In this document: positions 1 to 64,000 of the stretch, one piece after another
How the letters are laid out: each line of letters starts with the position of its first letter
Numbering within the stretch: the first letter of the stretch is position 1
NCBI GenBank assembly: GCA_029245245.1
Contig: JAQWPT010000033.1
Span: 248,001 to 312,000, forward strand
DNA: 64,000 nucleotides
Reading direction: 5' to 3'
DNA from: Phycisphaerales bacterium
GTDB taxonomy: Bacteria > Planctomycetota > Phycisphaerae > Phycisphaerales > SM1A02
Translations under genes and position numbers: made by a program
The notes under the pieces: generated by a model
The model's database searches: none
What the model was told of the DNA's origin: nothing
What the model saw: only the letters and a program-made list of their open reading frames with translations

Positions 1-1230
1 GAATACATCATCGAGGATGCGGAGCTGGACGTGGTGATCTCGGTCGGACCGATGCTCGAGCGTTTCGGCAGCATGCCCGGGGGGGTCGAGGTGATCCGGA
101 TGGACCAGATCGGGTTCGGAGGTGTCCCTCCGCTGCGCAGACTGGTTCGGCGCCCTGAAGACTTTCTCGCCGTGCTGCTCTACACCTCCGGAACCTCGGG
201 GCGTCCCAAGGGCGTCATGCTGACGGGGAAAAACCTGCATGCGAACATCGAGCAATGCATTGAATGGGCGCGATTCGACAAGCGTGACGGATTCATCGGT
301 GTCCTGCCCCAGTTCCACAGTTTCGGTCTGACCGTCACCACGCTGCTGCCGATGGCGATCGGGTGCCGCGTCTACTACACCGCGAAGTTCAAGGTGACGC
401 GTGTCCTCGAATTGCTGCGTGAATATCGTCCAACGGCGATGATCGCCATTCCTTCCATGTACAACGCACTGCTGCAGGCGAAGACCGCAACGCCCGAACA
501 CTTCTCCCAGTTGCGGTACATCGTGTCCGGTGGCGAACCGCTTCCGGACGCGGTCTACGACGGATTCCGAGATCGGTTCAATGTTCGGATCTGCGAGGGG
601 TACGGGCTCACTGAAACAGCTCCCGTCACCAACTGGACTCTTCCGGAGTACGAGCGGCGCGGCACGGTCGGGCAGACCCTTCCCGGCGTCGAGGAGGTCA
701 TCGTCGATGAGGAGGGGCGCCACCTCGGGCCCGGCCAGGACGGTGAAATCAGAATTCGCGGCGAGAACGTCATGGCCGGGTACTTCAAGTTGCCTGAGGC
801 CACCGCGGCCGTCTTCGATGATGACGGATACTTCCGAACCGGCGACATGGGGCAAATGGATGAGAAGGGGTTTCTCTCCATCACCGGTCGCATCAAGGAA
901 ATGCTGATCATCAGCGGCGAAAATGTCTTTCCTCGCGAGATGGAAGAGGTCCTGAATCGCCACCCATCCGTCTCGGATGCCGCGGTCATCGGCCAGGCGG
1001 ACCCGTCCCGGGGCGAGGTCCCCATCGCATTCGTGGAGTTGCTGGAGGGGGCGTCCATCGACCCCGCCGAGGTCCGCGCGTTCTGCCGTGAGATCCTTCC
1101 GCCGTACAAGGTTCCTCGAGAGATCCGGGTACTCGACGCCCTGCCACGCAATCCCACCGGCAAGATCCAGCGTCGGGCCCTGATCCCGATGCTTTCCCAG
1201 GTCGATGGCAAGGGGGACTCGGGAGTATGA
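1..1230 (+). CDS. AMP-binding acyl-CoA (or acyl-ACP) synthetase, 5' end cut by window edge
   Basis: The frame is open from base 1, so the first ATG at 31 is probably internal and the gene starts outside the window. The 409 visible codons hold the ANL-family adenylation core: the phosphate-binding loop TSGTSGRPKGV near codon 62, GYGLTETAP near codon 200, the GDMG ATP-binding Asp near codon 281, and the C-terminal catalytic Lys in PTGKIQRR near codon 387. Members activate a carboxylic acid with ATP and transfer it to CoA or a carrier. The acid is not readable from the sequence; a medium or long-chain fatty acid is the usual substrate for proteins of this look. The stop overlaps the mqnD start by four bases, so the two are probably cotranslated. 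The N-terminal part of the adenylation domain is missing from view. Confidence 0.9.
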   Translation, partial: EYIIEDAELDVVISVGPMLERFGSMPGGVEVIRMDQIGFGGVPPLRRLVRRPEDFLAVLLYTSGTSGRPKGVMLTGKNLHANIEQCIEWARFDKRDGFIGVLPQFHSFGLTVTTLLPMAIGCRVYYTAKFKVTRVLELLREYRPTAMIAIPSMYNALLQAKTATPEHFSQLRYIVSGGEPLPDAVYDGFRDRFNVRICEGYGLTETAPVTNWTLPEYERRGTVGQTLPGVEEVIVDEEGRHLGPGQDGEIRIRGENVMAGYFKLPEATAAVFDDDGYFRTGDMGQMDEKGFLSITGRIKEMLIISGENVFPREMEEVLNRHPSVSDAAVIGQADPSRGEVPIAFVELLEGASIDPAEVRAFCREILPPYKVPREIRVLDALPRNPTGKIQRRALIPMLSQVDGKGDSGV

Positions 1231-2135
1231 TCGACTCGATGCAGCCGCTCCTGAGACTTGCCCACAGCCCGGACCCCGACGACGCCTTCATGTGGTGGCC
1301 GCTTGTGGGCCTTGGTGATGGCGGGCCGGAAGTCGATACCGGTCGCTGGTCCTTCGAACTGGTGACCGGGGACATTGAATCGTTGAATCACCAGGCGGAG
1401 ACTGGCCAGTGGGAGATCACGGCCATCAGTTGCGCCCAGTACCCGCGTGTGGCGGACCGCTACGCGTTCACGTCCTGTGGCGCTTCGCTTGGAGACGGGT
1501 ACGGTCCGAAACTGGTGGCCAGCAGCGAGCAGTCGCTGGAGAGCCTGATGAATACCCGGCCGAACATTCTCGTTCCCGGGGAACGAACCAGCGCACTGGC
1601 CACCCTGCGAATGATGTGTTCAGATTTCGAGTTCGACTGGGCGGTCGCCGAGTTCGAGACCATCGGGGACCGTGTGGTGGCCGGTGAGGCCGACGCCGGA
1701 GTTCTGATCCACGAGGGGCAGTTGACCTACGCCGACCAGGGGCTTCACCTTGTTGCGGACCTGGGCGCATGGTGGGAGCAGGCGACGAGCCTGCCGCTGC
1801 CGTTGGGCGGCAACGTGATCCGTCGCGACCTGGAGGACCAGTGGGGCCCCGGAACCCTCCAGGAGATCACATCGATCCTGCACCGATCCGTACAGTGGGC
1901 AATGGACAACCGGGAACGCGCCCTGGCACATGCGATGACCTTTGGGCGCGGAATCGATCGTGAGTGTGCGGATGAATTCGTCGAGATGTACGTGAATCGG
2001 TGGACACTCGATTTCGAGGATCGGGGACGACAGGCCGTCCGCCGGTTCCTGGCCGATGCCGCACGGTGCGGGTGTCTGCCATCGGTCGAGGTGGTGGATT
2101 TCATCACGACCGGCCCAGTTCAGTGTGATACCTGA
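1227..2135 (+). CDS. mqnD: MqnD-like 1,4-dihydroxy-6-naphthoate synthase (futalosine menaquinone pathway)
   Basis: The 302-residue protein has the periplasmic-binding-protein-like fold signature of the MqnA/MqnD family. Its N-terminus LAHSPDPDDAFMWWPL corresponds to the SPCPNDTF motif typical of MqnD, with Asp in place of the usual Cys and Asn. MqnD converts cyclic de-hypoxanthinyl futalosine to 1,4-dihydroxy-6-naphthoate in the cytosol. The GERTSALATLRMM stretch and the later IHEGQLTY stretch are also typical of the family. The ATG overlaps the stop of the acyl-CoA ligase by four bases; a second in-frame ATG lies at 1239. No other mqn gene is visible. The call over MqnA rests on the N-terminal motif; the variant active-site residues leave some doubt. 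Confidence 0.78.
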   Translation: MIDSMQPLLRLAHSPDPDDAFMWWPLVGLGDGGPEVDTGRWSFELVTGDIESLNHQAETGQWEITAISCAQYPRVADRYAFTSCGASLGDGYGPKLVASSEQSLESLMNTRPNILVPGERTSALATLRMMCSDFEFDWAVAEFETIGDRVVAGEADAGVLIHEGQLTYADQGLHLVADLGAWWEQATSLPLPLGGNVIRRDLEDQWGPGTLQEITSILHRSVQWAMDNRERALAHAMTFGRGIDRECADEFVEMYVNRWTLDFEDRGRQAVRRFLADAARCGCLPSVEVVDFITTGPVQCDT

Positions 2136-2186
2136 CGCCTGCGTTGGAACCCGCTACCCTGCATCCCGTACCAGGGCAGGGTGAGA

Positions 2187-2669
2187 ATGGAGCTCGGCAT
2201 GTCCCAGTTGCCACAGGAGACCCAGCAGGGCTACGACGCCCCGATGGTCAGGCAGTTCAGCATCTTCCTGGAGAACCGGGTTGGGCGGCTGCTCGACATC
2301 CTTCGCATGTTCGATGAGGCCGTGGGCATCACCATCCACGGCCTGGCCGTCATGGAATCCTCTGATTGCGCAGTGGTCCGACTCATTCCCGACGACCCGG
2401 ATGCCACGCGGGTCATGCTTCGAAGCAGTGAATACGCCTTCGCCGAAACCGAACTGCTGATCGTGCAATGCACCGAAGAGCGGCCGCTCTCGATGTTGTG
2501 CCTCTACCTGCTTGGTGCGGAGCTGAACATCGACTTCATGTACCCGCTGCTGACGGCGACGTACGCCGGCGAAGGGGGGCGTATCGCCCTTTCGGTGGAC
2601 GACACGACATTTGCGGGGCAGATTCTGCGTCGTAAGGGCTTCGGGCTCTACGGTTCGTCCGATCTCTGA
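2187..2669 (+). CDS. Tandem ACT-domain protein
   Basis: About 160 residues with two ACT-like beta-alpha-beta units. The first runs RQFSIFLENRVGRLLDIL, which is the usual ligand-binding start of an ACT domain; the second begins near residue 95 around LSMLCLYLLGAELNIDF. ACT domains bind amino acids and regulate enzymes, so an amino-acid-sensing role is likely, but the partner is unknown. Start choice is uncertain: GTG at 2181, ATG at 2187 (AGGGCAGG six bases upstream) and ATG at 2199 (GGAG six bases upstream) are all in frame. A possible -10 (TACCCT) lies at 2151-2156. The 3' end overlaps the convergent cyclophilin gene by 22 bases. Confidence 0.8.
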   Translation: MELGMSQLPQETQQGYDAPMVRQFSIFLENRVGRLLDILRMFDEAVGITIHGLAVMESSDCAVVRLIPDDPDATRVMLRSSEYAFAETELLIVQCTEERPLSMLCLYLLGAELNIDFMYPLLTATYAGEGGRIALSVDDTTFAGQILRRKGFGLYGSSDL

Positions 2670-4141
2670 TCGGGAGCCGCATCCGGTTCAGTGGGCATCG
2701 CCTTCCATGCCACCCGGGGAATCGAAATTCCGTTCTCGAGTTGCACCTCGAACGCATCGTCATGGTCGCCTCGTCGGAGGATCTCGATCTTCTCGATCTT
2801 CTCGTCGCCACGCATGGCCTCCACGATTTCGAAGCCACTGATCACGCGGCCGAAGACGGGATTCTTCGTATCAAGATGCTGCGTGGGGAAGTGGGTGAGG
2901 TAGAACTGGCTGCCGATGCGATGGTCGGGGCCGACGTTGGCCATGGCGATGCTTCCGCGAAAATGGCCGCGTGCATCGTCACGGTCGCCTTCATTGACGA
3001 TCGAGTACCCCGGTCCTCCGTAGGGGTCCGTGTCGCCGGCTCGCCGGCCGCCTTGAGACATGAGGCCGGGATGCACCCGATGGAATTCCGATCTGTCGTA
3101 GAAGCCTTCCTCGGCGAGCGCAAGAAAGTTGGCCACGGTGACGGGGGCCTCGTTGTCGAACAGCTCGATGAGGATGGGGGTGCCGTCGATGGTCATCCGC
3201 ACGAGGGGAGTGTCGCCACGTGCCGCGTCCAATTCCCGAATGCTCTGCTCCGCCTTCCAGGTTTCGATCATCCGCGGCCTGGTGCCGAGGCGGAAGCCGA
3301 TGCCCAGGTCGGCCGACTTGTCGAATACGTTCTGTTCTTCCTGGATTCGAATGAGGTGGGCGATCGATTCATCGAAGCGATGCAGCGCAAAGAGGCAGTC
3401 TGAATACTGGACGCCGATGTCGTCGCGCAGAAGCATGTCGTCGTCCAGCCTGGAAAACAGGTCAAGAGCATCCTGGTAGCGGGCACCCCAACGCAGGCGA
3501 GAGGCAAGAAAGTAGATGCCCTGCGGGTCGTCCGGCCAGGCTGCCAGGACCCGTTGCGCGAACGCGATGGCCATGTCCTGATCGACACTGCCGACCCCGG
3601 CGAGGAAACCGTGAAGTTCGACGCCAGGGGGGACCGGAAGGAGCAGGGCGAACCGCTCTTCGAGCCGTTCGGGCATCGCCTTGGCATGGAGTTCGTACAG
3701 GGACATCGGGAAGACCATGTTGTCCGGGGCGTTCTTCATCAGCTGGAGGAGGATTTCCTCGGAACGCGGCAGATCGATGTCGTAGTAGTACGCGGCCCAG
3801 GCAAGTCCCTCGCGAACTCGCTGTGGTTGCAGGGCCATGATCCGTCCGTAGTTGGCATCAACGGACGCAGAGTCGCCGAGGGCGCCGGAGACCTGCCCCG
3901 CGAAGGTAAGGCCGTTGATGTCGTTCTTGTAGGTCAGGTTGTAGGAGTTCAGATTCGCCAGCAGTTCACGCCGTGCCGCCTCCACATCCTCGTTCGCCTG
4001 GATCTTCTGGAAGATCTTGCGCTGCTGGTCCCGCAGGGATCGCATGGCCTCCGCGCTTGGATCGGCATTCTCAGCGGGTTGGCCAAACGCCATGGCGGCG
4101 AATGCAAGGAGCATCAGTATTGGTCGAAGGGTGTGCATCAT
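2648..4141 (-). CDS. Exported cyclophilin-type peptidyl-prolyl isomerase with helical repeat N-terminus
   Basis: The 497-residue protein starts with a signal peptide (hydrophobic LRPILMLLAFAAMAFG), followed by about 280 helical residues that resemble TPR-like repeats, then a cyclophilin domain at about 312-457. The cyclophilin core shows EAPVTVANFLAL, FHRVHPGLMSQGG and GSQFYLTH, so the catalytic Arg and Gln-Phe pair are present. It should accelerate proline isomerisation of proteins in the periplasm. The domain sits at the C-terminus, which is unusual beside single-domain bacterial PpiA. The start overlaps the queD stop by four bases, so the two form an operon. Confidence 0.88.
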   Translation of the reverse strand: MMHTLRPILMLLAFAAMAFGQPAENADPSAEAMRSLRDQQRKIFQKIQANEDVEAARRELLANLNSYNLTYKNDINGLTFAGQVSGALGDSASVDANYGRIMALQPQRVREGLAWAAYYYDIDLPRSEEILLQLMKNAPDNMVFPMSLYELHAKAMPERLEERFALLLPVPPGVELHGFLAGVGSVDQDMAIAFAQRVLAAWPDDPQGIYFLASRLRWGARYQDALDLFSRLDDDMLLRDDIGVQYSDCLFALHRFDESIAHLIRIQEEQNVFDKSADLGIGFRLGTRPRMIETWKAEQSIRELDAARGDTPLVRMTIDGTPILIELFDNEAPVTVANFLALAEEGFYDRSEFHRVHPGLMSQGGRRAGDTDPYGGPGYSIVNEGDRDDARGHFRGSIAMANVGPDHRIGSQFYLTHFPTQHLDTKNPVFGRVISGFEIVEAMRGDEKIEKIEILRRGDHDDAFEVQLENGISIPRVAWKAMPTEPDAAPDQRSDEP

Positions 4142-4944
4142 GCTGTTCCAGGCAGTGGCGAGAGGGGGGGGTAACTGCAGGAGGTCCGGTCTGTTTCCCA
4201 GACCTCGACGCGCACCAGTGATGCTGCTGTGAGGCTGAAGGCGGGCTCGAGCAGTTCATGGCAGGTGACCGTGATATTTTCCAGCGTCGGGTTGATCGCT
4301 TTGAACTGCTCGATGTCCAGGTTCAGGTTTCGATGATCGAACTTGTCGATCACGTGCTCCATCACGATCGCATCGATGTCGAGTACGTCGGGGCCGGTTG
4401 ACGTGTCCGTTGGAACCTGGACATCGACGACCAGTGTGTAGTTGTGGCCGTGCCCGTTGGGCAGCGAGCACTTGCCGAAGATGTCGAGGTTTCCGGCTTC
4501 ATCGAGTGACCTGTCGTGAAGGCGGTGGGATGCGGAAAATGTGTAGTGCCGTGTGAGGGTGACCTGGCTCATGTCGTGTCCGCCGATTTCAATGTGGTGG
4601 TATGGATTGAGCGTCCATCGAAGGGATGTCGGCTGCTGGTCCAGTTCGCAGGCAAGCAGTTCGTAGAGCCTCGGGAGGACCGAAATGGGATTGTCGCACG
4701 TGGCCAAGGCTTCTGACAGTGGTGTCGGGAATACGGATCTGATGGCCTTGTCGATGTCATAAATGCTGAAGACGAATCCCGTATTGTCGGCGGGGAACCC
4801 CTGAAATGTAGCGTGGAACTCGTAGAAGGCACCCATTGAAACGGCCAGGGGCGTTCCTGCAAAGGTATTGAGGCCCTTTGAAAGGGCCTGAGGGCGGCTT
4901 GGAATGGTCATCCTGACCGTTCGGTTGAGGCAGATCGTAGTCAT
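4138..4944 (-). CDS. queD: 6-pyruvoyl-tetrahydropterin synthase / QueD family, duplicated domain
   Basis: With the ATG at 4944 the protein has 268 residues and carries two PTPS-like halves. The C-terminal half is complete: SASHRL and NGHGHNY supply the zinc histidines, the Cys in GKCSLPNGHGHNY matches the QueD catalytic Cys, and DHRNLN and the late Glu region are present. The N-terminal half keeps the strand pattern (YEFHATFQGFPADNTGFVF) but has lost these residues. QueD makes 6-carboxytetrahydropterin for queuosine. A longer frame to 5022 is rejected because a TACAAT -10 element for this gene would fall inside it and homology begins at MTTICLNRTV. The stop overlaps the cyclophilin start by four bases. 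Pterin chemistry other than queuosine is possible. Confidence 0.85.
   Translation of the reverse strand: MTTICLNRTVRMTIPSRPQALSKGLNTFAGTPLAVSMGAFYEFHATFQGFPADNTGFVFSIYDIDKAIRSVFPTPLSEALATCDNPISVLPRLYELLACELDQQPTSLRWTLNPYHHIEIGGHDMSQVTLTRHYTFSASHRLHDRSLDEAGNLDIFGKCSLPNGHGHNYTLVVDVQVPTDTSTGPDVLDIDAIVMEHVIDKFDHRNLNLDIEQFKAINPTLENITVTCHELLEPAFSLTAASLVRVEVWETDRTSCSYPPLSPLPGTA
4871..4889. repeat. Perfect 19-base palindrome inside queD
   Basis: Two nine-base arms, AGGCCCTTT and AAAGGGCCT, face each other around a single central G. It lies in the early coding part of queD, about 55-75 bases after the start codon. It could act as an operator or an mRNA hairpin, or be a coincidence of the Ser-Lys-Gly-Leu codons. 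Confidence 0.4.
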
Positions 4945-4975
4945 GGAAAGTGGCGTGAAATCAGTCAAAGGGGCA

Positions 4976-5003
4976 TTGACAGAGGTTTGGTGCCCAGTAA
5001 TCT
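4976..5003 (+). promoter_or_regulatory. Candidate promoter for the YdjY-like gene leader
   Basis: A perfect TTGACA at 4976-4981 is followed after 16 bases by TAATCT at 4998-5003. A transcript from here would start near 5010 and run through the terminator-like hairpin at 5054-5093 before the gene at 5106. Confidence 0.4.
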
Positions 5004-5005
5004 TG

Positions 5006-5011
5006 ATTGTA
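5006..5011 (-). promoter_or_regulatory. Candidate -10 element for queD
   Basis: TACAAT on the minus strand gives a leader of about 55-60 bases before the queD ATG at 4944. No clear -35 is seen. It overlaps the region used by the opposite promoter at 4976-5003. Confidence 0.35.
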
Positions 5012-5053
5012 GCCGCAGTCATTGGCAGCGGCCATTTACCATGCCCCCGGAAG

Positions 5054-5093
5054 GGCTCGGTACGAAGCTTTGCTTCTGCCGGGCCTTTTTTTT
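5054..5093 (+). terminator. Intrinsic terminator-like hairpin in the leader of the YdjY-like gene
   Basis: GGCTCGG (5054-5060) pairs with CCGGGCC (5079-5085) with one G-U pair, and inside it GAAGC pairs with GCTTC around a TTT loop. Eight T residues follow at 5086-5093, directly before the GGAG ribosome site (5094-5097). It sits upstream of the gene it would control, so it fits an attenuator or the end of a short leader RNA. CCCGG at 5046-5050 could pair with CCGGG at 5079-5083 and prevent the terminator. Confidence 0.65.
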
Positions 5094-5105
5094 GGAGCGT
5101 CGTTC

Positions 5106-5846
5106 GTGACTCACTGGCTTCGTTTCATTCTTCTTGCCCTGCTCTGCTCCCAGGGACTGACTGGGCTTGTTTCCTGCCAGTCGTCTCGCCCGAGTCCGGC
5201 CGGGGCCTCGAGCCGGACTGTGATTGCCCCGGGGCTCTGGGTCGATCTGGAGCAGGGGTACGTGGAGTTCCGGGGTTGGACGTGCCTCGACACGGGCTGG
5301 CTCGAACAAGTTGTCTGTTCTCCCGGCACGCGTGAACATGAATCCCTCATCGTCACCGACCTGTCGGCGTCGAAGATCCACGCGGCACTGCTGCTGCTTG
5401 GATTGAAGCCGGGAACCCCAGGCACGTGGGAGACCAAAGATGGCGAGGTCATCGCCATCTCGCCAAGCGGCCCTGGAGTCATGGTCGGCGTTGGATGGAC
5501 AGATCCGGAGGGTGGTCCGCATCGAACCGGGATCTCCCAGTGGATCATCGATGTTCAGGACCGGGCGATCTTTCCGACGGACCGCTGGATCTTCGCTGGC
5601 AGCATCGAGCTCACCGGGAAGGATGCCGAGCGAGCGGGGGCGGCCTACCTTGCCGATCGAACCGGCTCCATCATCGGCCTGGTGACGTTCGGAGACGAGT
5701 TGCTTGCTGCCGAGGTTGTCATTCCGGATGCGGCAGATGTACGCGAGCCGGAGTGGGTGGCCAATACCCGGAACATCCCGCCCCCGGGCACGGTGGTCAT
5801 GGTCCGCCTGGTGCCGGCTCGGCCCGGTCAGATTGCTTTTGAATAG
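5106..5846 (+). CDS. YdjY-domain lipoprotein
   Basis: The GTG at 5106 has GGAG eight bases upstream and opens a lipoprotein signal peptide (FILLALLCSQGLTGLVSC, lipobox LVSC), giving 246 residues. The mature part matches the YdjY family pattern: a conserved strand VDLEQGYVEF, Cys-rich GWTCLDTGWLEQVVCSPGT, HESLIV, and IHAALLLLGLKPG. YdjY proteins are envelope proteins of unknown function, sometimes found with redox modules. A TTG at 5022 would extend the frame across the terminator hairpin and is rejected. Expression may be attenuated by the hairpin at 5054-5093. The 3' end overlaps the convergent ruvC by 19 bases. Confidence 0.78.
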   Translation: MTHWLRFILLALLCSQGLTGLVSCQSSRPSPAGASSRTVIAPGLWVDLEQGYVEFRGWTCLDTGWLEQVVCSPGTREHESLIVTDLSASKIHAALLLLGLKPGTPGTWETKDGEVIAISPSGPGVMVGVGWTDPEGGPHRTGISQWIIDVQDRAIFPTDRWIFAGSIELTGKDAERAGAAYLADRTGSIIGLVTFGDELLAAEVVIPDAADVREPEWVANTRNIPPPGTVVMVRLVPARPGQIAFE

Positions 5847-6340
5847 TCGACCGGTTTCGCTGGATTGGACCGGCGAGCGGCGCAGAGGGCGATCGCCATC
5901 GCATCGCTGACGTCGTAGGGTGATGGACGCTCCTGGAGGCCCAACTGGTGTGTTACGGCCTCCTGAACCTGATCCTTGTCGGCATGGCCGTTGCCGGTCA
6001 CGGCCTTCTTGACCTCCGTGGCGACGAAGTCGGAGACGGAGAGGCTTCGGCGGGCGCAGGCCAGAAGGACCACGCCTCGGGCGTGGGCCATGAGGATGGC
6101 TGTGCGGGCCCGGCGGTAATGGGAGAAGAGTGTCTCCACGGCGACAAAGTCCGGCTGCAGGTCCCCCAGGGTGGAATCCAGGTCGTCGTGCAGGCTGCCC
6201 AGGCGCAGTTCCAGCGGGGCACGCGGGTCGATACGAAAGATGCCGGCTTCGACGACCCGTGGAACATGGAGGTCGCCAGCCACTTCAAGGCAGGCGTAGC
6301 CGGTGATTCGGAGGCCGGGATCGATGCCGAGTATCCGCAT
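5828..6340 (-). CDS. ruvC: Crossover junction endodeoxyribonuclease RuvC
   Basis: A 170-residue protein of normal RuvC length. The four acidic catalytic residues are in place: D7 in GIDPGL, E69 in VAVETLF, and D143 and D146 in DVSDAMAIAL. The basic patch VKKAVTGNGHADKDQV is also conserved. It resolves Holliday junctions in the cytosol as a dimer with RuvAB, but ruvA and ruvB are not in the window. It starts seven bases after the stop of the upstream ABC ATPase gene, so it is probably cotranscribed with it. Confidence 0.97.
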   Translation of the reverse strand: MRILGIDPGLRITGYACLEVAGDLHVPRVVEAGIFRIDPRAPLELRLGSLHDDLDSTLGDLQPDFVAVETLFSHYRRARTAILMAHARGVVLLACARRSLSVSDFVATEVKKAVTGNGHADKDQVQEAVTHQLGLQERPSPYDVSDAMAIALCAARRSNPAKPVDYSKAI

Positions 6341-6347
6341 GTCCGTT

Positions 6348-7112
6348 CTATCGGCCGAGTCGGGCCTGTCCCTTCGGAGTCAGTTCGTCCGTTTCGATCT
6401 CGCCGTCTCGGAGTCGGATGACTCGCTCGCATCGATCGGCGATCTGTTCGTCGTGGGTGACCATCACGATGGTGAGGCCCTCGGCATGCAGTTCATCGAT
6501 CAGTTGGAGAATCGCCTGGCCGGTCGTGGAGTCCAGGTTGCCCGTGGGCTCGTCGGCCAGGAGCAGGTCCGGATTGGTCACGAGGGCCCGGGCGATGGCA
6601 ACACGTTGCTGCTGCCCGCCGGAGAGTTCCTTGGGGCGGTGGCCGAGTCGGTCGCCCAGCCCGACTCGATGCAGGATCTGGTTGGCTCGCTGGAGTCGAT
6701 CCAGTCGGGGAATGTCCTGGTAGAAGAGTGGGACCTCGACGTTCTCCGTGACGGTGAGCTGGCTGATGAGGTTGAACGCCTGGAATACGAATCCGATCCG
6801 GCGTCCACGGATCGAGGACAGGTCTTCGTCGGAGAGGGTGGCGATGTCCGAGCCGCTGATGAGGCAGGCCCCCGAGGTAGGGCGGTCCAGGGCCCCGATG
6901 ATGTTCATCATCGTGCTCTTGCCGGATCCGGAGGCACCCATGATCGCGACGTATTCTCCGCGGTCAATGGTCAGGTTCACGTTTCGCAGCGCTTCGACCA
7001 GGATGGATCCGTCGGGCTTGTAGTAGGTCCGGAAGATTCCCTGGAGATCGATCACGGAATCGCGGTCGACGTCGTGTGTGGCCTCGCTTGAATCATGGTC
7101 GATCAGCGTCAT
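6348..7112 (-). CDS. ABC transporter ATP-binding protein, LolD/MacB type
   Basis: The 254-residue ATPase has Walker A GASGSGKST, Q-loop region GFVFQAFNLI, signature LSGGQQQRVAIARAL, Walker B LLLADEPTGNLD and a switch His in VTHDEQ. These are hallmarks of the LolD/MacB/FtsE group, which powers lipoprotein release, efflux or envelope remodelling with a FtsX-like permease. No such permease lies nearby, so the partner must be elsewhere. The ATG at 7112 is preferred: TAGAAT at 7125-7120 leaves seven bases to it, which would make the mRNA leaderless. Another ATG lies at 7118. ruvC follows after seven bases. Confidence 0.9.
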   Translation of the reverse strand: MTLIDHDSSEATHDVDRDSVIDLQGIFRTYYKPDGSILVEALRNVNLTIDRGEYVAIMGASGSGKSTMMNIIGALDRPTSGACLISGSDIATLSDEDLSSIRGRRIGFVFQAFNLISQLTVTENVEVPLFYQDIPRLDRLQRANQILHRVGLGDRLGHRPKELSGGQQQRVAIARALVTNPDLLLADEPTGNLDSTTGQAILQLIDELHAEGLTIVMVTHDEQIADRCERVIRLRDGEIETDELTPKGQARLGR

Positions 7113-7119
7113 GGTCATG

Positions 7120-7125
7120 ATTCTA
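7120..7125 (-). promoter_or_regulatory. -10-like TAGAAT before the LolD-type ATPase gene
   Basis: TAGAAT on the minus strand ends seven bases before the ATG at 7112. No ribosome-binding site fits between, so the mRNA may be leaderless. Confidence 0.35.
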
Positions 7126-7172
7126 CGTTGAGACGGCGGTGTTGCGCATTCACCCCCACCAAAGTCCGCCGG

Positions 7173-7178
7173 TACACT
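7173..7178 (+). promoter_or_regulatory. -10-like TACACT before trpE
   Basis: TACACT ends nine bases before the trpE ATG at 7188, with no Shine-Dalgarno sequence in between. No clear -35. Confidence 0.35.
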
Positions 7179-7187
7179 GTGCGGGTC

Positions 7188-8786
7188 ATGCACGAGGCCG
7201 ACCGGGAATCATTCCTGCAGCACGCCAAGGCGTTCAGCCTGGTGCCCATGGTGCGTCGACTCATGAGCGATCAGGTTACGCCTGTACTGGCCTACCGGAG
7301 GCTCGTGTCCCCGGACTCGAGGGCCTCGGCCAGCTTTCTTCTGGAGTCCGTCGAGGTCGGTGGATCTCTGGGTCGACATTCACTGGTCGGGGCGCACCCG
7401 ATCATCGAACTCTCGGCCCGTGGTCACGAAGTGACCATCATCGACCGCCGCACGGGTGAGGTCTCGACCCGGACGGAGCCCAATCCACTGGGAGCCCCCA
7501 GGGCCATGATCGAGGCAGAGGTGGTCGCGCCGCTGCCGCCATCGGTCGGCTCGGGAACTCTTCCTGGTTGTCGAGGCGGATGGTTCGGTCATGCCGGATA
7601 CGACACCGTGCGATACATCGAGCCCGATGCCCTGCCATTTTCCGCGGCTCCCACGGATGACCGGAACCTGCCGGACATGCATTTCGGTCTCTACCGGGAC
7701 CTGCTGATCTTCGACCACGTCGACAAGTTGCTGTACCTGGTCGTCCATGTGGCCGTGTCCGAACATGAATCCCCGGAGGCAGCATGGGACTCCGGGCAGA
7801 AGGCCCTGGAGGGGCTGGCCGCGATGGTGCAGGCAGACAGCGTGCCGCTGCCCGGTGGGGCCATCGATCTGGAACTGGGCTCGGACCCCGAGGTGCCCGG
7901 CAGATCAAACATGTCGCAATCGCAGTTCGAGTCCGCGGTCCAGCGGTGCCAGGAATACATCCGGGCGGGAGACGCCTTCCAGATCGTCCCCTCCCAGCGG
8001 TTCCAGCGGGAGACGACAGCGGATCCATTCGCCATCTACCGTGCTCTTCGAATCGTCAACCCCAGCCCGTACATGATCTACATGCAGACGCCGGAGGTGG
8101 TACTCGTCGCTTCCAGTCCGGAAATACTCTGCCGCGTCTCGGATCGCATCGTGACCAACCGGCCACTGGCCGGAACGAGGCGGCGTGGTTCCACGCCGGA
8201 GCAGGATGCGGCCTCCGCCCGGGAACTCCTGGCCGACCCCAAGGAGTGTGCCGAGCACACCATGCTCGTCGATCTTGCGAGAAACGACATCGGTCGCGTC
8301 TGCGATGCGGCCAGTATCAAGGTGCTGCGGTTGATGGAGGTCGAGCAGTACAGCCATGTGATGCACCTGAGTTCGACGGTCGTCGGGACTCTTCGTGAGG
8401 GGTTGGACTGCTGGGATGCCCTGCAGCAATCGCTTCCAGTGGGGACCGTCAGCGGGGCTCCGAAGGTTCGGGCCATGCAGATCATCGACGAACTGGAGCC
8501 GACGCGACGCGGCCCCTACGCCGGGGGCATCGGTGGCGTTGGATTCGGAGGCGACATGGATATCGCCATTGCGTTGCGGACCATGGTCATTCCCAACCAG
8601 CCTGCAGGGGTGGATCGCTGGACGGTGCACATGCAGGCCGGCGCCGGCATCGTGCTTGATTCGGATCCGTCACGTGAATACCAGGAGACGATCAGCAAGG
8701 CAGCGGCCATGGGGCGTGCCGTTGATCTCGCGGAGCGAGCCTTCGTCGGTGACGATGTGCCCGGGCAGGGGCGTCCCCTCGACTGA
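7188..8786 (+). CDS. trpE: Anthranilate synthase component I
   Basis: The ATG at 7188 gives 532 residues, the usual TrpE length. The N-terminal regulatory part has LLESVEVGG, the family's tryptophan-binding motif. The chorismate-binding part has PLAGTRRRG, DLARNDIGRV, GTVSGAPKVRAM and QAGAGIVLDSDP. It converts chorismate with ammonia from TrpG to anthranilate, the first step of tryptophan synthesis. No trpG is fused or adjacent. An extension upstream to 7095 would run through the promoter region and is not used. It ends two bases from the convergent epimerase gene. PabB is less likely because the LLES motif is intact. Confidence 0.95.
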   Translation: MHEADRESFLQHAKAFSLVPMVRRLMSDQVTPVLAYRRLVSPDSRASASFLLESVEVGGSLGRHSLVGAHPIIELSARGHEVTIIDRRTGEVSTRTEPNPLGAPRAMIEAEVVAPLPPSVGSGTLPGCRGGWFGHAGYDTVRYIEPDALPFSAAPTDDRNLPDMHFGLYRDLLIFDHVDKLLYLVVHVAVSEHESPEAAWDSGQKALEGLAAMVQADSVPLPGGAIDLELGSDPEVPGRSNMSQSQFESAVQRCQEYIRAGDAFQIVPSQRFQRETTADPFAIYRALRIVNPSPYMIYMQTPEVVLVASSPEILCRVSDRIVTNRPLAGTRRRGSTPEQDAASARELLADPKECAEHTMLVDLARNDIGRVCDAASIKVLRLMEVEQYSHVMHLSSTVVGTLREGLDCWDALQQSLPVGTVSGAPKVRAMQIIDELEPTRRGPYAGGIGGVGFGGDMDIAIALRTMVIPNQPAGVDRWTVHMQAGAGIVLDSDPSREYQETISKAAAMGRAVDLAERAFVGDDVPGQGRPLD

Positions 8787-8788
8787 GT

Positions 8789-9697
8789 TCAGATCACTCC
8801 GGCTTCCTGCATGCGATCACGCAGTTGGGCGAGGTGAGTGCGGATTCCTTCCATTCCGCGATCCAGTCGCAGGCCGAGGCCTTCTTCAAGTCGCGCTGTT
8901 TCGAACTGATTGCGTGGTTGCTCCGGACTGGACCGGTCGATCGGCACCTCCGTGTTCAGCAGGGCGCAGGCCAGTTCCGCCCAGTCGCACCAGCGGGCAT
9001 ACAGTTCGGCAAGGTGGTAGATGCCGGGAGGTTCTCCCGCACGGTCGGCGGCGGCGAGCGTGGCGCTGGCAACGTCTTCGACATGAATGAACTTGCCGCC
9101 CCCGGGCCGTTCAAACGGTGTTCCGCGGGCCACGCTGCGAAGGATCGGGTAGCCGATGGTCCGTTCAAGGCGTGGGTCGGGGCCGTAGACGGCCGCGGGA
9201 CGAATGGACATGAATGACAGACCGCTCGTGGCATGGGCCGACCAGAGGTGGGATTCCACCGCGGCCTTCAGTGCTCCGTAGTGGTTGCCGGGACGAGTGG
9301 GATGCTCGTCATCGATGCTGCCATTCCATCGATCCAGCATGTGGTGGTGCACGCCGACGGAACTCATGTAGACGACGTGGATGTTCCGGCGTGCTGCTTC
9401 GTCAAGGAGCTCCAGGCTGGCGATGAGATTGGAGTCGTAGTGTTCGGCCAGCTTGTCCTCCTTCAGGAGTTTCCAGTCCACGGAGTTGTGGACCAGGACG
9501 TCGGCCTCCTCGAGCAGGGGTGCAAATCGGGTCCGGTCATCCTGGGGGCCTTCGATGATCCGGTCCAGGTGCTCGGCAACATGATCCCGACGGCTCGTGG
9601 CCCGCAGCAGGCCGGTCACGAGATCGCCTCGTTCGGCAAACCTTCGTGCCAATGTCGCTCCGATGAAGCCGGACGCGCCTGTCAATGCAATCCGCAT
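8789..9697 (-). CDS. NAD(P)-dependent epimerase/dehydratase family protein
   Basis: A 302-residue extended short-chain dehydrogenase. The Rossmann motif GASGFIGATL is at residues 7-16, catalytic Ser in MSSVGV at about 112-113, and the YGALK motif gives Tyr140 and Lys144. The substrate is probably a nucleotide sugar or a similar alcohol, but nothing in the neighbourhood fixes it. An AGGAGG ribosome site lies a few bases before the ATG. Its -10-like element appears to be shared with the divergent AsmA-like gene. Confidence 0.88.
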   Translation of the reverse strand: MRIALTGASGFIGATLARRFAERGDLVTGLLRATSRRDHVAEHLDRIIEGPQDDRTRFAPLLEEADVLVHNSVDWKLLKEDKLAEHYDSNLIASLELLDEAARRNIHVVYMSSVGVHHHMLDRWNGSIDDEHPTRPGNHYGALKAAVESHLWSAHATSGLSFMSIRPAAVYGPDPRLERTIGYPILRSVARGTPFERPGGGKFIHVEDVASATLAAADRAGEPPGIYHLAELYARWCDWAELACALLNTEVPIDRSSPEQPRNQFETARLEEGLGLRLDRGMEGIRTHLAQLRDRMQEAGVI

Positions 9698-9727
9698 GGA
9701 AACCTCCTGCTCTGATGAGTCGGCGGC

Positions 9728-9734
9728 TACACTA
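9728..9734. promoter_or_regulatory. Shared divergent -10 element (TACACTA)
   Basis: Read on the plus strand it gives TACACT, 24 bases before the AsmA-like gene. Read on the minus strand it gives TAGTGT, 31 bases before the epimerase gene. One element may serve both directions. Confidence 0.4.
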
Positions 9735-9757
9735 CCTTCGAATCCGAGGCACCGTGC

Positions 9758-12700
9758 ATGACCTCTTCTCCCGCCATCCAGTCGCCTCCCGGTGATCGCT
9801 TCACGCGAGTCCGCCGATTCCTGTGGTGGGCCGGGGTGAGCCTCGTGATCATCGTGCTGGGCCTGCTGCTTTCAGCATGGATCCTTACTCGTCCGACTGT
9901 TCTGCAGGCCTTGTTCGAATCGAGCCTGTCGGATCGACTCGGGGCGGTCGTGGAGATCGAAGACGCCCAGTGGTCCGGCTGGTCCGGGGTCGAACTGACT
10001 GGCGTGGCGATCAAGGCCGAGGATCTGCAGGGGCCTGCGGCCGAGGTCGGCTACATCGACCGGCTCGAGGCGCAACTGGATTTCGGGCATCTTGTCATTG
10101 GCGGTTCTCCATTGACGAGCATCGTGGCGAACGGTGCACGACTTCGCATCGCTGAAAACGCCACGGATCCCTACGACGTGAACGTAGGTCGACTCTTCGG
10201 TGGTCGGGATGCCGCGGAGTTGCAGGAGATCCCCGATCTGCCGGATCGAATCGAGTTGATCGATTTCGTACTTGAGGTGGGCGACTTCCAGGGAGCGTCC
10301 TGGCAGCCTCGGAGCCAGCGTCGATTCAATGGAACCGCGCATCCCAAGGAAGGCACTCCCGGGTCGTACGAGATCGATCTCCTGGAAGTCGTCGAAGATG
10401 GGAACGAGAACGGGATCCAGCTGCATTGCAACTTCAGCCGTATCAACATGTCGCTCGAGTCAACCGTCACCAGCATCGATCTCGAGCAGGACATGTCGCT
10501 GCTGCCGGGCATGTTCCGGACGTACTGCGAACAGATGGACATCGAAGGCGATGTGCAGGAGATCACGTTCAGCATCGGTCGTGGAGATACGCTGCGGTTT
10601 GCCGCGACGTTGAAGGATGTCGGCCTGTCGTTTCCCACGGAACTCGGCCTCGACGAGCAGTGGGCACGATTTGAAAACCAGGGCATTTCGCCCGAGACAT
10701 ACGGCATTCCCCGCATGCTGGCGGAACATGGAGAGCTCCTCTACACAGACAAGGTGTTCAAGATCGTCGGGCTGCGAGGGCAGTTCCTGGGCGATGACAG
10801 CGAACAGCGTGCGGCGGTGAAGTTCAACCTCGATCTCGCGATCACCGACCCCGACTCCGAACCGGATGACCGCCAGGACATTGATCTCCAGTCGCGTCTG
10901 CTGGAGCGACTCGATCGATCCACGTACAGGCTGGTCCTTCGCACCGACGAGTTCCACCTCGGAACCGGTCCGGGCGAAGCCGTTCGGGCCGATCTCCCCG
11001 TGATCGTGGCCCAGATCCTGGCCATGTTCCAGGTGCGGACCTGCGATGTCAGCATCAACCTGCAGGCGCACCGGTCGAACGTGGAGAGCGACACGGACGA
11101 GTTCCAGTATCGACTGGCGGGCAATGTCCTGATCCGTGATGCATCGGGTGCCTACGAGAGATTTCCCTACCCGCTGGAGCAGTTGGATGCCCATGTGGAG
11201 TTCGACCGCGACACCGTCACCGTCCGTTCCCTGGATGCGCGTGGAGCGGGTGAATCCCGCATCAGCATCGCGGGGGATGTGGTCCCGGTTCGAATGGGAT
11301 CCGAGGTGAACCTCTCGCTGCGGGCCGATTCGCTTCCGCTGGATTCGTCCCTGCTCGATGCCATGCCGGACGAGGCGGCGTACACCCTGCGGAGTCTCTT
11401 CGGTCGGCATGGTGCATTGCTGCCGGCCGGTGAAGGCGAACACGAGGTCGTCGATCTTGATCTGCGTATTCTCCGGGACTCCGGCCCCGACCATCCCACC
11501 CGGCTCGAGGGCTCCATCAAGTTCGACGACATGCAACTCACCTGGGACTCCTTTCCCTACCCCATCCTGCTTCAGAAGGGCAGCCTGGAGTGGGAGGGAA
11601 ATACGATGAGCCTTCAGGGGCCCTCGGGCGAGGACATGATCCATTTCGAAACGCCGTCGGGAACAGATTGCGTGGCCCGTGGCTTCATCGATCTGCCGGT
11701 CGATGATCAACAGGCTTCCGGAGTCCTCGATCTGGAGGTGGTTGGCGAGCCGGTGACCCGTGACCTGGTCACGGCGCTGGATCGACTGTCGCCCGACGTC
11801 GCGGATCTGATCGAGGCTCTCCAGATCGATGGAACCATCAGCATTCTCGGCCCGGTCGTGGTCGATTCGCTCGGGGAAGTCGACTACACATTGATCATCC
11901 GGATCAATGACGCCACGGTTCGTCCTCGCGACCACCTTGCCAGGCTCATTGGTGCCCCGGATTCCTTCTGGTCACGTGGATTGGAGCTCACCGACGTCTC
12001 GGTCGAACTCGACGCAACGAAGGATCGGGTGGAAATCAGATCCTGTTCCGCTCGAGCCGGTGAAATGCAGCTTTCCATTGCCGGGACCTACCACCTCGAA
12101 GATCCGGAGCTCACATCGATCGATGTACGTGTCGATGGGGCTCCGATCCAGGAGCGATTGTTGCGACTTGCGTCCGGGGATCTTCGTACGACGCTCGAGA
12201 ATCTGTACGCACGATGGGAGCCCGCCGGAAGCATGGACCTCGACGTGATGGTCCGTGGGACCGGGCCCGGCGCTACAACGGTCAGCATCGACGCCGCGAG
12301 CGTGGCAATGCAATGCGGGGACGTGACGGAGCATCTGCGCATCGTGGGCGGGATGATGGTCGTCGGCGGTGGTTCGCTGACCATGGATGATCTGGAACTG
12401 GATGCACTGGCCGAGGAAGAACTTGATGGGCAGTACAGTCTGCAGGGGAGCATGAGCTGGGCCGATGAAGTCGTCGAGGCCGACTTTCGCTGCCAACTGG
12501 TCCACGGCCGGTTCGAGTCCCCGTTGCTGCTGGATCTGGCGATCGCATTCGCCGGAGAGGATCAGGTCCGCCCGTACATCGATGCGGAACCCCGTGGAGA
12601 GTTCGATGCCGAGAGTCGCGTGCAGCGTTCGCATGATGCGCCCTGGTCATGGACTCTGGACGCCACGCCCCGTGATATTGAAGCACGCTACGACTCCGCC

Positions 12701-13885
12701 CTGATGCAAGCCACGTTCGATGGTGGCAGCCTCCAGGTGCGCAACGGCGAACTGTTCTTCGACTCGCTCGCTGGCCGGTTCGAATCGGGAACCTTCCGGA
12801 TTTCAGGCGATCTGCAGCCCGGGGCGCTGACGACTGCCGACCTGCACTTCGATTTCGAGGGTCGCATTCGATCTCCGGAGATTCTCGCCCTCATTCCGTC
12901 GGCGGGGGGAGAGGTTCTGGAGGGCATTTCGTTTGTCGACGGGCAGCACAGTGCAATGCGCGGTGGCCACCTTGTGCTCGCCATCGATCATGCCCAGGGC
13001 ACCGTGGCATCGACGTTCGAGGGGGACCTGCTTGTCGACGCGGCGTCCATGGAAGCTGGAATCGCGATCGACTCGATCACCGGACGGTTTGGAATACGGG
13101 TCAAGACAGCCACCGGTGAACCCACCGGCTTCCGGCTTGAGGGCCACTGCGATGCCATGAATGTGCTCGATCGCCGACTTGAACGCACTCGCATCAAACT
13201 GGATCTCGACGAGAGTGGCCAGGTGGTGCGGCTTGTCGAGCTGTCCGGCGATCTCGCCGGGGGTGAGGTGCACGCCCACGGCAGGTGTGACCTGGGAGAG
13301 AAGCGTGACTGGGAGGCCCACGTCCTGATCGCGGATGCCGGGTTGGCGGCGTTCATGGACATGCCTTCCGCATCCAGTCCTGATGAACCTGACAAGCCCC
13401 TGGATGGACGTCTCTTCGCGTCCGTTTCGATGTCTGGCCTGCTTGACGCTGCTGATAAGCGACTTGGTCGGGGGCAGGTCCGGATCTACGATGGAGCAAT
13501 GCAGCCGCTCCCCTTCACGGTGGGGCTCTACCAATTGCTCCAGTTCAGCATGCCCGTCGTGGATGCTCCCGAGTACATCAGCATCGCCTACCACTCAGTT
13601 GGAGACGAGATACTTCTTGATCGCATCCGGATCGAGAGTCATATGGGTGATGTGGTGGCATTCTCCCTCACGGGCGAGGGGTCCTACGACTGGGAGACGC
13701 AGCACATCGATGCCGTGCTTCGGCCGCGATCAGGCTGGGCCCTGTTGAGCGATGTGTTCGGTGCACTGCAGGACCAGTTCTATGCCGTCGGTGTCCAGGG
13801 GCCCATCGAGGATCCAGAGGTCTTCATCATCCCATTCCCGGGTATGCGGGAAGAAGATCGGACCGCCTGGGTTCCGCCCCTATAA
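9758..13885 (+). CDS. AsmA/TamB-like envelope protein
   Basis: The 1375-residue protein has one N-terminal membrane segment at about residues 22-44 (WWAGVSLVIIVLGLLLSAW) and then a long periplasmic body made of repeating beta-strand units. The start after the membrane segment (LGAVVEIEDAQWSGWSGVELTGVAI) and the C-terminal part (GQVRIYDGAMQPLPF, then DEILLDRIRIESHMGDVVAFSLTGEG) resemble the AsmA-like and DUF3971/YhdP families, which form hydrophobic grooves that move phospholipids to the outer membrane. The family call is from pattern only. It fits an outer-membrane lineage. Neighbours do not add detail, though pssA lies 2 kb downstream. Confidence 0.75.
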   Translation: MTSSPAIQSPPGDRFTRVRRFLWWAGVSLVIIVLGLLLSAWILTRPTVLQALFESSLSDRLGAVVEIEDAQWSGWSGVELTGVAIKAEDLQGPAAEVGYIDRLEAQLDFGHLVIGGSPLTSIVANGARLRIAENATDPYDVNVGRLFGGRDAAELQEIPDLPDRIELIDFVLEVGDFQGASWQPRSQRRFNGTAHPKEGTPGSYEIDLLEVVEDGNENGIQLHCNFSRINMSLESTVTSIDLEQDMSLLPGMFRTYCEQMDIEGDVQEITFSIGRGDTLRFAATLKDVGLSFPTELGLDEQWARFENQGISPETYGIPRMLAEHGELLYTDKVFKIVGLRGQFLGDDSEQRAAVKFNLDLAITDPDSEPDDRQDIDLQSRLLERLDRSTYRLVLRTDEFHLGTGPGEAVRADLPVIVAQILAMFQVRTCDVSINLQAHRSNVESDTDEFQYRLAGNVLIRDASGAYERFPYPLEQLDAHVEFDRDTVTVRSLDARGAGESRISIAGDVVPVRMGSEVNLSLRADSLPLDSSLLDAMPDEAAYTLRSLFGRHGALLPAGEGEHEVVDLDLRILRDSGPDHPTRLEGSIKFDDMQLTWDSFPYPILLQKGSLEWEGNTMSLQGPSGEDMIHFETPSGTDCVARGFIDLPVDDQQASGVLDLEVVGEPVTRDLVTALDRLSPDVADLIEALQIDGTISILGPVVVDSLGEVDYTLIIRINDATVRPRDHLARLIGAPDSFWSRGLELTDVSVELDATKDRVEIRSCSARAGEMQLSIAGTYHLEDPELTSIDVRVDGAPIQERLLRLASGDLRTTLENLYARWEPAGSMDLDVMVRGTGPGATTVSIDAASVAMQCGDVTEHLRIVGGMMVVGGGSLTMDDLELDALAEEELDGQYSLQGSMSWADEVVEADFRCQLVHGRFESPLLLDLAIAFAGEDQVRPYIDAEPRGEFDAESRVQRSHDAPWSWTLDATPRDIEARYDSALMQATFDGGSLQVRNGELFFDSLAGRFESGTFRISGDLQPGALTTADLHFDFEGRIRSPEILALIPSAGGEVLEGISFVDGQHSAMRGGHLVLAIDHAQGTVASTFEGDLLVDAASMEAGIAIDSITGRFGIRVKTATGEPTGFRLEGHCDAMNVLDRRLERTRIKLDLDESGQVVRLVELSGDLAGGEVHAHGRCDLGEKRDWEAHVLIADAGLAAFMDMPSASSPDEPDKPLDGRLFASVSMSGLLDAADKRLGRGQVRIYDGAMQPLPFTVGLYQLLQFSMPVVDAPEYISIAYHSVGDEILLDRIRIESHMGDVVAFSLTGEGSYDWETQHIDAVLRPRSGWALLSDVFGALQDQFYAVGVQGPIEDPEVFIIPFPGMREEDRTAWVPPL

Positions 13886-13886
13886 T
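13881..13886 (+). promoter_or_regulatory. Perfect -10 hexamer before the LOG gene
   Basis: TATAAT overlaps the stop codon of the AsmA-like gene and leaves a 25-base leader containing AAGGAG before the ATG at 13912. No clear -35. Confidence 0.45.
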
Positions 13887-13911
13887 CTCCTTCTCAACGG
13901 GAAGGAGCCGC

Positions 13912-14958
13912 ATGGCAGGGCGATCACGAAAACCAGACGCATACCGCATCGAGGCGGAAGGGCTCATTGATCGGCTCTCCGAGGGCGGTTCAGAACTCGA
14001 TCGTCGACTGGCTGCGGACATGATCCGCACCGCGGTGCGATTGCTGGACGATGGGTGTGACACCGGGCAGATGAAGATGATGACCAATGCCCTTCGGGAG
14101 ATGCGGTCGTCCTGGCGGGTGTTCGCCGACTATCGCGGCATCCGGAAGGTGTCGATCTATGGATCGGCTCGGACCCCGGAGGACCATCCGGACTACCAGG
14201 CAGCACGTGACTTCAGTCGACTCATGGCCGAGCACGCCTGGATGGCGATCACGGGCGCGGGTGATGGCATCATGAAGGCGGGGCACGAGGGGCCGACGCG
14301 TGATGCCAGTTTCGGCCTGCGCATACGCCTGCCGTTCGAGACGGCGGCCAACGAAGTCATCGAGGGTGACCCCAAGCTCATCAGTTTCCGCTACTTCTTC
14401 ACTCGGAAGGTCATGTTCATGGCCCATGCCGATGCGGTGACGGTGTTCCCGGGAGGATTCGGAACCCAGGACGAACTGTTCGAAGCATTGACCCTGATCC
14501 AGACGGGCAAGTCGAACCTCATCCCGATCGTGCTGCTGGAGGGGACCGACGGTGTCTACTGGGAACACTGGGAGAACTACATTGAGAAGAGCCTTGGTGA
14601 CAACGGGTGGATCAGTCCCGAGGACTTCAGTCTCATCTACCGGGCCAGTTCTCCCGAGGACGCGTGCAGCCACATCCTGAACTTCTACCGTGGGTACCAC
14701 TCCAAGCGGTATGTCGGGGATCACCTCGTGATCCGGTTGCGACATGCCTTGGAGCCGGCCCACCTCGACGAGTTGAACACGGAGTTCTCCGACCTCGTTC
14801 ATACCGGGGCCATTGAACAGAGTGCCGCCTTGCCCGAGGAATCGGACCACCTGGATCTGCCGCGGATCATGTTCCACCATCATCGGAGAGGCTGGGCCAG
14901 GGTCCGGCAGATGATCGATCGAATCAACGAGATGTCTCCGGGATCGGAATCGGAATGA
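13912..14958 (+). CDS. LOG family protein (nucleotide 5'-monophosphate phosphoribohydrolase-like)
   Basis: The 348-residue protein has the LOG core: a Rossmann start with IYGSARTPEDHPDY, ITGAGDGIMKAGHEG, and the signature PGGFGTQDELFEAL near residue 180. LOG enzymes release ribose 5-phosphate from nucleotides such as cytokinin ribotides; many bacterial members were once called lysine decarboxylases. The protein is longer than the usual 180-220 residues, with a 70-residue N-terminal and a 100-residue C-terminal extension of unknown role. It has a strong GGAAGGAG ribosome site. Its stop overlaps the next gene by four bases. Confidence 0.87.
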   Translation: MAGRSRKPDAYRIEAEGLIDRLSEGGSELDRRLAADMIRTAVRLLDDGCDTGQMKMMTNALREMRSSWRVFADYRGIRKVSIYGSARTPEDHPDYQAARDFSRLMAEHAWMAITGAGDGIMKAGHEGPTRDASFGLRIRLPFETAANEVIEGDPKLISFRYFFTRKVMFMAHADAVTVFPGGFGTQDELFEALTLIQTGKSNLIPIVLLEGTDGVYWEHWENYIEKSLGDNGWISPEDFSLIYRASSPEDACSHILNFYRGYHSKRYVGDHLVIRLRHALEPAHLDELNTEFSDLVHTGAIEQSAALPEESDHLDLPRIMFHHHRRGWARVRQMIDRINEMSPGSESE

Positions 14959-15776
14959 ATCCACGGGTGGCCGTTGCCGTACTCGTGGCCATGCTGATCC
15001 TTGCGTCCTGCGCTGCCAGGATCGAGCGTCATACGGTTTCGCCGGTGCCAGCTGCGACCGCATCCCCGGTGATCATCGGTGACGGAATGGAACTTCGCTG
15101 CTACCGGATCGATGTCGATCAAGTGGAGGTCCGCCGCGCTCTGAAGGGACTTGATGCCCGCCTGCGAAGTTCAACAACCCTGGTGCTGCGTGGGCTGGAG
15201 TACTACGAGTTGGATGCCGATCGGCTGGACGATCTGGTCTCAGTCGTCGGAAACGGGGCGGCGTGGAACATCCGCTGGCTCGGCCAGTCCTTTACCTGGC
15301 TGAACATGCTGCCTGCGAAGGTTCCTGTGGACGACGATGGCCACAACGCCTGGATCGCCCTGCCGGGTCGAACCTGGTCGACCATGATGGAGGATGGCCC
15401 TGCCGTCTACATGGAGGCCATGCCGATGGTGGGATACGAACGGGTCGGCGGCGATGGATCCGAGCGGTTCGCCATGCTCCGGGAGGAGGATCTCCGGGCT
15501 GAGTACGTGCTCCGCCCTGGCACCTGCCTCGTGCTCATCGGCGGCGGTGGGGTTCCGATCGTGGATGCCGACATCGAGCCCATCGGTGGGCAAGAGATCG
15601 AACAGGGGGTCACCATGGAAACGCTCGGCGGCCTACTGACCCGCACCACGGATCCCGGCTTCCGGGCCAGGAACCTGGAAGGCCGGGAGCGTGATCTGCT
15701 GGTCTTCCTGCCCCATTTTACGGAGCAGCGGCTGCGACCACTCAAGTCGACGTCGGGTTCCGGAGGCCGAAATTAG
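14955..15776 (+). CDS. Lipoprotein of unknown function
   Basis: The 273-residue protein starts with a lipoprotein signal peptide (VAVLVAMLILASC, lipobox LASC). The mature part has no motif I recognise; it is rich in beta-strand-like stretches and includes a central segment TFTWLNM and the GGGGVPIVDAD turn. It is translationally coupled to the LOG gene by a four-base overlap. A cell-envelope location is likely; no function can be given. Confidence 0.75.
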   Translation: MNPRVAVAVLVAMLILASCAARIERHTVSPVPAATASPVIIGDGMELRCYRIDVDQVEVRRALKGLDARLRSSTTLVLRGLEYYELDADRLDDLVSVVGNGAAWNIRWLGQSFTWLNMLPAKVPVDDDGHNAWIALPGRTWSTMMEDGPAVYMEAMPMVGYERVGGDGSERFAMLREEDLRAEYVLRPGTCLVLIGGGGVPIVDADIEPIGGQEIEQGVTMETLGGLLTRTTDPGFRARNLEGRERDLLVFLPHFTEQRLRPLKSTSGSGGRN

Positions 15777-15788
15777 CCCCCATCCTGA

Positions 15789-15794
15789 TAGACT
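15789..15794 (+). promoter_or_regulatory. -10-like TAGACT before pssA
   Basis: TAGACT ends six bases before the pssA ATG, with no ribosome-binding site between. The same hexamer recurs at 24864-24859 (minus) and 55506-55511. Confidence 0.35.
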
Positions 15795-15800
15795 GTATGC

Positions 15801-16748
15801 ATGCGTGTTGGTTTTGAACAGGACGAAGATCCGGCCCTTGAGGGTGCCTGGTCCGAGGCGACTTCCTCCCAGGTGAATCGCCAGGGGCGCAGGCGTCGCC
15901 TGCGAACCCTCGGTCCCGCCGGGGTGTGGCCCACGCTCTTTACCCTTGGGAATCTCATTTCCGGCTTCGCGGCGATCTACTGCGCCACAAGGCCGATCGA
16001 CAGCATCGGGTTCTGGGGCATGTCCAGCCTCGCCCTGGCCTGCCTGCTGATTCTTCTCGGGCTCATCCTCGATTCCGTGGACGGATCCGTAGCGCGACTG
16101 ACCGGCGGTGTGACGGAGATCGGCGGGCAACTTGATGCCCTGGCCGACATGATCACCTTCGGTGTGGCCCCCGCATTCATCATGCTGCATGCATGCAGCC
16201 TGTCGATCGGGACCGGTGATGCCGGCAGCATTCTGCAGCCGGGCACATCGAATGTCATTGGACGATTCTGCTGGGCCACTGCCGCGCTCTTCATCTGTTG
16301 TGCCGCGTTGCGATTGGCCCGGTTCAACGTCGAAACCGCAGCCGGGCGGCTCGGTGATCACATGACATTCCGCGGCATGCCGTCCCCCGGAGCCGCAGGC
16401 ACGATTGCCAGCCTGGTCCTGCTGCACCAGCACCTGGCCAAGATCCAGGATCCGTCTGGATTCGTATCCGGGTTCATGAGTGTCATCCTGTACTCCGTTC
16501 CGATCATCACGCTCCTGGTCGCGATTGCGATGATCTCCGGCATTCCCTATCGACATGCAACGAACCGGTACCTCCGCGTCAACCGCAGTTTCGGATACAC
16601 CGCATGGATCGCCGTCGTGGTCGTCCTGTTGATCTGGTGGTTCCAGGAGACACTGGCCTTCGTGTTCATTATCTACGGCCTGTCCGGTCCGGTGATCTAT
16701 CTTGCCAGCAGGATCCGGGCCTACCCCGGTACCGCTGTCCAGGCCTGA
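15801..16748 (+). CDS. pssA: CDP-diacylglycerol-serine O-phosphatidyltransferase
   Basis: The 315-residue membrane protein carries the full CDP-alcohol phosphatidyltransferase signature, DG-x2-AR-x8-G-x3-D-x3-D, in DSVDGSVARL followed by GGQLDALAD. Several hydrophobic segments follow. The FGVAPAF stretch after the motif is typical of phosphatidylserine synthase, which joins serine to CDP-diacylglycerol in the inner membrane and leads to phosphatidylethanolamine. The N-terminal 40 residues are polar and basic. gltX follows after 19 bases. Confidence 0.9.
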   Translation: MRVGFEQDEDPALEGAWSEATSSQVNRQGRRRRLRTLGPAGVWPTLFTLGNLISGFAAIYCATRPIDSIGFWGMSSLALACLLILLGLILDSVDGSVARLTGGVTEIGGQLDALADMITFGVAPAFIMLHACSLSIGTGDAGSILQPGTSNVIGRFCWATAALFICCAALRLARFNVETAAGRLGDHMTFRGMPSPGAAGTIASLVLLHQHLAKIQDPSGFVSGFMSVILYSVPIITLLVAIAMISGIPYRHATNRYLRVNRSFGYTAWIAVVVVLLIWWFQETLAFVFIIYGLSGPVIYLASRIRAYPGTAVQA

Positions 16749-16767
16749 CCCTTTCAACGAGCGCTCC

Positions 16768-18441
16768 ATGCTTCGAACGCGATTCGCACCGAGTCCGACC
16801 GGCCACCTCCATGTAGGCGGCGCACGAACTGCGCTGTTCTGCTGGGCGCTGGCTCGCCATTCACAGGGGCGGTTCCTGCTCCGCATCGAGGACACCGACC
16901 GCAAGCGGTCCTCGGAGTCGGCAGGACTCGGGTTCTGTGCCGACCTTGAGTGGCTTGGCATTGATTGGGACGAAGGGCCCGAGCACGGAGGCAGCGGCGG
17001 AGGGGAGACCGGACCCTACTGGCAGTCCCAGCGACTGGAGCTCTACGGCGACCATCTTTCGAAGCTCGTGGAGGCGGGACTCGCGTATCCGGCGTTCGAG
17101 ACTCCGGATGAGCTGCAGTCGCAGCGAGCCAAGGCGCGTGCCGAGAAGACCGCCTACAGGTACGACCGTGCAGCCCTGAACCTTGATCCGAAGACCGTCG
17201 CGGCCTGGATCGAGGAGGGGCGTGAACATGTGCTTCGATTCAAGGTGCCCTCCGGTGAGATTCGAATCAAGGACGAGGTGCTCGGAGAGGTCGTGGTTCC
17301 GAACGGTGAACTTGAGGACTTCGTCATCCGCAAGGCGGATGGCTACCCGACCTACCACTTCGCGGTTGTGGTTGATGACGCGCTCATGGGCGTCACCCAC
17401 GTCGTGCGGGGGCAGGAACACCTCAACAACACTGCCAAGCATCTTCTGCTTCAGGAGGCGCTCGGATTTGAACATCCGGTGTATGCCCACCTGTCGCTGA
17501 TCTTCAACCCCGACGGCTCCAAGATGTCCAAGCGGGACAAGGACAAGGCGCTGCGCAGCGTCGTCAAGGAGCGGGGGATCGACACCCCGCCGGTGGATGC
17601 GTCGGGGCAACCCGCCGTGGATCCAGACCAGTGGGATCGCTGGCGGTCCTCCAAGGACCACCAGCTTGATCTTGTGGATGCCACGTCGCTGGCCGAGGCG
17701 CTCGAAATCGAACTGCCGGAAATCGACGTCGACGACTTCCGCCGTGCCGGATACCTCCCGGGTGTACTCGTCAACTACCTGGCCCTCCTGGGGTGGTCTC
17801 CCGGTGACGACAAGGAGCAGTTCGATCGCGACTTCCTCTGCAGCCACTTCTCGCTTGACCGCGTAATCAAGAGCCCGGCCAAGTTCGATCGAGCCAAGTT
17901 GCTGGCCTTCAACCTCGATGCCATGCAGGAGCTCACGCCGGATGAGTTCCATGACCTGCTTGCCGACTACTGCCGTGCAGAGCACCCGGAGTTTCTCGAG
18001 CACATGGATGCGTCCACGTTTCGACTCTTCGCGGCTGCGAACCAGGAGCGAAGCAAGACCCTGCTTGATCCGCTGCAGAGTGGCCGGTTCTTCATCGATC
18101 CCTGCGAGCAGTTGTCATGGGAACCGACCAAGCCGGTTCGAAAGGCGCTCCTCAACGGCGAGCCCTGCGGGTACGACCTGCTGGCCGAACTGGCGACACG
18201 TCTCGAGCAGGTGCAGTGGACGTCCGAAGCCCTTGAGGCGGTGGTCACGGGACTTGCCGGCGAACGGGCTGGGGACAAGATCGGCAAGGTGGCCCAGCCC
18301 CTGCGCATCGCCGTCAGTGGTGGGACGATCTCGCCTCCGATCTACGATACCCTGCTGATCCTTGGACGCGATCGGACGCTTCGCCGCATCGCACTGTGCC
18401 TGGAGGCTCGGGCCGCTCTCACGGCCGAGGCCGCATCATGA
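16768..18441 (+). CDS. gltX: Glutamyl-tRNA synthetase with a family-atypical insertion
   Basis: The ATG at 16768 gives 557 residues. The class I motifs are clear: PSPTGHLHVGG (HIGH) at residues 8-18 and GSKMSKR (KMSKS) at about 250-256. It charges tRNA-Glu. Between KMSKR and the usual GYLP at about residue 328 there are about 70 residues, where E. coli GluRS has about 14; the extra block is acidic with a WDRW stretch. Most of the catalytic and anticodon-binding regions look normal. The stop overlaps the next start by four bases. The usual zinc-binding Cys cluster is not apparent. Confidence 0.95.
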   Translation: MLRTRFAPSPTGHLHVGGARTALFCWALARHSQGRFLLRIEDTDRKRSSESAGLGFCADLEWLGIDWDEGPEHGGSGGGETGPYWQSQRLELYGDHLSKLVEAGLAYPAFETPDELQSQRAKARAEKTAYRYDRAALNLDPKTVAAWIEEGREHVLRFKVPSGEIRIKDEVLGEVVVPNGELEDFVIRKADGYPTYHFAVVVDDALMGVTHVVRGQEHLNNTAKHLLLQEALGFEHPVYAHLSLIFNPDGSKMSKRDKDKALRSVVKERGIDTPPVDASGQPAVDPDQWDRWRSSKDHQLDLVDATSLAEALEIELPEIDVDDFRRAGYLPGVLVNYLALLGWSPGDDKEQFDRDFLCSHFSLDRVIKSPAKFDRAKLLAFNLDAMQELTPDEFHDLLADYCRAEHPEFLEHMDASTFRLFAAANQERSKTLLDPLQSGRFFIDPCEQLSWEPTKPVRKALLNGEPCGYDLLAELATRLEQVQWTSEALEAVVTGLAGERAGDKIGKVAQPLRIAVSGGTISPPIYDTLLILGRDRTLRRIALCLEARAALTAEAAS

Positions 18442-19370
18442 CCAGCAGTACCATTCCAAACGCGTCTCTCTCGATCCTGCTTGACGGGATCATCGACTAC
18501 GCCGGCCTCTATCCTCCGGCGAGCCTGGACATGCAGCCGATGGTGGACACCTGGGCCAGGGGTCTGAAGTCGGAACTGTCCTGGATGCTCGGTCGGATCA
18601 TCGTTCCTGTGACGAGGCTCGATGAGTTCACGGCGGCCTCCCGGGACCTGTTTCCCACTGACGTCGACGAGGATCCCTGGGTGATCAGCGCATTGCTGAC
18701 ACCCTCGGCGGATGATTCGATGGAACAGCAGATCGATGCCATCGAACGCTTCAATTCCACCTGGGCCAATGACGGAAGCGGGGGAGCGGTCATTGATGTG
18801 GTCGAGTTCCGCGGGTCCAGTGCCAACTCGATCGACCAGATGCTCGACCTTCTTCCTGATGAGTTGTTTCCATTCGTGGAGATCCCGTACGACCAGGATG
18901 TCCGCGGCCTGTTGGCCGTGCTCGTGGGATCCGATGCCGGAGCCAAGGTCCGCACCGGTGGAGTCAAGCCAGAGCTGTATCCGGATACGACCCAGTTGTC
19001 GAACTTCATCCTCCAGTGCGCCATGGCTGATGTTCCGTTCAAGGCAACAGCGGGACTGCACCGTCCGCTGCGGAATCACAACGACAATGTCCCCGCCATG
19101 CAGTTCGGATTTCTGAACGTATTCGTCGCTTCGCTGCTGGCCCGGATGAACGAAGAGGTCACCGTGGATGATCTCCGACCGATTCTCACCGGGGACTCGC
19201 TCCACGGCGTCGAGTTCGGTGAAGATGCGTTGACCTGGGGTGGACACCGCTTTGACCTCGACGCGATCGAGGAAACCCGTATCGCCTTCGCGCTCTCATT
19301 CGGCTCCTGCAGTTTCCAGGAGCCCTGGGACGATCTGGATCAGTTGGGCCTGCTGCCGGCCCGAGGATGA
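18438..19370 (+). CDS. Unknown conserved-looking protein coupled to fahA
   Basis: I do not recognise this 310-residue protein. It opens SILLDGIIDYAGLYPPASL and shows alternating helix and strand, with GAKVRTGGVKPELYP and VPFKATAGLHRPLR near residues 175-215. This layout resembles a TIM-barrel enzyme in which the Lys and the GLH turn could be catalytic, but that is a guess. Its start overlaps the gltX stop and its stop overlaps the fahA start, each by four bases. A place in tyrosine or aromatic catabolism is suggested only by this coupling. It looks cytosolic, with no signal peptide. Confidence 0.8.
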   Translation: MTSSTIPNASLSILLDGIIDYAGLYPPASLDMQPMVDTWARGLKSELSWMLGRIIVPVTRLDEFTAASRDLFPTDVDEDPWVISALLTPSADDSMEQQIDAIERFNSTWANDGSGGAVIDVVEFRGSSANSIDQMLDLLPDELFPFVEIPYDQDVRGLLAVLVGSDAGAKVRTGGVKPELYPDTTQLSNFILQCAMADVPFKATAGLHRPLRNHNDNVPAMQFGFLNVFVASLLARMNEEVTVDDLRPILTGDSLHGVEFGEDALTWGGHRFDLDAIEETRIAFALSFGSCSFQEPWDDLDQLGLLPARG

Positions 19371-20671
19371 CCATGCACGCTACAACGATCGACCGTTCGC
19401 ATGATCCCGCTCGCCGGAGTTGGGTCGCTTCCGCCAACGAATCCGGCACGGACTTTCCCATCCAGAATCTTCCCTGGGGTGTCTTCAGGGACGACGAAGG
19501 TGCTGCCCACATCGGCATCGCCATCGGCGACCAGGTGCTCGATGCCCAGGCGGCCGTGCTGGACAACCACCTTCCGGATCTGCCCGGGACGATCTCCTGC
19601 GCGCTGTGCGCTCCGACGCTCAACCAGTTCATGGGACTGGGGCACGACTCCTGGACCGCCGCCCGGCACGCCATCGCCGACCTGCTTGATGCTGAATCCC
19701 AGACGCGGGACGAACTGCTGCGACCCATGGCCGGGACCGAGATGCTGCTGCCGGCGACGATCGGCGACTACACGGATTTCTATGCATCGAGGTACCACGC
19801 GACGAACGTCGGCCGCATGTTCCGCCCCGATGGCGAACCGCTGATGCCCAACTACCTGCACCTTCCGGTGGGATACCACGGGCGGGCCAGCAGTGTCGTG
19901 GTGTCCGGAACTCCGGTTCGGCGTCCCCACGGGCAACTCAAGCCCGATGACGCGGCGCCGGTGTTCAAGCCCGTTCGGCTGCTCGACTACGAACTTGAGT
20001 TCGGCGCCTTCATCGGCGAGGGCAACGACATGGGGACACGCGTCCAGATGGATCAGGCCATGGACCGGCTGTTTGGAATCGTGATTCTCAACGACTGGTC
20101 GGCTCGGGACGTGCAGAAGTGGGAGTACCAGCCGCTGGGGCCGTTCAATGCCAAGAACTTCGCCTCCACCATCAGTCCGTGGGTCGTGACGATGGACGCC
20201 CTGGCTCCGTTCCGTCTCCCGGGCCCCGCCCGGCTCGACGAGGACCCCGGCCTGCTGGATTACCTGCGCCCCGTGACCGAGGACGTACTCGACGTGACCT
20301 GCGAAGTGCACCTGGCCTCGGCCACGATGCGTGAAGCGGGAGAAGAGCCGCTGCGCCTGACGCGGGGCTCGTTGTCGGACCTGTGCTGGTCGTTCGCCCA
20401 GATGCTGGCCCACCACACCAGTACGGGCTGCCCGATGCATGCCGGTGATCTCATCGGATCCGGCACCATCTCGGGTCCTTCCAAGGACAGCCGCGGCTGC
20501 CTGCTTGAGCTCACATGGCGTGGAACCGAGCCGATTGAACTTCCTGATGGCACCCAGCGGCGGTTCCTGCTCGACGGGGATGAGTTGACCATCAACGCAT
20601 TCTGCGAATCGGGTGATGCGCGGCGGATCGGACTCGGTTCATGTTCCGGGATCGTGACCCCAGCCTGCTGA
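19367..20671 (+). CDS. fahA: Fumarylacetoacetase
   Basis: The 434-residue protein matches the fumarylacetoacetase family in length and sequence: DFYASRYHATNVG, the YHGRASSV catalytic His region, YELEFGAFIGEGN metal-binding acids, LNDWSARDVQKWEY and GTISGPSKDSRGCLLE. It hydrolyses fumarylacetoacetate to fumarate and acetoacetate, the last step of tyrosine degradation. hmgA lies directly opposite with its stop codon abutting this one, and hppD is about 6.5 kb away. It is coupled by a four-base overlap to the unknown gene before it. Confidence 0.96.
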   Translation: MTMHATTIDRSHDPARRSWVASANESGTDFPIQNLPWGVFRDDEGAAHIGIAIGDQVLDAQAAVLDNHLPDLPGTISCALCAPTLNQFMGLGHDSWTAARHAIADLLDAESQTRDELLRPMAGTEMLLPATIGDYTDFYASRYHATNVGRMFRPDGEPLMPNYLHLPVGYHGRASSVVVSGTPVRRPHGQLKPDDAAPVFKPVRLLDYELEFGAFIGEGNDMGTRVQMDQAMDRLFGIVILNDWSARDVQKWEYQPLGPFNAKNFASTISPWVVTMDALAPFRLPGPARLDEDPGLLDYLRPVTEDVLDVTCEVHLASATMREAGEEPLRLTRGSLSDLCWSFAQMLAHHTSTGCPMHAGDLIGSGTISGPSKDSRGCLLELTWRGTEPIELPDGTQRRFLLDGDELTINAFCESGDARRIGLGSCSGIVTPAC

Positions 20672-21898
20672 TCACCAGGTGTCCGGCGACTCGTCCTTGG
20701 CGGGCTTGTCTCCGGGCTTCCACTTCGCCCATGACGCCGGGTAGTCCGGATCGTCCATCTCCAGCGCCGCCATGGTGGGGTGCAGGGGGCGGAACGTGTC
20801 GCACATGACGGCCAGTTCATCGGTCCACGTCGCGCCAAGGCTCTTCTCGATGGTGCCCGGGTGCGGTCCGTGCGGGATGCCCTGGGGATGCAGGCTGAAC
20901 GAGCCCGAGTCGATGCCGCGCCGCGCCTTGTAGTTTCCTTCGACGTAGTACAGAACCTCGTCGGAGTCGAGGTTCGAGTGGTGGTATGGCACCGGGATCG
21001 CCTCGGGATGGAAGTCGAGCACGCGGGGACAGAAGGAGCAGATCACGAAGTTGTGCCCCTCGAACGTCTGGTGCGTGGGCGGGGGCATGTGGTGCTTGCC
21101 GACGATCGGCGAGAAGTCGTCGATGTTGAAGCAGTACGGGTAGTAGCACCCGTCCCAGCCGATCAAGTCCAGCGGGTGGTAGTCGTATGTATAGGAGTGG
21201 ATGCTGTCGCGGGCCTTGATGCGGACCTCGAAGTCGCCGGATTCGTCGTGGGTCAGCGGGAGCGTGGGGAGCCGCAGATCACGTTCGCAGTACGGAGCGT
21301 GTTCCAGGAACTGGCTGGTCTTCTTCGACATGTAGCGTGGCGGCGGATGAAAATGCGAGGTGTTCATCGTTTCGAAGCAGAGGAACTTCGACGCGGGTTC
21401 GCCGGCGGCCACGGGGTCGAAGACCATCCGGTAGATCACGCCCTTGGGAATCACGATGTAGTCCTTGGGGCCGAAGGCAAGGGTTCCCATGCTGGTAAAG
21501 ACCGTGCCTGAGCCGTGATGGATGAACAGCAGTTCGTCGCCGGACCCGTTCTTGTAGTGGTAGTCCATGGTTTCCGCGGGAAGGCAGATGCTCATTTCGA
21601 CGTCGACGTTGCCCAGCAGCACCACGCGACCGGTGATCGGATCACCCTTGGGGGTGCAGTCCTGGGACTGCAGGTGCCGCATGCGCATGACATCCGTTTC
21701 GACGTACTCGGTCTTGGTCGAGTACAGCTTCTTCCAGCCGGCCACCTGCGTGGGAGGATGGATGTGGTACATCGTCGAGGTCGGTCCAACGAAGCCCTCG
21801 ATGCCGAAGACTTCCTCCGAGTACAGGGCGCCATCTGGTCGGCGGAATTGGATGTGCCTTTTGGGCGGGATCTCGCCGAGTTGGGTGTAGTAGGGCAT
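20672..21898 (-). CDS. hmgA: Homogentisate 1,2-dioxygenase
   Basis: The 408-residue protein has the homogentisate dioxygenase features: PPKRHIQFRRPDG, YHIHPPTQV, and the late iron site PYHHSNLDSDEVLYY (His and Glu) with GIPHGPHPG (His). It opens the ring of homogentisate to maleylacetoacetate using Fe(II) and oxygen. A maleylacetoacetate isomerase, needed before FahA, is not visible. The ATG has a perfect AGGAGG site. The stop codon abuts the fahA stop (TGA followed by TCA), leaving no room for a terminator. Its -10 overlaps that of the divergent NeuC-like gene. Confidence 0.94.
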   Translation of the reverse strand: MPYYTQLGEIPPKRHIQFRRPDGALYSEEVFGIEGFVGPTSTMYHIHPPTQVAGWKKLYSTKTEYVETDVMRMRHLQSQDCTPKGDPITGRVVLLGNVDVEMSICLPAETMDYHYKNGSGDELLFIHHGSGTVFTSMGTLAFGPKDYIVIPKGVIYRMVFDPVAAGEPASKFLCFETMNTSHFHPPPRYMSKKTSQFLEHAPYCERDLRLPTLPLTHDESGDFEVRIKARDSIHSYTYDYHPLDLIGWDGCYYPYCFNIDDFSPIVGKHHMPPPTHQTFEGHNFVICSFCPRVLDFHPEAIPVPYHHSNLDSDEVLYYVEGNYKARRGIDSGSFSLHPQGIPHGPHPGTIEKSLGATWTDELAVMCDTFRPLHPTMAALEMDDPDYPASWAKWKPGDKPAKDESPDTW

Positions 21899-21918
21899 CG
21901 GTTCCTCCTGGAGGCGTG

Positions 21919-21925
21919 TATTCTA
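21919..21925. promoter_or_regulatory. Shared divergent -10 element (TATTCTA)
   Basis: Plus strand TATTCT (21919-21924) ends nine bases before the NeuC-like ATG. Minus strand TAGAAT (21925-21920) lies 21 bases before hmgA, whose leader contains AGGAGG. Confidence 0.45.
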
Positions 21926-21933
21926 GCGGCACG

Positions 21934-23193
21934 ATGCCGAGACGAATCGCTGTCCTGACAACCTCCAGGGCCGACTGGGGCCATCTCGTGTGGCCGCTGC
22001 GCCGCCTGCATGATGATGCTCGCCTGCAGCCGCTGCTGATCGTGGCCGCTTCGCATCTCGAGGACCGCTTCGGCTCCACCATCGACGCCATCCGCCGAGA
22101 TGGATTCGAGCCCGACGCCTTGATTCCATGCCTGGCCGAGGGCGACTCTCCGGGCTCCATGGCCAGGACGCTGGCCGACCTGTCATCGGGCCTTGTCGGC
22201 GTACTGGAGTCGCTCCGACCGGACATGATGCTCCTGATCGCCGACCGGTACGAGATGCTGGCCCCGGCCTCCATCGCGACCGCCCTGGGGATTCCCATTG
22301 CGCACGTCGAGGGTGGGGAGATCAGTGAGGGGGCAATCGACCAGCAGGTTCGGGATGCCCTGACGAAGTTGTCGCACCTGCACCTGGTGCCGCACGAGCA
22401 GGCGGCGGCTCGCGTCCAATCACTCGGTGAGGACGCATGGCGGGTCCAGGTCACCGGGGCACCGTCACTCGATCACCTGCGGTGGTCGGACCTGCCCTCG
22501 ATCGACCGCGTGCAGGAGCATGTCGGGATCGATCTGTCCACGGCGCCGCTGGTTGTCTCGATGCATCCTGTCACCCTGCAGCCGGATCCCGTGGCCGATG
22601 CCGCGGCCCTGGTTGCGGCGCTGGAACGAGCGGATCGGCCCGTCGTCTTCTGTTTTCCCAATGCCGACACGGGGCATGAGCGGATCATCGAACTGGCGGA
22701 GGCGTTCTGCGGCGATCGCGATGACGCCGTGCTCCATCGACACATCGATCACCTCCAGTACTGGACGCTGCTGCGACATGCCGCGGCCCTGGTCGGAAAT
22801 TCTTCCAGCGGGATCATGGAAACGCCTGCCATCGGCATTCCCTGCGTCAACATCGGCGATCGCCAGCGGGGCCGCATGCGGGCCGCCAACGTCATCGACG
22901 TCGTGCCGGACGTGGATCGAATCCTCGCCGGCATCGCCAAGGCGGTGGATCCGTCGTTCACAGCAACGTTTGCGGGCCAGGGCAATCCCTACGGTGATGG
23001 AGACGCGGGACGTCGCATCGCGGAGGCGATCGCCTCCGCGCCACCCGCGGCAGACCTGCTTCGCAAGGAGGCCGGGTCAGGGGCAGCTGCCCCAGTTGCC
23101 GATCACGGCCAGCAGGTCGAAGATGTTGACCGTGCCGTCCCCGTTGACATCGCCGGTGCAGTCCGGGCACGTGACGTCAGCGCAGACCATTGA
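21934..23193 (+). CDS. UDP-N-acetylglucosamine 2-epimerase (NeuC-like, hydrolysing)
   Basis: With the ATG at 21934 the protein has 419 residues. It opens TTSRADWGHL, the NeuC form of the epimerase N-terminus, and has ADRYEM, AHVEGGEISEG and GNSSSGIMETPAIGIPCVNIG, which binds the UDP part. Such enzymes release ManNAc from UDP-GlcNAc for nonulosonic acids. No neuA or neuB is near, so the product's fate is unknown. Residues from about 382 on are encoded opposite the 3' end of the Cys-rich exoprotein gene, and the family's usual length ends about there. No ribosome site is seen; the mRNA may be leaderless. Confidence 0.87.
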   Translation: MPRRIAVLTTSRADWGHLVWPLRRLHDDARLQPLLIVAASHLEDRFGSTIDAIRRDGFEPDALIPCLAEGDSPGSMARTLADLSSGLVGVLESLRPDMMLLIADRYEMLAPASIATALGIPIAHVEGGEISEGAIDQQVRDALTKLSHLHLVPHEQAAARVQSLGEDAWRVQVTGAPSLDHLRWSDLPSIDRVQEHVGIDLSTAPLVVSMHPVTLQPDPVADAAALVAALERADRPVVFCFPNADTGHERIIELAEAFCGDRDDAVLHRHIDHLQYWTLLRHAAALVGNSSSGIMETPAIGIPCVNIGDRQRGRMRAANVIDVVPDVDRILAGIAKAVDPSFTATFAGQGNPYGDGDAGRRIAEAIASAPPAADLLRKEAGSGAAAPVADHGQQVEDVDRAVPVDIAGAVRARDVSADH

Positions 23194-24810
23194 CCCGTTC
23201 CACGATGTGCCGCCGGCCTGTTCACAGGCTTCGACGATCGTCATCGCGCACTCGCCGTCGATGCAGCAGGCGCCGAGTTGGCGGCAGCAGGTGATGTCGG
23301 GATCAACGCAGGTCGTATTGGCGCCCTGCCACTGCGGGAACTGGTATTGCTTGGGCAGAGCGAGGCACTCGTCCTCGTTGACGGTCAAGATGCATTCGTA
23401 GCAGCCGGTTTCGAGATCGATGTAGCAGCAGGCACCAAGTTCTTCATTGGGGCCGCAGGGAACGTCATGGCAGGTTTGGCCGACGTAGAAGGTGCCGACC
23501 TGGAAGTCGCACTCGCACTCCGAGGTTTCAATGCAGGCCAGACTGCCGTCCGCCAGGGGGAAGCAGCAGGCGCCAAGAGGTGATATTTCGGCATCGCACT
23601 CGGTGCCATCGCCGGCGTAGTACCCGCCGTAGCCGAGGCAGTCGGACTGGGACATCACGGCGAACATCCAGAAGGAGCTGCCGGGCTTCTGGAAGCAGCA
23701 GCAACCGACCGGGTCCTGGTCGTCACAGGGGACCTGCGTGCAGGGAGCGTTCGGATAGAAGACGCCGCCTTGGACATCGCAGTCGCAGTCAGCGGTCTCG
23801 ATGCAGGTGAGTGTGCCGTCGTGTTCCGTGATGCAGCAGGCGCCCATCACCGGGGCGCCGTCACCACAGGGGATGCCGTCGCCGGCGTAGTAGCCGCCGG
23901 CATCGTCACACTTGGATTCCGTCATCTCCAGGTAGTGCCAGCCGCTGGCATCCTGGTAGCAGCAGCATCCCTCGGGTTCGATCAAGGGTGAGATGCTCAG
24001 TTCGACGTAGTCGTAGGCGACGAATGGTTCGTCTGGCATCAGGAATTCGACCTTGAGGTAACCGGTCTGATCACCTCCACTCCAGTTGGGAAAGACGTCG
24101 GCGAATGGAATCACGGCCGTCGCCTCCTGGATCAGACCATCTTCTCCGGCGGAGTTGTCCTGCGTGGCGATGGTGGTGTTGATCACGGTTCCAGAGGATG
24201 TCGTATACCGGAGGATGTCGCTGGCGGAATCCACGTCGTAGTCGGCGAAGATCGCGTTGACGTACAGGGGCTGCGTGGAGTCCGCGGAGGAGACTTCGAA
24301 GTCGAAGATGAAAATAGCCTGCCCGGCGCCACAGACATAGTCGTGGGGGGAGAGGGGGGCGTAGATGCAGTCGAACCAGCCCACGCCGGTGCCGCAGACG
24401 GCGACATCCGTCCAGCCCGAGCCGCTGCTGGAGAAGTTCGTGGCGCCGTTGACCTGCGTGCCGTAGCCGTATGGGCCTCCGGACAGTTCGTAGGCGCTGC
24501 GGAGATCGAACTCGTCGGAGTCGTATCGGGTCTCCGCGGAGCAGTCGAGATCAGGGAGGTAGTCGCCGCCACCGAGGGGGTCGAGGCCGTCGACGTTGAC
24601 TGGACTGCCTACGGCGTTCAAAAGTTGGAATCCTGAGCAGCTGCCGTTGAGGCCCGTCTGCCAACTTCCGAAGTTCCAGCAGGGTTCACCCGCGCATGGG
24701 GTGGTGCCGGTTACGTATCCGAAGCCGTCAACATCGCCGATGCGAATGAAGTTGAAGGCCTGGGCAGGAACGGCGTGCATGGCGGTCGCCAGCGCGATGG
24801 TGGTCAGCAT
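23077..24810 (-). CDS. Secreted Cys-rich repeat protein with dockerin-like C-terminus
   Basis: The 577-residue protein starts with a signal peptide (MLTTIALATAMHAVPAQA) preceded by an AGGGGAG ribosome site. Residues 19-278 form an unknown, probably beta-rich domain. Residues 281-549 hold six Cys-rich units of 40-50 residues that open with GACC or GCCC and close with a Cys-x-x-x-x-Cys pair. Residues 551-577 are a dockerin-like EF-hand (CTGDVNGDGTVNIFDLL, ending WGSCP). The Cys density suggests an extracellular, disulfide-bonded or metal-binding protein. Function is unknown. A promoter with 17-base spacing lies at 24859-24887. Confidence 0.85.
   Translation of the reverse strand: MLTTIALATAMHAVPAQAFNFIRIGDVDGFGYVTGTTPCAGEPCWNFGSWQTGLNGSCSGFQLLNAVGSPVNVDGLDPLGGGDYLPDLDCSAETRYDSDEFDLRSAYELSGGPYGYGTQVNGATNFSSSGSGWTDVAVCGTGVGWFDCIYAPLSPHDYVCGAGQAIFIFDFEVSSADSTQPLYVNAIFADYDVDSASDILRYTTSSGTVINTTIATQDNSAGEDGLIQEATAVIPFADVFPNWSGGDQTGYLKVEFLMPDEPFVAYDYVELSISPLIEPEGCCCYQDASGWHYLEMTESKCDDAGGYYAGDGIPCGDGAPVMGACCITEHDGTLTCIETADCDCDVQGGVFYPNAPCTQVPCDDQDPVGCCCFQKPGSSFWMFAVMSQSDCLGYGGYYAGDGTECDAEISPLGACCFPLADGSLACIETSECECDFQVGTFYVGQTCHDVPCGPNEELGACCYIDLETGCYECILTVNEDECLALPKQYQFPQWQGANTTCVDPDITCCRQLGACCIDGECAMTIVEACEQAGGTSWNGSMVCADVTCPDCTGDVNGDGTVNIFDLLAVIGNWGSCP
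23164..23970 (-). repeat. Six tandem Cys-rich units in the exoprotein
   Basis: Protein residues 281-320, 321-367, 368-411, 412-455, 458-508 and 511-549. Units 1 and 3 share GYYAGDG and a GCCC opening; units 2 and 4 share GACC, a CIET-Cys pattern and a closing VPC. Units 1-4 thus look like a duplicated A-B pair, followed by two divergent units. Confidence 0.75.
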
Positions 24811-24858
24811 GTTGAACTCCCCTCGAGTTTCATCCAGCCCGAAACAGGCTGAAATCCC

Positions 24859-24887
24859 AGTCTATGGTGACCGAGGCGGTCATCCAA
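24859..24887 (-). promoter_or_regulatory. Promoter of the Cys-rich exoprotein gene
   Basis: On the minus strand TTGGAT and TAGACT are separated by exactly 17 bases. Transcription from about 24852 gives a leader of about 40 bases with a small CAGCC/GGCTG hairpin before the AGGGGAG site. Confidence 0.5.
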
Positions 24888-24982
24888 CAGCCAACTGATG
24901 ATTTCGTGCGACCCCCCTCTGGAATGCGGCGAGGCGTGATTTTGGCCATCATTTCCGGTTTCTGGCGGCGTGGGATGAAAAT

Positions 24983-25011
24983 ATGACGGTCGGCGTCGGC
25001 TTGGGTATCGT
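24983..25011 (+). promoter_or_regulatory. Promoter of the AEC transporter gene
   Basis: ATGACG and TATCGT are 17 bases apart; the leader of about 23 bases carries AGGAG before the GTG start. The rest of 24811-25040 shows nothing else. Confidence 0.4.
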
Positions 25012-25040
25012 GTCCGGCGACAACAAGCCAGGAGCCTCAC

Positions 25041-26054
25041 GTGTCATCAGATGTCATTTTCAACGTCGTCCTGCCCATCTTTCTCTTCGTCGTGGCAGGC
25101 TACCTCTTTCGAATCGTCGGCAAGTTCGATCGAAGTGAGAGCGGCAACCTGATCGGGTACGCGATGAAGGTCGCGATCCCGAGCATGATCATCGTCGCCC
25201 TCGCCAATGAGCCTGTGGCCGACTACGTGCCATACGTCAAGTTCTTCTTCACCTTCCTGGTGATCACGACGATCATCTTCCTGGCTGCGCTGGCGTGCGC
25301 AAAGATCTTCGGGATGCCCTGGCTGGAGGGGGCCTACTTCTCCGCAACGTGTTCGCTCTCGAACACCTGCATGATCGCGCTGCCGATCCTGGTGATGCTG
25401 CTGGGTCGCCCCGGCGCGGTCTATGGGATCCTCGGCGTGGTGAACCTGATCATCGGCCTGCAGGTCATGTCCTTCATCTACGATTTCCATCACGGCGCGG
25501 CCGATCAGTCGCTGACCAAGAACGTGTTGAAGTCGATCTGGAGTGCTGCCCGGCAGCCCTACTTCGTCGCCATGATCATCGGGGTTGTCATCTCCATCAC
25601 CGGCTGGAAGCTTCCTGGCACCATCGACACCACCTTGAACCTCTTCGGCGCAACCGTGGCCCCGGTCGCGCTGTTCGCCGTCGGCATCGATCTGGATTTC
25701 TCCGTCTTCAGGAAGCACGTGGTTCCGGTGCTCGGAGCGACCGTCTTCAAGCTCATTCTCATGCCGATCCTGGCGTGGTTCGGATGCCAGTGGATCGGCC
25801 TGGATCCGACCGCGACCGTGGCCGTGGTGCTCTGCAGTTCAGTCGCCGCCGCCAAGTGCCAGTATGGGGTGGCCAAGCAGAAGAACGTCTATGTCGAGCC
25901 CACCGCGGCGATCGTGGCCTGCACGACGGTGCTCTCGATCATCACGCTCGCAATCGTCATCATCCAGCTCAACGAGATGCATCCCGAGGTGTTCCAGATG
26001 GAGAAGACGTTCCATCACTTCCATCACGGGCACCATGCCGTCCCAGGTAGTTGA
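25041..26054 (+). CDS. AEC family transporter with His-rich C-terminus
   Basis: The 337-residue membrane protein has about ten hydrophobic segments in the auxin-efflux-carrier arrangement, with the two half-repeats seen in this family and the SNTCMIALPIL and ATVAPVALFAVGIDL stretches. AEC proteins move organic anions such as malate, malonate or auxin-like acids across the inner membrane. The GTG start has AGGAG seven bases upstream. The last residues, HHFHHGHH, form a natural polyhistidine tail that could bind metal. The bicupin gene follows after 58 bases, so a shared carboxylate substrate is possible. Confidence 0.85.
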   Translation: MSSDVIFNVVLPIFLFVVAGYLFRIVGKFDRSESGNLIGYAMKVAIPSMIIVALANEPVADYVPYVKFFFTFLVITTIIFLAALACAKIFGMPWLEGAYFSATCSLSNTCMIALPILVMLLGRPGAVYGILGVVNLIIGLQVMSFIYDFHHGAADQSLTKNVLKSIWSAARQPYFVAMIIGVVISITGWKLPGTIDTTLNLFGATVAPVALFAVGIDLDFSVFRKHVVPVLGATVFKLILMPILAWFGCQWIGLDPTATVAVVLCSSVAAAKCQYGVAKQKNVYVEPTAAIVACTTVLSIITLAIVIIQLNEMHPEVFQMEKTFHHFHHGHHAVPGS

Positions 26055-26112
26055 TTTCTGTCCGGCCGTCGCGGCGAGTGTACGTTCAACATTTTCATCC
26101 ATGAGGTGCCGC

Positions 26113-27126
26113 ATGTCGGTCGATCCATCAACCTGCTTCTTTTCGCAGGGCACGTTCAAGCAGCACGAACAGGGCGACGGGGGCTCCTTCAGCGTGCTGA
26201 CGTCCAAGCAGCTTCCCGGGCTGGGCCACATGTCCGTTGTCGATGTCACGCTTTCGGCAAATGGATTCGTCCGACCCGGTTGGCACACCAATGCCCAGAT
26301 GATCGGCTACTGCACTGCCGGCGAACTGGTCGTGACGGTGCATGGGCCATCTCTTCATGAGCGGTTCCGCGTGGGCAAGGGCGAGATCTTCTATGTCCCA
26401 CAGGGGGCGATCCATCACATCGTGAACGCCTGCAGTGGTGAATCAGTCGTCAAGTACGCATTCAACCACCACGATCCCGAAACGATGTCCCTGCATGACG
26501 CAGTGCTTGCCACGTCCAGCGAGGCGATCCAGTCGACAATGGGGACCGGCGAAGGCTTTCTCGATGGCCTGCGGACTGGTGCCGCTCAGGGGTGGATCGG
26601 TGTTTCCAGTGGTACTTCACCTCGCGTTGAGGCGTCGTCCAATCGATTCAAGTTCAACATCGAGGCGAGTGACAGGGTCGTACAGGCTGCCGGTGGTTAC
26701 CTCCAGGCCGGCTTGAAGGACAATCTTCCCGTACTCGACGGGGTCGGGATCCTGGGGTTCGGACTCAACCCGGGCGGCGCAGTCGAGCCGCATTGGCATC
26801 CGAACTCGGATGAAATCGTCTACATCACCAGTGGTCGCGCAAAAGCCATGCTCGTCACTCCCTTCGGGGAGGTGGAGGTCCAGGAGATCGGAGCCGGTGG
26901 CGGGTTCTATGCACCGGCGTCCTTTTACCACAGCATCGAGCAGGTCGGCAGCGAGGATGTCGAGGGGATCGCGTTCTTCAACAACGCGGAGATGGTCTAC
27001 GTGGGGCTCGGAGAGGCCCTCGGGGCATTCGATGATGACGTGCTTTCAGCGACATTCAACGTTGAACCGGGCCACTTCAAGGGAATGGACAAGCCTGGAG
27101 GCCCGAAGGTCATCGTCCCCGGGTGA
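26113..27126 (+). CDS. Bicupin protein, oxalate decarboxylase/germin-like
   Basis: The 337-residue protein has two cupin barrels. The C-terminal one keeps the metal site: HWHPNSDE supplies two His and a Glu, and FYHSIE supplies the last His. The N-terminal one is altered, with HTN in place of HxH and no Glu at the expected place, though IHHIVN remains. Oxalate decarboxylases have two intact Mn sites, so this is a related bicupin with probably one metal and an unknown substrate. The ATG at 26113 has GAGG six bases upstream; an ATG at 26101 is also in frame. It ends 25 bases from the convergent hppD. Confidence 0.85.
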   Translation: MSVDPSTCFFSQGTFKQHEQGDGGSFSVLTSKQLPGLGHMSVVDVTLSANGFVRPGWHTNAQMIGYCTAGELVVTVHGPSLHERFRVGKGEIFYVPQGAIHHIVNACSGESVVKYAFNHHDPETMSLHDAVLATSSEAIQSTMGTGEGFLDGLRTGAAQGWIGVSSGTSPRVEASSNRFKFNIEASDRVVQAAGGYLQAGLKDNLPVLDGVGILGFGLNPGGAVEPHWHPNSDEIVYITSGRAKAMLVTPFGEVEVQEIGAGGGFYAPASFYHSIEQVGSEDVEGIAFFNNAEMVYVGLGEALGAFDDDVLSATFNVEPGHFKGMDKPGGPKVIVPG

Positions 27127-27151
27127 CGCGTTCTCCCGCCGCGTGCAGGCC

Positions 27152-28327
27152 CTACAGGTTTCCGCGGCGATTCTGTTCGATTTCAAGAGCTTCAAAGAGC
27201 GCCTTGAAGTTGCCCTTGCCGAAACTCTGTGATCCACGGCGACAGATGATCTCGAAGAACAGCGTCGGACGATCCTGCAGGGGCATGGTGAACAGCTGCA
27301 GCAGATACCCCTCTTCGTCACGGTCGACGAGAATCCCGAGGTCCTTCACTCGCTGCTGGTCCTCTTCGATCATGCCGACTCGATCCCAGACGCCCTCGTA
27401 GTACTCGTCAGGGATGCGAAGGAAGTCGACGCCTCGGCCACGAAGTTCGGCGACCGAGTGCAGTTCGTCGTCGGTCCGGAAGGCGAGATGCTGGACGCCA
27501 GGGGTCTGGTCGTGCCAGTCGAGGTACTCCTCGATCTGGCTCTTGCGAAGCCCGTCGGCGGGCTCGTTGATCGGCATCTTGATCAGGTGGTTGCCCGAGG
27601 CCATGACCTTGCTCATCAGGGCAGAGTGCTCGGTGGAGATGTCCTGGTCGTCGAAGTGCTTGAAGAGGGAGAAGTCCATGACCTGGTCGTACCAGTCGAC
27701 CCACTGGTCCATCTTGCCTTCCTCGACATTGCCGACGCAATGGTCGACGTACTTGAGGCCGCAGGGGTTGGCGTCGTTGAACGTGTTGAGTTCGCTGGTT
27801 CGGTGAGAGAAGCCCGGGGCGAATCGTCCGCCGTCCTTGATGCGAGGGATGGCATATCCATCTTCCCGTGACACGAAGGAATGGACGACCTCGCCGTAGG
27901 TCTTGATGCCCGCCATGGTGATCCGGCCGGTGTCGTCGGAGTAGGACCGTGGATCGTAGGCAGATTCCCCGCCGTTGCGGATGGCCTGTTCCCAGGCCTT
28001 CTCGGCGTCGAACACGGTGAACGCGATATCCTTGACGCCGTCGCCGAATCGGCGGACGTGCTCGCACGATCCCTCCGTGGAGGAGAGGCCCGAGCACAGC
28101 AGCAGCCGGATGTTGCCCTGGGTGATCAGGTACTGGGCTTCTCGCCGGGCCCCGGTGGTGAGGTCACTGGCCTGGGTGATGTTGAAGCCGAAGCAGGACG
28201 CGTAGAAATGAGCGGCCTGCTTGGCGTTGCCGACATTGAAGCGGATGTGATCGACATCGATCAGGTGCAGTGGATCGTTCTTTGAACGCGCCTCTGCTTC
28301 CTGCATTTCCGACTTGATGGTGGACAT
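27152..28327 (-). CDS. hppD: 4-hydroxyphenylpyruvate dioxygenase
   Basis: With the ATG at 28327 (GGAG six bases upstream) the protein has 391 residues. The vicinal-oxygen-chelate fold is repeated twice, and the three Fe(II) ligands are seen in VDHCVGN, VQHLAFRTDD and FFEIICRRG. It converts 4-hydroxyphenylpyruvate to homogentisate, the substrate of HmgA in the same window. It carries the C-terminal GNFKALFEALE helix that closes the active site. A TACAAT -10 lies about 60 bases upstream. Confidence 0.96.
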   Translation of the reverse strand: MSTIKSEMQEAEARSKNDPLHLIDVDHIRFNVGNAKQAAHFYASCFGFNITQASDLTTGARREAQYLITQGNIRLLLCSGLSSTEGSCEHVRRFGDGVKDIAFTVFDAEKAWEQAIRNGGESAYDPRSYSDDTGRITMAGIKTYGEVVHSFVSREDGYAIPRIKDGGRFAPGFSHRTSELNTFNDANPCGLKYVDHCVGNVEEGKMDQWVDWYDQVMDFSLFKHFDDQDISTEHSALMSKVMASGNHLIKMPINEPADGLRKSQIEEYLDWHDQTPGVQHLAFRTDDELHSVAELRGRGVDFLRIPDEYYEGVWDRVGMIEEDQQRVKDLGILVDRDEEGYLLQLFTMPLQDRPTLFFEIICRRGSQSFGKGNFKALFEALEIEQNRRGNL

Positions 28328-28384
28328 GGCCATCTCCAAACAAAGTCGGATGCCCCGGTACGACCTCGGCATCCTTCCAACGTC

Positions 28385-28390
28385 ATTGTA
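28385..28390 (-). promoter_or_regulatory. -10 element of hppD
   Basis: TACAAT on the minus strand, the same hexamer as before queD, gives a leader of about 50 bases with GGAG. No good -35 at 16-18 bases. Confidence 0.35.
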
Positions 28391-28415
28391 GCTTTGGGCG
28401 CCGCGTGGGCCAGCG

Positions 28416-28982
28416 TCAATACCTGAGAACGGAGAACAGCGTTTCCGGCTCGAGGAGGCGGGCGCCGTCCAACTCGGATAACTCGATGAGCACGCTGATA
28501 CCGATGATTTCCGCACCGAGAGATTTCACGAGATTCCGGCAGGCCACCAGCGTTCCACCAGTGGCGATGAGGTCGTCCACGATGAGGACTCGCTGGCCGG
28601 GCTGGATCGCGTCGGTGTGGATCTGGAGTGCGCCTTTGCCGTACTCGAGTTCGTATTCCTCGGTGACGGTCTCGCCGGGAAGCTTGCCGGGCTTGCGGAC
28701 GGGAACAAAGCCGGTGTTGAGAGCGTGGGCGATCGCGGTGCCGAAGATGAAGCCACGAGATTCGGCGCCGATGACGACGTCGATCTCCTGCCCTCGATAG
28801 GGCTTGACCATCAGGTCCACGGCCATCGACAGGCCGTCGGGATTGGCCAGGAGGGGCGTGATATCACGAAACATGATTCCTTCGCTGGGAAAGTCCGGAA
28901 TGTCGCGAATCATGCCCTTGAGATCGCTGATCTTTCTGTCGAGAGAATCGGATGACGTCATGCTGGCCTCGGGTGTGCTCAT
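28416..28982 (-). CDS. apt: Adenine phosphoribosyltransferase
   Basis: The 188-residue protein has the Apt N-terminus DIPDFPSEGIMFRDITPLL and the PRPP-binding motif VLIVDDLIATGGT. It salvages adenine to AMP with PRPP. The ATG at 28982 has CATACT six bases upstream and no ribosome site; the ATG at 28961 has GAGG six bases upstream. Both are plausible, and the 28982 start fits the leaderless pattern of this window. It is divergent from groES, with overlapping -10 elements. Confidence 0.95.
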   Translation of the reverse strand: MSTPEASMTSSDSLDRKISDLKGMIRDIPDFPSEGIMFRDITPLLANPDGLSMAVDLMVKPYRGQEIDVVIGAESRGFIFGTAIAHALNTGFVPVRKPGKLPGETVTEEYELEYGKGALQIHTDAIQPGQRVLIVDDLIATGGTLVACRNLVKSLGAEIIGISVLIELSELDGARLLEPETLFSVLRY

Positions 28983-28987
28983 GCGGG

Positions 28988-28994
28988 TAGTATG
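28988..28994. promoter_or_regulatory. Shared divergent -10 region of apt and groES
   Basis: Plus strand TAGTAT (28988-28993) ends nine bases before the groES ATG. Minus strand CATACT (28994-28989) ends six bases before the apt ATG at 28982. Confidence 0.4.
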
Positions 28995-29002
28995 ACCGAT
29001 TC

Positions 29003-29323
29003 ATGGCCGAGTCGAAACAGGCAAATCAAACGATTGAGACGGTTGAGCCCATCGGAGACCGCGTCCTGATCCGCAAGGACCAGGACCGCAAGGTTACGAA
29101 GGAGGGGATCCATCTCCCCGACAAGATCGAGATTCCCACTCTCACGGGCCGTATCGTGGCCATCAGTGCCCAGGTTGCCAACGATGTCAACTACCCGATC
29201 CAGCAGTATGACAAGGTGCTCTTCAATCCCAAGCACGGAATCCCGGTGGATTTCGAGGGCGACAACCGCCTGTTCGTCATCCCCGTCGAGGATGTCGTGG
29301 CTGTCTTCCGCAAGGACGATTGA
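29003..29323 (+). CDS. groES: GroES-type co-chaperonin, orphan
   Basis: The 106-residue protein has the GroES barrel start PIGDRVLIRKD and a mobile-loop-like EGIHLPDK. The roof and C-terminal strands (QYDKVLFNPKHG, VIPVEDVVAVF) are divergent from classical GroES. GroES caps the GroEL chamber during folding. No groEL is adjacent; aroA follows after two bases. It may be one of several co-chaperonins in the genome. The start has a -10-like TAGTAT nine bases upstream and no ribosome site. Confidence 0.85.
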   Translation: MAESKQANQTIETVEPIGDRVLIRKDQDRKVTKEGIHLPDKIEIPTLTGRIVAISAQVANDVNYPIQQYDKVLFNPKHGIPVDFEGDNRLFVIPVEDVVAVFRKDD

Positions 29324-29325
29324 TC

Positions 29326-30648
29326 ATGGGAGCCCATGAGCGAATAATCGAGCCCGCGACCGGGCCGCTGTCCGGAGCCGTGCGCGTTCCCGGTTCCAAG
29401 AGCCTCTCGAACCGGGCCGTGATCCTGGCGGCGCTGGCCAGGGGTTCTTCCACGCTGGAAGGACTCCTTCGCAGTGACGACATCGATGCGCTGCTGGATG
29501 GACTCGAGCAGCTTGGCCTCGGCATTGATCGAAGTGGCGACGGCGTGCGCATCGAGGGTGGTGGGGGCACGCTTCCGGGCATGCCGGGACGGGTCACCAC
29601 GATCGACTGTGGACATGGCGGAACGCCGGCACGCTTCCTGCTGGCAGCGGCCTGCCTCAGTGCGGATGTTGTCGTGATCGATGGCAGTGATCGTCTCCGT
29701 CAGCGGCCCATGGCCGAGGGTGTGGAACTGCTTCGCGCCCTGGGGGCGACCATCGTGTCCGAGCATGGAGCCGATCGGCTCCCGCTTCGCGTCGAATCAT
29801 GCGGACTTCGTGGTGGTCGGCTTCGGGTCGGGCGCACCGCCTCAAGCCAGTACATCTCCGCCCTGATGCTCATTGCCCCGTTTCTTGACGAAGGAATCGA
29901 ACTCGAGTTCGACGGACCGCCCACCAGCGCTGCCTACATCCGCCTCACTGCGAGCGAACTGGAAGCATGGGGGGCCGGCGTGGAACTCCAGGAGCAGGCA
30001 GGAGAACTCGAACTGGTCCGGGTTCGTCCCGGCATGCTCGCGTCCAGGTCTCGGACCATCGAGCCCGATGCGAGTTCGGCCGCCTACTGGGCCGTCGCTG
30101 CCGCCATCAATCCAGGATCCCGCGTCAACGTACTCGGACTCCAGCCGGGCGATGCACAGCCGGATGCCGGTGTATTCGATGCGATCGTCCAGGCCGGCGC
30201 CGCGGTTGAGCCTCATGAAGACGGTTGCATCGTGCATGGCCCTCGCACCGTTCGCGGCTGGTCGTCCCTGGACGCGTCGGGCATGCCCGACGGGGCCGTG
30301 GCCCTGGCGGTCATGGCCGCGTGCGCGGTGACGACATCCACCATCACCGGCCTCTCGACGCTTCGAGTCAAGGAGAGCGATCGAATCGGTGCGATCCAGG
30401 CCCAACTGCAGCGCTGTGGAGCAGAAGTCCATGCGACGGATCATTCACTGCGGATCTCGCCAATCCCCACGCCGCAACTGAACGCGGAGGCACCAGGCGT
30501 CCTGGTCCATACCTACGACGATCACCGCATGGCAATGGCGTTCTCCCTTCTCGGGCTTCGGCGAGGCGGCATTCGAATCGAGGACCCGGAGTGCGTCACC
30601 AAGAGTTACCCGGGTTTCTACGAGGACCTGGAATCCCTCCAGGCCTGA
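29326..30648 (+). CDS. aroA: 3-phosphoshikimate 1-carboxyvinyltransferase (EPSP synthase)
   Basis: The 440-residue protein has the substrate-binding PGSKSLSNRA, the GGTPARFL region (usually GTxxRFL), TSAAYI, the catalytic Asp in MPDGAVALAVMA, LRVKESDRI and DDHRMAMAF. It transfers enolpyruvate from PEP to shikimate 3-phosphate, feeding chorismate to TrpE and other enzymes. It starts two bases after the groES stop. The Pro in GGTPARFL replaces the usual Ala or Gly, near the glyphosate-binding region, but its effect cannot be read from sequence alone. Confidence 0.95.
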   Translation: MGAHERIIEPATGPLSGAVRVPGSKSLSNRAVILAALARGSSTLEGLLRSDDIDALLDGLEQLGLGIDRSGDGVRIEGGGGTLPGMPGRVTTIDCGHGGTPARFLLAAACLSADVVVIDGSDRLRQRPMAEGVELLRALGATIVSEHGADRLPLRVESCGLRGGRLRVGRTASSQYISALMLIAPFLDEGIELEFDGPPTSAAYIRLTASELEAWGAGVELQEQAGELELVRVRPGMLASRSRTIEPDASSAAYWAVAAAINPGSRVNVLGLQPGDAQPDAGVFDAIVQAGAAVEPHEDGCIVHGPRTVRGWSSLDASGMPDGAVALAVMAACAVTTSTITGLSTLRVKESDRIGAIQAQLQRCGAEVHATDHSLRISPIPTPQLNAEAPGVLVHTYDDHRMAMAFSLLGLRRGGIRIEDPECVTKSYPGFYEDLESLQA

Positions 30649-30689
30649 TCAAAAGCGGCCCGGGTGGCCTCCGGGCTCCTGCGCTGGGA

Positions 30690-30695
30690 TACTGT
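30690..30695 (+). promoter_or_regulatory. -10-like TACTGT before the ABC exporter gene
   Basis: TACTGT ends seven bases before the ATG at 30703, with no ribosome site between. Confidence 0.3.
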
Positions 30696-30702
30696 GACGT
30701 CC

Positions 30703-32529
30703 ATGTCTTCCTTCTGGACATTCGCGGGAAAGATGGCACGCCACCGGCTCATGCTGGCAGCGGCCCTGTTCTTTGCGCTGCTGTCAGCCCTGGGTCTTGG
30801 CGTCGGCCTGCTGAGCCTTGCTCCGGTTCTGGAGCAGATCGTGCATCCGGATTCCGGCCGCGGCCTGGCTGAACTCGCCGTCGAGTTCAATGACTCGGGC
30901 CACTGGATCTCCGTTCCACAGTGGCTGATCAGCCTGCTTCCGTCGGACCAGTTCGATGGCGTAGTGCTGGTGCTGATCTTCCTGACCTGCCTGACGGTCG
31001 TGGGGGCCCTCTGCAACTTCACCCACCAGTACATCAGCCAGACCCTGACCACGAGAGCCGTGGCCGAGTTCAGGGAGGAACTGTTTCGAAAGGTCATTCG
31101 ACTCCCGCTCGGCATCGTGGTCAACAAGGGGCCCTCCGAGTACATCTCACGCCTCGTTCGTGATTCCGCCGCACTCCAGCAGGGACTCAATGCACTCACC
31201 GGAAAGACCGTGGCCCAGGTCACGAAGGGCTTCGCGGCATTGATTGCGGCGATGGTGTACGACTGGAAGATCGTCATCGTGGCGATCATCGTCGGTCCGA
31301 TCCTGGCAATCGTGCTTCGCAAACTGGCCAAGCGCGTGCGCCGCGGTTCGCGCGGCTCGCTGGCTGCCCAGCAGGAAATGCTCAAGCACAGCACTGAAAT
31401 CATGCATGGCCTCCGGGCCGTGAAGACGAGCACCGCCGAGGGCGAGAGCGAACAGGTGTTCGATGTCGTGAACCGCAGCGTCGTCAAGCACGAGTTGCGG
31501 ATGCGCATCGCCAGAGCGATGAGTGGTCCGATCGTGGAAACGCTGGCCATCATCGTGCTGAGCCTCCTGGCTGCGATTGCCTCCAAGAGCATTCTCAACG
31601 GATCGCTTTCGTTCGATGACTTCATCCTCTCGCTGATCGCGCTGGCAGTGGCTGCAACATCATTCCGGCCACTGGCGGGGATCATCAACGAGATCAGCGC
31701 TGCCGCCGCCCCGGCCGGCCGTATTCTCGAGATTCTCAACGAACCCATCGAACCACAGGGCGACGCGTTTGCGCCATTGCCTCGGCACGCCGAGTCCATC
31801 CAGTTCGATCATGTCGGCTTCACGTACGACGCAGCGGATGTCGCCGCACTTGAGGACATCTCGTTCACGATCCGCTTCGGTGAGCGCGTCGCCGTCGTCG
31901 GTCCCAACGGATCCGGCAAGACAACCATGCTCGGACTGCTTCCAAGGCTGCTGGTTCCCACCAACGGCCGGGTCCTCGTGGATGGGTTCGATATCGCCGA
32001 GGTCCAATTGGCCAGCATTCGAAGGCAGGTGGGCGTGGTTACGCAGGAATCGTTCATCATGAACGGAACGATTCGGCAGAACATCGCCTTCGGCGTCGAC
32101 GATGTCGACGAGGCGGCCATTCGCGAAGCGGCTCGCATCGCCCATGCGACGGACTTCATCGATGAACTTCCCCAGGGATGGGACACCATGGTGGCCGAGG
32201 GTGGCGCATCGCTGTCCGGCGGACAACGGCAGCGTCTCTCGATTGCACGGGCCCTGGTCCGGAATCCAGCGATTCTCATCCTTGATGAAGCCACGAGCCA
32301 GGTGGACTCCGGATCGGAAGTCGCCATTCGTGATGCAATCCGTGACGCAGGTGTCGATCGGACGATGCTCGTCATCGCCCACCGCATGGCGTCCGTGATC
32401 GATGCCGATCGGATCGTCGTGCTCGATGCGGGTCGCATCGTCGACATCGGAACCCACTCCGAACTCCTCAAGCGGTGCGATGTGTATTCGAAGTTGACTC
32501 GAACGAAACTGGTCGGTGTGGAGCAGTGA
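30703..32529 (+). CDS. MsbA-like ABC exporter, fused membrane and ATPase domains
   Basis: The 608-residue protein has about six membrane segments in residues 1-330 and an ATPase domain with Walker A VGPNGSGKTT at about residue 400, signature LSGGQRQRLSIARAL at about 504, Walker B ILILDEATSQVD and a switch His in IAHRMAS. It works as a homodimer and moves a lipid, glycan, peptide or drug outwards. The stop overlaps the GTG start of the binding-protein gene, so exporter and importer are translated together. Whether they share a substrate is unknown. Confidence 0.93.
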   Translation: MSSFWTFAGKMARHRLMLAAALFFALLSALGLGVGLLSLAPVLEQIVHPDSGRGLAELAVEFNDSGHWISVPQWLISLLPSDQFDGVVLVLIFLTCLTVVGALCNFTHQYISQTLTTRAVAEFREELFRKVIRLPLGIVVNKGPSEYISRLVRDSAALQQGLNALTGKTVAQVTKGFAALIAAMVYDWKIVIVAIIVGPILAIVLRKLAKRVRRGSRGSLAAQQEMLKHSTEIMHGLRAVKTSTAEGESEQVFDVVNRSVVKHELRMRIARAMSGPIVETLAIIVLSLLAAIASKSILNGSLSFDDFILSLIALAVAATSFRPLAGIINEISAAAAPAGRILEILNEPIEPQGDAFAPLPRHAESIQFDHVGFTYDAADVAALEDISFTIRFGERVAVVGPNGSGKTTMLGLLPRLLVPTNGRVLVDGFDIAEVQLASIRRQVGVVTQESFIMNGTIRQNIAFGVDDVDEAAIREAARIAHATDFIDELPQGWDTMVAEGGASLSGGQRQRLSIARALVRNPAILILDEATSQVDSGSEVAIRDAIRDAGVDRTMLVIAHRMASVIDADRIVVLDAGRIVDIGTHSELLKRCDVYSKLTRTKLVGVEQ

Positions 32530-33377
32530 TCCTGAGCCGGGCCGTACTGCTGGCGGCGATCACCTGCGTGTTGGTGGCCTGCGACCGACCCGCGGTGAAC
32601 CCGGAATCGTCATCTCTGCGTATCGCGTCATTTTCGCCCGCCTTGACGGACATGGCCCAGTCTCTGGGTCTCGGAGATCAAATCGTCGGCCGATCGGCAT
32701 TCTGCCGCAAGATCGACCCCTCGCTTCCTGTCGTGGGTGATCTCCATGCAATTGACTACGAACTGCTTGTTCGGGTCGATCCCACCCATGTGCTCGTCCA
32801 GGGTGATCCCGCGGGAGTGGATCCAGGACTTGCGGAACTGTCTGCGGCCAATGGATGGGAGTTGCTCGTGTACCGTCTTGACGGGGTCCAGGACATCAGG
32901 GACGCCTTTGAGAACATGCCGGCAAAGATGCTCGAAGCAGGCACGCCGCAGTTCCAGGCGAGCATGCTGGTTGTCCGTTCCCACTGCGAGGCCATCGATG
33001 CTGCGACCGCACGACCGATCCCATCGCTTGCCGGCCAACGTGTACTGCTGCTGTCGCCCATGGAGCCTCCGCTGGCATGGGGGACCGAAACCTGGATGGG
33101 CGAGTTGCTCGTTCGTCTTGGTGGGACGAATGCCATTGCGGCTCGTGGCTGGACGCAACTGGGCTGGGAGGACCTGCTTCGCATCGAAGCCGATCGAATC
33201 GTGCTCGTCAGTGAATCTCCACTTTCCGACGAGGGGCGGCTTCAGGACATGCTGGATCGCCGCCACTCGACGATCATCGATGTACTCGTGCACCCACAGG
33301 TGCACCTTCCCGCCACGAGCACTCCGGAGATTGCCAGTCGATTTCGAGCACTGCTCGAGCAGGGGGGGACGCAATGA
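32526..33377 (+). CDS. Periplasmic-binding lipoprotein of a BtuF/FecB-type ABC importer
   Basis: The GTG at 32526 has GGAG six bases upstream and overlaps the exporter stop by four bases. The 283-residue protein begins with a lipoprotein signal (VLLAAITCVLVAC). It has the class III two-lobe pattern with IASFSPALTDMAQSLGLGDQIVG in the first lobe, a long linking helix near residues 120-150 and a second lobe to RFRALLEQ. Proteins of this type deliver cobalamin, haem or ferric siderophore. The substrate is not fixed by visible motifs; no riboswitch is seen upstream. Confidence 0.85.
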   Translation: MILSRAVLLAAITCVLVACDRPAVNPESSSLRIASFSPALTDMAQSLGLGDQIVGRSAFCRKIDPSLPVVGDLHAIDYELLVRVDPTHVLVQGDPAGVDPGLAELSAANGWELLVYRLDGVQDIRDAFENMPAKMLEAGTPQFQASMLVVRSHCEAIDAATARPIPSLAGQRVLLLSPMEPPLAWGTETWMGELLVRLGGTNAIAARGWTQLGWEDLLRIEADRIVLVSESPLSDEGRLQDMLDRRHSTIIDVLVHPQVHLPATSTPEIASRFRALLEQGGTQ

Positions 33378-34378
33378 TGCGCCGCGGACCGTTGGGGATC
33401 CTGCTGCTGATGGTCGTCGCTGCGCTGGTCTGCTTCCTGCGACTGCTGATCGACAGGCCGCCCGGCGGCTCGATCAGCCTTGCCTGGCCGCACCAGGACT
33501 GGATGCAGTTTCGACTGACAGCCATGCTCACTGGCATCATCGTCGGGGGCAGCCTCGCTCTTGCCGGAGCGCTGTTGCAGACGATGCTCCGGAATCCACT
33601 GGCCTCCCCGTTCATTCTCGGCGTCTCCAGTGGGGCCGGGCTCGGCATCATGGTCATGGCATGGCTCGTCTACATCAGTGGTTCGCCGGCCACCTCGCTG
33701 CCGGGACAGTGGTGGCCCAGCGCACTTGCGGGTGCCATGGCGGCTCTGGTGGTCGTCTACAGCCTTGGTCGGCGCAGCGGTGGAGGAGGTCGTGGGTGGC
33801 TCGATCCGGTCGCCCTGGTCCTCGTCGGAGTCGTCGTCTCGACGATCTGCGCTGGCGGCATGATGTTCTTTCAGCACCTCGTGCCCACAGGGTTGCGAGG
33901 GCAGTTCACGACCTGGTTGATGGGCAGCATTCCTGAATACGTTTCCTCATGGCGACTGATCTTCTCTGCAGCCCTGGCGATCGTCGCGTTCCTGTACGCC
34001 ATGGGACAGACTCGCCGACTCGACCTCTGCCTGCTCTCGGACGATGAGGCGAACTCGCTCGGCGTCGCACTCGGCCCACTTCGCATCGGGATCTTTCTCG
34101 CCTGCGGTGTACTGACCTCACTGTCGGTCTCCCTGGCCGGCCCAATTGCCTTCGTCGGGCTCGTCGGGCCTCACGCCGCGAGGCTGCTGCTCGGGGCCAG
34201 GCATGGCCTGTTGCTGCCGGGTGCCATGCTGTGCGGAATCATCCTGCTCGTCGGAGCGGACGTGCTTCGGCAGGTGATTGATCTCGGTGGGGGTCGAATG
34301 CCGGTGGGTGTACTGCTGACCATTGGAGGCGGCGTGGTGTTCCTCATACTGCTTCGGGTGGAGATGCGACGTTCATGA
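33374..34378 (+). CDS. FecCD/BtuC-type ABC permease
   Basis: The 334-residue membrane protein matches the ten-helix FecCD family: GGSLALAGALLQTMLRNPLASPFILGVSSGAGLG is the hallmark region near residues 57-90 (quoted parts GALLQTMLRNPLA and GVSSGAGLG), and GPIAFVGLVGPHAARLL is the ATPase-coupling loop. As a dimer it forms the channel for cobalamin, haem or siderophore uptake. It overlaps the genes on both sides by four bases. Confidence 0.93.
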   Translation: MMRRGPLGILLLMVVAALVCFLRLLIDRPPGGSISLAWPHQDWMQFRLTAMLTGIIVGGSLALAGALLQTMLRNPLASPFILGVSSGAGLGIMVMAWLVYISGSPATSLPGQWWPSALAGAMAALVVVYSLGRRSGGGGRGWLDPVALVLVGVVVSTICAGGMMFFQHLVPTGLRGQFTTWLMGSIPEYVSSWRLIFSAALAIVAFLYAMGQTRRLDLCLLSDDEANSLGVALGPLRIGIFLACGVLTSLSVSLAGPIAFVGLVGPHAARLLLGARHGLLLPGAMLCGIILLVGADVLRQVIDLGGGRMPVGVLLTIGGGVVFLILLRVEMRRS

Positions 34379-35139
34379 CGCTCAAGCTCGATTCCATCTC
34401 GGCACGCTACGGGACCCTGTTGGCCATCGATGGATTCGATGCGCAGGCGGCCCCGGGTCGACTCACCGCGGTGATCGGTCCCAATGCCGCCGGCAAGTCC
34501 ACGCTTCTTCGCTGTGCCGCAGGCCTGCAGACGTGTCGGGGGTCTGTCGAGTTCGGAGGCCTGTCCGTCGAATCCATGGCGCACCGGGATCGGGCCCGGT
34601 GCATTGCCTGGATGGCGCAGCGTCCTCGATCCGATGTGCCGATGACCGTCCACGAGATGGTCGAACTGGCCAGGCCACGAGCGGAGCAGGACCCGGGACG
34701 ATGCCGGGAACTGATGCAGTCTCTTGAGCTCGAGGATCTTCGATCACGGCTCGTACCGGCGCTCTCTGTCGGTCAGCAGCAGCGTGTCGCCCTGGCCCGG
34801 ACCCTCTACCAGCTGAAATCACACGACGGCATGCTGGTCCTCGATGAACCGACGGCACCGATGGATCCCCGCCATGCCATGCTGGCGATCGATCACATCC
34901 GCGATGCGGCACGGCAGGGGGCCACCGTGCTGCTGAGCCTGCATGACATCGGATTGGCCGCAGCAGTCGCAGATGATGCCTGGCTGCTTCGTGGCGGGCG
35001 ACGTGTCGGCAGCGGCCCCGTCGCAGAGGTCCTGGTCCCCGGATTGCTGCGTGAGGCATTCGGCATCGATTACGAAGCCCTGCAACGCAGCGATGGCTCC
35101 AGCTGGCTCGCCCCGTCCCCGCCCTCGCACGGTGTATGA
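34375..35139 (+). CDS. BtuD/FecE-type ABC importer ATPase
   Basis: The 254-residue protein has Walker A GPNAAGKST, a signature LSVGQQQRVALART that varies from LSGGQ, Walker B MLVLDEPTAPMD and a switch His in LSLHDIG. It energises the FecCD-type permease encoded just before, with which it overlaps by four bases. Together with the preceding binding lipoprotein and MsbA-like exporter it closes a four-gene operon. Confidence 0.93.
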   Translation: MTLKLDSISARYGTLLAIDGFDAQAAPGRLTAVIGPNAAGKSTLLRCAAGLQTCRGSVEFGGLSVESMAHRDRARCIAWMAQRPRSDVPMTVHEMVELARPRAEQDPGRCRELMQSLELEDLRSRLVPALSVGQQQRVALARTLYQLKSHDGMLVLDEPTAPMDPRHAMLAIDHIRDAARQGATVLLSLHDIGLAAAVADDAWLLRGGRRVGSGPVAEVLVPGLLREAFGIDYEALQRSDGSSWLAPSPPSHGV

Positions 35140-35140
35140 T
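35135..35140 (+). promoter_or_regulatory. -10-like TATGAT before the small membrane protein gene
   Basis: TATGAT overlaps the upstream stop codon and ends eight bases before the ATG at 35149. No ribosome site between. Confidence 0.35.
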
Positions 35141-35148
35141 GGTGTTGC

Positions 35149-35745
35149 ATGGGCGGATTCGAAATCATCCTGGTCTTCATTGGTCTTGTCTGGACCATCG
35201 CCTCCGGCATAGTCCAGAACAAGAAGAAGAAGGCTGCCCTGAAGCAGCGGGCATTGATGATCGCCGCCGAACAGGATGATCATGGCGAGCCTGCCGATGA
35301 AGAATCCAACATCGAGCTCTCCGCCGATCCGGCTCCGGCCGCACGCTCCGCCACCAGCTCACTCCTGCAGGGGTCCCTCGCGGACCGATTCGAAGCCATC
35401 CGATCGATGCGTCTTGAGATGCTGAGAAGTCAGAACGCTTCAGCATCACCACCGGTTGCTCCACCGGCTGGGGTCACCAGCATTCCCCCTGTGGCCACCG
35501 TTGCGGCACCCCCTCAGGTTGCTCCTCCTTCTCGAAAAACGCCCCCTGACAGCCCCGAGGCGACAGGGAAGGGTGTTGCAGAGACATCCTCAATGGCACT
35601 GAATGACTGGAAACAGCGTTCCACTTCCGATCCAGTGAAGTCCGCGCTGTCGGAAATGATCTCATCAAGGTCATCCTTGAAGGCGGCCTTTGCCCTCAAG
35701 GAGATCCTCGACCCTCCGCTGGCTCTTCGCCAGGAGGGAGTCTGA
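35149..35745 (+). CDS. Small single-pass membrane protein, Pro/Ala-rich, unknown
   Basis: The 198-residue protein begins with one membrane helix (FEIILVFIGLVWTIASGIV) followed by the basic stop NKKKKAALKQ, so the body should lie in the cytosol. The middle is low-complexity, rich in Pro, Ala and Ser (about residues 100-145). Two short helical parts, LADRFEAIRSMRLEML and SALSEMISSRSSLKAAFALKEIL, could mediate contacts. I recognise no family. It stands alone between the ABC operon and the M24 peptidase. Confidence 0.7.
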   Translation: MGGFEIILVFIGLVWTIASGIVQNKKKKAALKQRALMIAAEQDDHGEPADEESNIELSADPAPAARSATSSLLQGSLADRFEAIRSMRLEMLRSQNASASPPVAPPAGVTSIPPVATVAAPPQVAPPSRKTPPDSPEATGKGVAETSSMALNDWKQRSTSDPVKSALSEMISSRSSLKAAFALKEILDPPLALRQEGV

Positions 35746-35814
35746 GTACACGATCCATGCAGGATCGGTGCAGAAGCCGGGGAGATCGGCCCAGTAGCCC
35801 CCCTGATGCCTCGT

Positions 35815-35820
35815 TATACT
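35815..35820 (+). promoter_or_regulatory. -10 element before the M24 peptidase gene
   Basis: TATACT (five of six consensus bases) ends seven bases before the ATG at 35828. No ribosome site fits, so a leaderless mRNA is likely. The interval 35746-35827 holds nothing else. Confidence 0.45.
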
Positions 35821-35827
35821 CCCCGCC

Positions 35828-36964
35828 ATGACCGATATCGCCGCAATGGAACTTTCCGACGAGCAACTGGCCAGAAGCCAGGGGCGACTGGATCGGCTTC
35901 GCCAGCTGCTTGCTGATGAAGGCCACTCGGCCATGATCATCGACCACGAGATCGATATCTGGTACCTCACCGGATTCGTTGGTCATGACGCGACCCTGGT
36001 CGTCGGTCCGGACATTGCCGCCATTCTCTGCGATGCCCGATACGAGGAATACCTGATGCCCTGGAAGAATGGGGGTGTGCACCAGGTGCACATCGGCCCA
36101 CGACAGGAACTGGTCAGGCGGATACGCACTGTGGCCCAGGAAGCCGGCATCGGCACCTTCGCCTTTCAGGCTGAGCACCTGACCGTCGCTCGCCTGCAGC
36201 AGTTCCGCACCGAACTTGAGGGCTTCGATTTCGTCTCTTCACTGGGGCACGTCCTCGCCCTTCGGAAGATCAAGGACGAACACGAACTCGGAATCATCGA
36301 GCACTGCATTGATATTCAGCAGCGTGCTCTCGAGGCATCGTTGAGCCAGTTGGAACGAGGGATGACGGAAGAGCGGTTCACCGCACTGCTTGAATACGAG
36401 ATGCGCCGACTCGGAGCGACAGGAGCGGGATTCGATCCGATCGTCGCATCAGGTCCCAACAGTTCAGTGATTCATCACATGCCAGGCGATCGCCCCATTG
36501 GCGACGGACCGCTTCTGATCGACTGGGGCGCCAGATTTGATGGGTACTGTTCCGACATGACGCGGACATTTCACATCGGCCCCCCGGATGAACCAATGGC
36601 GTCTCTCTACGACATCGTGCTTGAGGCCCAGTTGGCCGCCATCGATGCCTGCATGCCGGGGGCGGACTGTGCCGACGTCGACGCGGCGGCTCGCAGCGTC
36701 ATCGAGGGGCATGGGTTCGGGGACCAGTTCCCGCATGGTCTCGGCCATGGCCTGGGCATGGAGGTGCACGAAATCCCCAACTTCAGTGCCAAGCAGGCAG
36801 GCATCGCACTGGAGCCGGGAATGGTGATGACGGTGGAGCCGGGTATCTACCTGCCCGGAGTGGGGGGCGTGCGGATCGAGGATGACGTGCTCATCACCGA
36901 GACCGGCCATCGAGTCCTCTCCGACATGGACAAGGCCGCAACGTCGGTTCCTCTGGCGATCTGA
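35828..36964 (+). CDS. M24 family aminopeptidase (Xaa-Pro peptidase-like)
   Basis: The 378-residue protein has an N-terminal creatinase-like domain (DIWYLTGFVGHDATL) and a C-terminal pita-bread domain with all five metal ligands: Asp in LLIDWGA, Asp in YCSDMTRT, His in GLGHGLGMEVHE, Glu in TVEPGIYLP and Glu in VRIEDDVLI. It removes N-terminal residues next to proline in the cytosol. It lies directly before accB-accC, the place of pepQ in the common pepQ-efp-accB-accC order, but efp is missing here. Confidence 0.93.
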   Translation: MTDIAAMELSDEQLARSQGRLDRLRQLLADEGHSAMIIDHEIDIWYLTGFVGHDATLVVGPDIAAILCDARYEEYLMPWKNGGVHQVHIGPRQELVRRIRTVAQEAGIGTFAFQAEHLTVARLQQFRTELEGFDFVSSLGHVLALRKIKDEHELGIIEHCIDIQQRALEASLSQLERGMTEERFTALLEYEMRRLGATGAGFDPIVASGPNSSVIHHMPGDRPIGDGPLLIDWGARFDGYCSDMTRTFHIGPPDEPMASLYDIVLEAQLAAIDACMPGADCADVDAAARSVIEGHGFGDQFPHGLGHGLGMEVHEIPNFSAKQAGIALEPGMVMTVEPGIYLPGVGGVRIEDDVLITETGHRVLSDMDKAATSVPLAI

Positions 36965-36994
36965 CTTCAGTACACACGACATGGAACGCATCGA

Positions 36995-37456
36995 ATGATC
37001 GACATACGCAAACTCAAAGAACTCGTTCGCCTCATGGTCGCCAACGACTTGACGGAGATCGATCTTCGCGACACCGAAGAACAGGTCACCATCCACCGTC
37101 CCAGCGCCTATTCGGCTCCACAGGTCACGCAGGCTGCGGCTCCGGCTGCGGCTCCAGCCCCTGAGGTCGCATCGCCACCCCCGGTCGCCGCACCGGAGGT
37201 CGATGAGACCGCAGGACTCGTCGCAGTGTCGAGCCCGATGGTGGGCACGTTCTATTCCGCGGCCACGCCGGATGCCGCACCATTCGTCAAGGCCGGTGAC
37301 AGCGTCGGCGAAGACACGGTCGTCTGCCTCGTCGAGGCCATGAAGATCTTCAACGAGATCAAGGCCGAATGCTCGGGCACCATCCACAAGGTGCTGGTGA
37401 GCAATGGTGACGCCATCGAGTTCGGGCAGGACCTCTTTCTCGTCAAGCCCAGCTGA
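36995..37456 (+). CDS. accB: Biotin carboxyl carrier protein of acetyl-CoA carboxylase
   Basis: The 153-residue protein has the AccB N-terminal helix (LKELVRLMVANDLTEIDL), a Pro/Ala-rich linker at about residues 40-70, and the biotinyl domain with the biotinylation Lys in VEAMKIFNEI and the AccB-type thumb loop around YSAATPDAAPF. It carries the carboxyl group between AccC and AccAD in fatty acid synthesis. accC follows after 16 bases. accA and accD are not in the window. Confidence 0.96.
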   Translation: MIDIRKLKELVRLMVANDLTEIDLRDTEEQVTIHRPSAYSAPQVTQAAAPAAAPAPEVASPPPVAAPEVDETAGLVAVSSPMVGTFYSAATPDAAPFVKAGDSVGEDTVVCLVEAMKIFNEIKAECSGTIHKVLVSNGDAIEFGQDLFLVKPS

Positions 37457-37472
37457 CCACGGAGCCGACGGC

Positions 37473-38831
37473 ATGTTCTCGAGAATTCTCATCGCCAACC
37501 GAGGCGAAATCGCGCTGCGGATCATCCGCGCGGCCCGCGAGCTCGGGCTTGAGACCGTGTGCGTCTACTCGGAAGCCGATCGAGACGGTCCATGGCTGGA
37601 ACAGGCTGATCATGCCGTCTGCATCGGCTCACCGGCTCCGCTTGATTCCTACCTGCGAATCGATCGAATCATCGCGGCCGCTGAAACGACCAAGGCGGAC
37701 GCGATTCATCCGGGCTACGGCTTCCTGGCCGAGAGCGCCGAGTTCGCAGCCGTGTGTCGGGATTGTCATGTCGAGTTCATCGGGCCCAGCCCGGAGGCCA
37801 TGGCGCTGCTGGGCGACAAGATTTCCTGTCGGCGAATGGCCAAGCAGGCCGGGACGCCCATCTTTCCCGGCAGCGAAGATGCCATCGAGGAAGAGTCCGA
37901 GGCCATCGAGATCGCCCACGAAATCGGTTTTCCGGTCATCGTGAAAGCTGCTGCCGGTGGTGGCGGACGGGGAATGCGGGTCGTCGAGGCGGAGGAGGAT
38001 CTTCAATCTTCGATCCAGTCCGCCCAACAGGAGGCGGTCTCCGCCTTCGGCAACGGCGCGGTCTACATCGAGAAGTTTCTCGAGAAGGCCCGCCATGTCG
38101 AGGTTCAGTGCATCGGTGACAAGCATGGGCAGGCCATCCACCTCTACAACCGGGACTGCACCTCCCAGCGTCGTCACCAGAAACTGATCGAGGAGGGGCC
38201 AGCTCCGCATGTGCCCGATGACATCCGCGATCGGGTCTGCGAGTCGGCCGCGGCACTGATCCGGAATGCCAACTATGCAGGTGCCGCTACATGCGAGTTC
38301 CTGATGGATCGCAACAACGACTTCTACATGCTGGAAGTCAACACCCGGGTGCAGGTGGAACACCCCGTGACCGAGATGATCACCGGGGTCGACATCGTCA
38401 AGGAATCGATCCTCGTCGCCGCGGGTGAGCCGCTGTCCATTCGGCAGGAGGACGTGTCCATCACCGGACATGCCATCGAGTGCCGGATCAACGCCGAAGA
38501 CCCGGGTCGGGACTTCATGCCCCAGGCGGGGGTGGTCGAAACCTACCGTCCGCCGGGGGGGTATGGCGTCCGCATCGACAGCCACGTCATCACCGGGTAT
38601 CGGATTCCATCGAACTATGATTCCATGATCGCCAAGCTGATCGTTCATGGCCGGGATCGCAACGAGGCGATCGCGCGGATGAAATCGGCACTCTCCGAGT
38701 TCAAGATCGGCCCTGGAAAGACCACCATCCCGCTGCACCTGCGGCTCATGGATGAGCCGTGCTTTCACGCCATGGATGTCGATATCCACTACGTCGAACG
38801 ATTGCTCGACAGCGCGCCGATGGAGTCCTGA
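37473..38831 (+). CDS. accC: Biotin carboxylase subunit of acetyl-CoA carboxylase
   Basis: The ATG at 37473 (GGAG upstream) gives 452 residues, normal for AccC. Features in order: FSRILIANRGEIALR, HPGYGFLAE, the glycine-rich ATP-grasp lid KAAAGGGGRGMRVV, EKARHVEVQ, RDCTSQRRHQK and EVNTRVQVEHPVTE with the catalytic Glu and Arg. It carboxylates biotin on AccB with ATP and bicarbonate. The coupling to accB is close and certain. Confidence 0.97.
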   Translation: MFSRILIANRGEIALRIIRAARELGLETVCVYSEADRDGPWLEQADHAVCIGSPAPLDSYLRIDRIIAAAETTKADAIHPGYGFLAESAEFAAVCRDCHVEFIGPSPEAMALLGDKISCRRMAKQAGTPIFPGSEDAIEEESEAIEIAHEIGFPVIVKAAAGGGGRGMRVVEAEEDLQSSIQSAQQEAVSAFGNGAVYIEKFLEKARHVEVQCIGDKHGQAIHLYNRDCTSQRRHQKLIEEGPAPHVPDDIRDRVCESAAALIRNANYAGAATCEFLMDRNNDFYMLEVNTRVQVEHPVTEMITGVDIVKESILVAAGEPLSIRQEDVSITGHAIECRINAEDPGRDFMPQAGVVETYRPPGGYGVRIDSHVITGYRIPSNYDSMIAKLIVHGRDRNEAIARMKSALSEFKIGPGKTTIPLHLRLMDEPCFHAMDVDIHYVERLLDSAPMES

Positions 38832-38881
38832 GTCAATCCATCGATTTCAATTCCCGACGGGATTTCACGCCGGGGTCGGCC

Positions 38882-38887
38882 TATCCT
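38882..38887 (+). promoter_or_regulatory. -10-like TATCCT before the ABC-2 ATPase gene
   Basis: TATCCT ends nine bases before the ATG at 38897, with no ribosome site between. Confidence 0.3.
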
Positions 38888-38896
38888 GCAACGCTC

Positions 38897-39787
38897 ATGA
38901 TTCACGCACGAAACATCGTCAAGTCCTATGGTGAGGTCGGGGTGCTTCGCGGGATCTCGCTGGAGGTCGAGCGAGGCACCATTCACGGCTTCGTCGGCCC
39001 CAACGGAGCTGGAAAGTCGACCTTTCTCAAATCCATTGTCGGCGTCGTGCGACTGGATTCAGGCTCGCTTCATGTTGACGGAGTCGATGCACGGTGTGAC
39101 ACGCTTGAGGTCCGCCGCCGTGTCGGATATGCCCCGGCTGAGACCTCGCTGTACCACCGCATGCGGGCGCAGGAGCTTCTCGATCTGTCGGTCCGGTACC
39201 ACCCGGAATCCGATCGTTCCCGAGGGCTCGAACTGCTGGATGCCTTCGGCGTCCCTCGTCGCCGGCGTGTCGGAGCCTTGAGTCACGGCATGAAGCGAAA
39301 GCTGATCCTGTCCCAGGCGATTGCATCCAACGCGCCGTTGATGATTCTCGACGAGCCGATGGAGGCGCTTGACCCTGAGGCACGCCGTCTGGTCGAGGAC
39401 ATGCTCCTGGAGGAAGTCGACGCGGGACGGACGATCTTCCTGTCCTCTCACGACCTGTTCAGTACCCAGCGACTGTGTTCTCGTGTCACGTTTCTTCACC
39501 ATGGAGAGGTGCTTCGCGACGGCCTTGTCAGCGATCTGTTGAGCGGTCGCACGGGCCGGCTGCACGTTCAGCTCCGTGAACCCATGACGTTCGAAACGCT
39601 CCCGGCCGGCGACGGCCTTCACTGGACGGGCAGCGAGACGAGCTGGCAACTTTGCTACGAACAGCCACTCGAGGAGGTCATGAAACGGATCTCGGCCCTG
39701 CCGCTCGCCGGTGTTCGCGACGATGGTGGGAGCCTCGAGGACCTGTTTGACCGACTCTATGATTCGACAGCGGGGGAAGCGTCATGA
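38897..39787 (+). CDS. ABC-2 type transporter ATPase
   Basis: The 296-residue protein has Walker A GPNGAGKST, a signature region LSHGMKRKLILSQAI with His replacing one Gly, Walker B LMILDEPMEALD and switch His in SSHDLF. The C-terminal 70 residues form the extension seen in CcmA/NatA-type ATPases. It pairs with the membrane protein encoded next, overlapping it by four bases. The cargo is unknown. The ATG at 38897 is chosen over upstream codons because family homology starts there. Confidence 0.92.
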   Translation: MIHARNIVKSYGEVGVLRGISLEVERGTIHGFVGPNGAGKSTFLKSIVGVVRLDSGSLHVDGVDARCDTLEVRRRVGYAPAETSLYHRMRAQELLDLSVRYHPESDRSRGLELLDAFGVPRRRRVGALSHGMKRKLILSQAIASNAPLMILDEPMEALDPEARRLVEDMLLEEVDAGRTIFLSSHDLFSTQRLCSRVTFLHHGEVLRDGLVSDLLSGRTGRLHVQLREPMTFETLPAGDGLHWTGSETSWQLCYEQPLEEVMKRISALPLAGVRDDGGSLEDLFDRLYDSTAGEAS

Positions 39788-40551
39788 CGCTGCTTCGCCA
39801 ATGGCTCCGTGACACGTGGTGGATTCTCCTGGGCTACATCGTGATCCTCGAAACAGCCATGGTTGCTGCCATCCTCTACTGGCCGAAGTTTCGAGACAAT
39901 ACACCCGCCATCGCCAAGCTCGTCCCGTTCGAATCACTGCAACGACTCCTTGAATCGGTCGAAGTCGCCGGGTACTGGCCGTACTTCGCTGTCCAGCAGT
40001 GGTTCAAGGGATGCAGCCTGTTCGGCCTTGCCGCCGCGGCGTTTCTCACCAGCGGAGTCATCGCCAGGGATGCGGATCAGAAGACCGCGGAGTTCCTGCT
40101 CTCGAGGCCGGTCTCCCGCAGGAGGATTCTGCTTACTCGATGGGCGGCAGCCTCCTGCCTGGTCGTGTTGCCCGTGTACATCACTTCCATCAGCGCTATC
40201 TGGATTTCTCCGGCCGTTGATGAACAACTTGCATGGGGCGACGTGCTTCTGTCCAGCACCTACATGTCACTCTTTCTGGTGATGCTGGTCTCCTTCACGA
40301 CAATGATCTCCGCCATGAGCAGTCACCAGTTGCGGGCTGGAATCATCCTGATCGGAGTGATGCTGCTGAACTTCGCGTTCTACCTGATCCAGGGGTTCGA
40401 CGATTTCAGCCTGTTCAAGACCGTGGATGTCTGGGTGTTCATGCAGATCCAGGCAGGCGACCTTCCATGGATCGCCGCCGGGTCGTTCGTGGTGTGCACC
40501 ATCGCAATGCTGGTCGTGGCCCAGCGAGTGTTCCAGCGTCGGGATTTCTGA
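39784..40551 (+). CDS. ABC-2 type transporter permease
   Basis: The 255-residue membrane protein has about six hydrophobic segments and the ABC-2 hallmark SRPVSRRRILLTRW after the second one, in the coupling-helix position. With the ATPase before it, it forms an export or membrane-maintenance transporter similar to NosY or NatB types. It ends 18 bases from the convergent CvpA-like gene. Confidence 0.87.
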   Translation: MTLLRQWLRDTWWILLGYIVILETAMVAAILYWPKFRDNTPAIAKLVPFESLQRLLESVEVAGYWPYFAVQQWFKGCSLFGLAAAAFLTSGVIARDADQKTAEFLLSRPVSRRRILLTRWAAASCLVVLPVYITSISAIWISPAVDEQLAWGDVLLSSTYMSLFLVMLVSFTTMISAMSSHQLRAGIILIGVMLLNFAFYLIQGFDDFSLFKTVDVWVFMQIQAGDLPWIAAGSFVVCTIAMLVVAQRVFQRRDF

Positions 40552-40569
40552 TCTGGAGCGAGAGTGTGC

Positions 40570-42177
40570 TCAGAAAGCCGCAGGAACATCGATGTCCATC
40601 GAGCCAACAAGAGTGTGGCCGACGCGAAGCGATGTCAGCTTGATGCCACCGGTGACCTGGAAGACCAGAGTCAGGATCTGGTCCGGCTGTGACATGGACA
40701 GTTGGGGAAGTTCCGGAACAGTCAGAAGCCCGTACTGGGGATCAAGCTTGATCTCGACCTCGTTGCCGAAGAGGAAGTAGTAGCCGATTGGGTGGTACTT
40801 GTGCCCCATGGAATCCAGGAGCGAGATCTGGTCCTCCGGGGAAACGCGATCCTGGACCTGTCCGCCAAGCCACGCGGGGGAGCTCGTGCTGATGGTGACC
40901 TGGACGATCTGCGTGCCTTTGGGGGCTGCAAAGCGGCTTGCCTGCAGGCCGCGACTGGTCTTGGTCTCCGAACGTCGCGGCAGACGAAGGAAGCCGGACT
41001 CGAATCGATTTTCTTCCGTGAGGGACATGGAGCCGGGGATGCGGTTCACATTCGCACGGAAGCTCGCGACCTTGTCCGAGACCTCGACGACAGCGTCGAT
41101 GGGTTGGCCGAGTTGTCGCATGTCCTTTGCGGCGCTTCCGGCCAGCATGGCGGTCGCAAGAGCAGCGGGTACGGTGGATGATGCAGGCAGATCGAACCGC
41201 GTTCCGCGGACCTGCATGAAGTTCGGCTTGAAGCCGGCGGGCGCCTCGAAGATGAAGCCCATCTGGGACTCGTCCCGCCCGGGAATGCTGGTGGCGTAGT
41301 TTGACGGATCGTCGAAGTTGAACGGCCAGGGCTGCTCACTCTGTGGCGTCGCCTGAAGCCACATGGTCGGGTAGAGGATGCTCGGTTTCTTCATGCCCTC
41401 GGGCTCGCCGACGAGGCGGATCTGCGAGCTGGACAGGACCAGTTGCCGACCGAAGTCTCGTGCGCCTGGCTTGAAGCTCGTATTGATGACCCAGAGATCG
41501 GTTCCTTCGATCTTGCGAAGGGCTGTGACATCAACGGCGTCACTTGGCATCGAGACCTGTCCCTCTCCGCCGTTGAAGTTGTCGCGAAGAAGCGAAGGCA
41601 TCTTGTACAGTTCCGGGTAGTAGTGCTTCAGGGGGGCGCCCCCGATGTCCGGGTGCATGGTCGAGATGCTCAGCCACTCGTAGAATTCCGTCGTCCATTT
41701 GTCCACGGGAACCCACAGGGGGGGGCCGGTGGCGGCCATGATGCCGGCCTGGCCACGCTGCCGAGCAAATCCCTTGTAGCCCATCAGCTCGTGGGGGCCC
41801 TGCATGAGCCCGATTGCCGACAGGGTGAATCCGATGGTCAGGATCCCCGCACACAGTCCCATGGTTGCGCCGAGCACCTTGTCGGGCGTGGTTGGAATCA
41901 TGATGTTGGCTCGTATGACCGAGTCACTGGCGGCACGAAGTATGAGCAGGATGATGGCGAACAGTCCCCCGAGGGACAGTCCCATGGCGTAACTGTCGAA
42001 CCCGCCTCCACTGAGAAGCACGCTGATCGCCAATGGCTCCCAGAAGGCCAGGGCGAGTGCGCCGGCGACGATTACGGCGGCCAGATGCAGCAGCGAGCTG
42101 AAGAACCCCTGGTCCATCCACCAGTAGGCGATCAACAGAACGAGTGCAACTACGATGATGTTGAGGATGATGCTCAT
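40570..42177 (-). CDS. CvpA-like membrane protein with large extracytoplasmic domain
   Basis: The 535-residue protein opens with about four membrane segments in residues 1-130, arranged as in the colicin V production protein family (WMDQGFFSSLLHLAAVIVAG, SYAMGLSLGGLFAIILLILR). The remaining 400 residues are soluble and probably periplasmic, with beta-rich stretches and no motif I know. It is the last gene of the PilT, GspE-like, CvpA-like operon and overlaps its upstream neighbour by four bases. It could anchor or regulate that ATPase pair. Its length far exceeds the 160-180 residues of ordinary CvpA. Confidence 0.75.
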   Translation of the reverse strand: MSIILNIIVVALVLLIAYWWMDQGFFSSLLHLAAVIVAGALALAFWEPLAISVLLSGGGFDSYAMGLSLGGLFAIILLILRAASDSVIRANIMIPTTPDKVLGATMGLCAGILTIGFTLSAIGLMQGPHELMGYKGFARQRGQAGIMAATGPPLWVPVDKWTTEFYEWLSISTMHPDIGGAPLKHYYPELYKMPSLLRDNFNGGEGQVSMPSDAVDVTALRKIEGTDLWVINTSFKPGARDFGRQLVLSSSQIRLVGEPEGMKKPSILYPTMWLQATPQSEQPWPFNFDDPSNYATSIPGRDESQMGFIFEAPAGFKPNFMQVRGTRFDLPASSTVPAALATAMLAGSAAKDMRQLGQPIDAVVEVSDKVASFRANVNRIPGSMSLTEENRFESGFLRLPRRSETKTSRGLQASRFAAPKGTQIVQVTISTSSPAWLGGQVQDRVSPEDQISLLDSMGHKYHPIGYYFLFGNEVEIKLDPQYGLLTVPELPQLSMSQPDQILTLVFQVTGGIKLTSLRVGHTLVGSMDIDVPAAF

Positions 42178-43862
42178 GATGCCTCCGCCTTGGTGGCCTT
42201 CTTCTTCTTCTTCTCCGAGGACTTGCCGGGTGAGAGAACCCGGGCCACTTCATCCAGCGAGGTCTCTCCCTGCCCGGCCTTCCAGAGGGCCGCTTCCTGC
42301 ATCAGCAGCATCCTGTTGCGACGGGCGGTGGCCATTGCCGTCTTGAGATCGCCACCACGAAGGTGGTTCCGGATGTCCTTGTCGATGTCGAGGACCTCGT
42401 ACACGCCGGTCTGCCCCATGAATCCCGTTCCGTTGCAGATCGGGCATTCCGTGACCTTGTTGCGGATCTGGACCTGCCCGACGCTCCGGCAGAGTTCCTT
42501 GCCGATGCCGCTGGGCAGTTTGATACTGGCCAGTTCTTCGGGAGTCAGTGGCTGGCGGCAGTTGGGACAGAGCTTGCGAATGAGTCGCTGACTGAGAATG
42601 GCCCTGATCGGTTTGACGGCACTGTCCACGTCGCCGACGTACTTCACCCATTCGCGGATGCAGCTGACGATGTTCGACGAGTGCATCGTGACGTAGATCA
42701 GCGGGCCCTGCCGGCCCGGGGCAATGCTGGACTTTGCGGTGTCGGAATCCCGCACGTCGCCGACGAGTGCGATGTCCGGATCGCGTCGGAGAATGGACTG
42801 CAGGTTGGTGGCGAAGTCGATGTCGACGTTCATCGGGTCCCACTCCACCTGGTCAACGCCGCTGATGTAGGCCTCGATCTCGTACTCAAGGGACTTGATG
42901 TTGCTTGTGTACGCATCGTGACGTGCCATGAGTGAATAGGCGGTGGTGGTCGATCCCTGATTTGGAGGAGACGTCACGAGCACGATGCCGTGGCGTTCAT
43001 GCGACTCCATGAGGGAATCAATCATTTCTCGCTGCTGTGGAAGCAGCCCAAGCTGTTCGTAGTGGACGATCCGTGCGTTCTCGCGATTGAACTCGAGAAT
43101 CACGATTGATCCCTTGGACGATCCTGACGCCGTCAGTTGGACAGTGGTTTCACCCATGGGGCCGGTGAGAGAGAAGCTGCTGGACTTTTTCCTTCGCGTG
43201 TCGGAGAGGTCCATTCCAGCAAGCTGCTTCATGAAGTTGATGACCTGCGCGCCGTCCTCGGTATTGAACCCCTCCTGTTTCGTCCGGAATCCGTCGACCA
43301 TCCATGCGACGTGGCAGCCCTCGTTCGTCAGCAGCATCTCGATCTTGGAGGCCCGTGTCTTGATGGCGGGTCCGATGATGTCTTCTGCCCGAAGGTAGAC
43401 CTGGAACGCGGGTTCTTCCTTGCCGGGAACCTTCACGTCCTGTCCGCGAGAATCGGTGAACTGGAGCACGGCCGCCTGCCTGGCTTTTTCGAGTTTCTGC
43501 TGCTGCTTTACAGCTGCATCCTTGGAAAAGCTCAGGTGGTACTGCTTGTCCTCGGGGACCGATGCGTTTCGAATCTTCCAGTAGCAGAGCACCGGGGTCA
43601 GCAGGATGATGAATCCCGCGGGCAGGCTCACCCAGAACTGCCACCCGGTGAAGAGTGCGGCGACAGCCAGAACGCCGGATCCAAGGAAGATCGTGTTCCA
43701 CTTCTGCCATCCGAGTTTGTAGTACCTGAGGTCCTTGTCAATCTTGGTGGAGACAAGCCACGCCCAGGCGATGAATACTCCCCAGAGGATCAGGGGCTTC
43801 CATGGGCTCAGCAGGAATACGGATGAATCGCCGAGTTGAAGCAGGCACGTCGAAAAGGACAT
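42174..43862 (-). CDS. Membrane-anchored GspE/PilB-like protein with altered nucleotide motifs
   Basis: The 562-residue protein has two or three N-terminal membrane segments (residues 22-37 and 58-95), which ordinary GspE and PilB lack. The RecA-like part follows the secretion-ATPase order, but Walker A reads TSPPNQGSTTT (297-307) with Ser304 where the essential Lys should be, and the Walker B region reads ALVGDVRD with Asp369 in place of the catalytic Glu. The zinc site CPNC (432-435) with CPIC (473-476) is kept. The tail is Lys-rich. It is probably a weak or inactive ATPase that works with the intact PilT encoded just before it. Confidence 0.85.
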   Translation of the reverse strand: MSFSTCLLQLGDSSVFLLSPWKPLILWGVFIAWAWLVSTKIDKDLRYYKLGWQKWNTIFLGSGVLAVAALFTGWQFWVSLPAGFIILLTPVLCYWKIRNASVPEDKQYHLSFSKDAAVKQQQKLEKARQAAVLQFTDSRGQDVKVPGKEEPAFQVYLRAEDIIGPAIKTRASKIEMLLTNEGCHVAWMVDGFRTKQEGFNTEDGAQVINFMKQLAGMDLSDTRRKKSSSFSLTGPMGETTVQLTASGSSKGSIVILEFNRENARIVHYEQLGLLPQQREMIDSLMESHERHGIVLVTSPPNQGSTTTAYSLMARHDAYTSNIKSLEYEIEAYISGVDQVEWDPMNVDIDFATNLQSILRRDPDIALVGDVRDSDTAKSSIAPGRQGPLIYVTMHSSNIVSCIREWVKYVGDVDSAVKPIRAILSQRLIRKLCPNCRQPLTPEELASIKLPSGIGKELCRSVGQVQIRNKVTECPICNGTGFMGQTGVYEVLDIDKDIRNHLRGGDLKTAMATARRNRMLLMQEAALWKAGQGETSLDEVARVLSPGKSSEKKKKKATKAEAS

Positions 43863-43884
43863 GTGGGGGTCTTCCAGTCTTGGA

Positions 43885-45018
43885 TCAGGAGATGCCCTTG
43901 AGGCGCATCTTCAGTTCTTCGGGCTTGGGGGTTGCTTCCAGCGCAACCTTGTGGTGTATCCACTCCGTCTCGACGAGTTTGACGAGCGAAGTCGTGAAAT
44001 CGACCATGCCCTCCTCGATGCTCTTGCGAATGATGTCAAGCAGCTCGCCTTCACGGGCCTCGAGGATGTACTTCTGGACCGCAGGGGTTCCAAGAAGGAT
44101 CTCGACAGCGGGAATCCGTGGAACATCTTCCATGAGGGTCGGCAGCAGTTTCTGGTAGACGATGGCCCGGAGGTTGTAGGTGAGCAGCTTTCGGATGTTC
44201 TCCACCTCTTCCTGGTCGAACAGGTCGTAGATGCGGCCGAAGGTCTGCCATGCCGACGATGCGTGGATCGTTCCGAAGACAAGGTGGCCGGTTTCTGCTG
44301 CTCGGATGGCGGCCTCGAACGTTTCCTTGTCACGCATCTCGCCTACGAGGACGACATCCGGGTCTTCCCGGACCAACGCCCGCAGGGCTTCGTTGAAGTC
44401 GATGCAGTCGATGCCGACTTCACGCTGGTTGATGCTGGCCTTGTCGTCCTTGAAGATGTACTCGATCGGATCTTCGATGGTGACGATGTGGCATCGCTTG
44501 CGCTGGTTCACGTACTGGAGCATCGCCGCAATGGAGGTGCTCTTGCCGGAGCCGGTCACGCCGGCGAAGAGGATGAGTCCGTTGGCCGAGAGCGCGACGG
44601 GCCCGAGAATCTCGGGGATGTGCAGCTGCTCGAAGGTCATGATGTTCGAGGTGATGAGCCGGCAGGCAAGAGAAACCTTGCCGCGACTCATGAAGATGTT
44701 CACCCGGAATCTCCGGTCCTCGTCGTAGTCGTAGGCGAGGTCGAACTGGCCATGTCGCTTGAAGTGTGCGTATTGACTTTCGTCGAGGATGTCGATCGAG
44801 ATCTGGTGACCGTCTTCCTGCGTCGTCATGTCGGTATTGAGCGTTCGGAGTTCGCCTCGAACACGGATTCTCGGTGCGGTATCGGACTTGATATGGAGAT
44901 CCGATGCCTCGTAATTGATGCATGCCTTCAGGAGCTTGCGGAAGACCGCTACACCCTGACCATCCTTCGTCCCCTGGACATTGTGGACAGATCCAAAGAC
45001 TTCCTTGACTTCACTCAT
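43885..45018 (-). CDS. PilT-like type IV pilus ATPase
   Basis: With the ATG at 45018 (AGGAG 11 bases upstream) the protein has 377 residues. Motifs are intact: ASDLHIKS in the N-terminal domain, Walker A GVTGSGKST (153-161), the Asp box TIEDPIEYIF, Walker B VLVGEMRD with Glu227, and the AIRAAETGHLVFGTIHA His box typical of PilT/PilU. PilT hexamers retract pili. No pilin or pilC gene lies here; the partners are the GspE-like and CvpA-like proteins encoded downstream. An upstream frame extension to 45177 looks non-coding. Confidence 0.93.
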   Translation of the reverse strand: MSEVKEVFGSVHNVQGTKDGQGVAVFRKLLKACINYEASDLHIKSDTAPRIRVRGELRTLNTDMTTQEDGHQISIDILDESQYAHFKRHGQFDLAYDYDEDRRFRVNIFMSRGKVSLACRLITSNIMTFEQLHIPEILGPVALSANGLILFAGVTGSGKSTSIAAMLQYVNQRKRCHIVTIEDPIEYIFKDDKASINQREVGIDCIDFNEALRALVREDPDVVLVGEMRDKETFEAAIRAAETGHLVFGTIHASSAWQTFGRIYDLFDQEEVENIRKLLTYNLRAIVYQKLLPTLMEDVPRIPAVEILLGTPAVQKYILEAREGELLDIIRKSIEEGMVDFTTSLVKLVETEWIHHKVALEATPKPEELKMRLKGIS

Positions 45019-45170
45019 CGTTCCCGGTTCTCCTGCGACTCGTTCATGGAGCGATGGGTGGATGGCCCAGGCCCGTCGACACGGATGCGAATATGGCATC
45101 TTAGCAGATGGGATCCTGCGGGGCGCTGCCTGAAACGTGGTTCTGGCGTACCTGGGCACCGCCTCAAGCC

Positions 45171-45199
45171 TTGACAAGAAGGGGCTTGGCAGGCATCCT
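45171..45199 (+). promoter_or_regulatory. Promoter of guaB
   Basis: A perfect TTGACA (45171-45176) and CATCCT (45194-45199) are 17 bases apart. CATCCT ends six bases before the guaB ATG, so the transcript would start at or next to the start codon. No ribosome site is present. Confidence 0.45.
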
Positions 45200-45205
45200 T
45201 GACGG

Positions 45206-46687
45206 ATGGAGAATCAACGCATTCCAGATGGCATCACGTTTGACGACGTTCTGCTTGTGCCCCAGTACAGCGATCTGACGCCTGCTGACACCTGTACCTC
45301 CACCCGGTTGACCCGGGGCATCACCCTCAATATCCCGCTCATCTCCGCTCCGATGGACACTGTCACGGAGGCGGACCTTGCCATTTCGCTCGCTCAGGAA
45401 GGCGGAATCGGCATCATTCACAAGAACCTCACCATCGAGGATCAGGCCCGGGAAGTCTCCCGGGTCAAGCGGACCGAGAACGGAATCATCTCGGATCCCA
45501 TCACCCTCAGCCCCGAGGACACCGTCTCCCGGGCCACGGAACTCATGGAGCAGCAGAATGTATCGGGGTTCCCGGTCACGCTCGATGGGACAAGCCATGG
45601 ACCGCTGGCGGGCATTCTGACCCGCCGTGACATGAAGTTCGTCGAGTCTTCCTCAGATCACGTCGGCGAAGTGATGACGCGTGACTCCCTGATCACCGGC
45701 CCGGCCACGATCGAACTGGCCCAGGCGGAAGCCCTGATGACTCGTGGGCGGGTCGAGAAACTGCTGCTCATCGATGATGCCGGCAACCTCTCCGGGATGA
45801 TGACGATGCGTGACATCGAGAACATCCGAACCCACCCCATGGCATGTCGTGACGAGCGTGGTCGCCTTCGAGTCGGTGCCGCCGTCGGCGTGCACCAGCT
45901 TGATCGTGTCGAGGCCCTTGTCGAGTCCGAGGTCGACGTCGTCATCGTGGACACGGCCCATGGGCACTCGGCAAACGTCATCGACACGGTTCGGGCGATC
46001 CGGGATCGATTCGACATCGACATCATTGCCGGGAACATCGCGACCGCGGAAGCGGCATCCGCCCTGATCGACGCCGGCGTTGATGCCGTGAAGGTGGGCA
46101 TCGGGCCCGGTTCCATCTGTACGACCCGAATCGTCAGTGGGGTCGGCGTTCCCCAGCTTTCAGCCATACGTGACGCTTGCAGCGTCGCGGACGCCGCCGG
46201 CATTCCGGTCATCGCCGATGGGGGCATCCGGCAGTCGGGTGATCTCCCCAAGGCCATCGGCTTCGGCGCATCGAGCATCATGCTCGGCTCCCTGTTTGCC
46301 GGCCTCGATGAAAGCCCCGGGGAGCTGGTGCTCTACAGGGGACGCCACTTCAAGTCGTACCGCGGAATGGGAAGTCTTGGGGCAATGGGAGCGGGTTCCG
46401 CGGATCGATACGGCCAGGGAGCGGTATCCGATACCCACAAGTACGTGCCAGAGGGTGTCGAGGGACGGGTTCCCTATCGCGGATCGCTTGCCGACTTCGT
46501 CTACCAGATGGTCGGTGGCCTCCGGGCCGCCATGGGGTACTGCGGGTGCTCGACGATCGACGATCTTCGCAGCCGTGCACGGTTCGTCCGTGTCTCCTCC
46601 GCTGGACTCGTCGAGTCCCATGCCCATGACATCCAGATCACCAAGGAAGCACCGAACTACATCACGTCGGCAGATCCGACCAAGTAG
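45206..46687 (+). CDS. guaB: Inosine-5'-monophosphate dehydrogenase
   Basis: The 493-residue protein has the complete IMPDH layout: [11 protein letters not shown] start, two CBS domains at about residues 95-210, the catalytic Cys loop [31 protein letters not shown], the flap MGSLGAMG and the Arg-Tyr stretch DRYGQ. It oxidises IMP to XMP with NAD, the committing step of GMP synthesis. It is divergent from pilT. A tRNA gene starts 19 bases after its stop. Confidence 0.97.
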
Positions 46688-46706
46688 CTCGAATGCCACG
46701 GTCCTT

Positions 46707-46780
46707 GTCCATGTAGCTCAATTGGATAGAGCGTCGGCCTCCGAAGCCGAAGGTTGCAGGTTCGAGTCTTGCCATGGACG
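46707..46780 (+). tRNA. tRNA-Arg (anticodon CCG)
   Basis: A 74-base cloverleaf: the acceptor stem GTCCATG pairs perfectly with CATGGAC, the D arm is GCTC-AATTGGATA-GAGC, the anticodon stem TCGGC/GCCGA encloses CTCCGAA with anticodon CCG, and the T arm is GCAGG-TTCGAGT-CTTGC with one G-U pair. The discriminator base is G. CCA is not encoded. It reads CGG codons. A strong terminator follows at 46789-46819. Confidence 0.95.
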
Positions 46781-46788
46781 TTGAAAGA

Positions 46789-46819
46789 AACAGGGCCCGC
46801 CAATGTGGCGGGCCCTGTT
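46789..46819. terminator. Bidirectional intrinsic terminator
   Basis: A perfect 14-base-pair stem (AACAGGGCCCGCCA with its complement) with a three-base loop, flanked by TTGATTTC on the plus strand and by TTTCTTTC on the minus strand. It can end both the guaB-tRNA transcript and the convergent metalloprotease transcript. Confidence 0.85.
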
Positions 46820-46840
46820 GATTTCAGAGGTGCGATGGAC

Positions 46841-49800
46841 TCAGTTGCAGCCCCAGTCGGCGATCACGATCAGCAGATCCTCGACGTTGTAGGGGTTGCC
46901 CCAGTCGGCGAGGACCATCAGGAGGTCCTCGATGCCGACTGCTCCGTCCCCGTTGAGGTCGCCGATGCAGATCACATCATTGCACTCGGTCACGGAGACC
47001 GTGACCGAATCGATGCCTGCTTCGACCACGGATCCTTCGCCATAATCCGAAGCGGTGAATCGAAGCATGAACTCCGGTGTGTTCAGCAGTCCCGGGAGAT
47101 CGCTGACCATGAAGCTCACGTCGACCCAGCTGCCGGAAAGGGGGCCGAGGTTTTCAACCGTCGTCCAGGAGCCGCCACCGTTGCCGGAGGCCTCGACGAG
47201 GAAGCCGTCGTCCTGGGGAGCGGTCGTGCAGCCGCTGCCGTTGCTGTACCAGCGCGAGTAACTCACCATGGTGGATGGGTTGGACGCGTCGAGCATCGGT
47301 GAGGTGAGGATGGTCGTGCCTCCATCGACATCACTGTTGCAGCTGCCGGCGGAACTGTTGTCGGTCAACCAGCACCGGCCAGAGCCATCCGAGTCGGTCG
47401 GTGGGTCGCAGCGTGCGCAGTTGACCGGAATGCCGCGGTCCCACTGGCCGTCCGTTGCGGTGCCACTGACGGTCCATCCGGGGTCGGACTCACCGTCGTC
47501 ATCGAGAATGATGATGACATCACTGTAGACCTGTGCGGACTCTTCGGAAGACTGGTATTCATCTCCGTCATCGCCCTGCGTGGTGAACCAGTATGTCACA
47601 GGTGCGCATTCCAGTGCCGGGAAGCGGGCGTCGTAGATGTTGGCATCGACTTCCATCATGACTCCCATCACGATGGTGTCGTTCTGTCCGACGTACATCA
47701 TGCCCGAGCCGGGAACCGGATCAAGGTCGTCGCCCCCGGTTATCTCGACCCGGATGCTCTGGGGATCCTCTGGATCGATAATTTCAGGAAGCCCGTCCGG
47801 GTAGCTGAAGGAGATGGTCGCGTTGTCACAGGGTTCGCCGGGGCCGTCGATGACGACCGTCCCGGTGCCGCTGGCGCCGTTGTAGCCACCGATGCGGACA
47901 TAGATGAGCTGGCCCTGGGTCACGTCGACCGAGAGCGATGAGGTATACAGGTCGCAGCCGGACGCATCGCCGTTGCAGGCGATCTGAGACAGGCTGTTGC
48001 AGTCTCCCGTGTAGACAGCCAGGTCCGTGTCGAACCCGGCGGTGTTGCACAGGCTCACGGACATCGAGCCGGTGCCGCATGCGACAAGCTGATACCAGAC
48101 GTCCGGGTCGCAGGCGGTCATGTACGTGCTGGAGCACTGGCTTTCATCCACGGGGACGCCCGATGAGGCGGCGCCGGTGGTATTGACCTCCCAGGAGCCC
48201 CATGTGACGGGACGTGCGGTGATGCAATCGTCATTGTCGGGCGGAATCGGGATGTCATCCGGAGTGATGCCATGCTGGTTGAACGCCGAGTAGATCTTGT
48301 CACTGTTGGGCGTTCCGTTGCTGATGTCTCCATCGTCATCGTCGAGGAGGAGGTAGTCGAGCAGGATGGCGCCGTCGATGCTGGTTCCATTATGGAGCGG
48401 CAGTGAGTCAATCACGATCCGCGCGGCTGTGTCGAAGTCGCCAGGCATCAACTCCACGAAATCCCAGACGACGCCGGAAATCAGTTGGCCGCAGGAGTGA
48501 ATCGCGCTGCCGCAGGAGGAGCAGCCGCTCGCCTGGTACTGACAACTGTTGTCCGCGTTGCGAATGCCATTGTTGCAGTCGTTGGTGTAGAAGCCTCTGG
48601 CCAGTTGATTGTCGCCCGTGATGAGGACGCCCATGACGTCGCCCATGCCCTCGCCGTACTCGTTCTGGCCGGAGCCGGCGCAGGAGACGAGGTGGTGGCC
48701 GTACTCGTGGTGAACGATCACGGAGAATGCGGTGTTGCTGCATCCGCCGGCTTCGTTGTAGAAGTTGATCGATTCATAGTCGTAGTAGGCGTTGCAGGAA
48801 CTTCCAAGGTTCACGTTGACTGGGAACCCGTTTTCACTGTTGATGACCGGGTACAGCGGGTTGTAGAAGAGTACGAAGTCACGCACGACGTTCGAGTGGA
48901 GATAGGCATCGGCCTGGGCCAGGGCGTACTCACTGGTGTCCGTGTGGTGGTGATACGCATCCCCACCGTTGGAGACGGAGGTGCTGAAACTGGCCTCGCC
49001 GCCGGAATCGTTGTTGACTGAGAAATACTGTCCGTCGAAGGCGCTTGTCACGGTGACACTGCCCGAACTGGACATGCTCCAGTTGCCGTCTGCATCAGCC
49101 ACGGCTGACTGACCGTTGCTGCCGGAGACGAAGATGTAGGGCATGCCGTAGAGGGAGTCGCTCTCACAGGTGTCGGCTCCGGAGCCGTCAGTGGCCTGCG
49201 AGGAGGTGCGGCCGGTGATGTCGCCGACGGCGGCCGTGCCGACGGCCTTGGCGACAGAGGCCCCTGCATGACCGCAGTTGAGGACGCGGTTCTCGTTGTA
49301 GATGATGTTTCCCGTAGCGAGGTCGCTGATCAGCAGCCATCGCTGGTAGGTGCCGTCGGACTTGTCACCAGAAGTGACCTCGAAGCTCATGCCAAGGATG
49401 GGGGACGCAACTTCCTGTTCGGCCCCGGCGTAGACGACGATCGAGGGCGCGGCGACGAGTTCGACGGCCTCACCCAGGAATCGACTGCCTGCCTGGACTG
49501 CGGCATCGTGGTCCGCCGCATCATTGGCGATGGGCCCTGGGGTCCAGCCCTTGAGGGGCTTGAGGTCGGACTTGATGTGGACGACCGGGTACCCGGGTTC
49601 GTTGCGAACCAGGGTCATGAGTCGCGATTGGAAGACTGGAATGCCGTTGATGGCCTGCTCGAAGTTGAGCAGGGTGAGGCCGTAGCTGTCGGTTTCACGG
49701 TTGTAGCGGAGGGGGACTTCGCCGATCACGTCCATTGGTCTGATCTGGTCGGGGGTCACGCCGTGCATGTCGCCCCATTCAATGATGTAGTTCCTGGCCG

Positions 49801-50032
49801 AATCGACAGGGGATCCCCCGTGAGCCATGTCTGGCGCGTAGAGAGCCCTGATGTTGCCAGACTCGTTGTGAACGACCTTTGCGCGCAGGTTCGATGCCTT
49901 GAACTGCTCCGTCGGGCTGAAGTCCTTGAAGCCACTCACTTTCGATGCGGCCTGCAGGTCGACGGTCAGAAATCCGGTTACAGCGATACATGCAGCGATC
50001 GCTGCCCGATTCAGGATCAACTTGATCTTCAT
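46841..50032 (-). CDS. Secreted M36-like zinc metalloprotease with dockerin-like C-terminus
   Basis: The ATG at 50032 gives 1063 residues. A signal peptide (residues 1-28) is followed by a propeptide-like part with FTP-type strands (GIPVFQSRLMTLV). The peptidase domain has HEYGH at 442-446 and the third zinc ligand Glu461 in GEGMGD, the spacing and context of fungalysin-type (M36) enzymes. Residues about 600-730 are a Cys-containing pre-peptidase-C-like domain, and 850-1015 a beta-rich domain. The end (1021-1063) is a dockerin-like pair in which the second copy has lost its calcium loop, closing ADWGCN. It probably degrades proteins outside the cell or at its surface. Confidence 0.88.
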   Translation of the reverse strand: MKIKLILNRAAIAACIAVTGFLTVDLQAASKVSGFKDFSPTEQFKASNLRAKVVHNESGNIRALYAPDMAHGGSPVDSARNYIIEWGDMHGVTPDQIRPMDVIGEVPLRYNRETDSYGLTLLNFEQAINGIPVFQSRLMTLVRNEPGYPVVHIKSDLKPLKGWTPGPIANDAADHDAAVQAGSRFLGEAVELVAAPSIVVYAGAEQEVASPILGMSFEVTSGDKSDGTYQRWLLISDLATGNIIYNENRVLNCGHAGASVAKAVGTAAVGDITGRTSSQATDGSGADTCESDSLYGMPYIFVSGSNGQSAVADADGNWSMSSSGSVTVTSAFDGQYFSVNNDSGGEASFSTSVSNGGDAYHHHTDTSEYALAQADAYLHSNVVRDFVLFYNPLYPVINSENGFPVNVNLGSSCNAYYDYESINFYNEAGGCSNTAFSVIVHHEYGHHLVSCAGSGQNEYGEGMGDVMGVLITGDNQLARGFYTNDCNNGIRNADNSCQYQASGCSSCGSAIHSCGQLISGVVWDFVELMPGDFDTAARIVIDSLPLHNGTSIDGAILLDYLLLDDDDGDISNGTPNSDKIYSAFNQHGITPDDIPIPPDNDDCITARPVTWGSWEVNTTGAASSGVPVDESQCSSTYMTACDPDVWYQLVACGTGSMSVSLCNTAGFDTDLAVYTGDCNSLSQIACNGDASGCDLYTSSLSVDVTQGQLIYVRIGGYNGASGTGTVVIDGPGEPCDNATISFSYPDGLPEIIDPEDPQSIRVEITGGDDLDPVPGSGMMYVGQNDTIVMGVMMEVDANIYDARFPALECAPVTYWFTTQGDDGDEYQSSEESAQVYSDVIIILDDDGESDPGWTVSGTATDGQWDRGIPVNCARCDPPTDSDGSGRCWLTDNSSAGSCNSDVDGGTTILTSPMLDASNPSTMVSYSRWYSNGSGCTTAPQDDGFLVEASGNGGGSWTTVENLGPLSGSWVDVSFMVSDLPGLLNTPEFMLRFTASDYGEGSVVEAGIDSVTVSVTECNDVICIGDLNGDGAVGIEDLLMVLADWGNPYNVEDLLIVIADWGCN

Positions 50033-50074
50033 GATGTGGGGATTCCTCAAATCTCTCTACAAAAAAGCAGGTTG

Positions 50075-50100
50075 CTTGCATTCAGTGGTGGCAATGCAAG
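50075..50100. repeat. Inverted repeat in the metalloprotease leader
   Basis: CTTGCATT and AATGCAAG face each other over ten bases. On the minus strand it is followed by AAGCAACCTGCTT and a run of T, so two mutually exclusive hairpins can form in the leader of the protease gene. The rest of 50033-50240 is AT-richer than its surroundings and holds the FHA gene promoter. Confidence 0.45.
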
Positions 50101-50201
50101 AGGGCCAACTGGCCGAACCTCACAGTGAAATCTAAATGATCCAATGGCACGCTGAGAGGTATTTCTTTGAAAATAGACCGATAAGTCGCACTTTTCGTCT
50201 T

Positions 50202-50231
50202 TTGAACTGGCAAGACGCAAGCGGGTACCAT
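50202..50231 (+). promoter_or_regulatory. Promoter of the FHA-SpoIIE gene
   Basis: TTGAAC (50202-50207) and TACCAT (50226-50231) are 18 bases apart; TACCAT ends nine bases before the GTG at 50241. Confidence 0.4.
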
Positions 50232-50240
50232 GGGATTCTC

Positions 50241-51899
50241 GTGTCAAAGATGCCCCCATCACGTTCCGGCAACGTGTCGAAATCCCGTGTTCACGGGCTT
50301 CGCCTCTACGTCATCAGCGGTCCGGATCTCCCCGTGATCGAGGTGACTGATGCCGGCGGAACCATCGGCAGGGCATCCGAGTGCGAGATTCTCCTTCCCG
50401 CACCAACCGTATCACGGAACCATGCCATGATCACCCAGGTCGGTGACCACTGGCAGATCGAAGATCTCGGTGGAACAAACGGAACCTTTCTGAACACCAT
50501 TCGCCTTGATGCCAAAGCTCCCTCGGTGCTCGCCGAGAGTGATCGACTTCAGATCGGCCCATGGATCCTCCAGGTCGGCACGATGGAGGCAACAACCGTT
50601 TCGCTTCCTACGGAGCAGGACGAAGAGGACATCGAACGTCGAGTGCAGAAGATCGCTCCCGACGAAATCGCCGCCCTGGCCCGCCACCGCCTGTCCCTGT
50701 TCATCGAATGTGCCGGGCTCATCAACCAGGCGGGTGATGAAACCGAGCAGGCCGATGCGATTCTCTCCTCGGCCATGGAGGGCACTGGATTCGGACGTTC
50801 CGCCCTGCTTCGCCCCATCGACGAGGGTGACCAGGTCGAAGTGCTCCATTTCAAGAATCGCTCCGGCGACCAGACGGGATTCGAGACCTTCAGTCGTTCC
50901 CTGATCCGGGCCGCGGCCAACGGCGACATGGTGAGCCTGCTCTCGGACAGCCAGCCGGACTACGGGCAGAGCATCGCCGACCTGAACATCCACTCCGCAC
51001 TCTGCTGCCCGATCATGGTGGACGATCTGGTCGCTTCGATCCTCTACCTCGATGCCCGTGGCTCCGAGGCGACCGTTCAGTCCGATGCCGCAGGGTTCTG
51101 CCAGGCGCTCGTGCGAATTGCCGGACTCGCCATCGCCAACATGCGTCGTCGTGAGCTGCTTGACCGGCAGCAGCGGCTGGTCAGCGACCTCGCTGCCGCC
51201 CGCGAGGCCCAGCAGTTCATCGTCCCGTCCTTGGGTGGCCAGATCGGCGCTTTCGACTATGCCGTTCAGTTTCGACCTGGTCGGTATGCATCCGGAGACC
51301 TCTTCGACGTGTTCGAGCTCGATGGTGGCCGGGTTGCGGTCTGCCTCGGCGATGTCAGCGGCAAGGGAATCGGAGCTGCCATCCTCATGGCTGCATCACA
51401 GTCCTACCTGCACGCGGCCATGCATCGTTTCAACGATCCGGGCGAAGCGGTGGGGGCATTGAACGCCTACATCTCGGAGCGTTCTCCGATCAACCGGTTC
51501 ATTTCGCTCTGGGTCGGGGTCTTCGACCCGTCCGACGGCACGGTCACCTACGTCGATGCCGGGCATGGACACTGGGTGCACTGCAAGTCCGATGGGACCT
51601 GTTTCTCACCGGAGCGTGCCACGCATCAGCCCATCGGCATTGAAGGAACTGCCGTCTTCTCGACTCACCAGATCCACTGTGAGCGTGATGATCGGGTGCT
51701 GATCATGACCGACGGCGTGGTGGAACAGCCATGCCCCGGAGGCGAGCAGTACGGAATGAGCAGGGTGCATGGCCTGCTTTCCACCCTCAAGACACCACAG
51801 GATGACGTGACTCAGCTGGTTGACACGGTACGAAAATTCGCCGAGACCGATGAGCTCGCCGATGACACGACAGTCGCCTCAATCGCCCTCTCTCGCTGA
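50241..51899 (+). CDS. FHA-GAF-SpoIIE-type PP2C phosphatase
   Basis: From the GTG at 50241 the protein has 552 residues; ATG at 50250 is an alternative and an extension to 50136 would cross the promoter. Order: FHA domain (about 20-110, with GRASECEILLP, SRNHAMI and GGTNGTFLN), GAF-like domain (about 150-300), then a SpoIIE/RsbU phosphatase (about 335-550) with metal residues in GRYASGDLFDV, CLGDVSGKG, MTDGVVEQ and ADDTTVASI. The phosphatase should be active. It probably reads a phosphothreonine signal and a GAF ligand and dephosphorylates an anti-sigma-antagonist or similar target. No such partner is adjacent. Confidence 0.9.
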   Translation: MSKMPPSRSGNVSKSRVHGLRLYVISGPDLPVIEVTDAGGTIGRASECEILLPAPTVSRNHAMITQVGDHWQIEDLGGTNGTFLNTIRLDAKAPSVLAESDRLQIGPWILQVGTMEATTVSLPTEQDEEDIERRVQKIAPDEIAALARHRLSLFIECAGLINQAGDETEQADAILSSAMEGTGFGRSALLRPIDEGDQVEVLHFKNRSGDQTGFETFSRSLIRAAANGDMVSLLSDSQPDYGQSIADLNIHSALCCPIMVDDLVASILYLDARGSEATVQSDAAGFCQALVRIAGLAIANMRRRELLDRQQRLVSDLAAAREAQQFIVPSLGGQIGAFDYAVQFRPGRYASGDLFDVFELDGGRVAVCLGDVSGKGIGAAILMAASQSYLHAAMHRFNDPGEAVGALNAYISERSPINRFISLWVGVFDPSDGTVTYVDAGHGHWVHCKSDGTCFSPERATHQPIGIEGTAVFSTHQIHCERDDRVLIMTDGVVEQPCPGGEQYGMSRVHGLLSTLKTPQDDVTQLVDTVRKFAETDELADDTTVASIALSR

Positions 51900-51970
51900 G
51901 GCTGGAAGCGGCCCCTTGTTGCATCCCATTCTCAACAGTGCCCCCTCGCTGAAAGCCGGCCAATGACGGC

Positions 51971-51976
51971 TATCAT
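51971..51976 (+). promoter_or_regulatory. -10 element of the first sdh operon
   Basis: TATCAT with a leader of about 30 bases that contains AGGAG before sdhC. No clear -35. Confidence 0.35.
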
Positions 51977-52006
51977 GGCTGCCGGTACACCAGGAGAACA
52001 GGCTTC

Positions 52007-52795
52007 ATGAGGCTTCTACGTTTCTACCGAAGTTCCGTCGGCAAGAAGGCCGTGGTTGGAGTCACGGGCGCGATCATGATCGGGTTCCTGCTCCTGCATG
52101 CCTATGGCAACCTGCATGCCTACTTCGGGGCCGAGGAGATCAACGACTACTCCTACTGGCTTCGATCGTTCGCGTCGCACCTGTTCGGATACGGCGGCTT
52201 CCTCTGGATCGTCCGAGTCATCGTCGGAGGGGCTCTGGTCCTTCACGTGGTGACGATCTTCCTCCTGATCCGCCAGAATCGTCGGGCCAGGCCGGTGGGC
52301 TACCGGAAGAAGAGTCGTCGTCACCGCACCATCGTGGGACTCACCATGCTCATCTCGGGCCTGCTGATTCTCACCTTCGTGGTGCTGCATATTCTCCAGT
52401 TCACCAGCGGAACACTTCAGCCGACTCCCTTCTACGAGAAGGACGGCATGGGAATCGTCTACATCAACCTCTACGAGGCCTTCCAGGTCTGGTGGATCGC
52501 ATTGTGCTACGTCACTGCCGTCGCACTGGTGTGCTTTCACATCTACCACGGTGCGTGGAGTTTCTTCCAGACACTGGGTTACAACAACGCCGATCGAAAC
52601 AACTTCTTCCGCGGCATCGCCGTGGCACTGTCACTGGGCCTGTTCCTGTCCTTCGCCTCCGTGCCGGTGCTCTTCTGGTCGGGTGTCATGCCGACCCCTG
52701 CATCCGTACCGGCTTCATCCTCGAACGCCCCGCAGCAGGTCGATGCACCGACTGCGACCAACCATCTCACGATCGTCTCCGAGAGAGGACGCTGA
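52007..52795 (+). CDS. sdhC: Succinate dehydrogenase cytochrome b558-type membrane subunit
   Basis: The 262-residue protein has five hydrophobic segments and the b558-type (SdhC of two-haem, single-anchor complexes) pattern. Histidines in membrane segments at about 31, 80, 128 and 178 fit the four axial ligands of two b haems. It anchors the SDH and passes electrons between the Fe-S subunit and quinone, here most likely menaquinone given the mqnD gene. It has an AGGAG site. sdhA follows after three bases. Confidence 0.92.
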   Translation: MRLLRFYRSSVGKKAVVGVTGAIMIGFLLLHAYGNLHAYFGAEEINDYSYWLRSFASHLFGYGGFLWIVRVIVGGALVLHVVTIFLLIRQNRRARPVGYRKKSRRHRTIVGLTMLISGLLILTFVVLHILQFTSGTLQPTPFYEKDGMGIVYINLYEAFQVWWIALCYVTAVALVCFHIYHGAWSFFQTLGYNNADRNNFFRGIAVALSLGLFLSFASVPVLFWSGVMPTPASVPASSSNAPQQVDAPTATNHLTIVSERGR

Positions 52796-52798
52796 TCC

Positions 52799-54715
52799 AT
52801 GGAACTCAACGCCCGAATCCCGGAAGGACCCGTCGACGAGAAGTGGGAGCGCCACCTCGAGCACATCAAGCTCGTGGGCCCCAACAATCGCCCGAAATAC
52901 GACGTCATCGTCGTCGGAACCGGACTGGCCGGCGCCTCGGCCGCCTCGTCACTGGCAGCCCAGGGCTACAACGTCCACAGTTTCTGCTTTCAGGATACGC
53001 CTCGTCGCGCCCACAGCATCGCGGCCCAGGGCGGGATCAACGCCGCCAAGAATTATCGCGACGACGGGGACACGGTCTACCGACTGTTCTACGACACCCA
53101 GAAGGGTGGCGACTTCCGGTCCCGTGAAGCCAACGTCTACCGGCTGTCCCAGCTCAGTCGAAACATCATCGACCAGGCAACTGCCCAGGGCGTTCCCTTC
53201 GCCCGGGAATACGGCGGCATGCTCGCCAACCGTTCCTTCGGCGGCGTACTGGTCTCCCGCACCTTCTACTGCCGTGGGCAGACCGGCCAGCAGTTGCTGC
53301 TGGGTGCGTACCAGGGCATGCAGCGTCAGATCGCCGACGGCAACTTGACGATGCATCACCGGTGTGAACTGCAGGACATCGTCGTCATCGACGGGCGGTG
53401 TCGGGGCATCGTCGTTCGTGACCTGGTCACCGGCGAGATCCGATCACACTCCGCCGACGCCGTGGTGCTCGCCACCGGTGGGTACGGCAACGTGTACTTC
53501 AAGTCGACCAATGCCATCAACTGCAATGTCACGGCCGCCTGGCGGGCACACCGTCGTGGGGCCGGCATGGCCAACCCCTGCTACGTCCAGATCCATCCGA
53601 CCTGCATTCCCGTCTCCGGCAACTTCCAGTGCAAGCTCACCCTGATGAGCGAATCGCTCCGCAATGACGGCAGGGTCTGGGTGCCCAAGAAGAAGAACGA
53701 CGACCGGGCTCCGGAGAACATCCCCGAGAACGAGCGCTACTACTACCTCGAGGAGCGGTATCCCTCGTTCGGAAACCTCGTGCCTCGTGACGTTGCCTCG
53801 AGAAACGCCAAGATCGTCTGTGATGACGGATTCGGCGTCGATGGAGAAGGCAGCCGTGCGGTGTATCTGGACTTCAAGGACGCCCTCGCTCGAGAGGGGC
53901 ACCAGGTCATTTCCGAGCGGTACGGCAATCTCTTCCAGATGTACACGGACATCACGGGGAAGTCCCCCTACAAGGTTCCATTCCGGATCTATCCTGCCGT
54001 TCACTACGTGATGGGAGGGTTGTGGGTCGACTACAACCTGATGACCAACATCCCCGGTCTCTATGCAATCGGCGAATGCAACTTCTCCGACCACGGAGCC
54101 AACCGACTCGGCGCCAGTTCAATGATGCAATGCCTCGCCGACGGCTACTTCGTGTTGCCGCAGACCATCGGCGACTACCTCCACGACATCTACCAGGACA
54201 AGGTCACCAACGATCTTCCCGAGTTCAAGGCTGCGGAGCAGGAGGCGCAGGCTCGAATCGATCGCCTCATGGGGATCGGCGGGACGCAGACGCCGCTGGC
54301 CCTGCATCGGAAGCTCGGCGAAGTGGTCTGGGAACACTGCGGCATGGCCCGCAATGCCGATGGGCTCAAGAAGGCCATCAAGCGCATCGCCGAGATCCGC
54401 GAAGAGTTCTGGAGCGATCTGCTCATCCCCGGAAGCGACAAGGGCGTCAACCAGTCCCTGGAGCGAGCCGGACGGGTATCCGACTTCATCGAACTCGCCG
54501 ACCTGATGTGTCACGATGCCCTTGATCGTGATGAGTCCTGCGGCTGCCACCTTCGGGATGAGCACCAGACCAAGGAAGGCGAAGTCATCCGCAACGACGA
54601 GAAGTTCGCAAACGTCTCCGTGTGGGAGTACAAGGGCGACGGCAACCCCCACGTGAAGCATGAAGAGCCGATCGATTTCGAGATACTTCAGCCGATGACC
54701 AGGAGCTACAAGTGA
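52799..54715 (+). CDS. sdhA: Succinate dehydrogenase/fumarate reductase flavoprotein subunit (first complex)
   Basis: The 638-residue protein has the FAD-binding [14 protein letters not shown], the flavin-attachment His in [27 protein letters not shown], and [15 protein letters not shown] at the substrate side. It oxidises succinate to fumarate or the reverse. It belongs to the longer flavoprotein type that pairs with b558 anchors, as in Bacteroidota and Bacillota. It overlaps sdhB by four bases. Confidence 0.95.
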
Positions 54716-55491
54716 TCAGTCTCACCCTCCACGTCTGGCGTCAGGACGGCCCCGCTGCCAAGGGCGGCTTCACGACCTATCACATGAAGGATGTCGACGA
54801 GAGCATCTCGTTCCTGGAGATGATGGATCTGCTCAATGAACAGATCTCCGGGGATGGGGGCGTGCCGGTCACCTTCGATTCAGATTGCCGCGAAGGCATC
54901 TGTGGTGCCTGCTCGATGGTCATCAACGGTCGGGCCCATGGCCCCGGTCACTTCTGCACCACCTGCGAAGTTCGGATGCGGACATTCAATGATGGTGATG
55001 AAATCTGGATCGAGCCGTTCCGAAGTGCAGGCTTCCCGCTGGTCAAGGACCTGATGGTCGACCGCTCCGCCTTCGATCGGATCATCGAGGCCGGCGGCTA
55101 CATCACGGTTCATTCCGGCCCGAAACCGGACCCCAACAGCATTCCGATCCCGCACCATGTTGCCGAAGAGGTCATGGATGCCGCGGAGTGCATCGGATGC
55201 GGCGCCTGCGTCGCTGCCTGTCCCAACGGCTCCGCCATGCTCTTCACATCCGCGAAGATCAATCATCTCAATCTTCTTCCGCAGGGGCAGCCTGAGCGGA
55301 TCTCCCGCGTCCTGGACATGGTCGAACAGATGGATTCGGAAGACTTCGGTGCGTGCACGAACCATGCAGAGTGCCAGGACGCATGTCCCAAGGGAATCAG
55401 CATCAAGTTCATCTCGTCCATGAACCGCCAATACCGCCAGGCGGCTCTCTACGAACCGATGAAGAATCGTGGCCAGTTGGAATCCCAGTAG
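54712..55491 (+). CDS. sdhB: Succinate dehydrogenase iron-sulfur subunit (first complex)
   Basis: The 259-residue protein starts at GTG 54712 with AGGAG upstream. [2Fe-2S] ligands are in CREGICGAC and the later HFCTTC; the [4Fe-4S] motif is [12 protein letters not shown], with further Cys in [14 protein letters not shown] for the [3Fe-4S] and [4Fe-4S] clusters. It relays electrons from SdhA to the membrane subunit. Confidence 0.95.
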
Positions 55492-55505
55492 GCCAACTCG
55501 CCTGC

Positions 55506-55511
55506 TAGACT
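55506..55511 (+). promoter_or_regulatory. -10-like TAGACT before the second sdh operon
   Basis: TAGACT in the 53-base gap between the two operons, with a 33-base leader that contains GGAG. It suggests the second complex can be expressed separately. Confidence 0.35.
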
Positions 55512-55544
55512 GCCCGGCTCGCATCGGCCCCGTTGGAGATCAGG

Positions 55545-56399
55545 ATGAGTCGCTCCGACATCACACTCCCTCAGAAACGTCGGTTCGGCAAGACGTCGCG
55601 TACCGATCGGTGGTGGCTCGTGCCGCTGCTTGTCTTCCTCGGCCTCGGGGCATTCGTCGTCTACTCCACCTGGGCGGCTTTCCAGGGTGTCAACTACTAC
55701 TACGGCGCTCTCCCCGGCCAGGGAGGTGCTCACTACCTCTCGCCCTTCTATTCGCCACTGCTCTACGGGACGGCGGGAGAGCACCCCTGGATCGGAGTTC
55801 TCCCTGAAAGCGGCTACCCGGCCTGGTGGCCGGCATTCATTCCGTTCTCGGCTGCGCTGCTGATCCTCTGGGCCCCGGGCGGATTCCGTTTCACCTGCTA
55901 CTACTATCGTGGCGCCTACTACAAGTCGTTCTGGGCTGATCCGTTGACATGTGGCGTCGGCGAACCGAGGTCCTGTTATCGCGGCGAACACTCGTTGCCC
56001 CTGATTCTGCAGAACGTTCATCGATATTTCCTCTACCTCGCTCTGATCTTCATCGTGATTCTCGCCTGGGATGCATGGGAAGCAATGTGGTTCACGGAAG
56101 GCACTGCCGACGTGACGCACCGGGTCTGGGGGATCGGTGTTGGCACACTGGTGCTCTGCGCGAACGTCGTGTTCCTTGGTGGATACACCTTTGGCTGTCA
56201 TTCGCTTCGGCACCTCGTTGGAGGCCGCCTGGACATTCTTTCACGGCACAAGGTCCGCAAGAAATCCTGGGAATGCGTGACCTGCCTCAACAAGCGTCAC
56301 ATGCTCTGGGCCTGGATGAGCCTGTTCTGGGTCGGGTTCACCGACTTCTACATCCGAATGTGTGCGTCGGGCATCTGGACCGACTGGAGGATCTTCTGA
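55545..56399 (+). CDS. Membrane subunit of a mycobacterial Sdh1-type succinate dehydrogenase
   Basis: The 284-residue protein has about five hydrophobic segments and no similarity that I can see to the b558 subunit upstream. It stands before an Sdh1-type flavoprotein and Fe-S subunit, the order of the Mycobacterium Sdh1 operon (Rv0249c to Rv0247c). It carries many Cys and His residues in or next to membrane segments: Cys118, 136, 144, 218, 244, 247 and His149, 159, 219, 223, in SCYRGEHS, LQNVHRYF, FGCHSLRH and WECVTCLNKRH. Mycobacterial Sdh1 has a membrane-embedded Rieske-type cluster, and these residues could form one here. Confidence 0.82.
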   Translation: MSRSDITLPQKRRFGKTSRTDRWWLVPLLVFLGLGAFVVYSTWAAFQGVNYYYGALPGQGGAHYLSPFYSPLLYGTAGEHPWIGVLPESGYPAWWPAFIPFSAALLILWAPGGFRFTCYYYRGAYYKSFWADPLTCGVGEPRSCYRGEHSLPLILQNVHRYFLYLALIFIVILAWDAWEAMWFTEGTADVTHRVWGIGVGTLVLCANVVFLGGYTFGCHSLRHLVGGRLDILSRHKVRKKSWECVTCLNKRHMLWAWMSLFWVGFTDFYIRMCASGIWTDWRIF

Positions 56400-56400
56400 C

Positions 56401-58209
56401 ATGGGGTGGTCGACACGCGAATGCGATGTGCTGGTCATTGGCGCCGGTGGAGCCGGACTGCGTGCAGCGGTCGAGGCGTCGTCTCAGGGCGCCAAGGTCA
56501 CTGTTCTGAGCAAATCGCTCCTCGGCAAGGCACATACCGTGATGGCCGAGGGCGGCATGGCGGCATCCATGGGCCACGTCGACGACCGCGACAACTGGCG
56601 GGTCCACTTCTCAGACACCATGCGCGGCGGCCAGTACCTCAACAACTGGCGAATGGCCGAACTGCACGCCAGGGAAGCACCGGATCGGGTTCGGGAACTC
56701 GAGGCGTGGGGCGCCTTGTTCGATCGGACCAAGGACGGCCGGATCCTTCAGCGGAACTTCGGCGGCCACAAGTACCCGAGACTGGCCCACGTCGGGGATC
56801 GCACCGGCCTTGAAATGATTCGTACCCTGCAGGACCATGGAATCCACCAGGGAATCGACTTCCTCATGGAGACGACGGTTGTCCGACTGCTCAAGGACGG
56901 AGACCGCGTGGCCGGCGCCTTCGCCTACGACCGTGAGCGAGGCCGATTCCATCTCGTGCACGCCAATGCGGTCGTCCTGGCCACCGGTGGCATCGGCCGG
57001 GCATACAAGGTGACGAGCAACTCCTGGGAGTACACCGGAGATGGTCACGCACTGGCGCTGGAAGCCGGCGCCGAATTGGTGGACATGGAGTTCATCCAGT
57101 TTCATCCCACTGGCATGGTGTGGCCTCCCAGTGTCCGCGGAATCCTGGTGACCGAGGGCGTTCGCGGTGAGGGCGGCATCCTGACCAACAGCGAAGGCAC
57201 CCGCTTCATGTTCGACGACATCCCGCCTCTCTATCACGGACAGACATGTGATGATCCAGAAGAAGGCTGGCAGTACGTGATCGGTGACAAGGAAGCCCGC
57301 CGGCCTCCGGAACTGCTGACCCGTGACCATGTGGCCCGCAAGATCGTCAAGGAAGTGAAGGCTGGTCGCGGTTCACCCCATGGAGGCGCGTTCCTTGATA
57401 TCGCCTGGATCCGTAAAAAGATCAAGGACAGCGAAGGGCACATCAAGAAGAAGCTCCCGAGCATGTACCACCAGTTCAAGGAACTGGCCGGTGTCGACAT
57501 CACGAAGGAGCCCATGGAGGTCGGTCCGACCACGCACTATGTCATGGGTGGCATCAAGGTCGATGCCGACTCCCAGATGTCCAGGGTGCCAGGGCTCTTT
57601 GCCTGCGGTGAATGCGGCGGGGGACTCCATGGAGCCAACCGTCTTGGCGGCAACTCCCTGTCCGACCTCCTGGTCTTCGGGCGCATTGCCGGTTCTGCGG
57701 CGGCCCAGTGGTCCTCGGATCATGGCGGCACCCACATCGACGAGCAGCAGGTCACGGACGTTGAAGCGTTCGCCCTTGCTCCCCTGGAGCGGCAACAGGG
57801 GGAGAATCCCTACGCCATCCAGCACGAGCTGCAGGATGTCATGCAGGACCTGGTCGGCATCGCCCGGCAGGAGGACGAACTGTCCCAGGCTCTGGATCGC
57901 ATCGGCGAACTGCGAACCCGGGCGGAGACGGCCCATTCGCCCGGCAACCGGGAGTACAACCCCGGGTGGCATACCGCGCTGGACCTGCGGCACCTGTTGA
58001 CGATTTCGGAGTCAATCACACGCTCCGCGCTTGGGCGACGCGAAAGTCGTGGCGCCCACTCCCGAGTCGATCATCCCGAGAAGAGCGATTCGCTCGGCGA
58101 GGTCAACACGGTCACCAGACTGGATGACCAGGGGGCAGTGGTTGCGGAACATGTCCCGGTCGTGGGCCGAACAGACGAACTCCAGTCCATCGTCAAGGAG
58201 ATGGGTTGA
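56401..58209 (+). CDS. Succinate dehydrogenase flavoprotein subunit (second complex, Sdh1 type)
   Basis: From the ATG at 56401 (GGAGGA upstream) it has 602 residues: FAD motif GAGGAGLRAAVEAS, flavin-attachment His in GKAHTVMAEGGM, ATGGIGRAY, FHPTGMVWP, VRGEGGILTN and GLHGANRLGGNSLSDLLV. The features match the Sdh1/non-classical flavoproteins of Actinobacteria rather than the flavoprotein encoded just upstream. The Fe-S subunit starts on the next base after its stop. Confidence 0.94.
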   Translation: MGWSTRECDVLVIGAGGAGLRAAVEASSQGAKVTVLSKSLLGKAHTVMAEGGMAASMGHVDDRDNWRVHFSDTMRGGQYLNNWRMAELHAREAPDRVRELEAWGALFDRTKDGRILQRNFGGHKYPRLAHVGDRTGLEMIRTLQDHGIHQGIDFLMETTVVRLLKDGDRVAGAFAYDRERGRFHLVHANAVVLATGGIGRAYKVTSNSWEYTGDGHALALEAGAELVDMEFIQFHPTGMVWPPSVRGILVTEGVRGEGGILTNSEGTRFMFDDIPPLYHGQTCDDPEEGWQYVIGDKEARRPPELLTRDHVARKIVKEVKAGRGSPHGGAFLDIAWIRKKIKDSEGHIKKKLPSMYHQFKELAGVDITKEPMEVGPTTHYVMGGIKVDADSQMSRVPGLFACGECGGGLHGANRLGGNSLSDLLVFGRIAGSAAAQWSSDHGGTHIDEQQVTDVEAFALAPLERQQGENPYAIQHELQDVMQDLVGIARQEDELSQALDRIGELRTRAETAHSPGNREYNPGWHTALDLRHLLTISESITRSALGRRESRGAHSRVDHPEKSDSLGEVNTVTRLDDQGAVVAEHVPVVGRTDELQSIVKEMG

Positions 58210-58962
58210 ATGCGTGAGGCGACGTTTCGCATCTGGCGTGGCGAGAAGGGCGAAGGCGACTTCGTCGAATACGTCATCGACATCGACGACGGCATGGTCG
58301 TCCTCGATGCGGTGCATGCCATCCAGGCCGAGCACGCCCAGGATCTTGCCGTTCGATGGAACTGCAAGGCCGGCAAATGCGGCTCCTGCTCGGCGGAGAT
58401 CAACGGAAAGCCGCGGTTGATGTGCATGACAAGGCTTGAAGATCTGCCCCTGGAGCGGCCGGTCACCATCGAGCCCATGCAGGCCTTCCCCGTGATCAAG
58501 GATCTTGTCACGGACGTTTCATGGAACTACAGGGTCAAGGAAAAGATCAAGCCATTCAAGCCCCGGCGGCCAGATGCCGCCGACGGCACATGGCGAATGG
58601 CCCAGGAGGATGTCGAGCGTCCGCAGGAATTCCGAAAGTGCATCGAGTGCTTCCTCTGCCAGGACGTCTGTCACGTGCTGCGTGACCACCACAAGCACGA
58701 CGAGTTCATCGGCCCCCGGTTTCTCGTCTACACCGCCGCCCTGGAAATGCATCCCCTGGACACCGAGGATCGCCTCGCGGATCTCAAGAATCGCGATGGC
58801 ATCGGATACTGCAACATCACCAAGTGCTGCACGAAGGTGTGCCCGGAACACATCACGATCACGGACAACGCGATCATCCCGCTCAAGGAGCGTGTGGTTG
58901 ACGAGTTCTATGATCCGCTGACGATGTTGTTCCGGATCTTCAAGCCCACGTCACGATCCTGA
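58210..58962 (+). CDS. Succinate dehydrogenase iron-sulfur subunit (second complex, Sdh1 type)
   Basis: The 250-residue protein has [2Fe-2S] ligands in CKAGKCGSC and LMCMTR, a [4Fe-4S] site CIECFLCQDVCH and the further cluster motif CNITKCCTKVCPEH. Length and motif spelling agree with mycobacterial Rv0247c-type subunits. It follows the flavoprotein without a gap. Its last 12 bases overlap the convergent lipoprotein gene. Confidence 0.94.
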   Translation: MREATFRIWRGEKGEGDFVEYVIDIDDGMVVLDAVHAIQAEHAQDLAVRWNCKAGKCGSCSAEINGKPRLMCMTRLEDLPLERPVTIEPMQAFPVIKDLVTDVSWNYRVKEKIKPFKPRRPDAADGTWRMAQEDVERPQEFRKCIECFLCQDVCHVLRDHHKHDEFIGPRFLVYTAALEMHPLDTEDRLADLKNRDGIGYCNITKCCTKVCPEHITITDNAIIPLKERVVDEFYDPLTMLFRIFKPTSRS

Positions 58963-59433
58963 GTCTTCATCGACCAGCACCCGGAATTCGAGCCGGTTCG
59001 TGGTCGATGTGCTTCCTGCAGGGATCGGTTCGGTGAGTCCCTCGTTCCAGTACTCCAGCCCCACTGGTCTCGTGCTGTTGGCTTCAATGATCGTGCGTGT
59101 CGGCATGTAGCCTTCCTTGATGATCAGCATCGAGGTCGGGTTGCCGCCAGCAAGCCATCCGGTGGCCTGTCCGGAAGCATCGGTGGTGAGGATCCAGCTG
59201 GATGGTTCGTTCACCACCACGAAGGAGGGGATACCGCCCGCTCGACCAAGAATGCCGGGCTGGGTATCCGGATTGAACATGGCGTTGACTCCCCCGAGCA
59301 CGGCCACGTCCTCCAGGGGCTCCCCGGTCACGGCATCCCGGACATCGATGAGTACCCTCACCGGAGCGTACCGGGTGTCCAGGGGGGCACACCCTGCAGC
59401 AAGAACCATCAGGAGGGGGGCAAGAAGTCGCAT
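58951..59433 (-). CDS. Lipoprotein with a carboxypeptidase-regulatory-like fold, unknown role
   Basis: The 160-residue protein has a lipoprotein signal (LLAPLLMVLAAGC). The mature part (VRVLIDVRDAVTGEPLEDVAV, later KEGYMPTRT) looks like a beta-sandwich of the carboxypeptidase-regulatory or surface-anchored type. The ATG at 59433 is chosen because it follows the lipobox spacing and has TAGGAT seven bases upstream. Function unknown. Confidence 0.75.
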   Translation of the reverse strand: MRLLAPLLMVLAAGCAPLDTRYAPVRVLIDVRDAVTGEPLEDVAVLGGVNAMFNPDTQPGILGRAGGIPSFVVVNEPSSWILTTDASGQATGWLAGGNPTSMLIIKEGYMPTRTIIEANSTRPVGLEYWNEGLTEPIPAGSTSTTNRLEFRVLVDEDSGS

Positions 59434-59440
59434 CGGGGCC

Positions 59441-59446
59441 ATCCTA
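59441..59446 (-). promoter_or_regulatory. -10-like TAGGAT before the lipoprotein gene
   Basis: TAGGAT on the minus strand ends seven bases before the ATG at 59433. Confidence 0.3.
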
Positions 59447-59642
59447 CCCGCCCGCGGCAAACACTGTCAGAGGACTTGAAATGAGGAATCAGTGCTCAAA
59501 TCAGTCGGAAATACACGGTTGGTGTTTGCAGCGGTGTGTTCCTGGCACAAGATCACGATGGAGGAGCACGATCGCATGCCGGCACGCCATGCGGTTTCAA
59601 CTGCAACTGCAGAAACTCCATCCCCCGGGGGGGGGAGGAGAG

Positions 59643-59678
59643 ATGTACGCACGCACCCATGGTTGCCTGGAGAGCTGA
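59643..59678 (+). CDS. Possible 11-codon upstream peptide
   Basis: ATG at 59643 follows a strong GGGGAGGAGAG ribosome site and encodes MYARTHGCLES before a TGA. The stop overlaps the GAGGAG that serves the large gene at 59693, so translation of the peptide could affect or couple to it. Just before it lie five C (59622-59626) and nine G (59627-59635), a hairpin-capable and slippage-prone tract. The rest of 59434-59692 shows nothing else. The peptide may be chance. Confidence 0.3.
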   Translation: MYARTHGCLES

Positions 59679-59692
59679 GGAGTCCAGCAGGG

Positions 59693-62600
59693 ATGAAGAA
59701 CACCACGATCGTATTGACCACCGGCGCACTGGCACTCATGGGCGCCTTTGCATTCCAGATGAACCCCGCCCTGGCAGGCGGCAACAACGGCACCAGTTGC
59801 AACAGCAGTGGACCCGACGTCATCGTCGGCGACATCCGCGGCACATCCAACTATTCGTCGGTCGGAGGAATCGAGTCCTTCGCCTTCGGTACGGAATCCT
59901 GCAACATCGGCGACGAGGAGTTGTACTGGAATTCCGGGACTCCCAACAAGCCCGTCATCGGCCAGCATCTCTACCGGATCAAGGATGGGATGCTTGAACA
60001 GCTCGGACAGGGTTGGCTCAAGAACGGCTTCTTCGCGCTTTCGGACAACCTGTGTGGGTGCGGCTGCAACGGCACGGATGGCTCGATGCTCGGTGTCGGG
60101 TGTTCCGATCTGTATTCATCAGGACTCAATGGCTCACAGAACGGCATGAGCCCCAAGTACGAGGTCAATGCCTTCACAGGTGTCTACCCGTACCCCGGCA
60201 CTGACCTGACGGCCAGTGGTGATGGCATCTACAAGCGTGTCCAGGTGGACATCAGCGAACTGGATCCGTCGCAGAATGGTGGCGGCATCTACTTTGTCGA
60301 GGCACAGTACGTGTCTCCAGACGATGCGGCAGCTGGAAATGCCAACAACAACACGTCCTGCGTGCAGGGGTCGGTCAGCGGCAGCGGTTCCAGCTGGAAC
60401 ATCAACATCGACAGTTACGACACGATGCGGGAGATCACAGCGGTCGAAGCATGGGCCTCGTTCGATTCCGACGTCTACGTCTCGGACTTCTTCGTCGAAA
60501 ATGAAGGCCGTGTGCTCGTCGGCTCCAAGGTCAACAACCTCGGCGGCGGTGTCTACCAGTACGTCTACGCCATCCAGAACCAGAACTCGGATCGCTCCAT
60601 CGGGTCATTCACGATCCCGGTCGATCCTTCCGGAAGCTACTACGACTTCGCATTCAATGACGTCGACTACCACAGTGGATCCCCGGTGGATGGCACCGAC
60701 TGGTCCCCGAGCGTCAGTGGCTCCAGCATTACCTGGGACTGCCCGGAAACCTACGGACAGAATGTCTGGGCCAATGCCATTCGTTGGGGAACCGTCTACA
60801 CCTTCTCGTTCAAGACAACGGCCGCTTCGCAGGCGGCTTCCGTCGAGCTCGGCGTGTTCAAGCCCGCCAGTGGTGGCAGCAATGACATGGAGGCGTACGG
60901 CGTCGCCTTGACACCCACCGCATCCGGCGGTGGTGGCGGGGGAGACTGCAATAACAACGGGGTCGACGATGATGACGACATCGCCAGCGGGTCCAGCACC
61001 GACTGCAACTCCAACGGCGTGCCGGATGAGTGTGAAAATCTCGGCGACTGCACGCCGTCGCTCGTCCAGGTCGCCTCGGGCTTCGGGCCGCTGGTCGATG
61101 GCATTTCGCCTCCAGGTGATTCAAGCCGGATGTTCGTTGTTGAACAGACTGGGCGGATCAAGATCATCAGCCTGTCCGACTATTCCACGATCGGTACCTT
61201 CCTGAACCTCTCGGGACAGATCACCTCCGGTGGCGAACGCGGCTTGCTTGGCCTGTGCTTCGACCCTGCGTATTCCAGCAACGGTCGCTTCTACGTCAAC
61301 TACACCAACAACAGTGGCAATACGGTCATTTCCAGGTTCACCGTCAGCGGCGATCCGGATGTAGCTGACAGTGGCTCGGAGACGATCCTCAAGACCATCA
61401 CGCAGGACTTCTCGAACCACAATGGCGGTGGCGTCAAGTTCGGTCCCGACGGCATGTTGTACGTCGGCATGGGCGACGGCGACAGTGGCGGCGATCCGAA
61501 CAACCGCGCCCAGAACGGCAACTCACTGCTGGGCAAGATGCTCCGGCTCGATCCGGGCAATCCTCCGTACTACATTCCCAGCGACAACCCCTTCGTCTCC
61601 AACGGCTCCGTGCTCGATGAAGTCTGGGCGCTGGGCATGCGGAATCCATGGCGATTCACCTTTGACCGCCAGACCGGCGACATGTGGATCGGTGACGTGG
61701 GCCAGAACGCCTACGAGGAGATCGATTTCGAAGAAGCCGGGAGTGCCGGTGGGCTCAACTACGGGTGGCGTTGCTACGAAGGTGATGCAGCCTACAACAC
61801 CTCCGGCTGTGGAAGCAGTTCAAACTACGTGTTCCCGATCCATGACTACGGCCACTCCGGTGGTGCCTGCACCGTCATCGGCGGCTTCGTGTATCGAGGC
61901 TGCTCCGTGCCCCAGTACCAGGGACTGTACTTCTACGCGGAGTACTGCGCCGACTGGGTCAAGGTCTTCCGTGAATCCGATGGCGTGGCCGTCGATTTCG
62001 ACGACCTCAGTTCCGAACTTGGCTGGTCAGGTTCCAACGGAGCCATCGCATCGTTCGCCGAAGATGAATCCGGCGAACTCTACGTCCTCACTCTGTCGGG
62101 CACCATGTACAAGATGATGTGCGTTGGCGAAGCCGAATGCGGCAACGGCATCGTCGAGGCCGGCGAGGAATGCGACGATGGCAACGATACGGCCGGCGAC
62201 GGCTGCTACAACTGCCAGATCGAGCAGGGAAGCGGGTATGCGTCCGACCTGTGTGATGATGCTCCGGAAGCCGTCATCGGCGCCAATCCCTTCGACACCA
62301 CGTCGGCCGGCGCGGAACTGGCCGATCCCAGTGACAGCCAGTGCTCCGGCACCTACCTGGACTGGTCCGGCAGCGATGATGTCTGGTTCAAGTTCTCGCC
62401 GGGACTCTCCGGCTACCTGTCCCTGTCGACATGTGACAGTTCGTCCTTTGACACCTCCATGGTGCTCTACGAGGGCGATGACTGCTCCAGCATGACCCAG
62501 GTCGCCTGCAACGGCGATGGATCCGGGGGGAGCGGCTGTCAGTCCTACTACTCCTACATCGGCGGCTACGAGACCACCGGTGGCGAAACCTACTGGATCC

Positions 62601-63361
62601 GCCTTGGCGGCTGGCAGGGCGATACCGGCACGGGAACCCTGACGCTCGACTACGAGCAGACCGGTACCGATTGCAATGGAAACGGCATCGAGGATTCCGT
62701 TGACATCGCCGAAGGCAAGAGCACGGACTGCAACAGCAACGACGTCCCGGATGAGTGCGACATCGCCGATGGCACACTCGCAGACTGCGACGGCGGCCCG
62801 GTCGGATCCATTCCCGGCGGCCAGGCGCTCGTGGGCACCTGGTGCTTCGGTTGCCACGGCCCGGACGGAGGCGGTGGCAAGGAGTACCCCGGCCCCAGTC
62901 TTCGCAACAAGACCCGCGTGGACATCTGGGAGAAACTCCAGAGCCCGACCGATCACCCCGGTGGTGCTCACGACGAGTTCGTTCAGCAGGACTTCGCCGA
63001 TCTGGAGGCCTACCTGGCCGATGGCGGAGCCTACGGTCGACCCGACCTTGTCCCGGACGTCTGCCAGACCCTCGCAGACTGCGATGACGACGGAAACACC
63101 GACGGCTGTGAACTTGAGAGTGGCTCACAGCAGGATCTGAACTGGGATGGCATTCCCGACGATTGTCAGGAAGTGGCCTGTGCTGGCGACGTCTCCGGTG
63201 ACGGCACCGTGGACGTGTCGGACCTGCTCCAGATCATCAGTGACTGGGGACAGTCCGGTGGACCCTCTGATTGTGCTTCTTCATCCGGTCCGACTCCGGA
63301 CGGGATCGTCAATATCTCTGACCTGCTCTACGTCATCTCCGACTGGGGATGCGCAGGCTAG
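59693..63361 (+). CDS. Secreted PQQ-sugar-dehydrogenase-like/c-type haem fusion with dockerin-like end
   Basis: The 1222-residue protein starts with a signal peptide (1-28, ending NPALA). Residues 30-410 are an unknown beta-rich, Cys-containing domain. Residues about 455-805 are a six-bladed propeller of the soluble aldose-dehydrogenase type, with GERGLLGLCFDP, HNGGGVKFGPDGMLYVGMGDG (parts HNGGGVKFGPDG) and MRNPWRFTFD. A CGNGIVEAGEECDDGN module (816-831), a pre-peptidase-C-like domain (850-988) and calcium-type DCNGNGIED repeats follow. CFGCH at 1051-1055 is a c-type haem site, with GGAHDEF and LEAYLADGG as in cytochrome c tails. The end is dockerin-like (1164-1222, closing SDWGCAG). It may oxidise sugars or alcohols outside the cell and pass electrons to haem. 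Confidence 0.85.
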   Translation: MKNTTIVLTTGALALMGAFAFQMNPALAGGNNGTSCNSSGPDVIVGDIRGTSNYSSVGGIESFAFGTESCNIGDEELYWNSGTPNKPVIGQHLYRIKDGMLEQLGQGWLKNGFFALSDNLCGCGCNGTDGSMLGVGCSDLYSSGLNGSQNGMSPKYEVNAFTGVYPYPGTDLTASGDGIYKRVQVDISELDPSQNGGGIYFVEAQYVSPDDAAAGNANNNTSCVQGSVSGSGSSWNINIDSYDTMREITAVEAWASFDSDVYVSDFFVENEGRVLVGSKVNNLGGGVYQYVYAIQNQNSDRSIGSFTIPVDPSGSYYDFAFNDVDYHSGSPVDGTDWSPSVSGSSITWDCPETYGQNVWANAIRWGTVYTFSFKTTAASQAASVELGVFKPASGGSNDMEAYGVALTPTASGGGGGGDCNNNGVDDDDDIASGSSTDCNSNGVPDECENLGDCTPSLVQVASGFGPLVDGISPPGDSSRMFVVEQTGRIKIISLSDYSTIGTFLNLSGQITSGGERGLLGLCFDPAYSSNGRFYVNYTNNSGNTVISRFTVSGDPDVADSGSETILKTITQDFSNHNGGGVKFGPDGMLYVGMGDGDSGGDPNNRAQNGNSLLGKMLRLDPGNPPYYIPSDNPFVSNGSVLDEVWALGMRNPWRFTFDRQTGDMWIGDVGQNAYEEIDFEEAGSAGGLNYGWRCYEGDAAYNTSGCGSSSNYVFPIHDYGHSGGACTVIGGFVYRGCSVPQYQGLYFYAEYCADWVKVFRESDGVAVDFDDLSSELGWSGSNGAIASFAEDESGELYVLTLSGTMYKMMCVGEAECGNGIVEAGEECDDGNDTAGDGCYNCQIEQGSGYASDLCDDAPEAVIGANPFDTTSAGAELADPSDSQCSGTYLDWSGSDDVWFKFSPGLSGYLSLSTCDSSSFDTSMVLYEGDDCSSMTQVACNGDGSGGSGCQSYYSYIGGYETTGGETYWIRLGGWQGDTGTGTLTLDYEQTGTDCNGNGIEDSVDIAEGKSTDCNSNDVPDECDIADGTLADCDGGPVGSIPGGQALVGTWCFGCHGPDGGGGKEYPGPSLRNKTRVDIWEKLQSPTDHPGGAHDEFVQQDFADLEAYLADGGAYGRPDLVPDVCQTLADCDDDGNTDGCELESGSQQDLNWDGIPDDCQEVACAGDVSGDGTVDVSDLLQIISDWGQSGGPSDCASSSGPTPDGIVNISDLLYVISDWGCAG

Positions 63362-63444
63362 AGATTTCATTTTGGTGTGCCCTGATCGGGCGGACGAGCA
63401 GGCCCAGGACCGGCCATCTACGCTTGACCCCCGGTCAAAGAACG

Positions 63445-63481
63445 CGACGTCGTGCCCGGATCTCTTCCAGGCACGGCGTCG
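63445..63481. terminator. Hairpin between convergent genes, possible terminator
   Basis: CGACGTCGTGCC and GGCACGGCGTCG pair over 12 bases with one G-U pair and a 13-base loop. Only a short TCTTTC follows, so termination may be weak. Confidence 0.45.
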
Positions 63482-63488
63482 TCTTTCA

Positions 63489-64000
63489 TCAATCGGTCTT
63501 CAGGTCATCGCGGGGGCACCAGGTGACCGCCTCGATGTCTATTTCGTAGGGGCCAGGTGCCGGCTTGGATCGGTTCTGGACGAACTCGGCGTGTGATCCC
63601 ATCGCCACTTCGACTTCATGCCCGCCAATGGGTGTCAAGCGTGCTCCGCGGGATCCATCGGGCTTTTTGCGATAAACGTGCACGAGAAGTCGTCCCGCCA
63701 TCGACTTGTCCTGTGGCAGAAATGCGTTGTAGGAACGGCCCGTCTCGGACACCACCGGCTTGATCTCGAGTCCCCCCGGCTCCCCCTCCGCCAGGGCCCG
63801 CTCCGTCCAGGGCATCGGACCTGTGGGCGGAGACCATGCTGCTGGCAGTTCAGACATCTTCTCGATGGAGACGATCTCGCAAGAGACATAGGAAGAACCG
63901 AAGTCGACGAATCTCGGGGGGGCAAGCGGGTCGTGGGCGGTTGGCTTCCATCTTCTCGAGATCGCCTTGCTGCGTTTCCGTGGTTCCGATGGAGTTCCAC
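63489..64000 (-). CDS. Unknown protein, 5' end beyond window edge
   Basis: An ATG at 63857 would give 122 residues, but the frame stays open upstream to the window edge (through FVDFGSSYVSCEIVSIEK), so the true start is probably outside. At least 169 residues are visible. It contains VVSETGRSYNAFLP and an ending YEIDIEAVTW. I recognise no family. A short gene starting at 63857 is the alternative; no ribosome site is seen there. Confidence 0.5.
   Translation of the reverse strand, partial: GTPSEPRKRSKAISRRWKPTAHDPLAPPRFVDFGSSYVSCEIVSIEKMSELPAAWSPPTGPMPWTERALAEGEPGGLEIKPVVSETGRSYNAFLPQDKSMAGRLLVHVYRKKPDGSRGARLTPIGGHEVEVAMGSHAEFVQNRSKPAPGPYEIDIEAVTWCPRDDLKTD

Follow-up and report, generated by a model that had tools for sequence, protein, structure and literature searches.

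The closest described relatives of the proteins treated here are the PilT/PilU retraction ATPases of type IVa pili and the PilB/GspE assembly ATPases. For PilB/GspE-type enzymes the roles of the catalytic residues have been defined, among them E395 in GmPilB (PMC5424180); PilT proteins carry a highly conserved AIRNLIRE motif, which is absent from PilU (PMC6762196). In Vibrio cholerae, PilU still works together with a PilT that is ATPase-dead (PMC6762196), and this is the nearest tested precedent for the pairing of one dead with one active ATPase.

Organization and conservation of the operon

The locus lies in a window (the whole stretch of 64,000 nucleotides that was analysed) of contig JAQWPT010000033.1, positions 248,001 to 312,000, from a Phycisphaerales bacterium (assembly GCA_029245245.1). 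Three consecutive ORFs on the minus strand, in the order pilT, gspE-like, and cvpA-like, form a tight operon, which is flanked by a divergent guaB gene on one side and an ABC transporter gene pair on the other. The spacing between pilT and the gspE-like gene is 22 bp, and the gspE-like and cvpA-like genes overlap by 4 bp; therefore, co-transcription of the three genes is likely, as had been proposed in an earlier reading made from the letters of the window alone (here called the sequence-only reading). The features of the operon are as follows:

43885-45018, minus strand: pilT, PilT-family ATPase, 377 aa (TIGR01420, 395 bits; motifs kept in 41/41 aligned operon PilTs)
44536-44562, minus strand: Walker A motif of PilT, GVTGSGKST, residues 153-161 (from sequence; K159 invariant)
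42174-43862, minus strand: GspE/PilB-like membrane-anchored putative pseudo-ATPase, 562 aa (Pfam T2SSE, 152.8 bits; core of the AF2 model against PilB/GspE, Z 36)
43560-43802, minus strand: its N-terminal anchor, three predicted membrane helices, residues 21-101 (AF2 pLDDT ~80-89; hydropathy)
42942-42971, minus strand: its degenerate Walker A, SPPNQGSTTT, with Ser304 for the essential Lys (alignments)
42756-42758, minus strand: Asp369 in place of the catalytic Glu (EpsE E334, GmPilB E395; alignment to 1p9r, residue definitions from PMC5424180)
42435-42569, minus strand: zinc-type tetracysteine, C432, C435, C473, and C476 (each Cys in at least 61 of 63 pseudo-ATPases)
40570-42177, minus strand: CvpA-like membrane protein, 535 aa (Colicin_V, 29.6 bits; AF2 pLDDT 87.3)
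41809-42177, minus strand: its four-helix membrane part, residues 1-123 (AF2 model and hydropathy)
41173-41559, minus strand: its first beta-sandwich, residues 207-335 (AF2 model; weak Ig-like fold matches)
40588-41115, minus strand: its second beta-sandwich, residues 355-530 (best match 5bxg, Z 5.3, then 9a4z (YXKC), Z 4.9)

Unlike a type IV pilus or type II secretion operon, this one carries no pilin and PilC/GspF genes beside its ATPase genes, and a survey of neighbour families conserved across 74 operon loci turned up neither PilC nor pilins. Neighbours such as guaB and accB/accC were considered as further parts of the operon and rejected, as they are conserved there essentially only within the family.

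The sequence-only reading had made its proposal dependent on the three genes being kept together, and this was looked at across Planctomycetota, to which the distribution survey refers throughout. All 40 loci from the family and the order of the window have the arrangement pilT, gspE-like, cvpA-like. Where the class was sampled in other orders, 15 of 20 loci have it too, and pilT is non-adjacent in the remaining five. The trio is thus kept together, and the proposal withstood the condition set for its refutation. An independent scan of contigs of named genomes was led by the PilT alignment, the GspE-like alignment being too diverse for this purpose; it placed an anchored GspE downstream of pilT in 68 of the 80 loci, which belong mostly to Phycisphaerales and Phycisphaerae, and four of the 12 exceptions lie at a contig edge. 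A mostly full-length GspE-like match of family strength was found in ~144 of 150 genomes of the class, a count which is a judgement on the gap in E-values between the family (~1e-84 or better) and canonical GspE (~1e-72 to 1e-80).

Several other Planctomycetota lineages, as well as Aquisphaera insulae (Isosphaeraceae), encode an anchored GspE with intact catalytic residues; these lineages also carry PilT and/or a short CvpA-like gene. Inactive GspE-like versions were found outside the class in two lineages (f84 and f93). Both of these lineages have a membrane-protein gene directly after the cvpA-like gene (L146:4171-4998 and L148:4642-5352); the latter product is DUF4190-like, just under the cut-off, the former is similar to it by eye, and it is possible that this protein is an extra part there.

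A GspE with an FHA domain and intact catalytic motifs is encoded in one copy in the genome under study, where it stands alone (L094:7808-9538, contig C27). In one family it is found inside the operon (L117, G263), in G194 adjacent to it, and in L218 next to an operon-type PilT. As near full-length copies are present in only ~17 of 61 sampled class genomes, it may be an optional fourth part of the operon at most. Elsewhere in the window, two large proteins (46841-50050 and near 23154, both minus strand) bear the motif GDxNGDGxVxIxDLLxVxxxWG close to the C-terminus, as does a further protein of the same genome (L093); this ending is likely a dockerin-like or sorting tag. The protein at 46841-50050 also contains a HEYGHH metalloprotease motif.

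The three proteins

With 395 bits against TIGR01420, PilT exceeds the cut-off of 319 and thus belongs to this family. In all 41 aligned operon PilTs (those from the order together with that of the window) Walker A, Asp box, GEMRD, and HIS box are invariant or nearly so, and the ATPase is, judged by its motifs, intact, which agrees with the sequence-only reading. PilT is also the most constrained of the three proteins, its dN/dS being 0.06 (window against one genome of the same genus). When the operon PilTs were placed in a tree with other PilTs drawn from 14 genomes, they fell into a single clade (support 99), distinct from the pilus PilTs that these genomes also encode. The AIRNLIRE motif is not conserved in the window PilT, which reads VQKYILEA; at the position of its Asn, 58 of 63 operon PilTs have Lys (Lys316), whereas Asn is present in 22 of 25 other PilTs. 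A PilT fragment with 69% identity to the window PilT was also seen in a record titled Deltaproteobacteria UBA12015 (L204), which is probably misnamed or contaminated.

The GspE-like protein reaches 152.8 bits against Pfam T2SSE and has the corresponding fold, but it stays far below the cut-offs of the equivalog models (TIGR02533, 187 against 630 bits; TIGR02538, 164 against 676 bits). Its AF2 model (pLDDT 84) comprises three N-terminal helices and a hexamer-ATPase core, the core superposing on Thermus PilB (5it5) with a Z-score of 36.4 and an rmsd of 3.6 over 376 residues. The membrane anchors proposed in the sequence-only reading correspond to these three predicted helices (residues 21-101), and two to three hydropathy peaks occur at this place in most relatives. 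Both substitutions it had named were recovered by alignment: where Vibrio GspE has GPTGSG-K-STT the window protein reads SPPNQG-S-TTT, with Ser304 for the Walker A Lys, and Asp369 aligns, in the comparison with 1p9r, with the Walker B catalytic Glu (EpsE E334). Further, alignment to EpsE indicates that both arginine fingers are lost (Gln242 and Glu257). Residue roles were taken from PMC5424180, the numbering being deduced from the EpsE alignment.

The losses extend far beyond the window. The set of inactive proteins comprises 63 sequences, 61 from the class Phycisphaerae and two from other lineages, and was compared with 11 active relatives from Planctomycetota lineages outside the class. The Walker A Lys is absent from all 61 class members read, and from 63/63 pseudo-ATPases overall, whereas it is kept, together with the catalytic residues, in all 11 active relatives. 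At least eight different residues occupy its site in the 63 pseudo-ATPases (Leu, Arg, Val, Ser, Thr, Met, Ile, and Ala); most members have lost the arginine fingers, the Asp box, and the catalytic Glu, and just five retain the HIS-box His. Nearly or fully invariant, on the other hand, are Gly303, Glu326, Arg429, and the zinc-type cysteines.

The gspE-like ORF is open from end to end in the class members read, and its dN/dS is 0.17-0.19 (window against two genomes of the same genus, an approximate value with synonymous sites near saturation). Lost catalytic residues, kept zinc cysteines, and a dN/dS of ~0.2 therefore identify the protein, by sequence, as a pseudo-ATPase maintained by selection, and the pairing of one active with one structural ATPase, as put forward in the sequence-only reading, is well supported at this level by the absence of the Lys in 61/61 and the presence of the PilT motifs in 41/41. 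That the GspE-like protein might be a decaying relic, kept by chance beside pilT, is refuted by the open reading frame, the zinc cysteines, and the dN/dS of ~0.2, and may be practically dismissed.

Some nucleotide binding may remain in these proteins, because the Lys site is occupied by Arg in 14 of the 63, and 16 still have Glu at the catalytic position. A GspE-like protein that is in fact alive, whether through an unconventional mode of nucleotide binding or turnover or because PilT residues complete it in a mixed ring, would be consistent with the Arg in those 14 and with the invariance of Walker A Gly303 and Thr/Ser305 and of the first Asp-box Glu (E326). However, the residue replacing the Lys varies widely, and the fingers, Gln242 and Glu257 in the window protein, are lost in most members; we regard a living enzyme as improbable.

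The pseudo-ATPase derives from a working GspE-like enzyme, in one or two events, because in other lineages of Planctomycetota this set of genes encodes a GspE-like ATPase that is intact. The GspE tree places 29 of 29 pseudo-ATPases on one side of a branch (support 78), which allows a single loss; in the PilT tree, two of the inactive lineages group with active ones (support 97), which suggests two losses of ATPase function. The lineages with active versions of the same operon thus offer a ready before-and-after comparison.

The CvpA-like protein scores 29.6 bits against Colicin_V (PF02674), marginally above the cut-off of 29.3, and has a dN/dS of 0.22-0.26 (window against two genomes of the same genus). 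Its AF2 model (pLDDT 87.3) has four membrane helices within residues 3-123, followed by ~410 residues with two beta-sandwiches, for which Ig-like folds give weak matches (best Z 5.3); a Foldseek search with the model returned no match below E 0.001. The outer domain of 400 residues that the sequence-only reading had ascribed to it is thus present as to size, while its location on the outer side follows from a presumed orientation, the beta-sandwich region being probably in the periplasm. In lineages outside the class, short CvpA-like versions of ~190-270 aa occur.

A proposed PilT-powered complex and its alternatives

We favor, at a probability of about 0.5, the view that the operon products assemble into a dedicated inner-membrane complex driven by PilT, in which the pseudo-GspE and the CvpA-like protein form a membrane dock; the contact between the proteins, the direction of force, the orientation of the CvpA-like protein, and the cargo are inferred. 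PilT, as an active hexameric ATPase and the sole engine encoded in the operon, would supply the force. The pseudo-GspE, without turnover of ATP, would receive it as a membrane-tethered adaptor ring or dock held by its three N-terminal helices, and the four-helix CvpA-like protein would act as a membrane base that conveys movement, or else a regulatory signal, to the large and probably periplasmic beta-sandwich region. In favor of a dedicated complex are the conserved operon, the disappearance of catalytic residues from just one of the partners, selection acting on each of the three proteins, the separate PilT clade, and the active GspE-like proteins elsewhere; against it are the five of 20 loci at the class level in which pilT and the gspE-like gene are not neighbours, and the presence of PilC in all 150 sampled class genomes, whose ordinary pilus or secretion platform may be the target of the complex.

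The presence of PilC bears on two statements of the sequence-only reading. That pilins and PilC are missing holds for the operon only: elsewhere the genome encodes four PilCs along with six canonical GspE/PilB-type ATPases, two further PilTs, and pilin-like proteins with an N-methylation motif. That this is not a standard pilus system is consistent with the separate PilT clade, the altered AIRNLIRE motif, and the lack of local pilin and PilC genes, yet because PilC is encoded in 150/150 class genomes there may be a link to the pili or the type II secretion of the cell. PilC co-occurrence does not separate the dedicated complex from the following alternative: the operon might play an accessory part in the type IV pili or the type II secretion of the cell itself, PilT and the pseudo-GspE docking on a PilC encoded elsewhere, where they would tune retraction or assembly as PilU does via PilT, with the CvpA-like protein as a tether. 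The universal PilC, the repertoire of pilus and secretion genes in the same genome, and the known coupling of PilU and PilT (PMC6762196) make this accessory role possible, if rather doubtful: PilC and pilin families are lacking among the conserved neighbours in 74 loci, the operon PilT belongs to a separate clade with a different AIRNLIRE motif, and the CvpA-like protein is no known pilus part.

One might also envisage a scaffold or regulatory complex without any motor role, in which PilT is a switch acting on the other two proteins; envelope stress, sensing, or the building of a different complex would be examples. An operon without a cargo or filament gene would suit such a role, as would the addition in some relatives of the FHA-domain GspE, which brings a signalling domain; the invariant motor motifs of PilT, and its position as the most constrained of the three, argue against it and render it very unlikely.

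Returning to the dedicated complex, a bolder and tentative proposal, which we consider doubtful at present, is that it represents a motor class new to description, a PilT ring driving a membrane-embedded inactive PilB/GspE-type ring and the CvpA-like protein, without PilC or pilins, and thereby moving or tensioning something in the planctomycete envelope. A PilB/GspE-type partner that is naturally inactive, is fixed in nearly the entire class, and is paired with an active PilT would mean that such rings can be pure adaptors; the operon may also reveal an envelope machine in a phylum of unusual cell biology.

Comparison with known systems

Each of the three proteins belongs to a known superfamily; it is their combination, its occurrence in nearly the whole class, and the conversion throughout of one ATPase into a pseudo-enzyme that appear to be undescribed in the literature searched, where searches linking CvpA with PilT, or type IV pili with pseudo-ATPases, returned nothing relevant. 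The CvpA-like protein of the window has the four-helix N-terminal part in common with CvpA, the colicin V production protein (PF02674), from which it differs by its marginal score and the ~410 extra residues with two beta-sandwiches. With the PilT/PilU retraction ATPases of type IVa pili, the operon PilT shares the TIGR01420 score, Walker A, Asp box, catalytic Glu, and HIS box; in contrast to them, the operon PilTs form a separate clade, have in most cases replaced the Asn of AIRNLIRE by Lys, mostly read TIHAS in the HIS box instead of TLHT, and have no adjoining PilC or pilin gene. The pseudo-ATPase shares with the PilB/GspE assembly ATPases the N2 and C-terminal ATPase fold and the tetracysteine zinc site, but in the window it is devoid of the Walker A Lys, the catalytic Glu, and the arginine fingers, and its N-terminal domain is replaced by three membrane helices. 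Like PilU and the ATPase-dead PilT of Vibrio cholerae (PMC6762196), the operon would thus pair one inactive with one active ATPase of the same superfamily; there, however, inactivity was engineered and both proteins are PilT-type, whereas here the predicted inactive partner is of the GspE type, is so naturally and throughout the class, and is anchored in the membrane.
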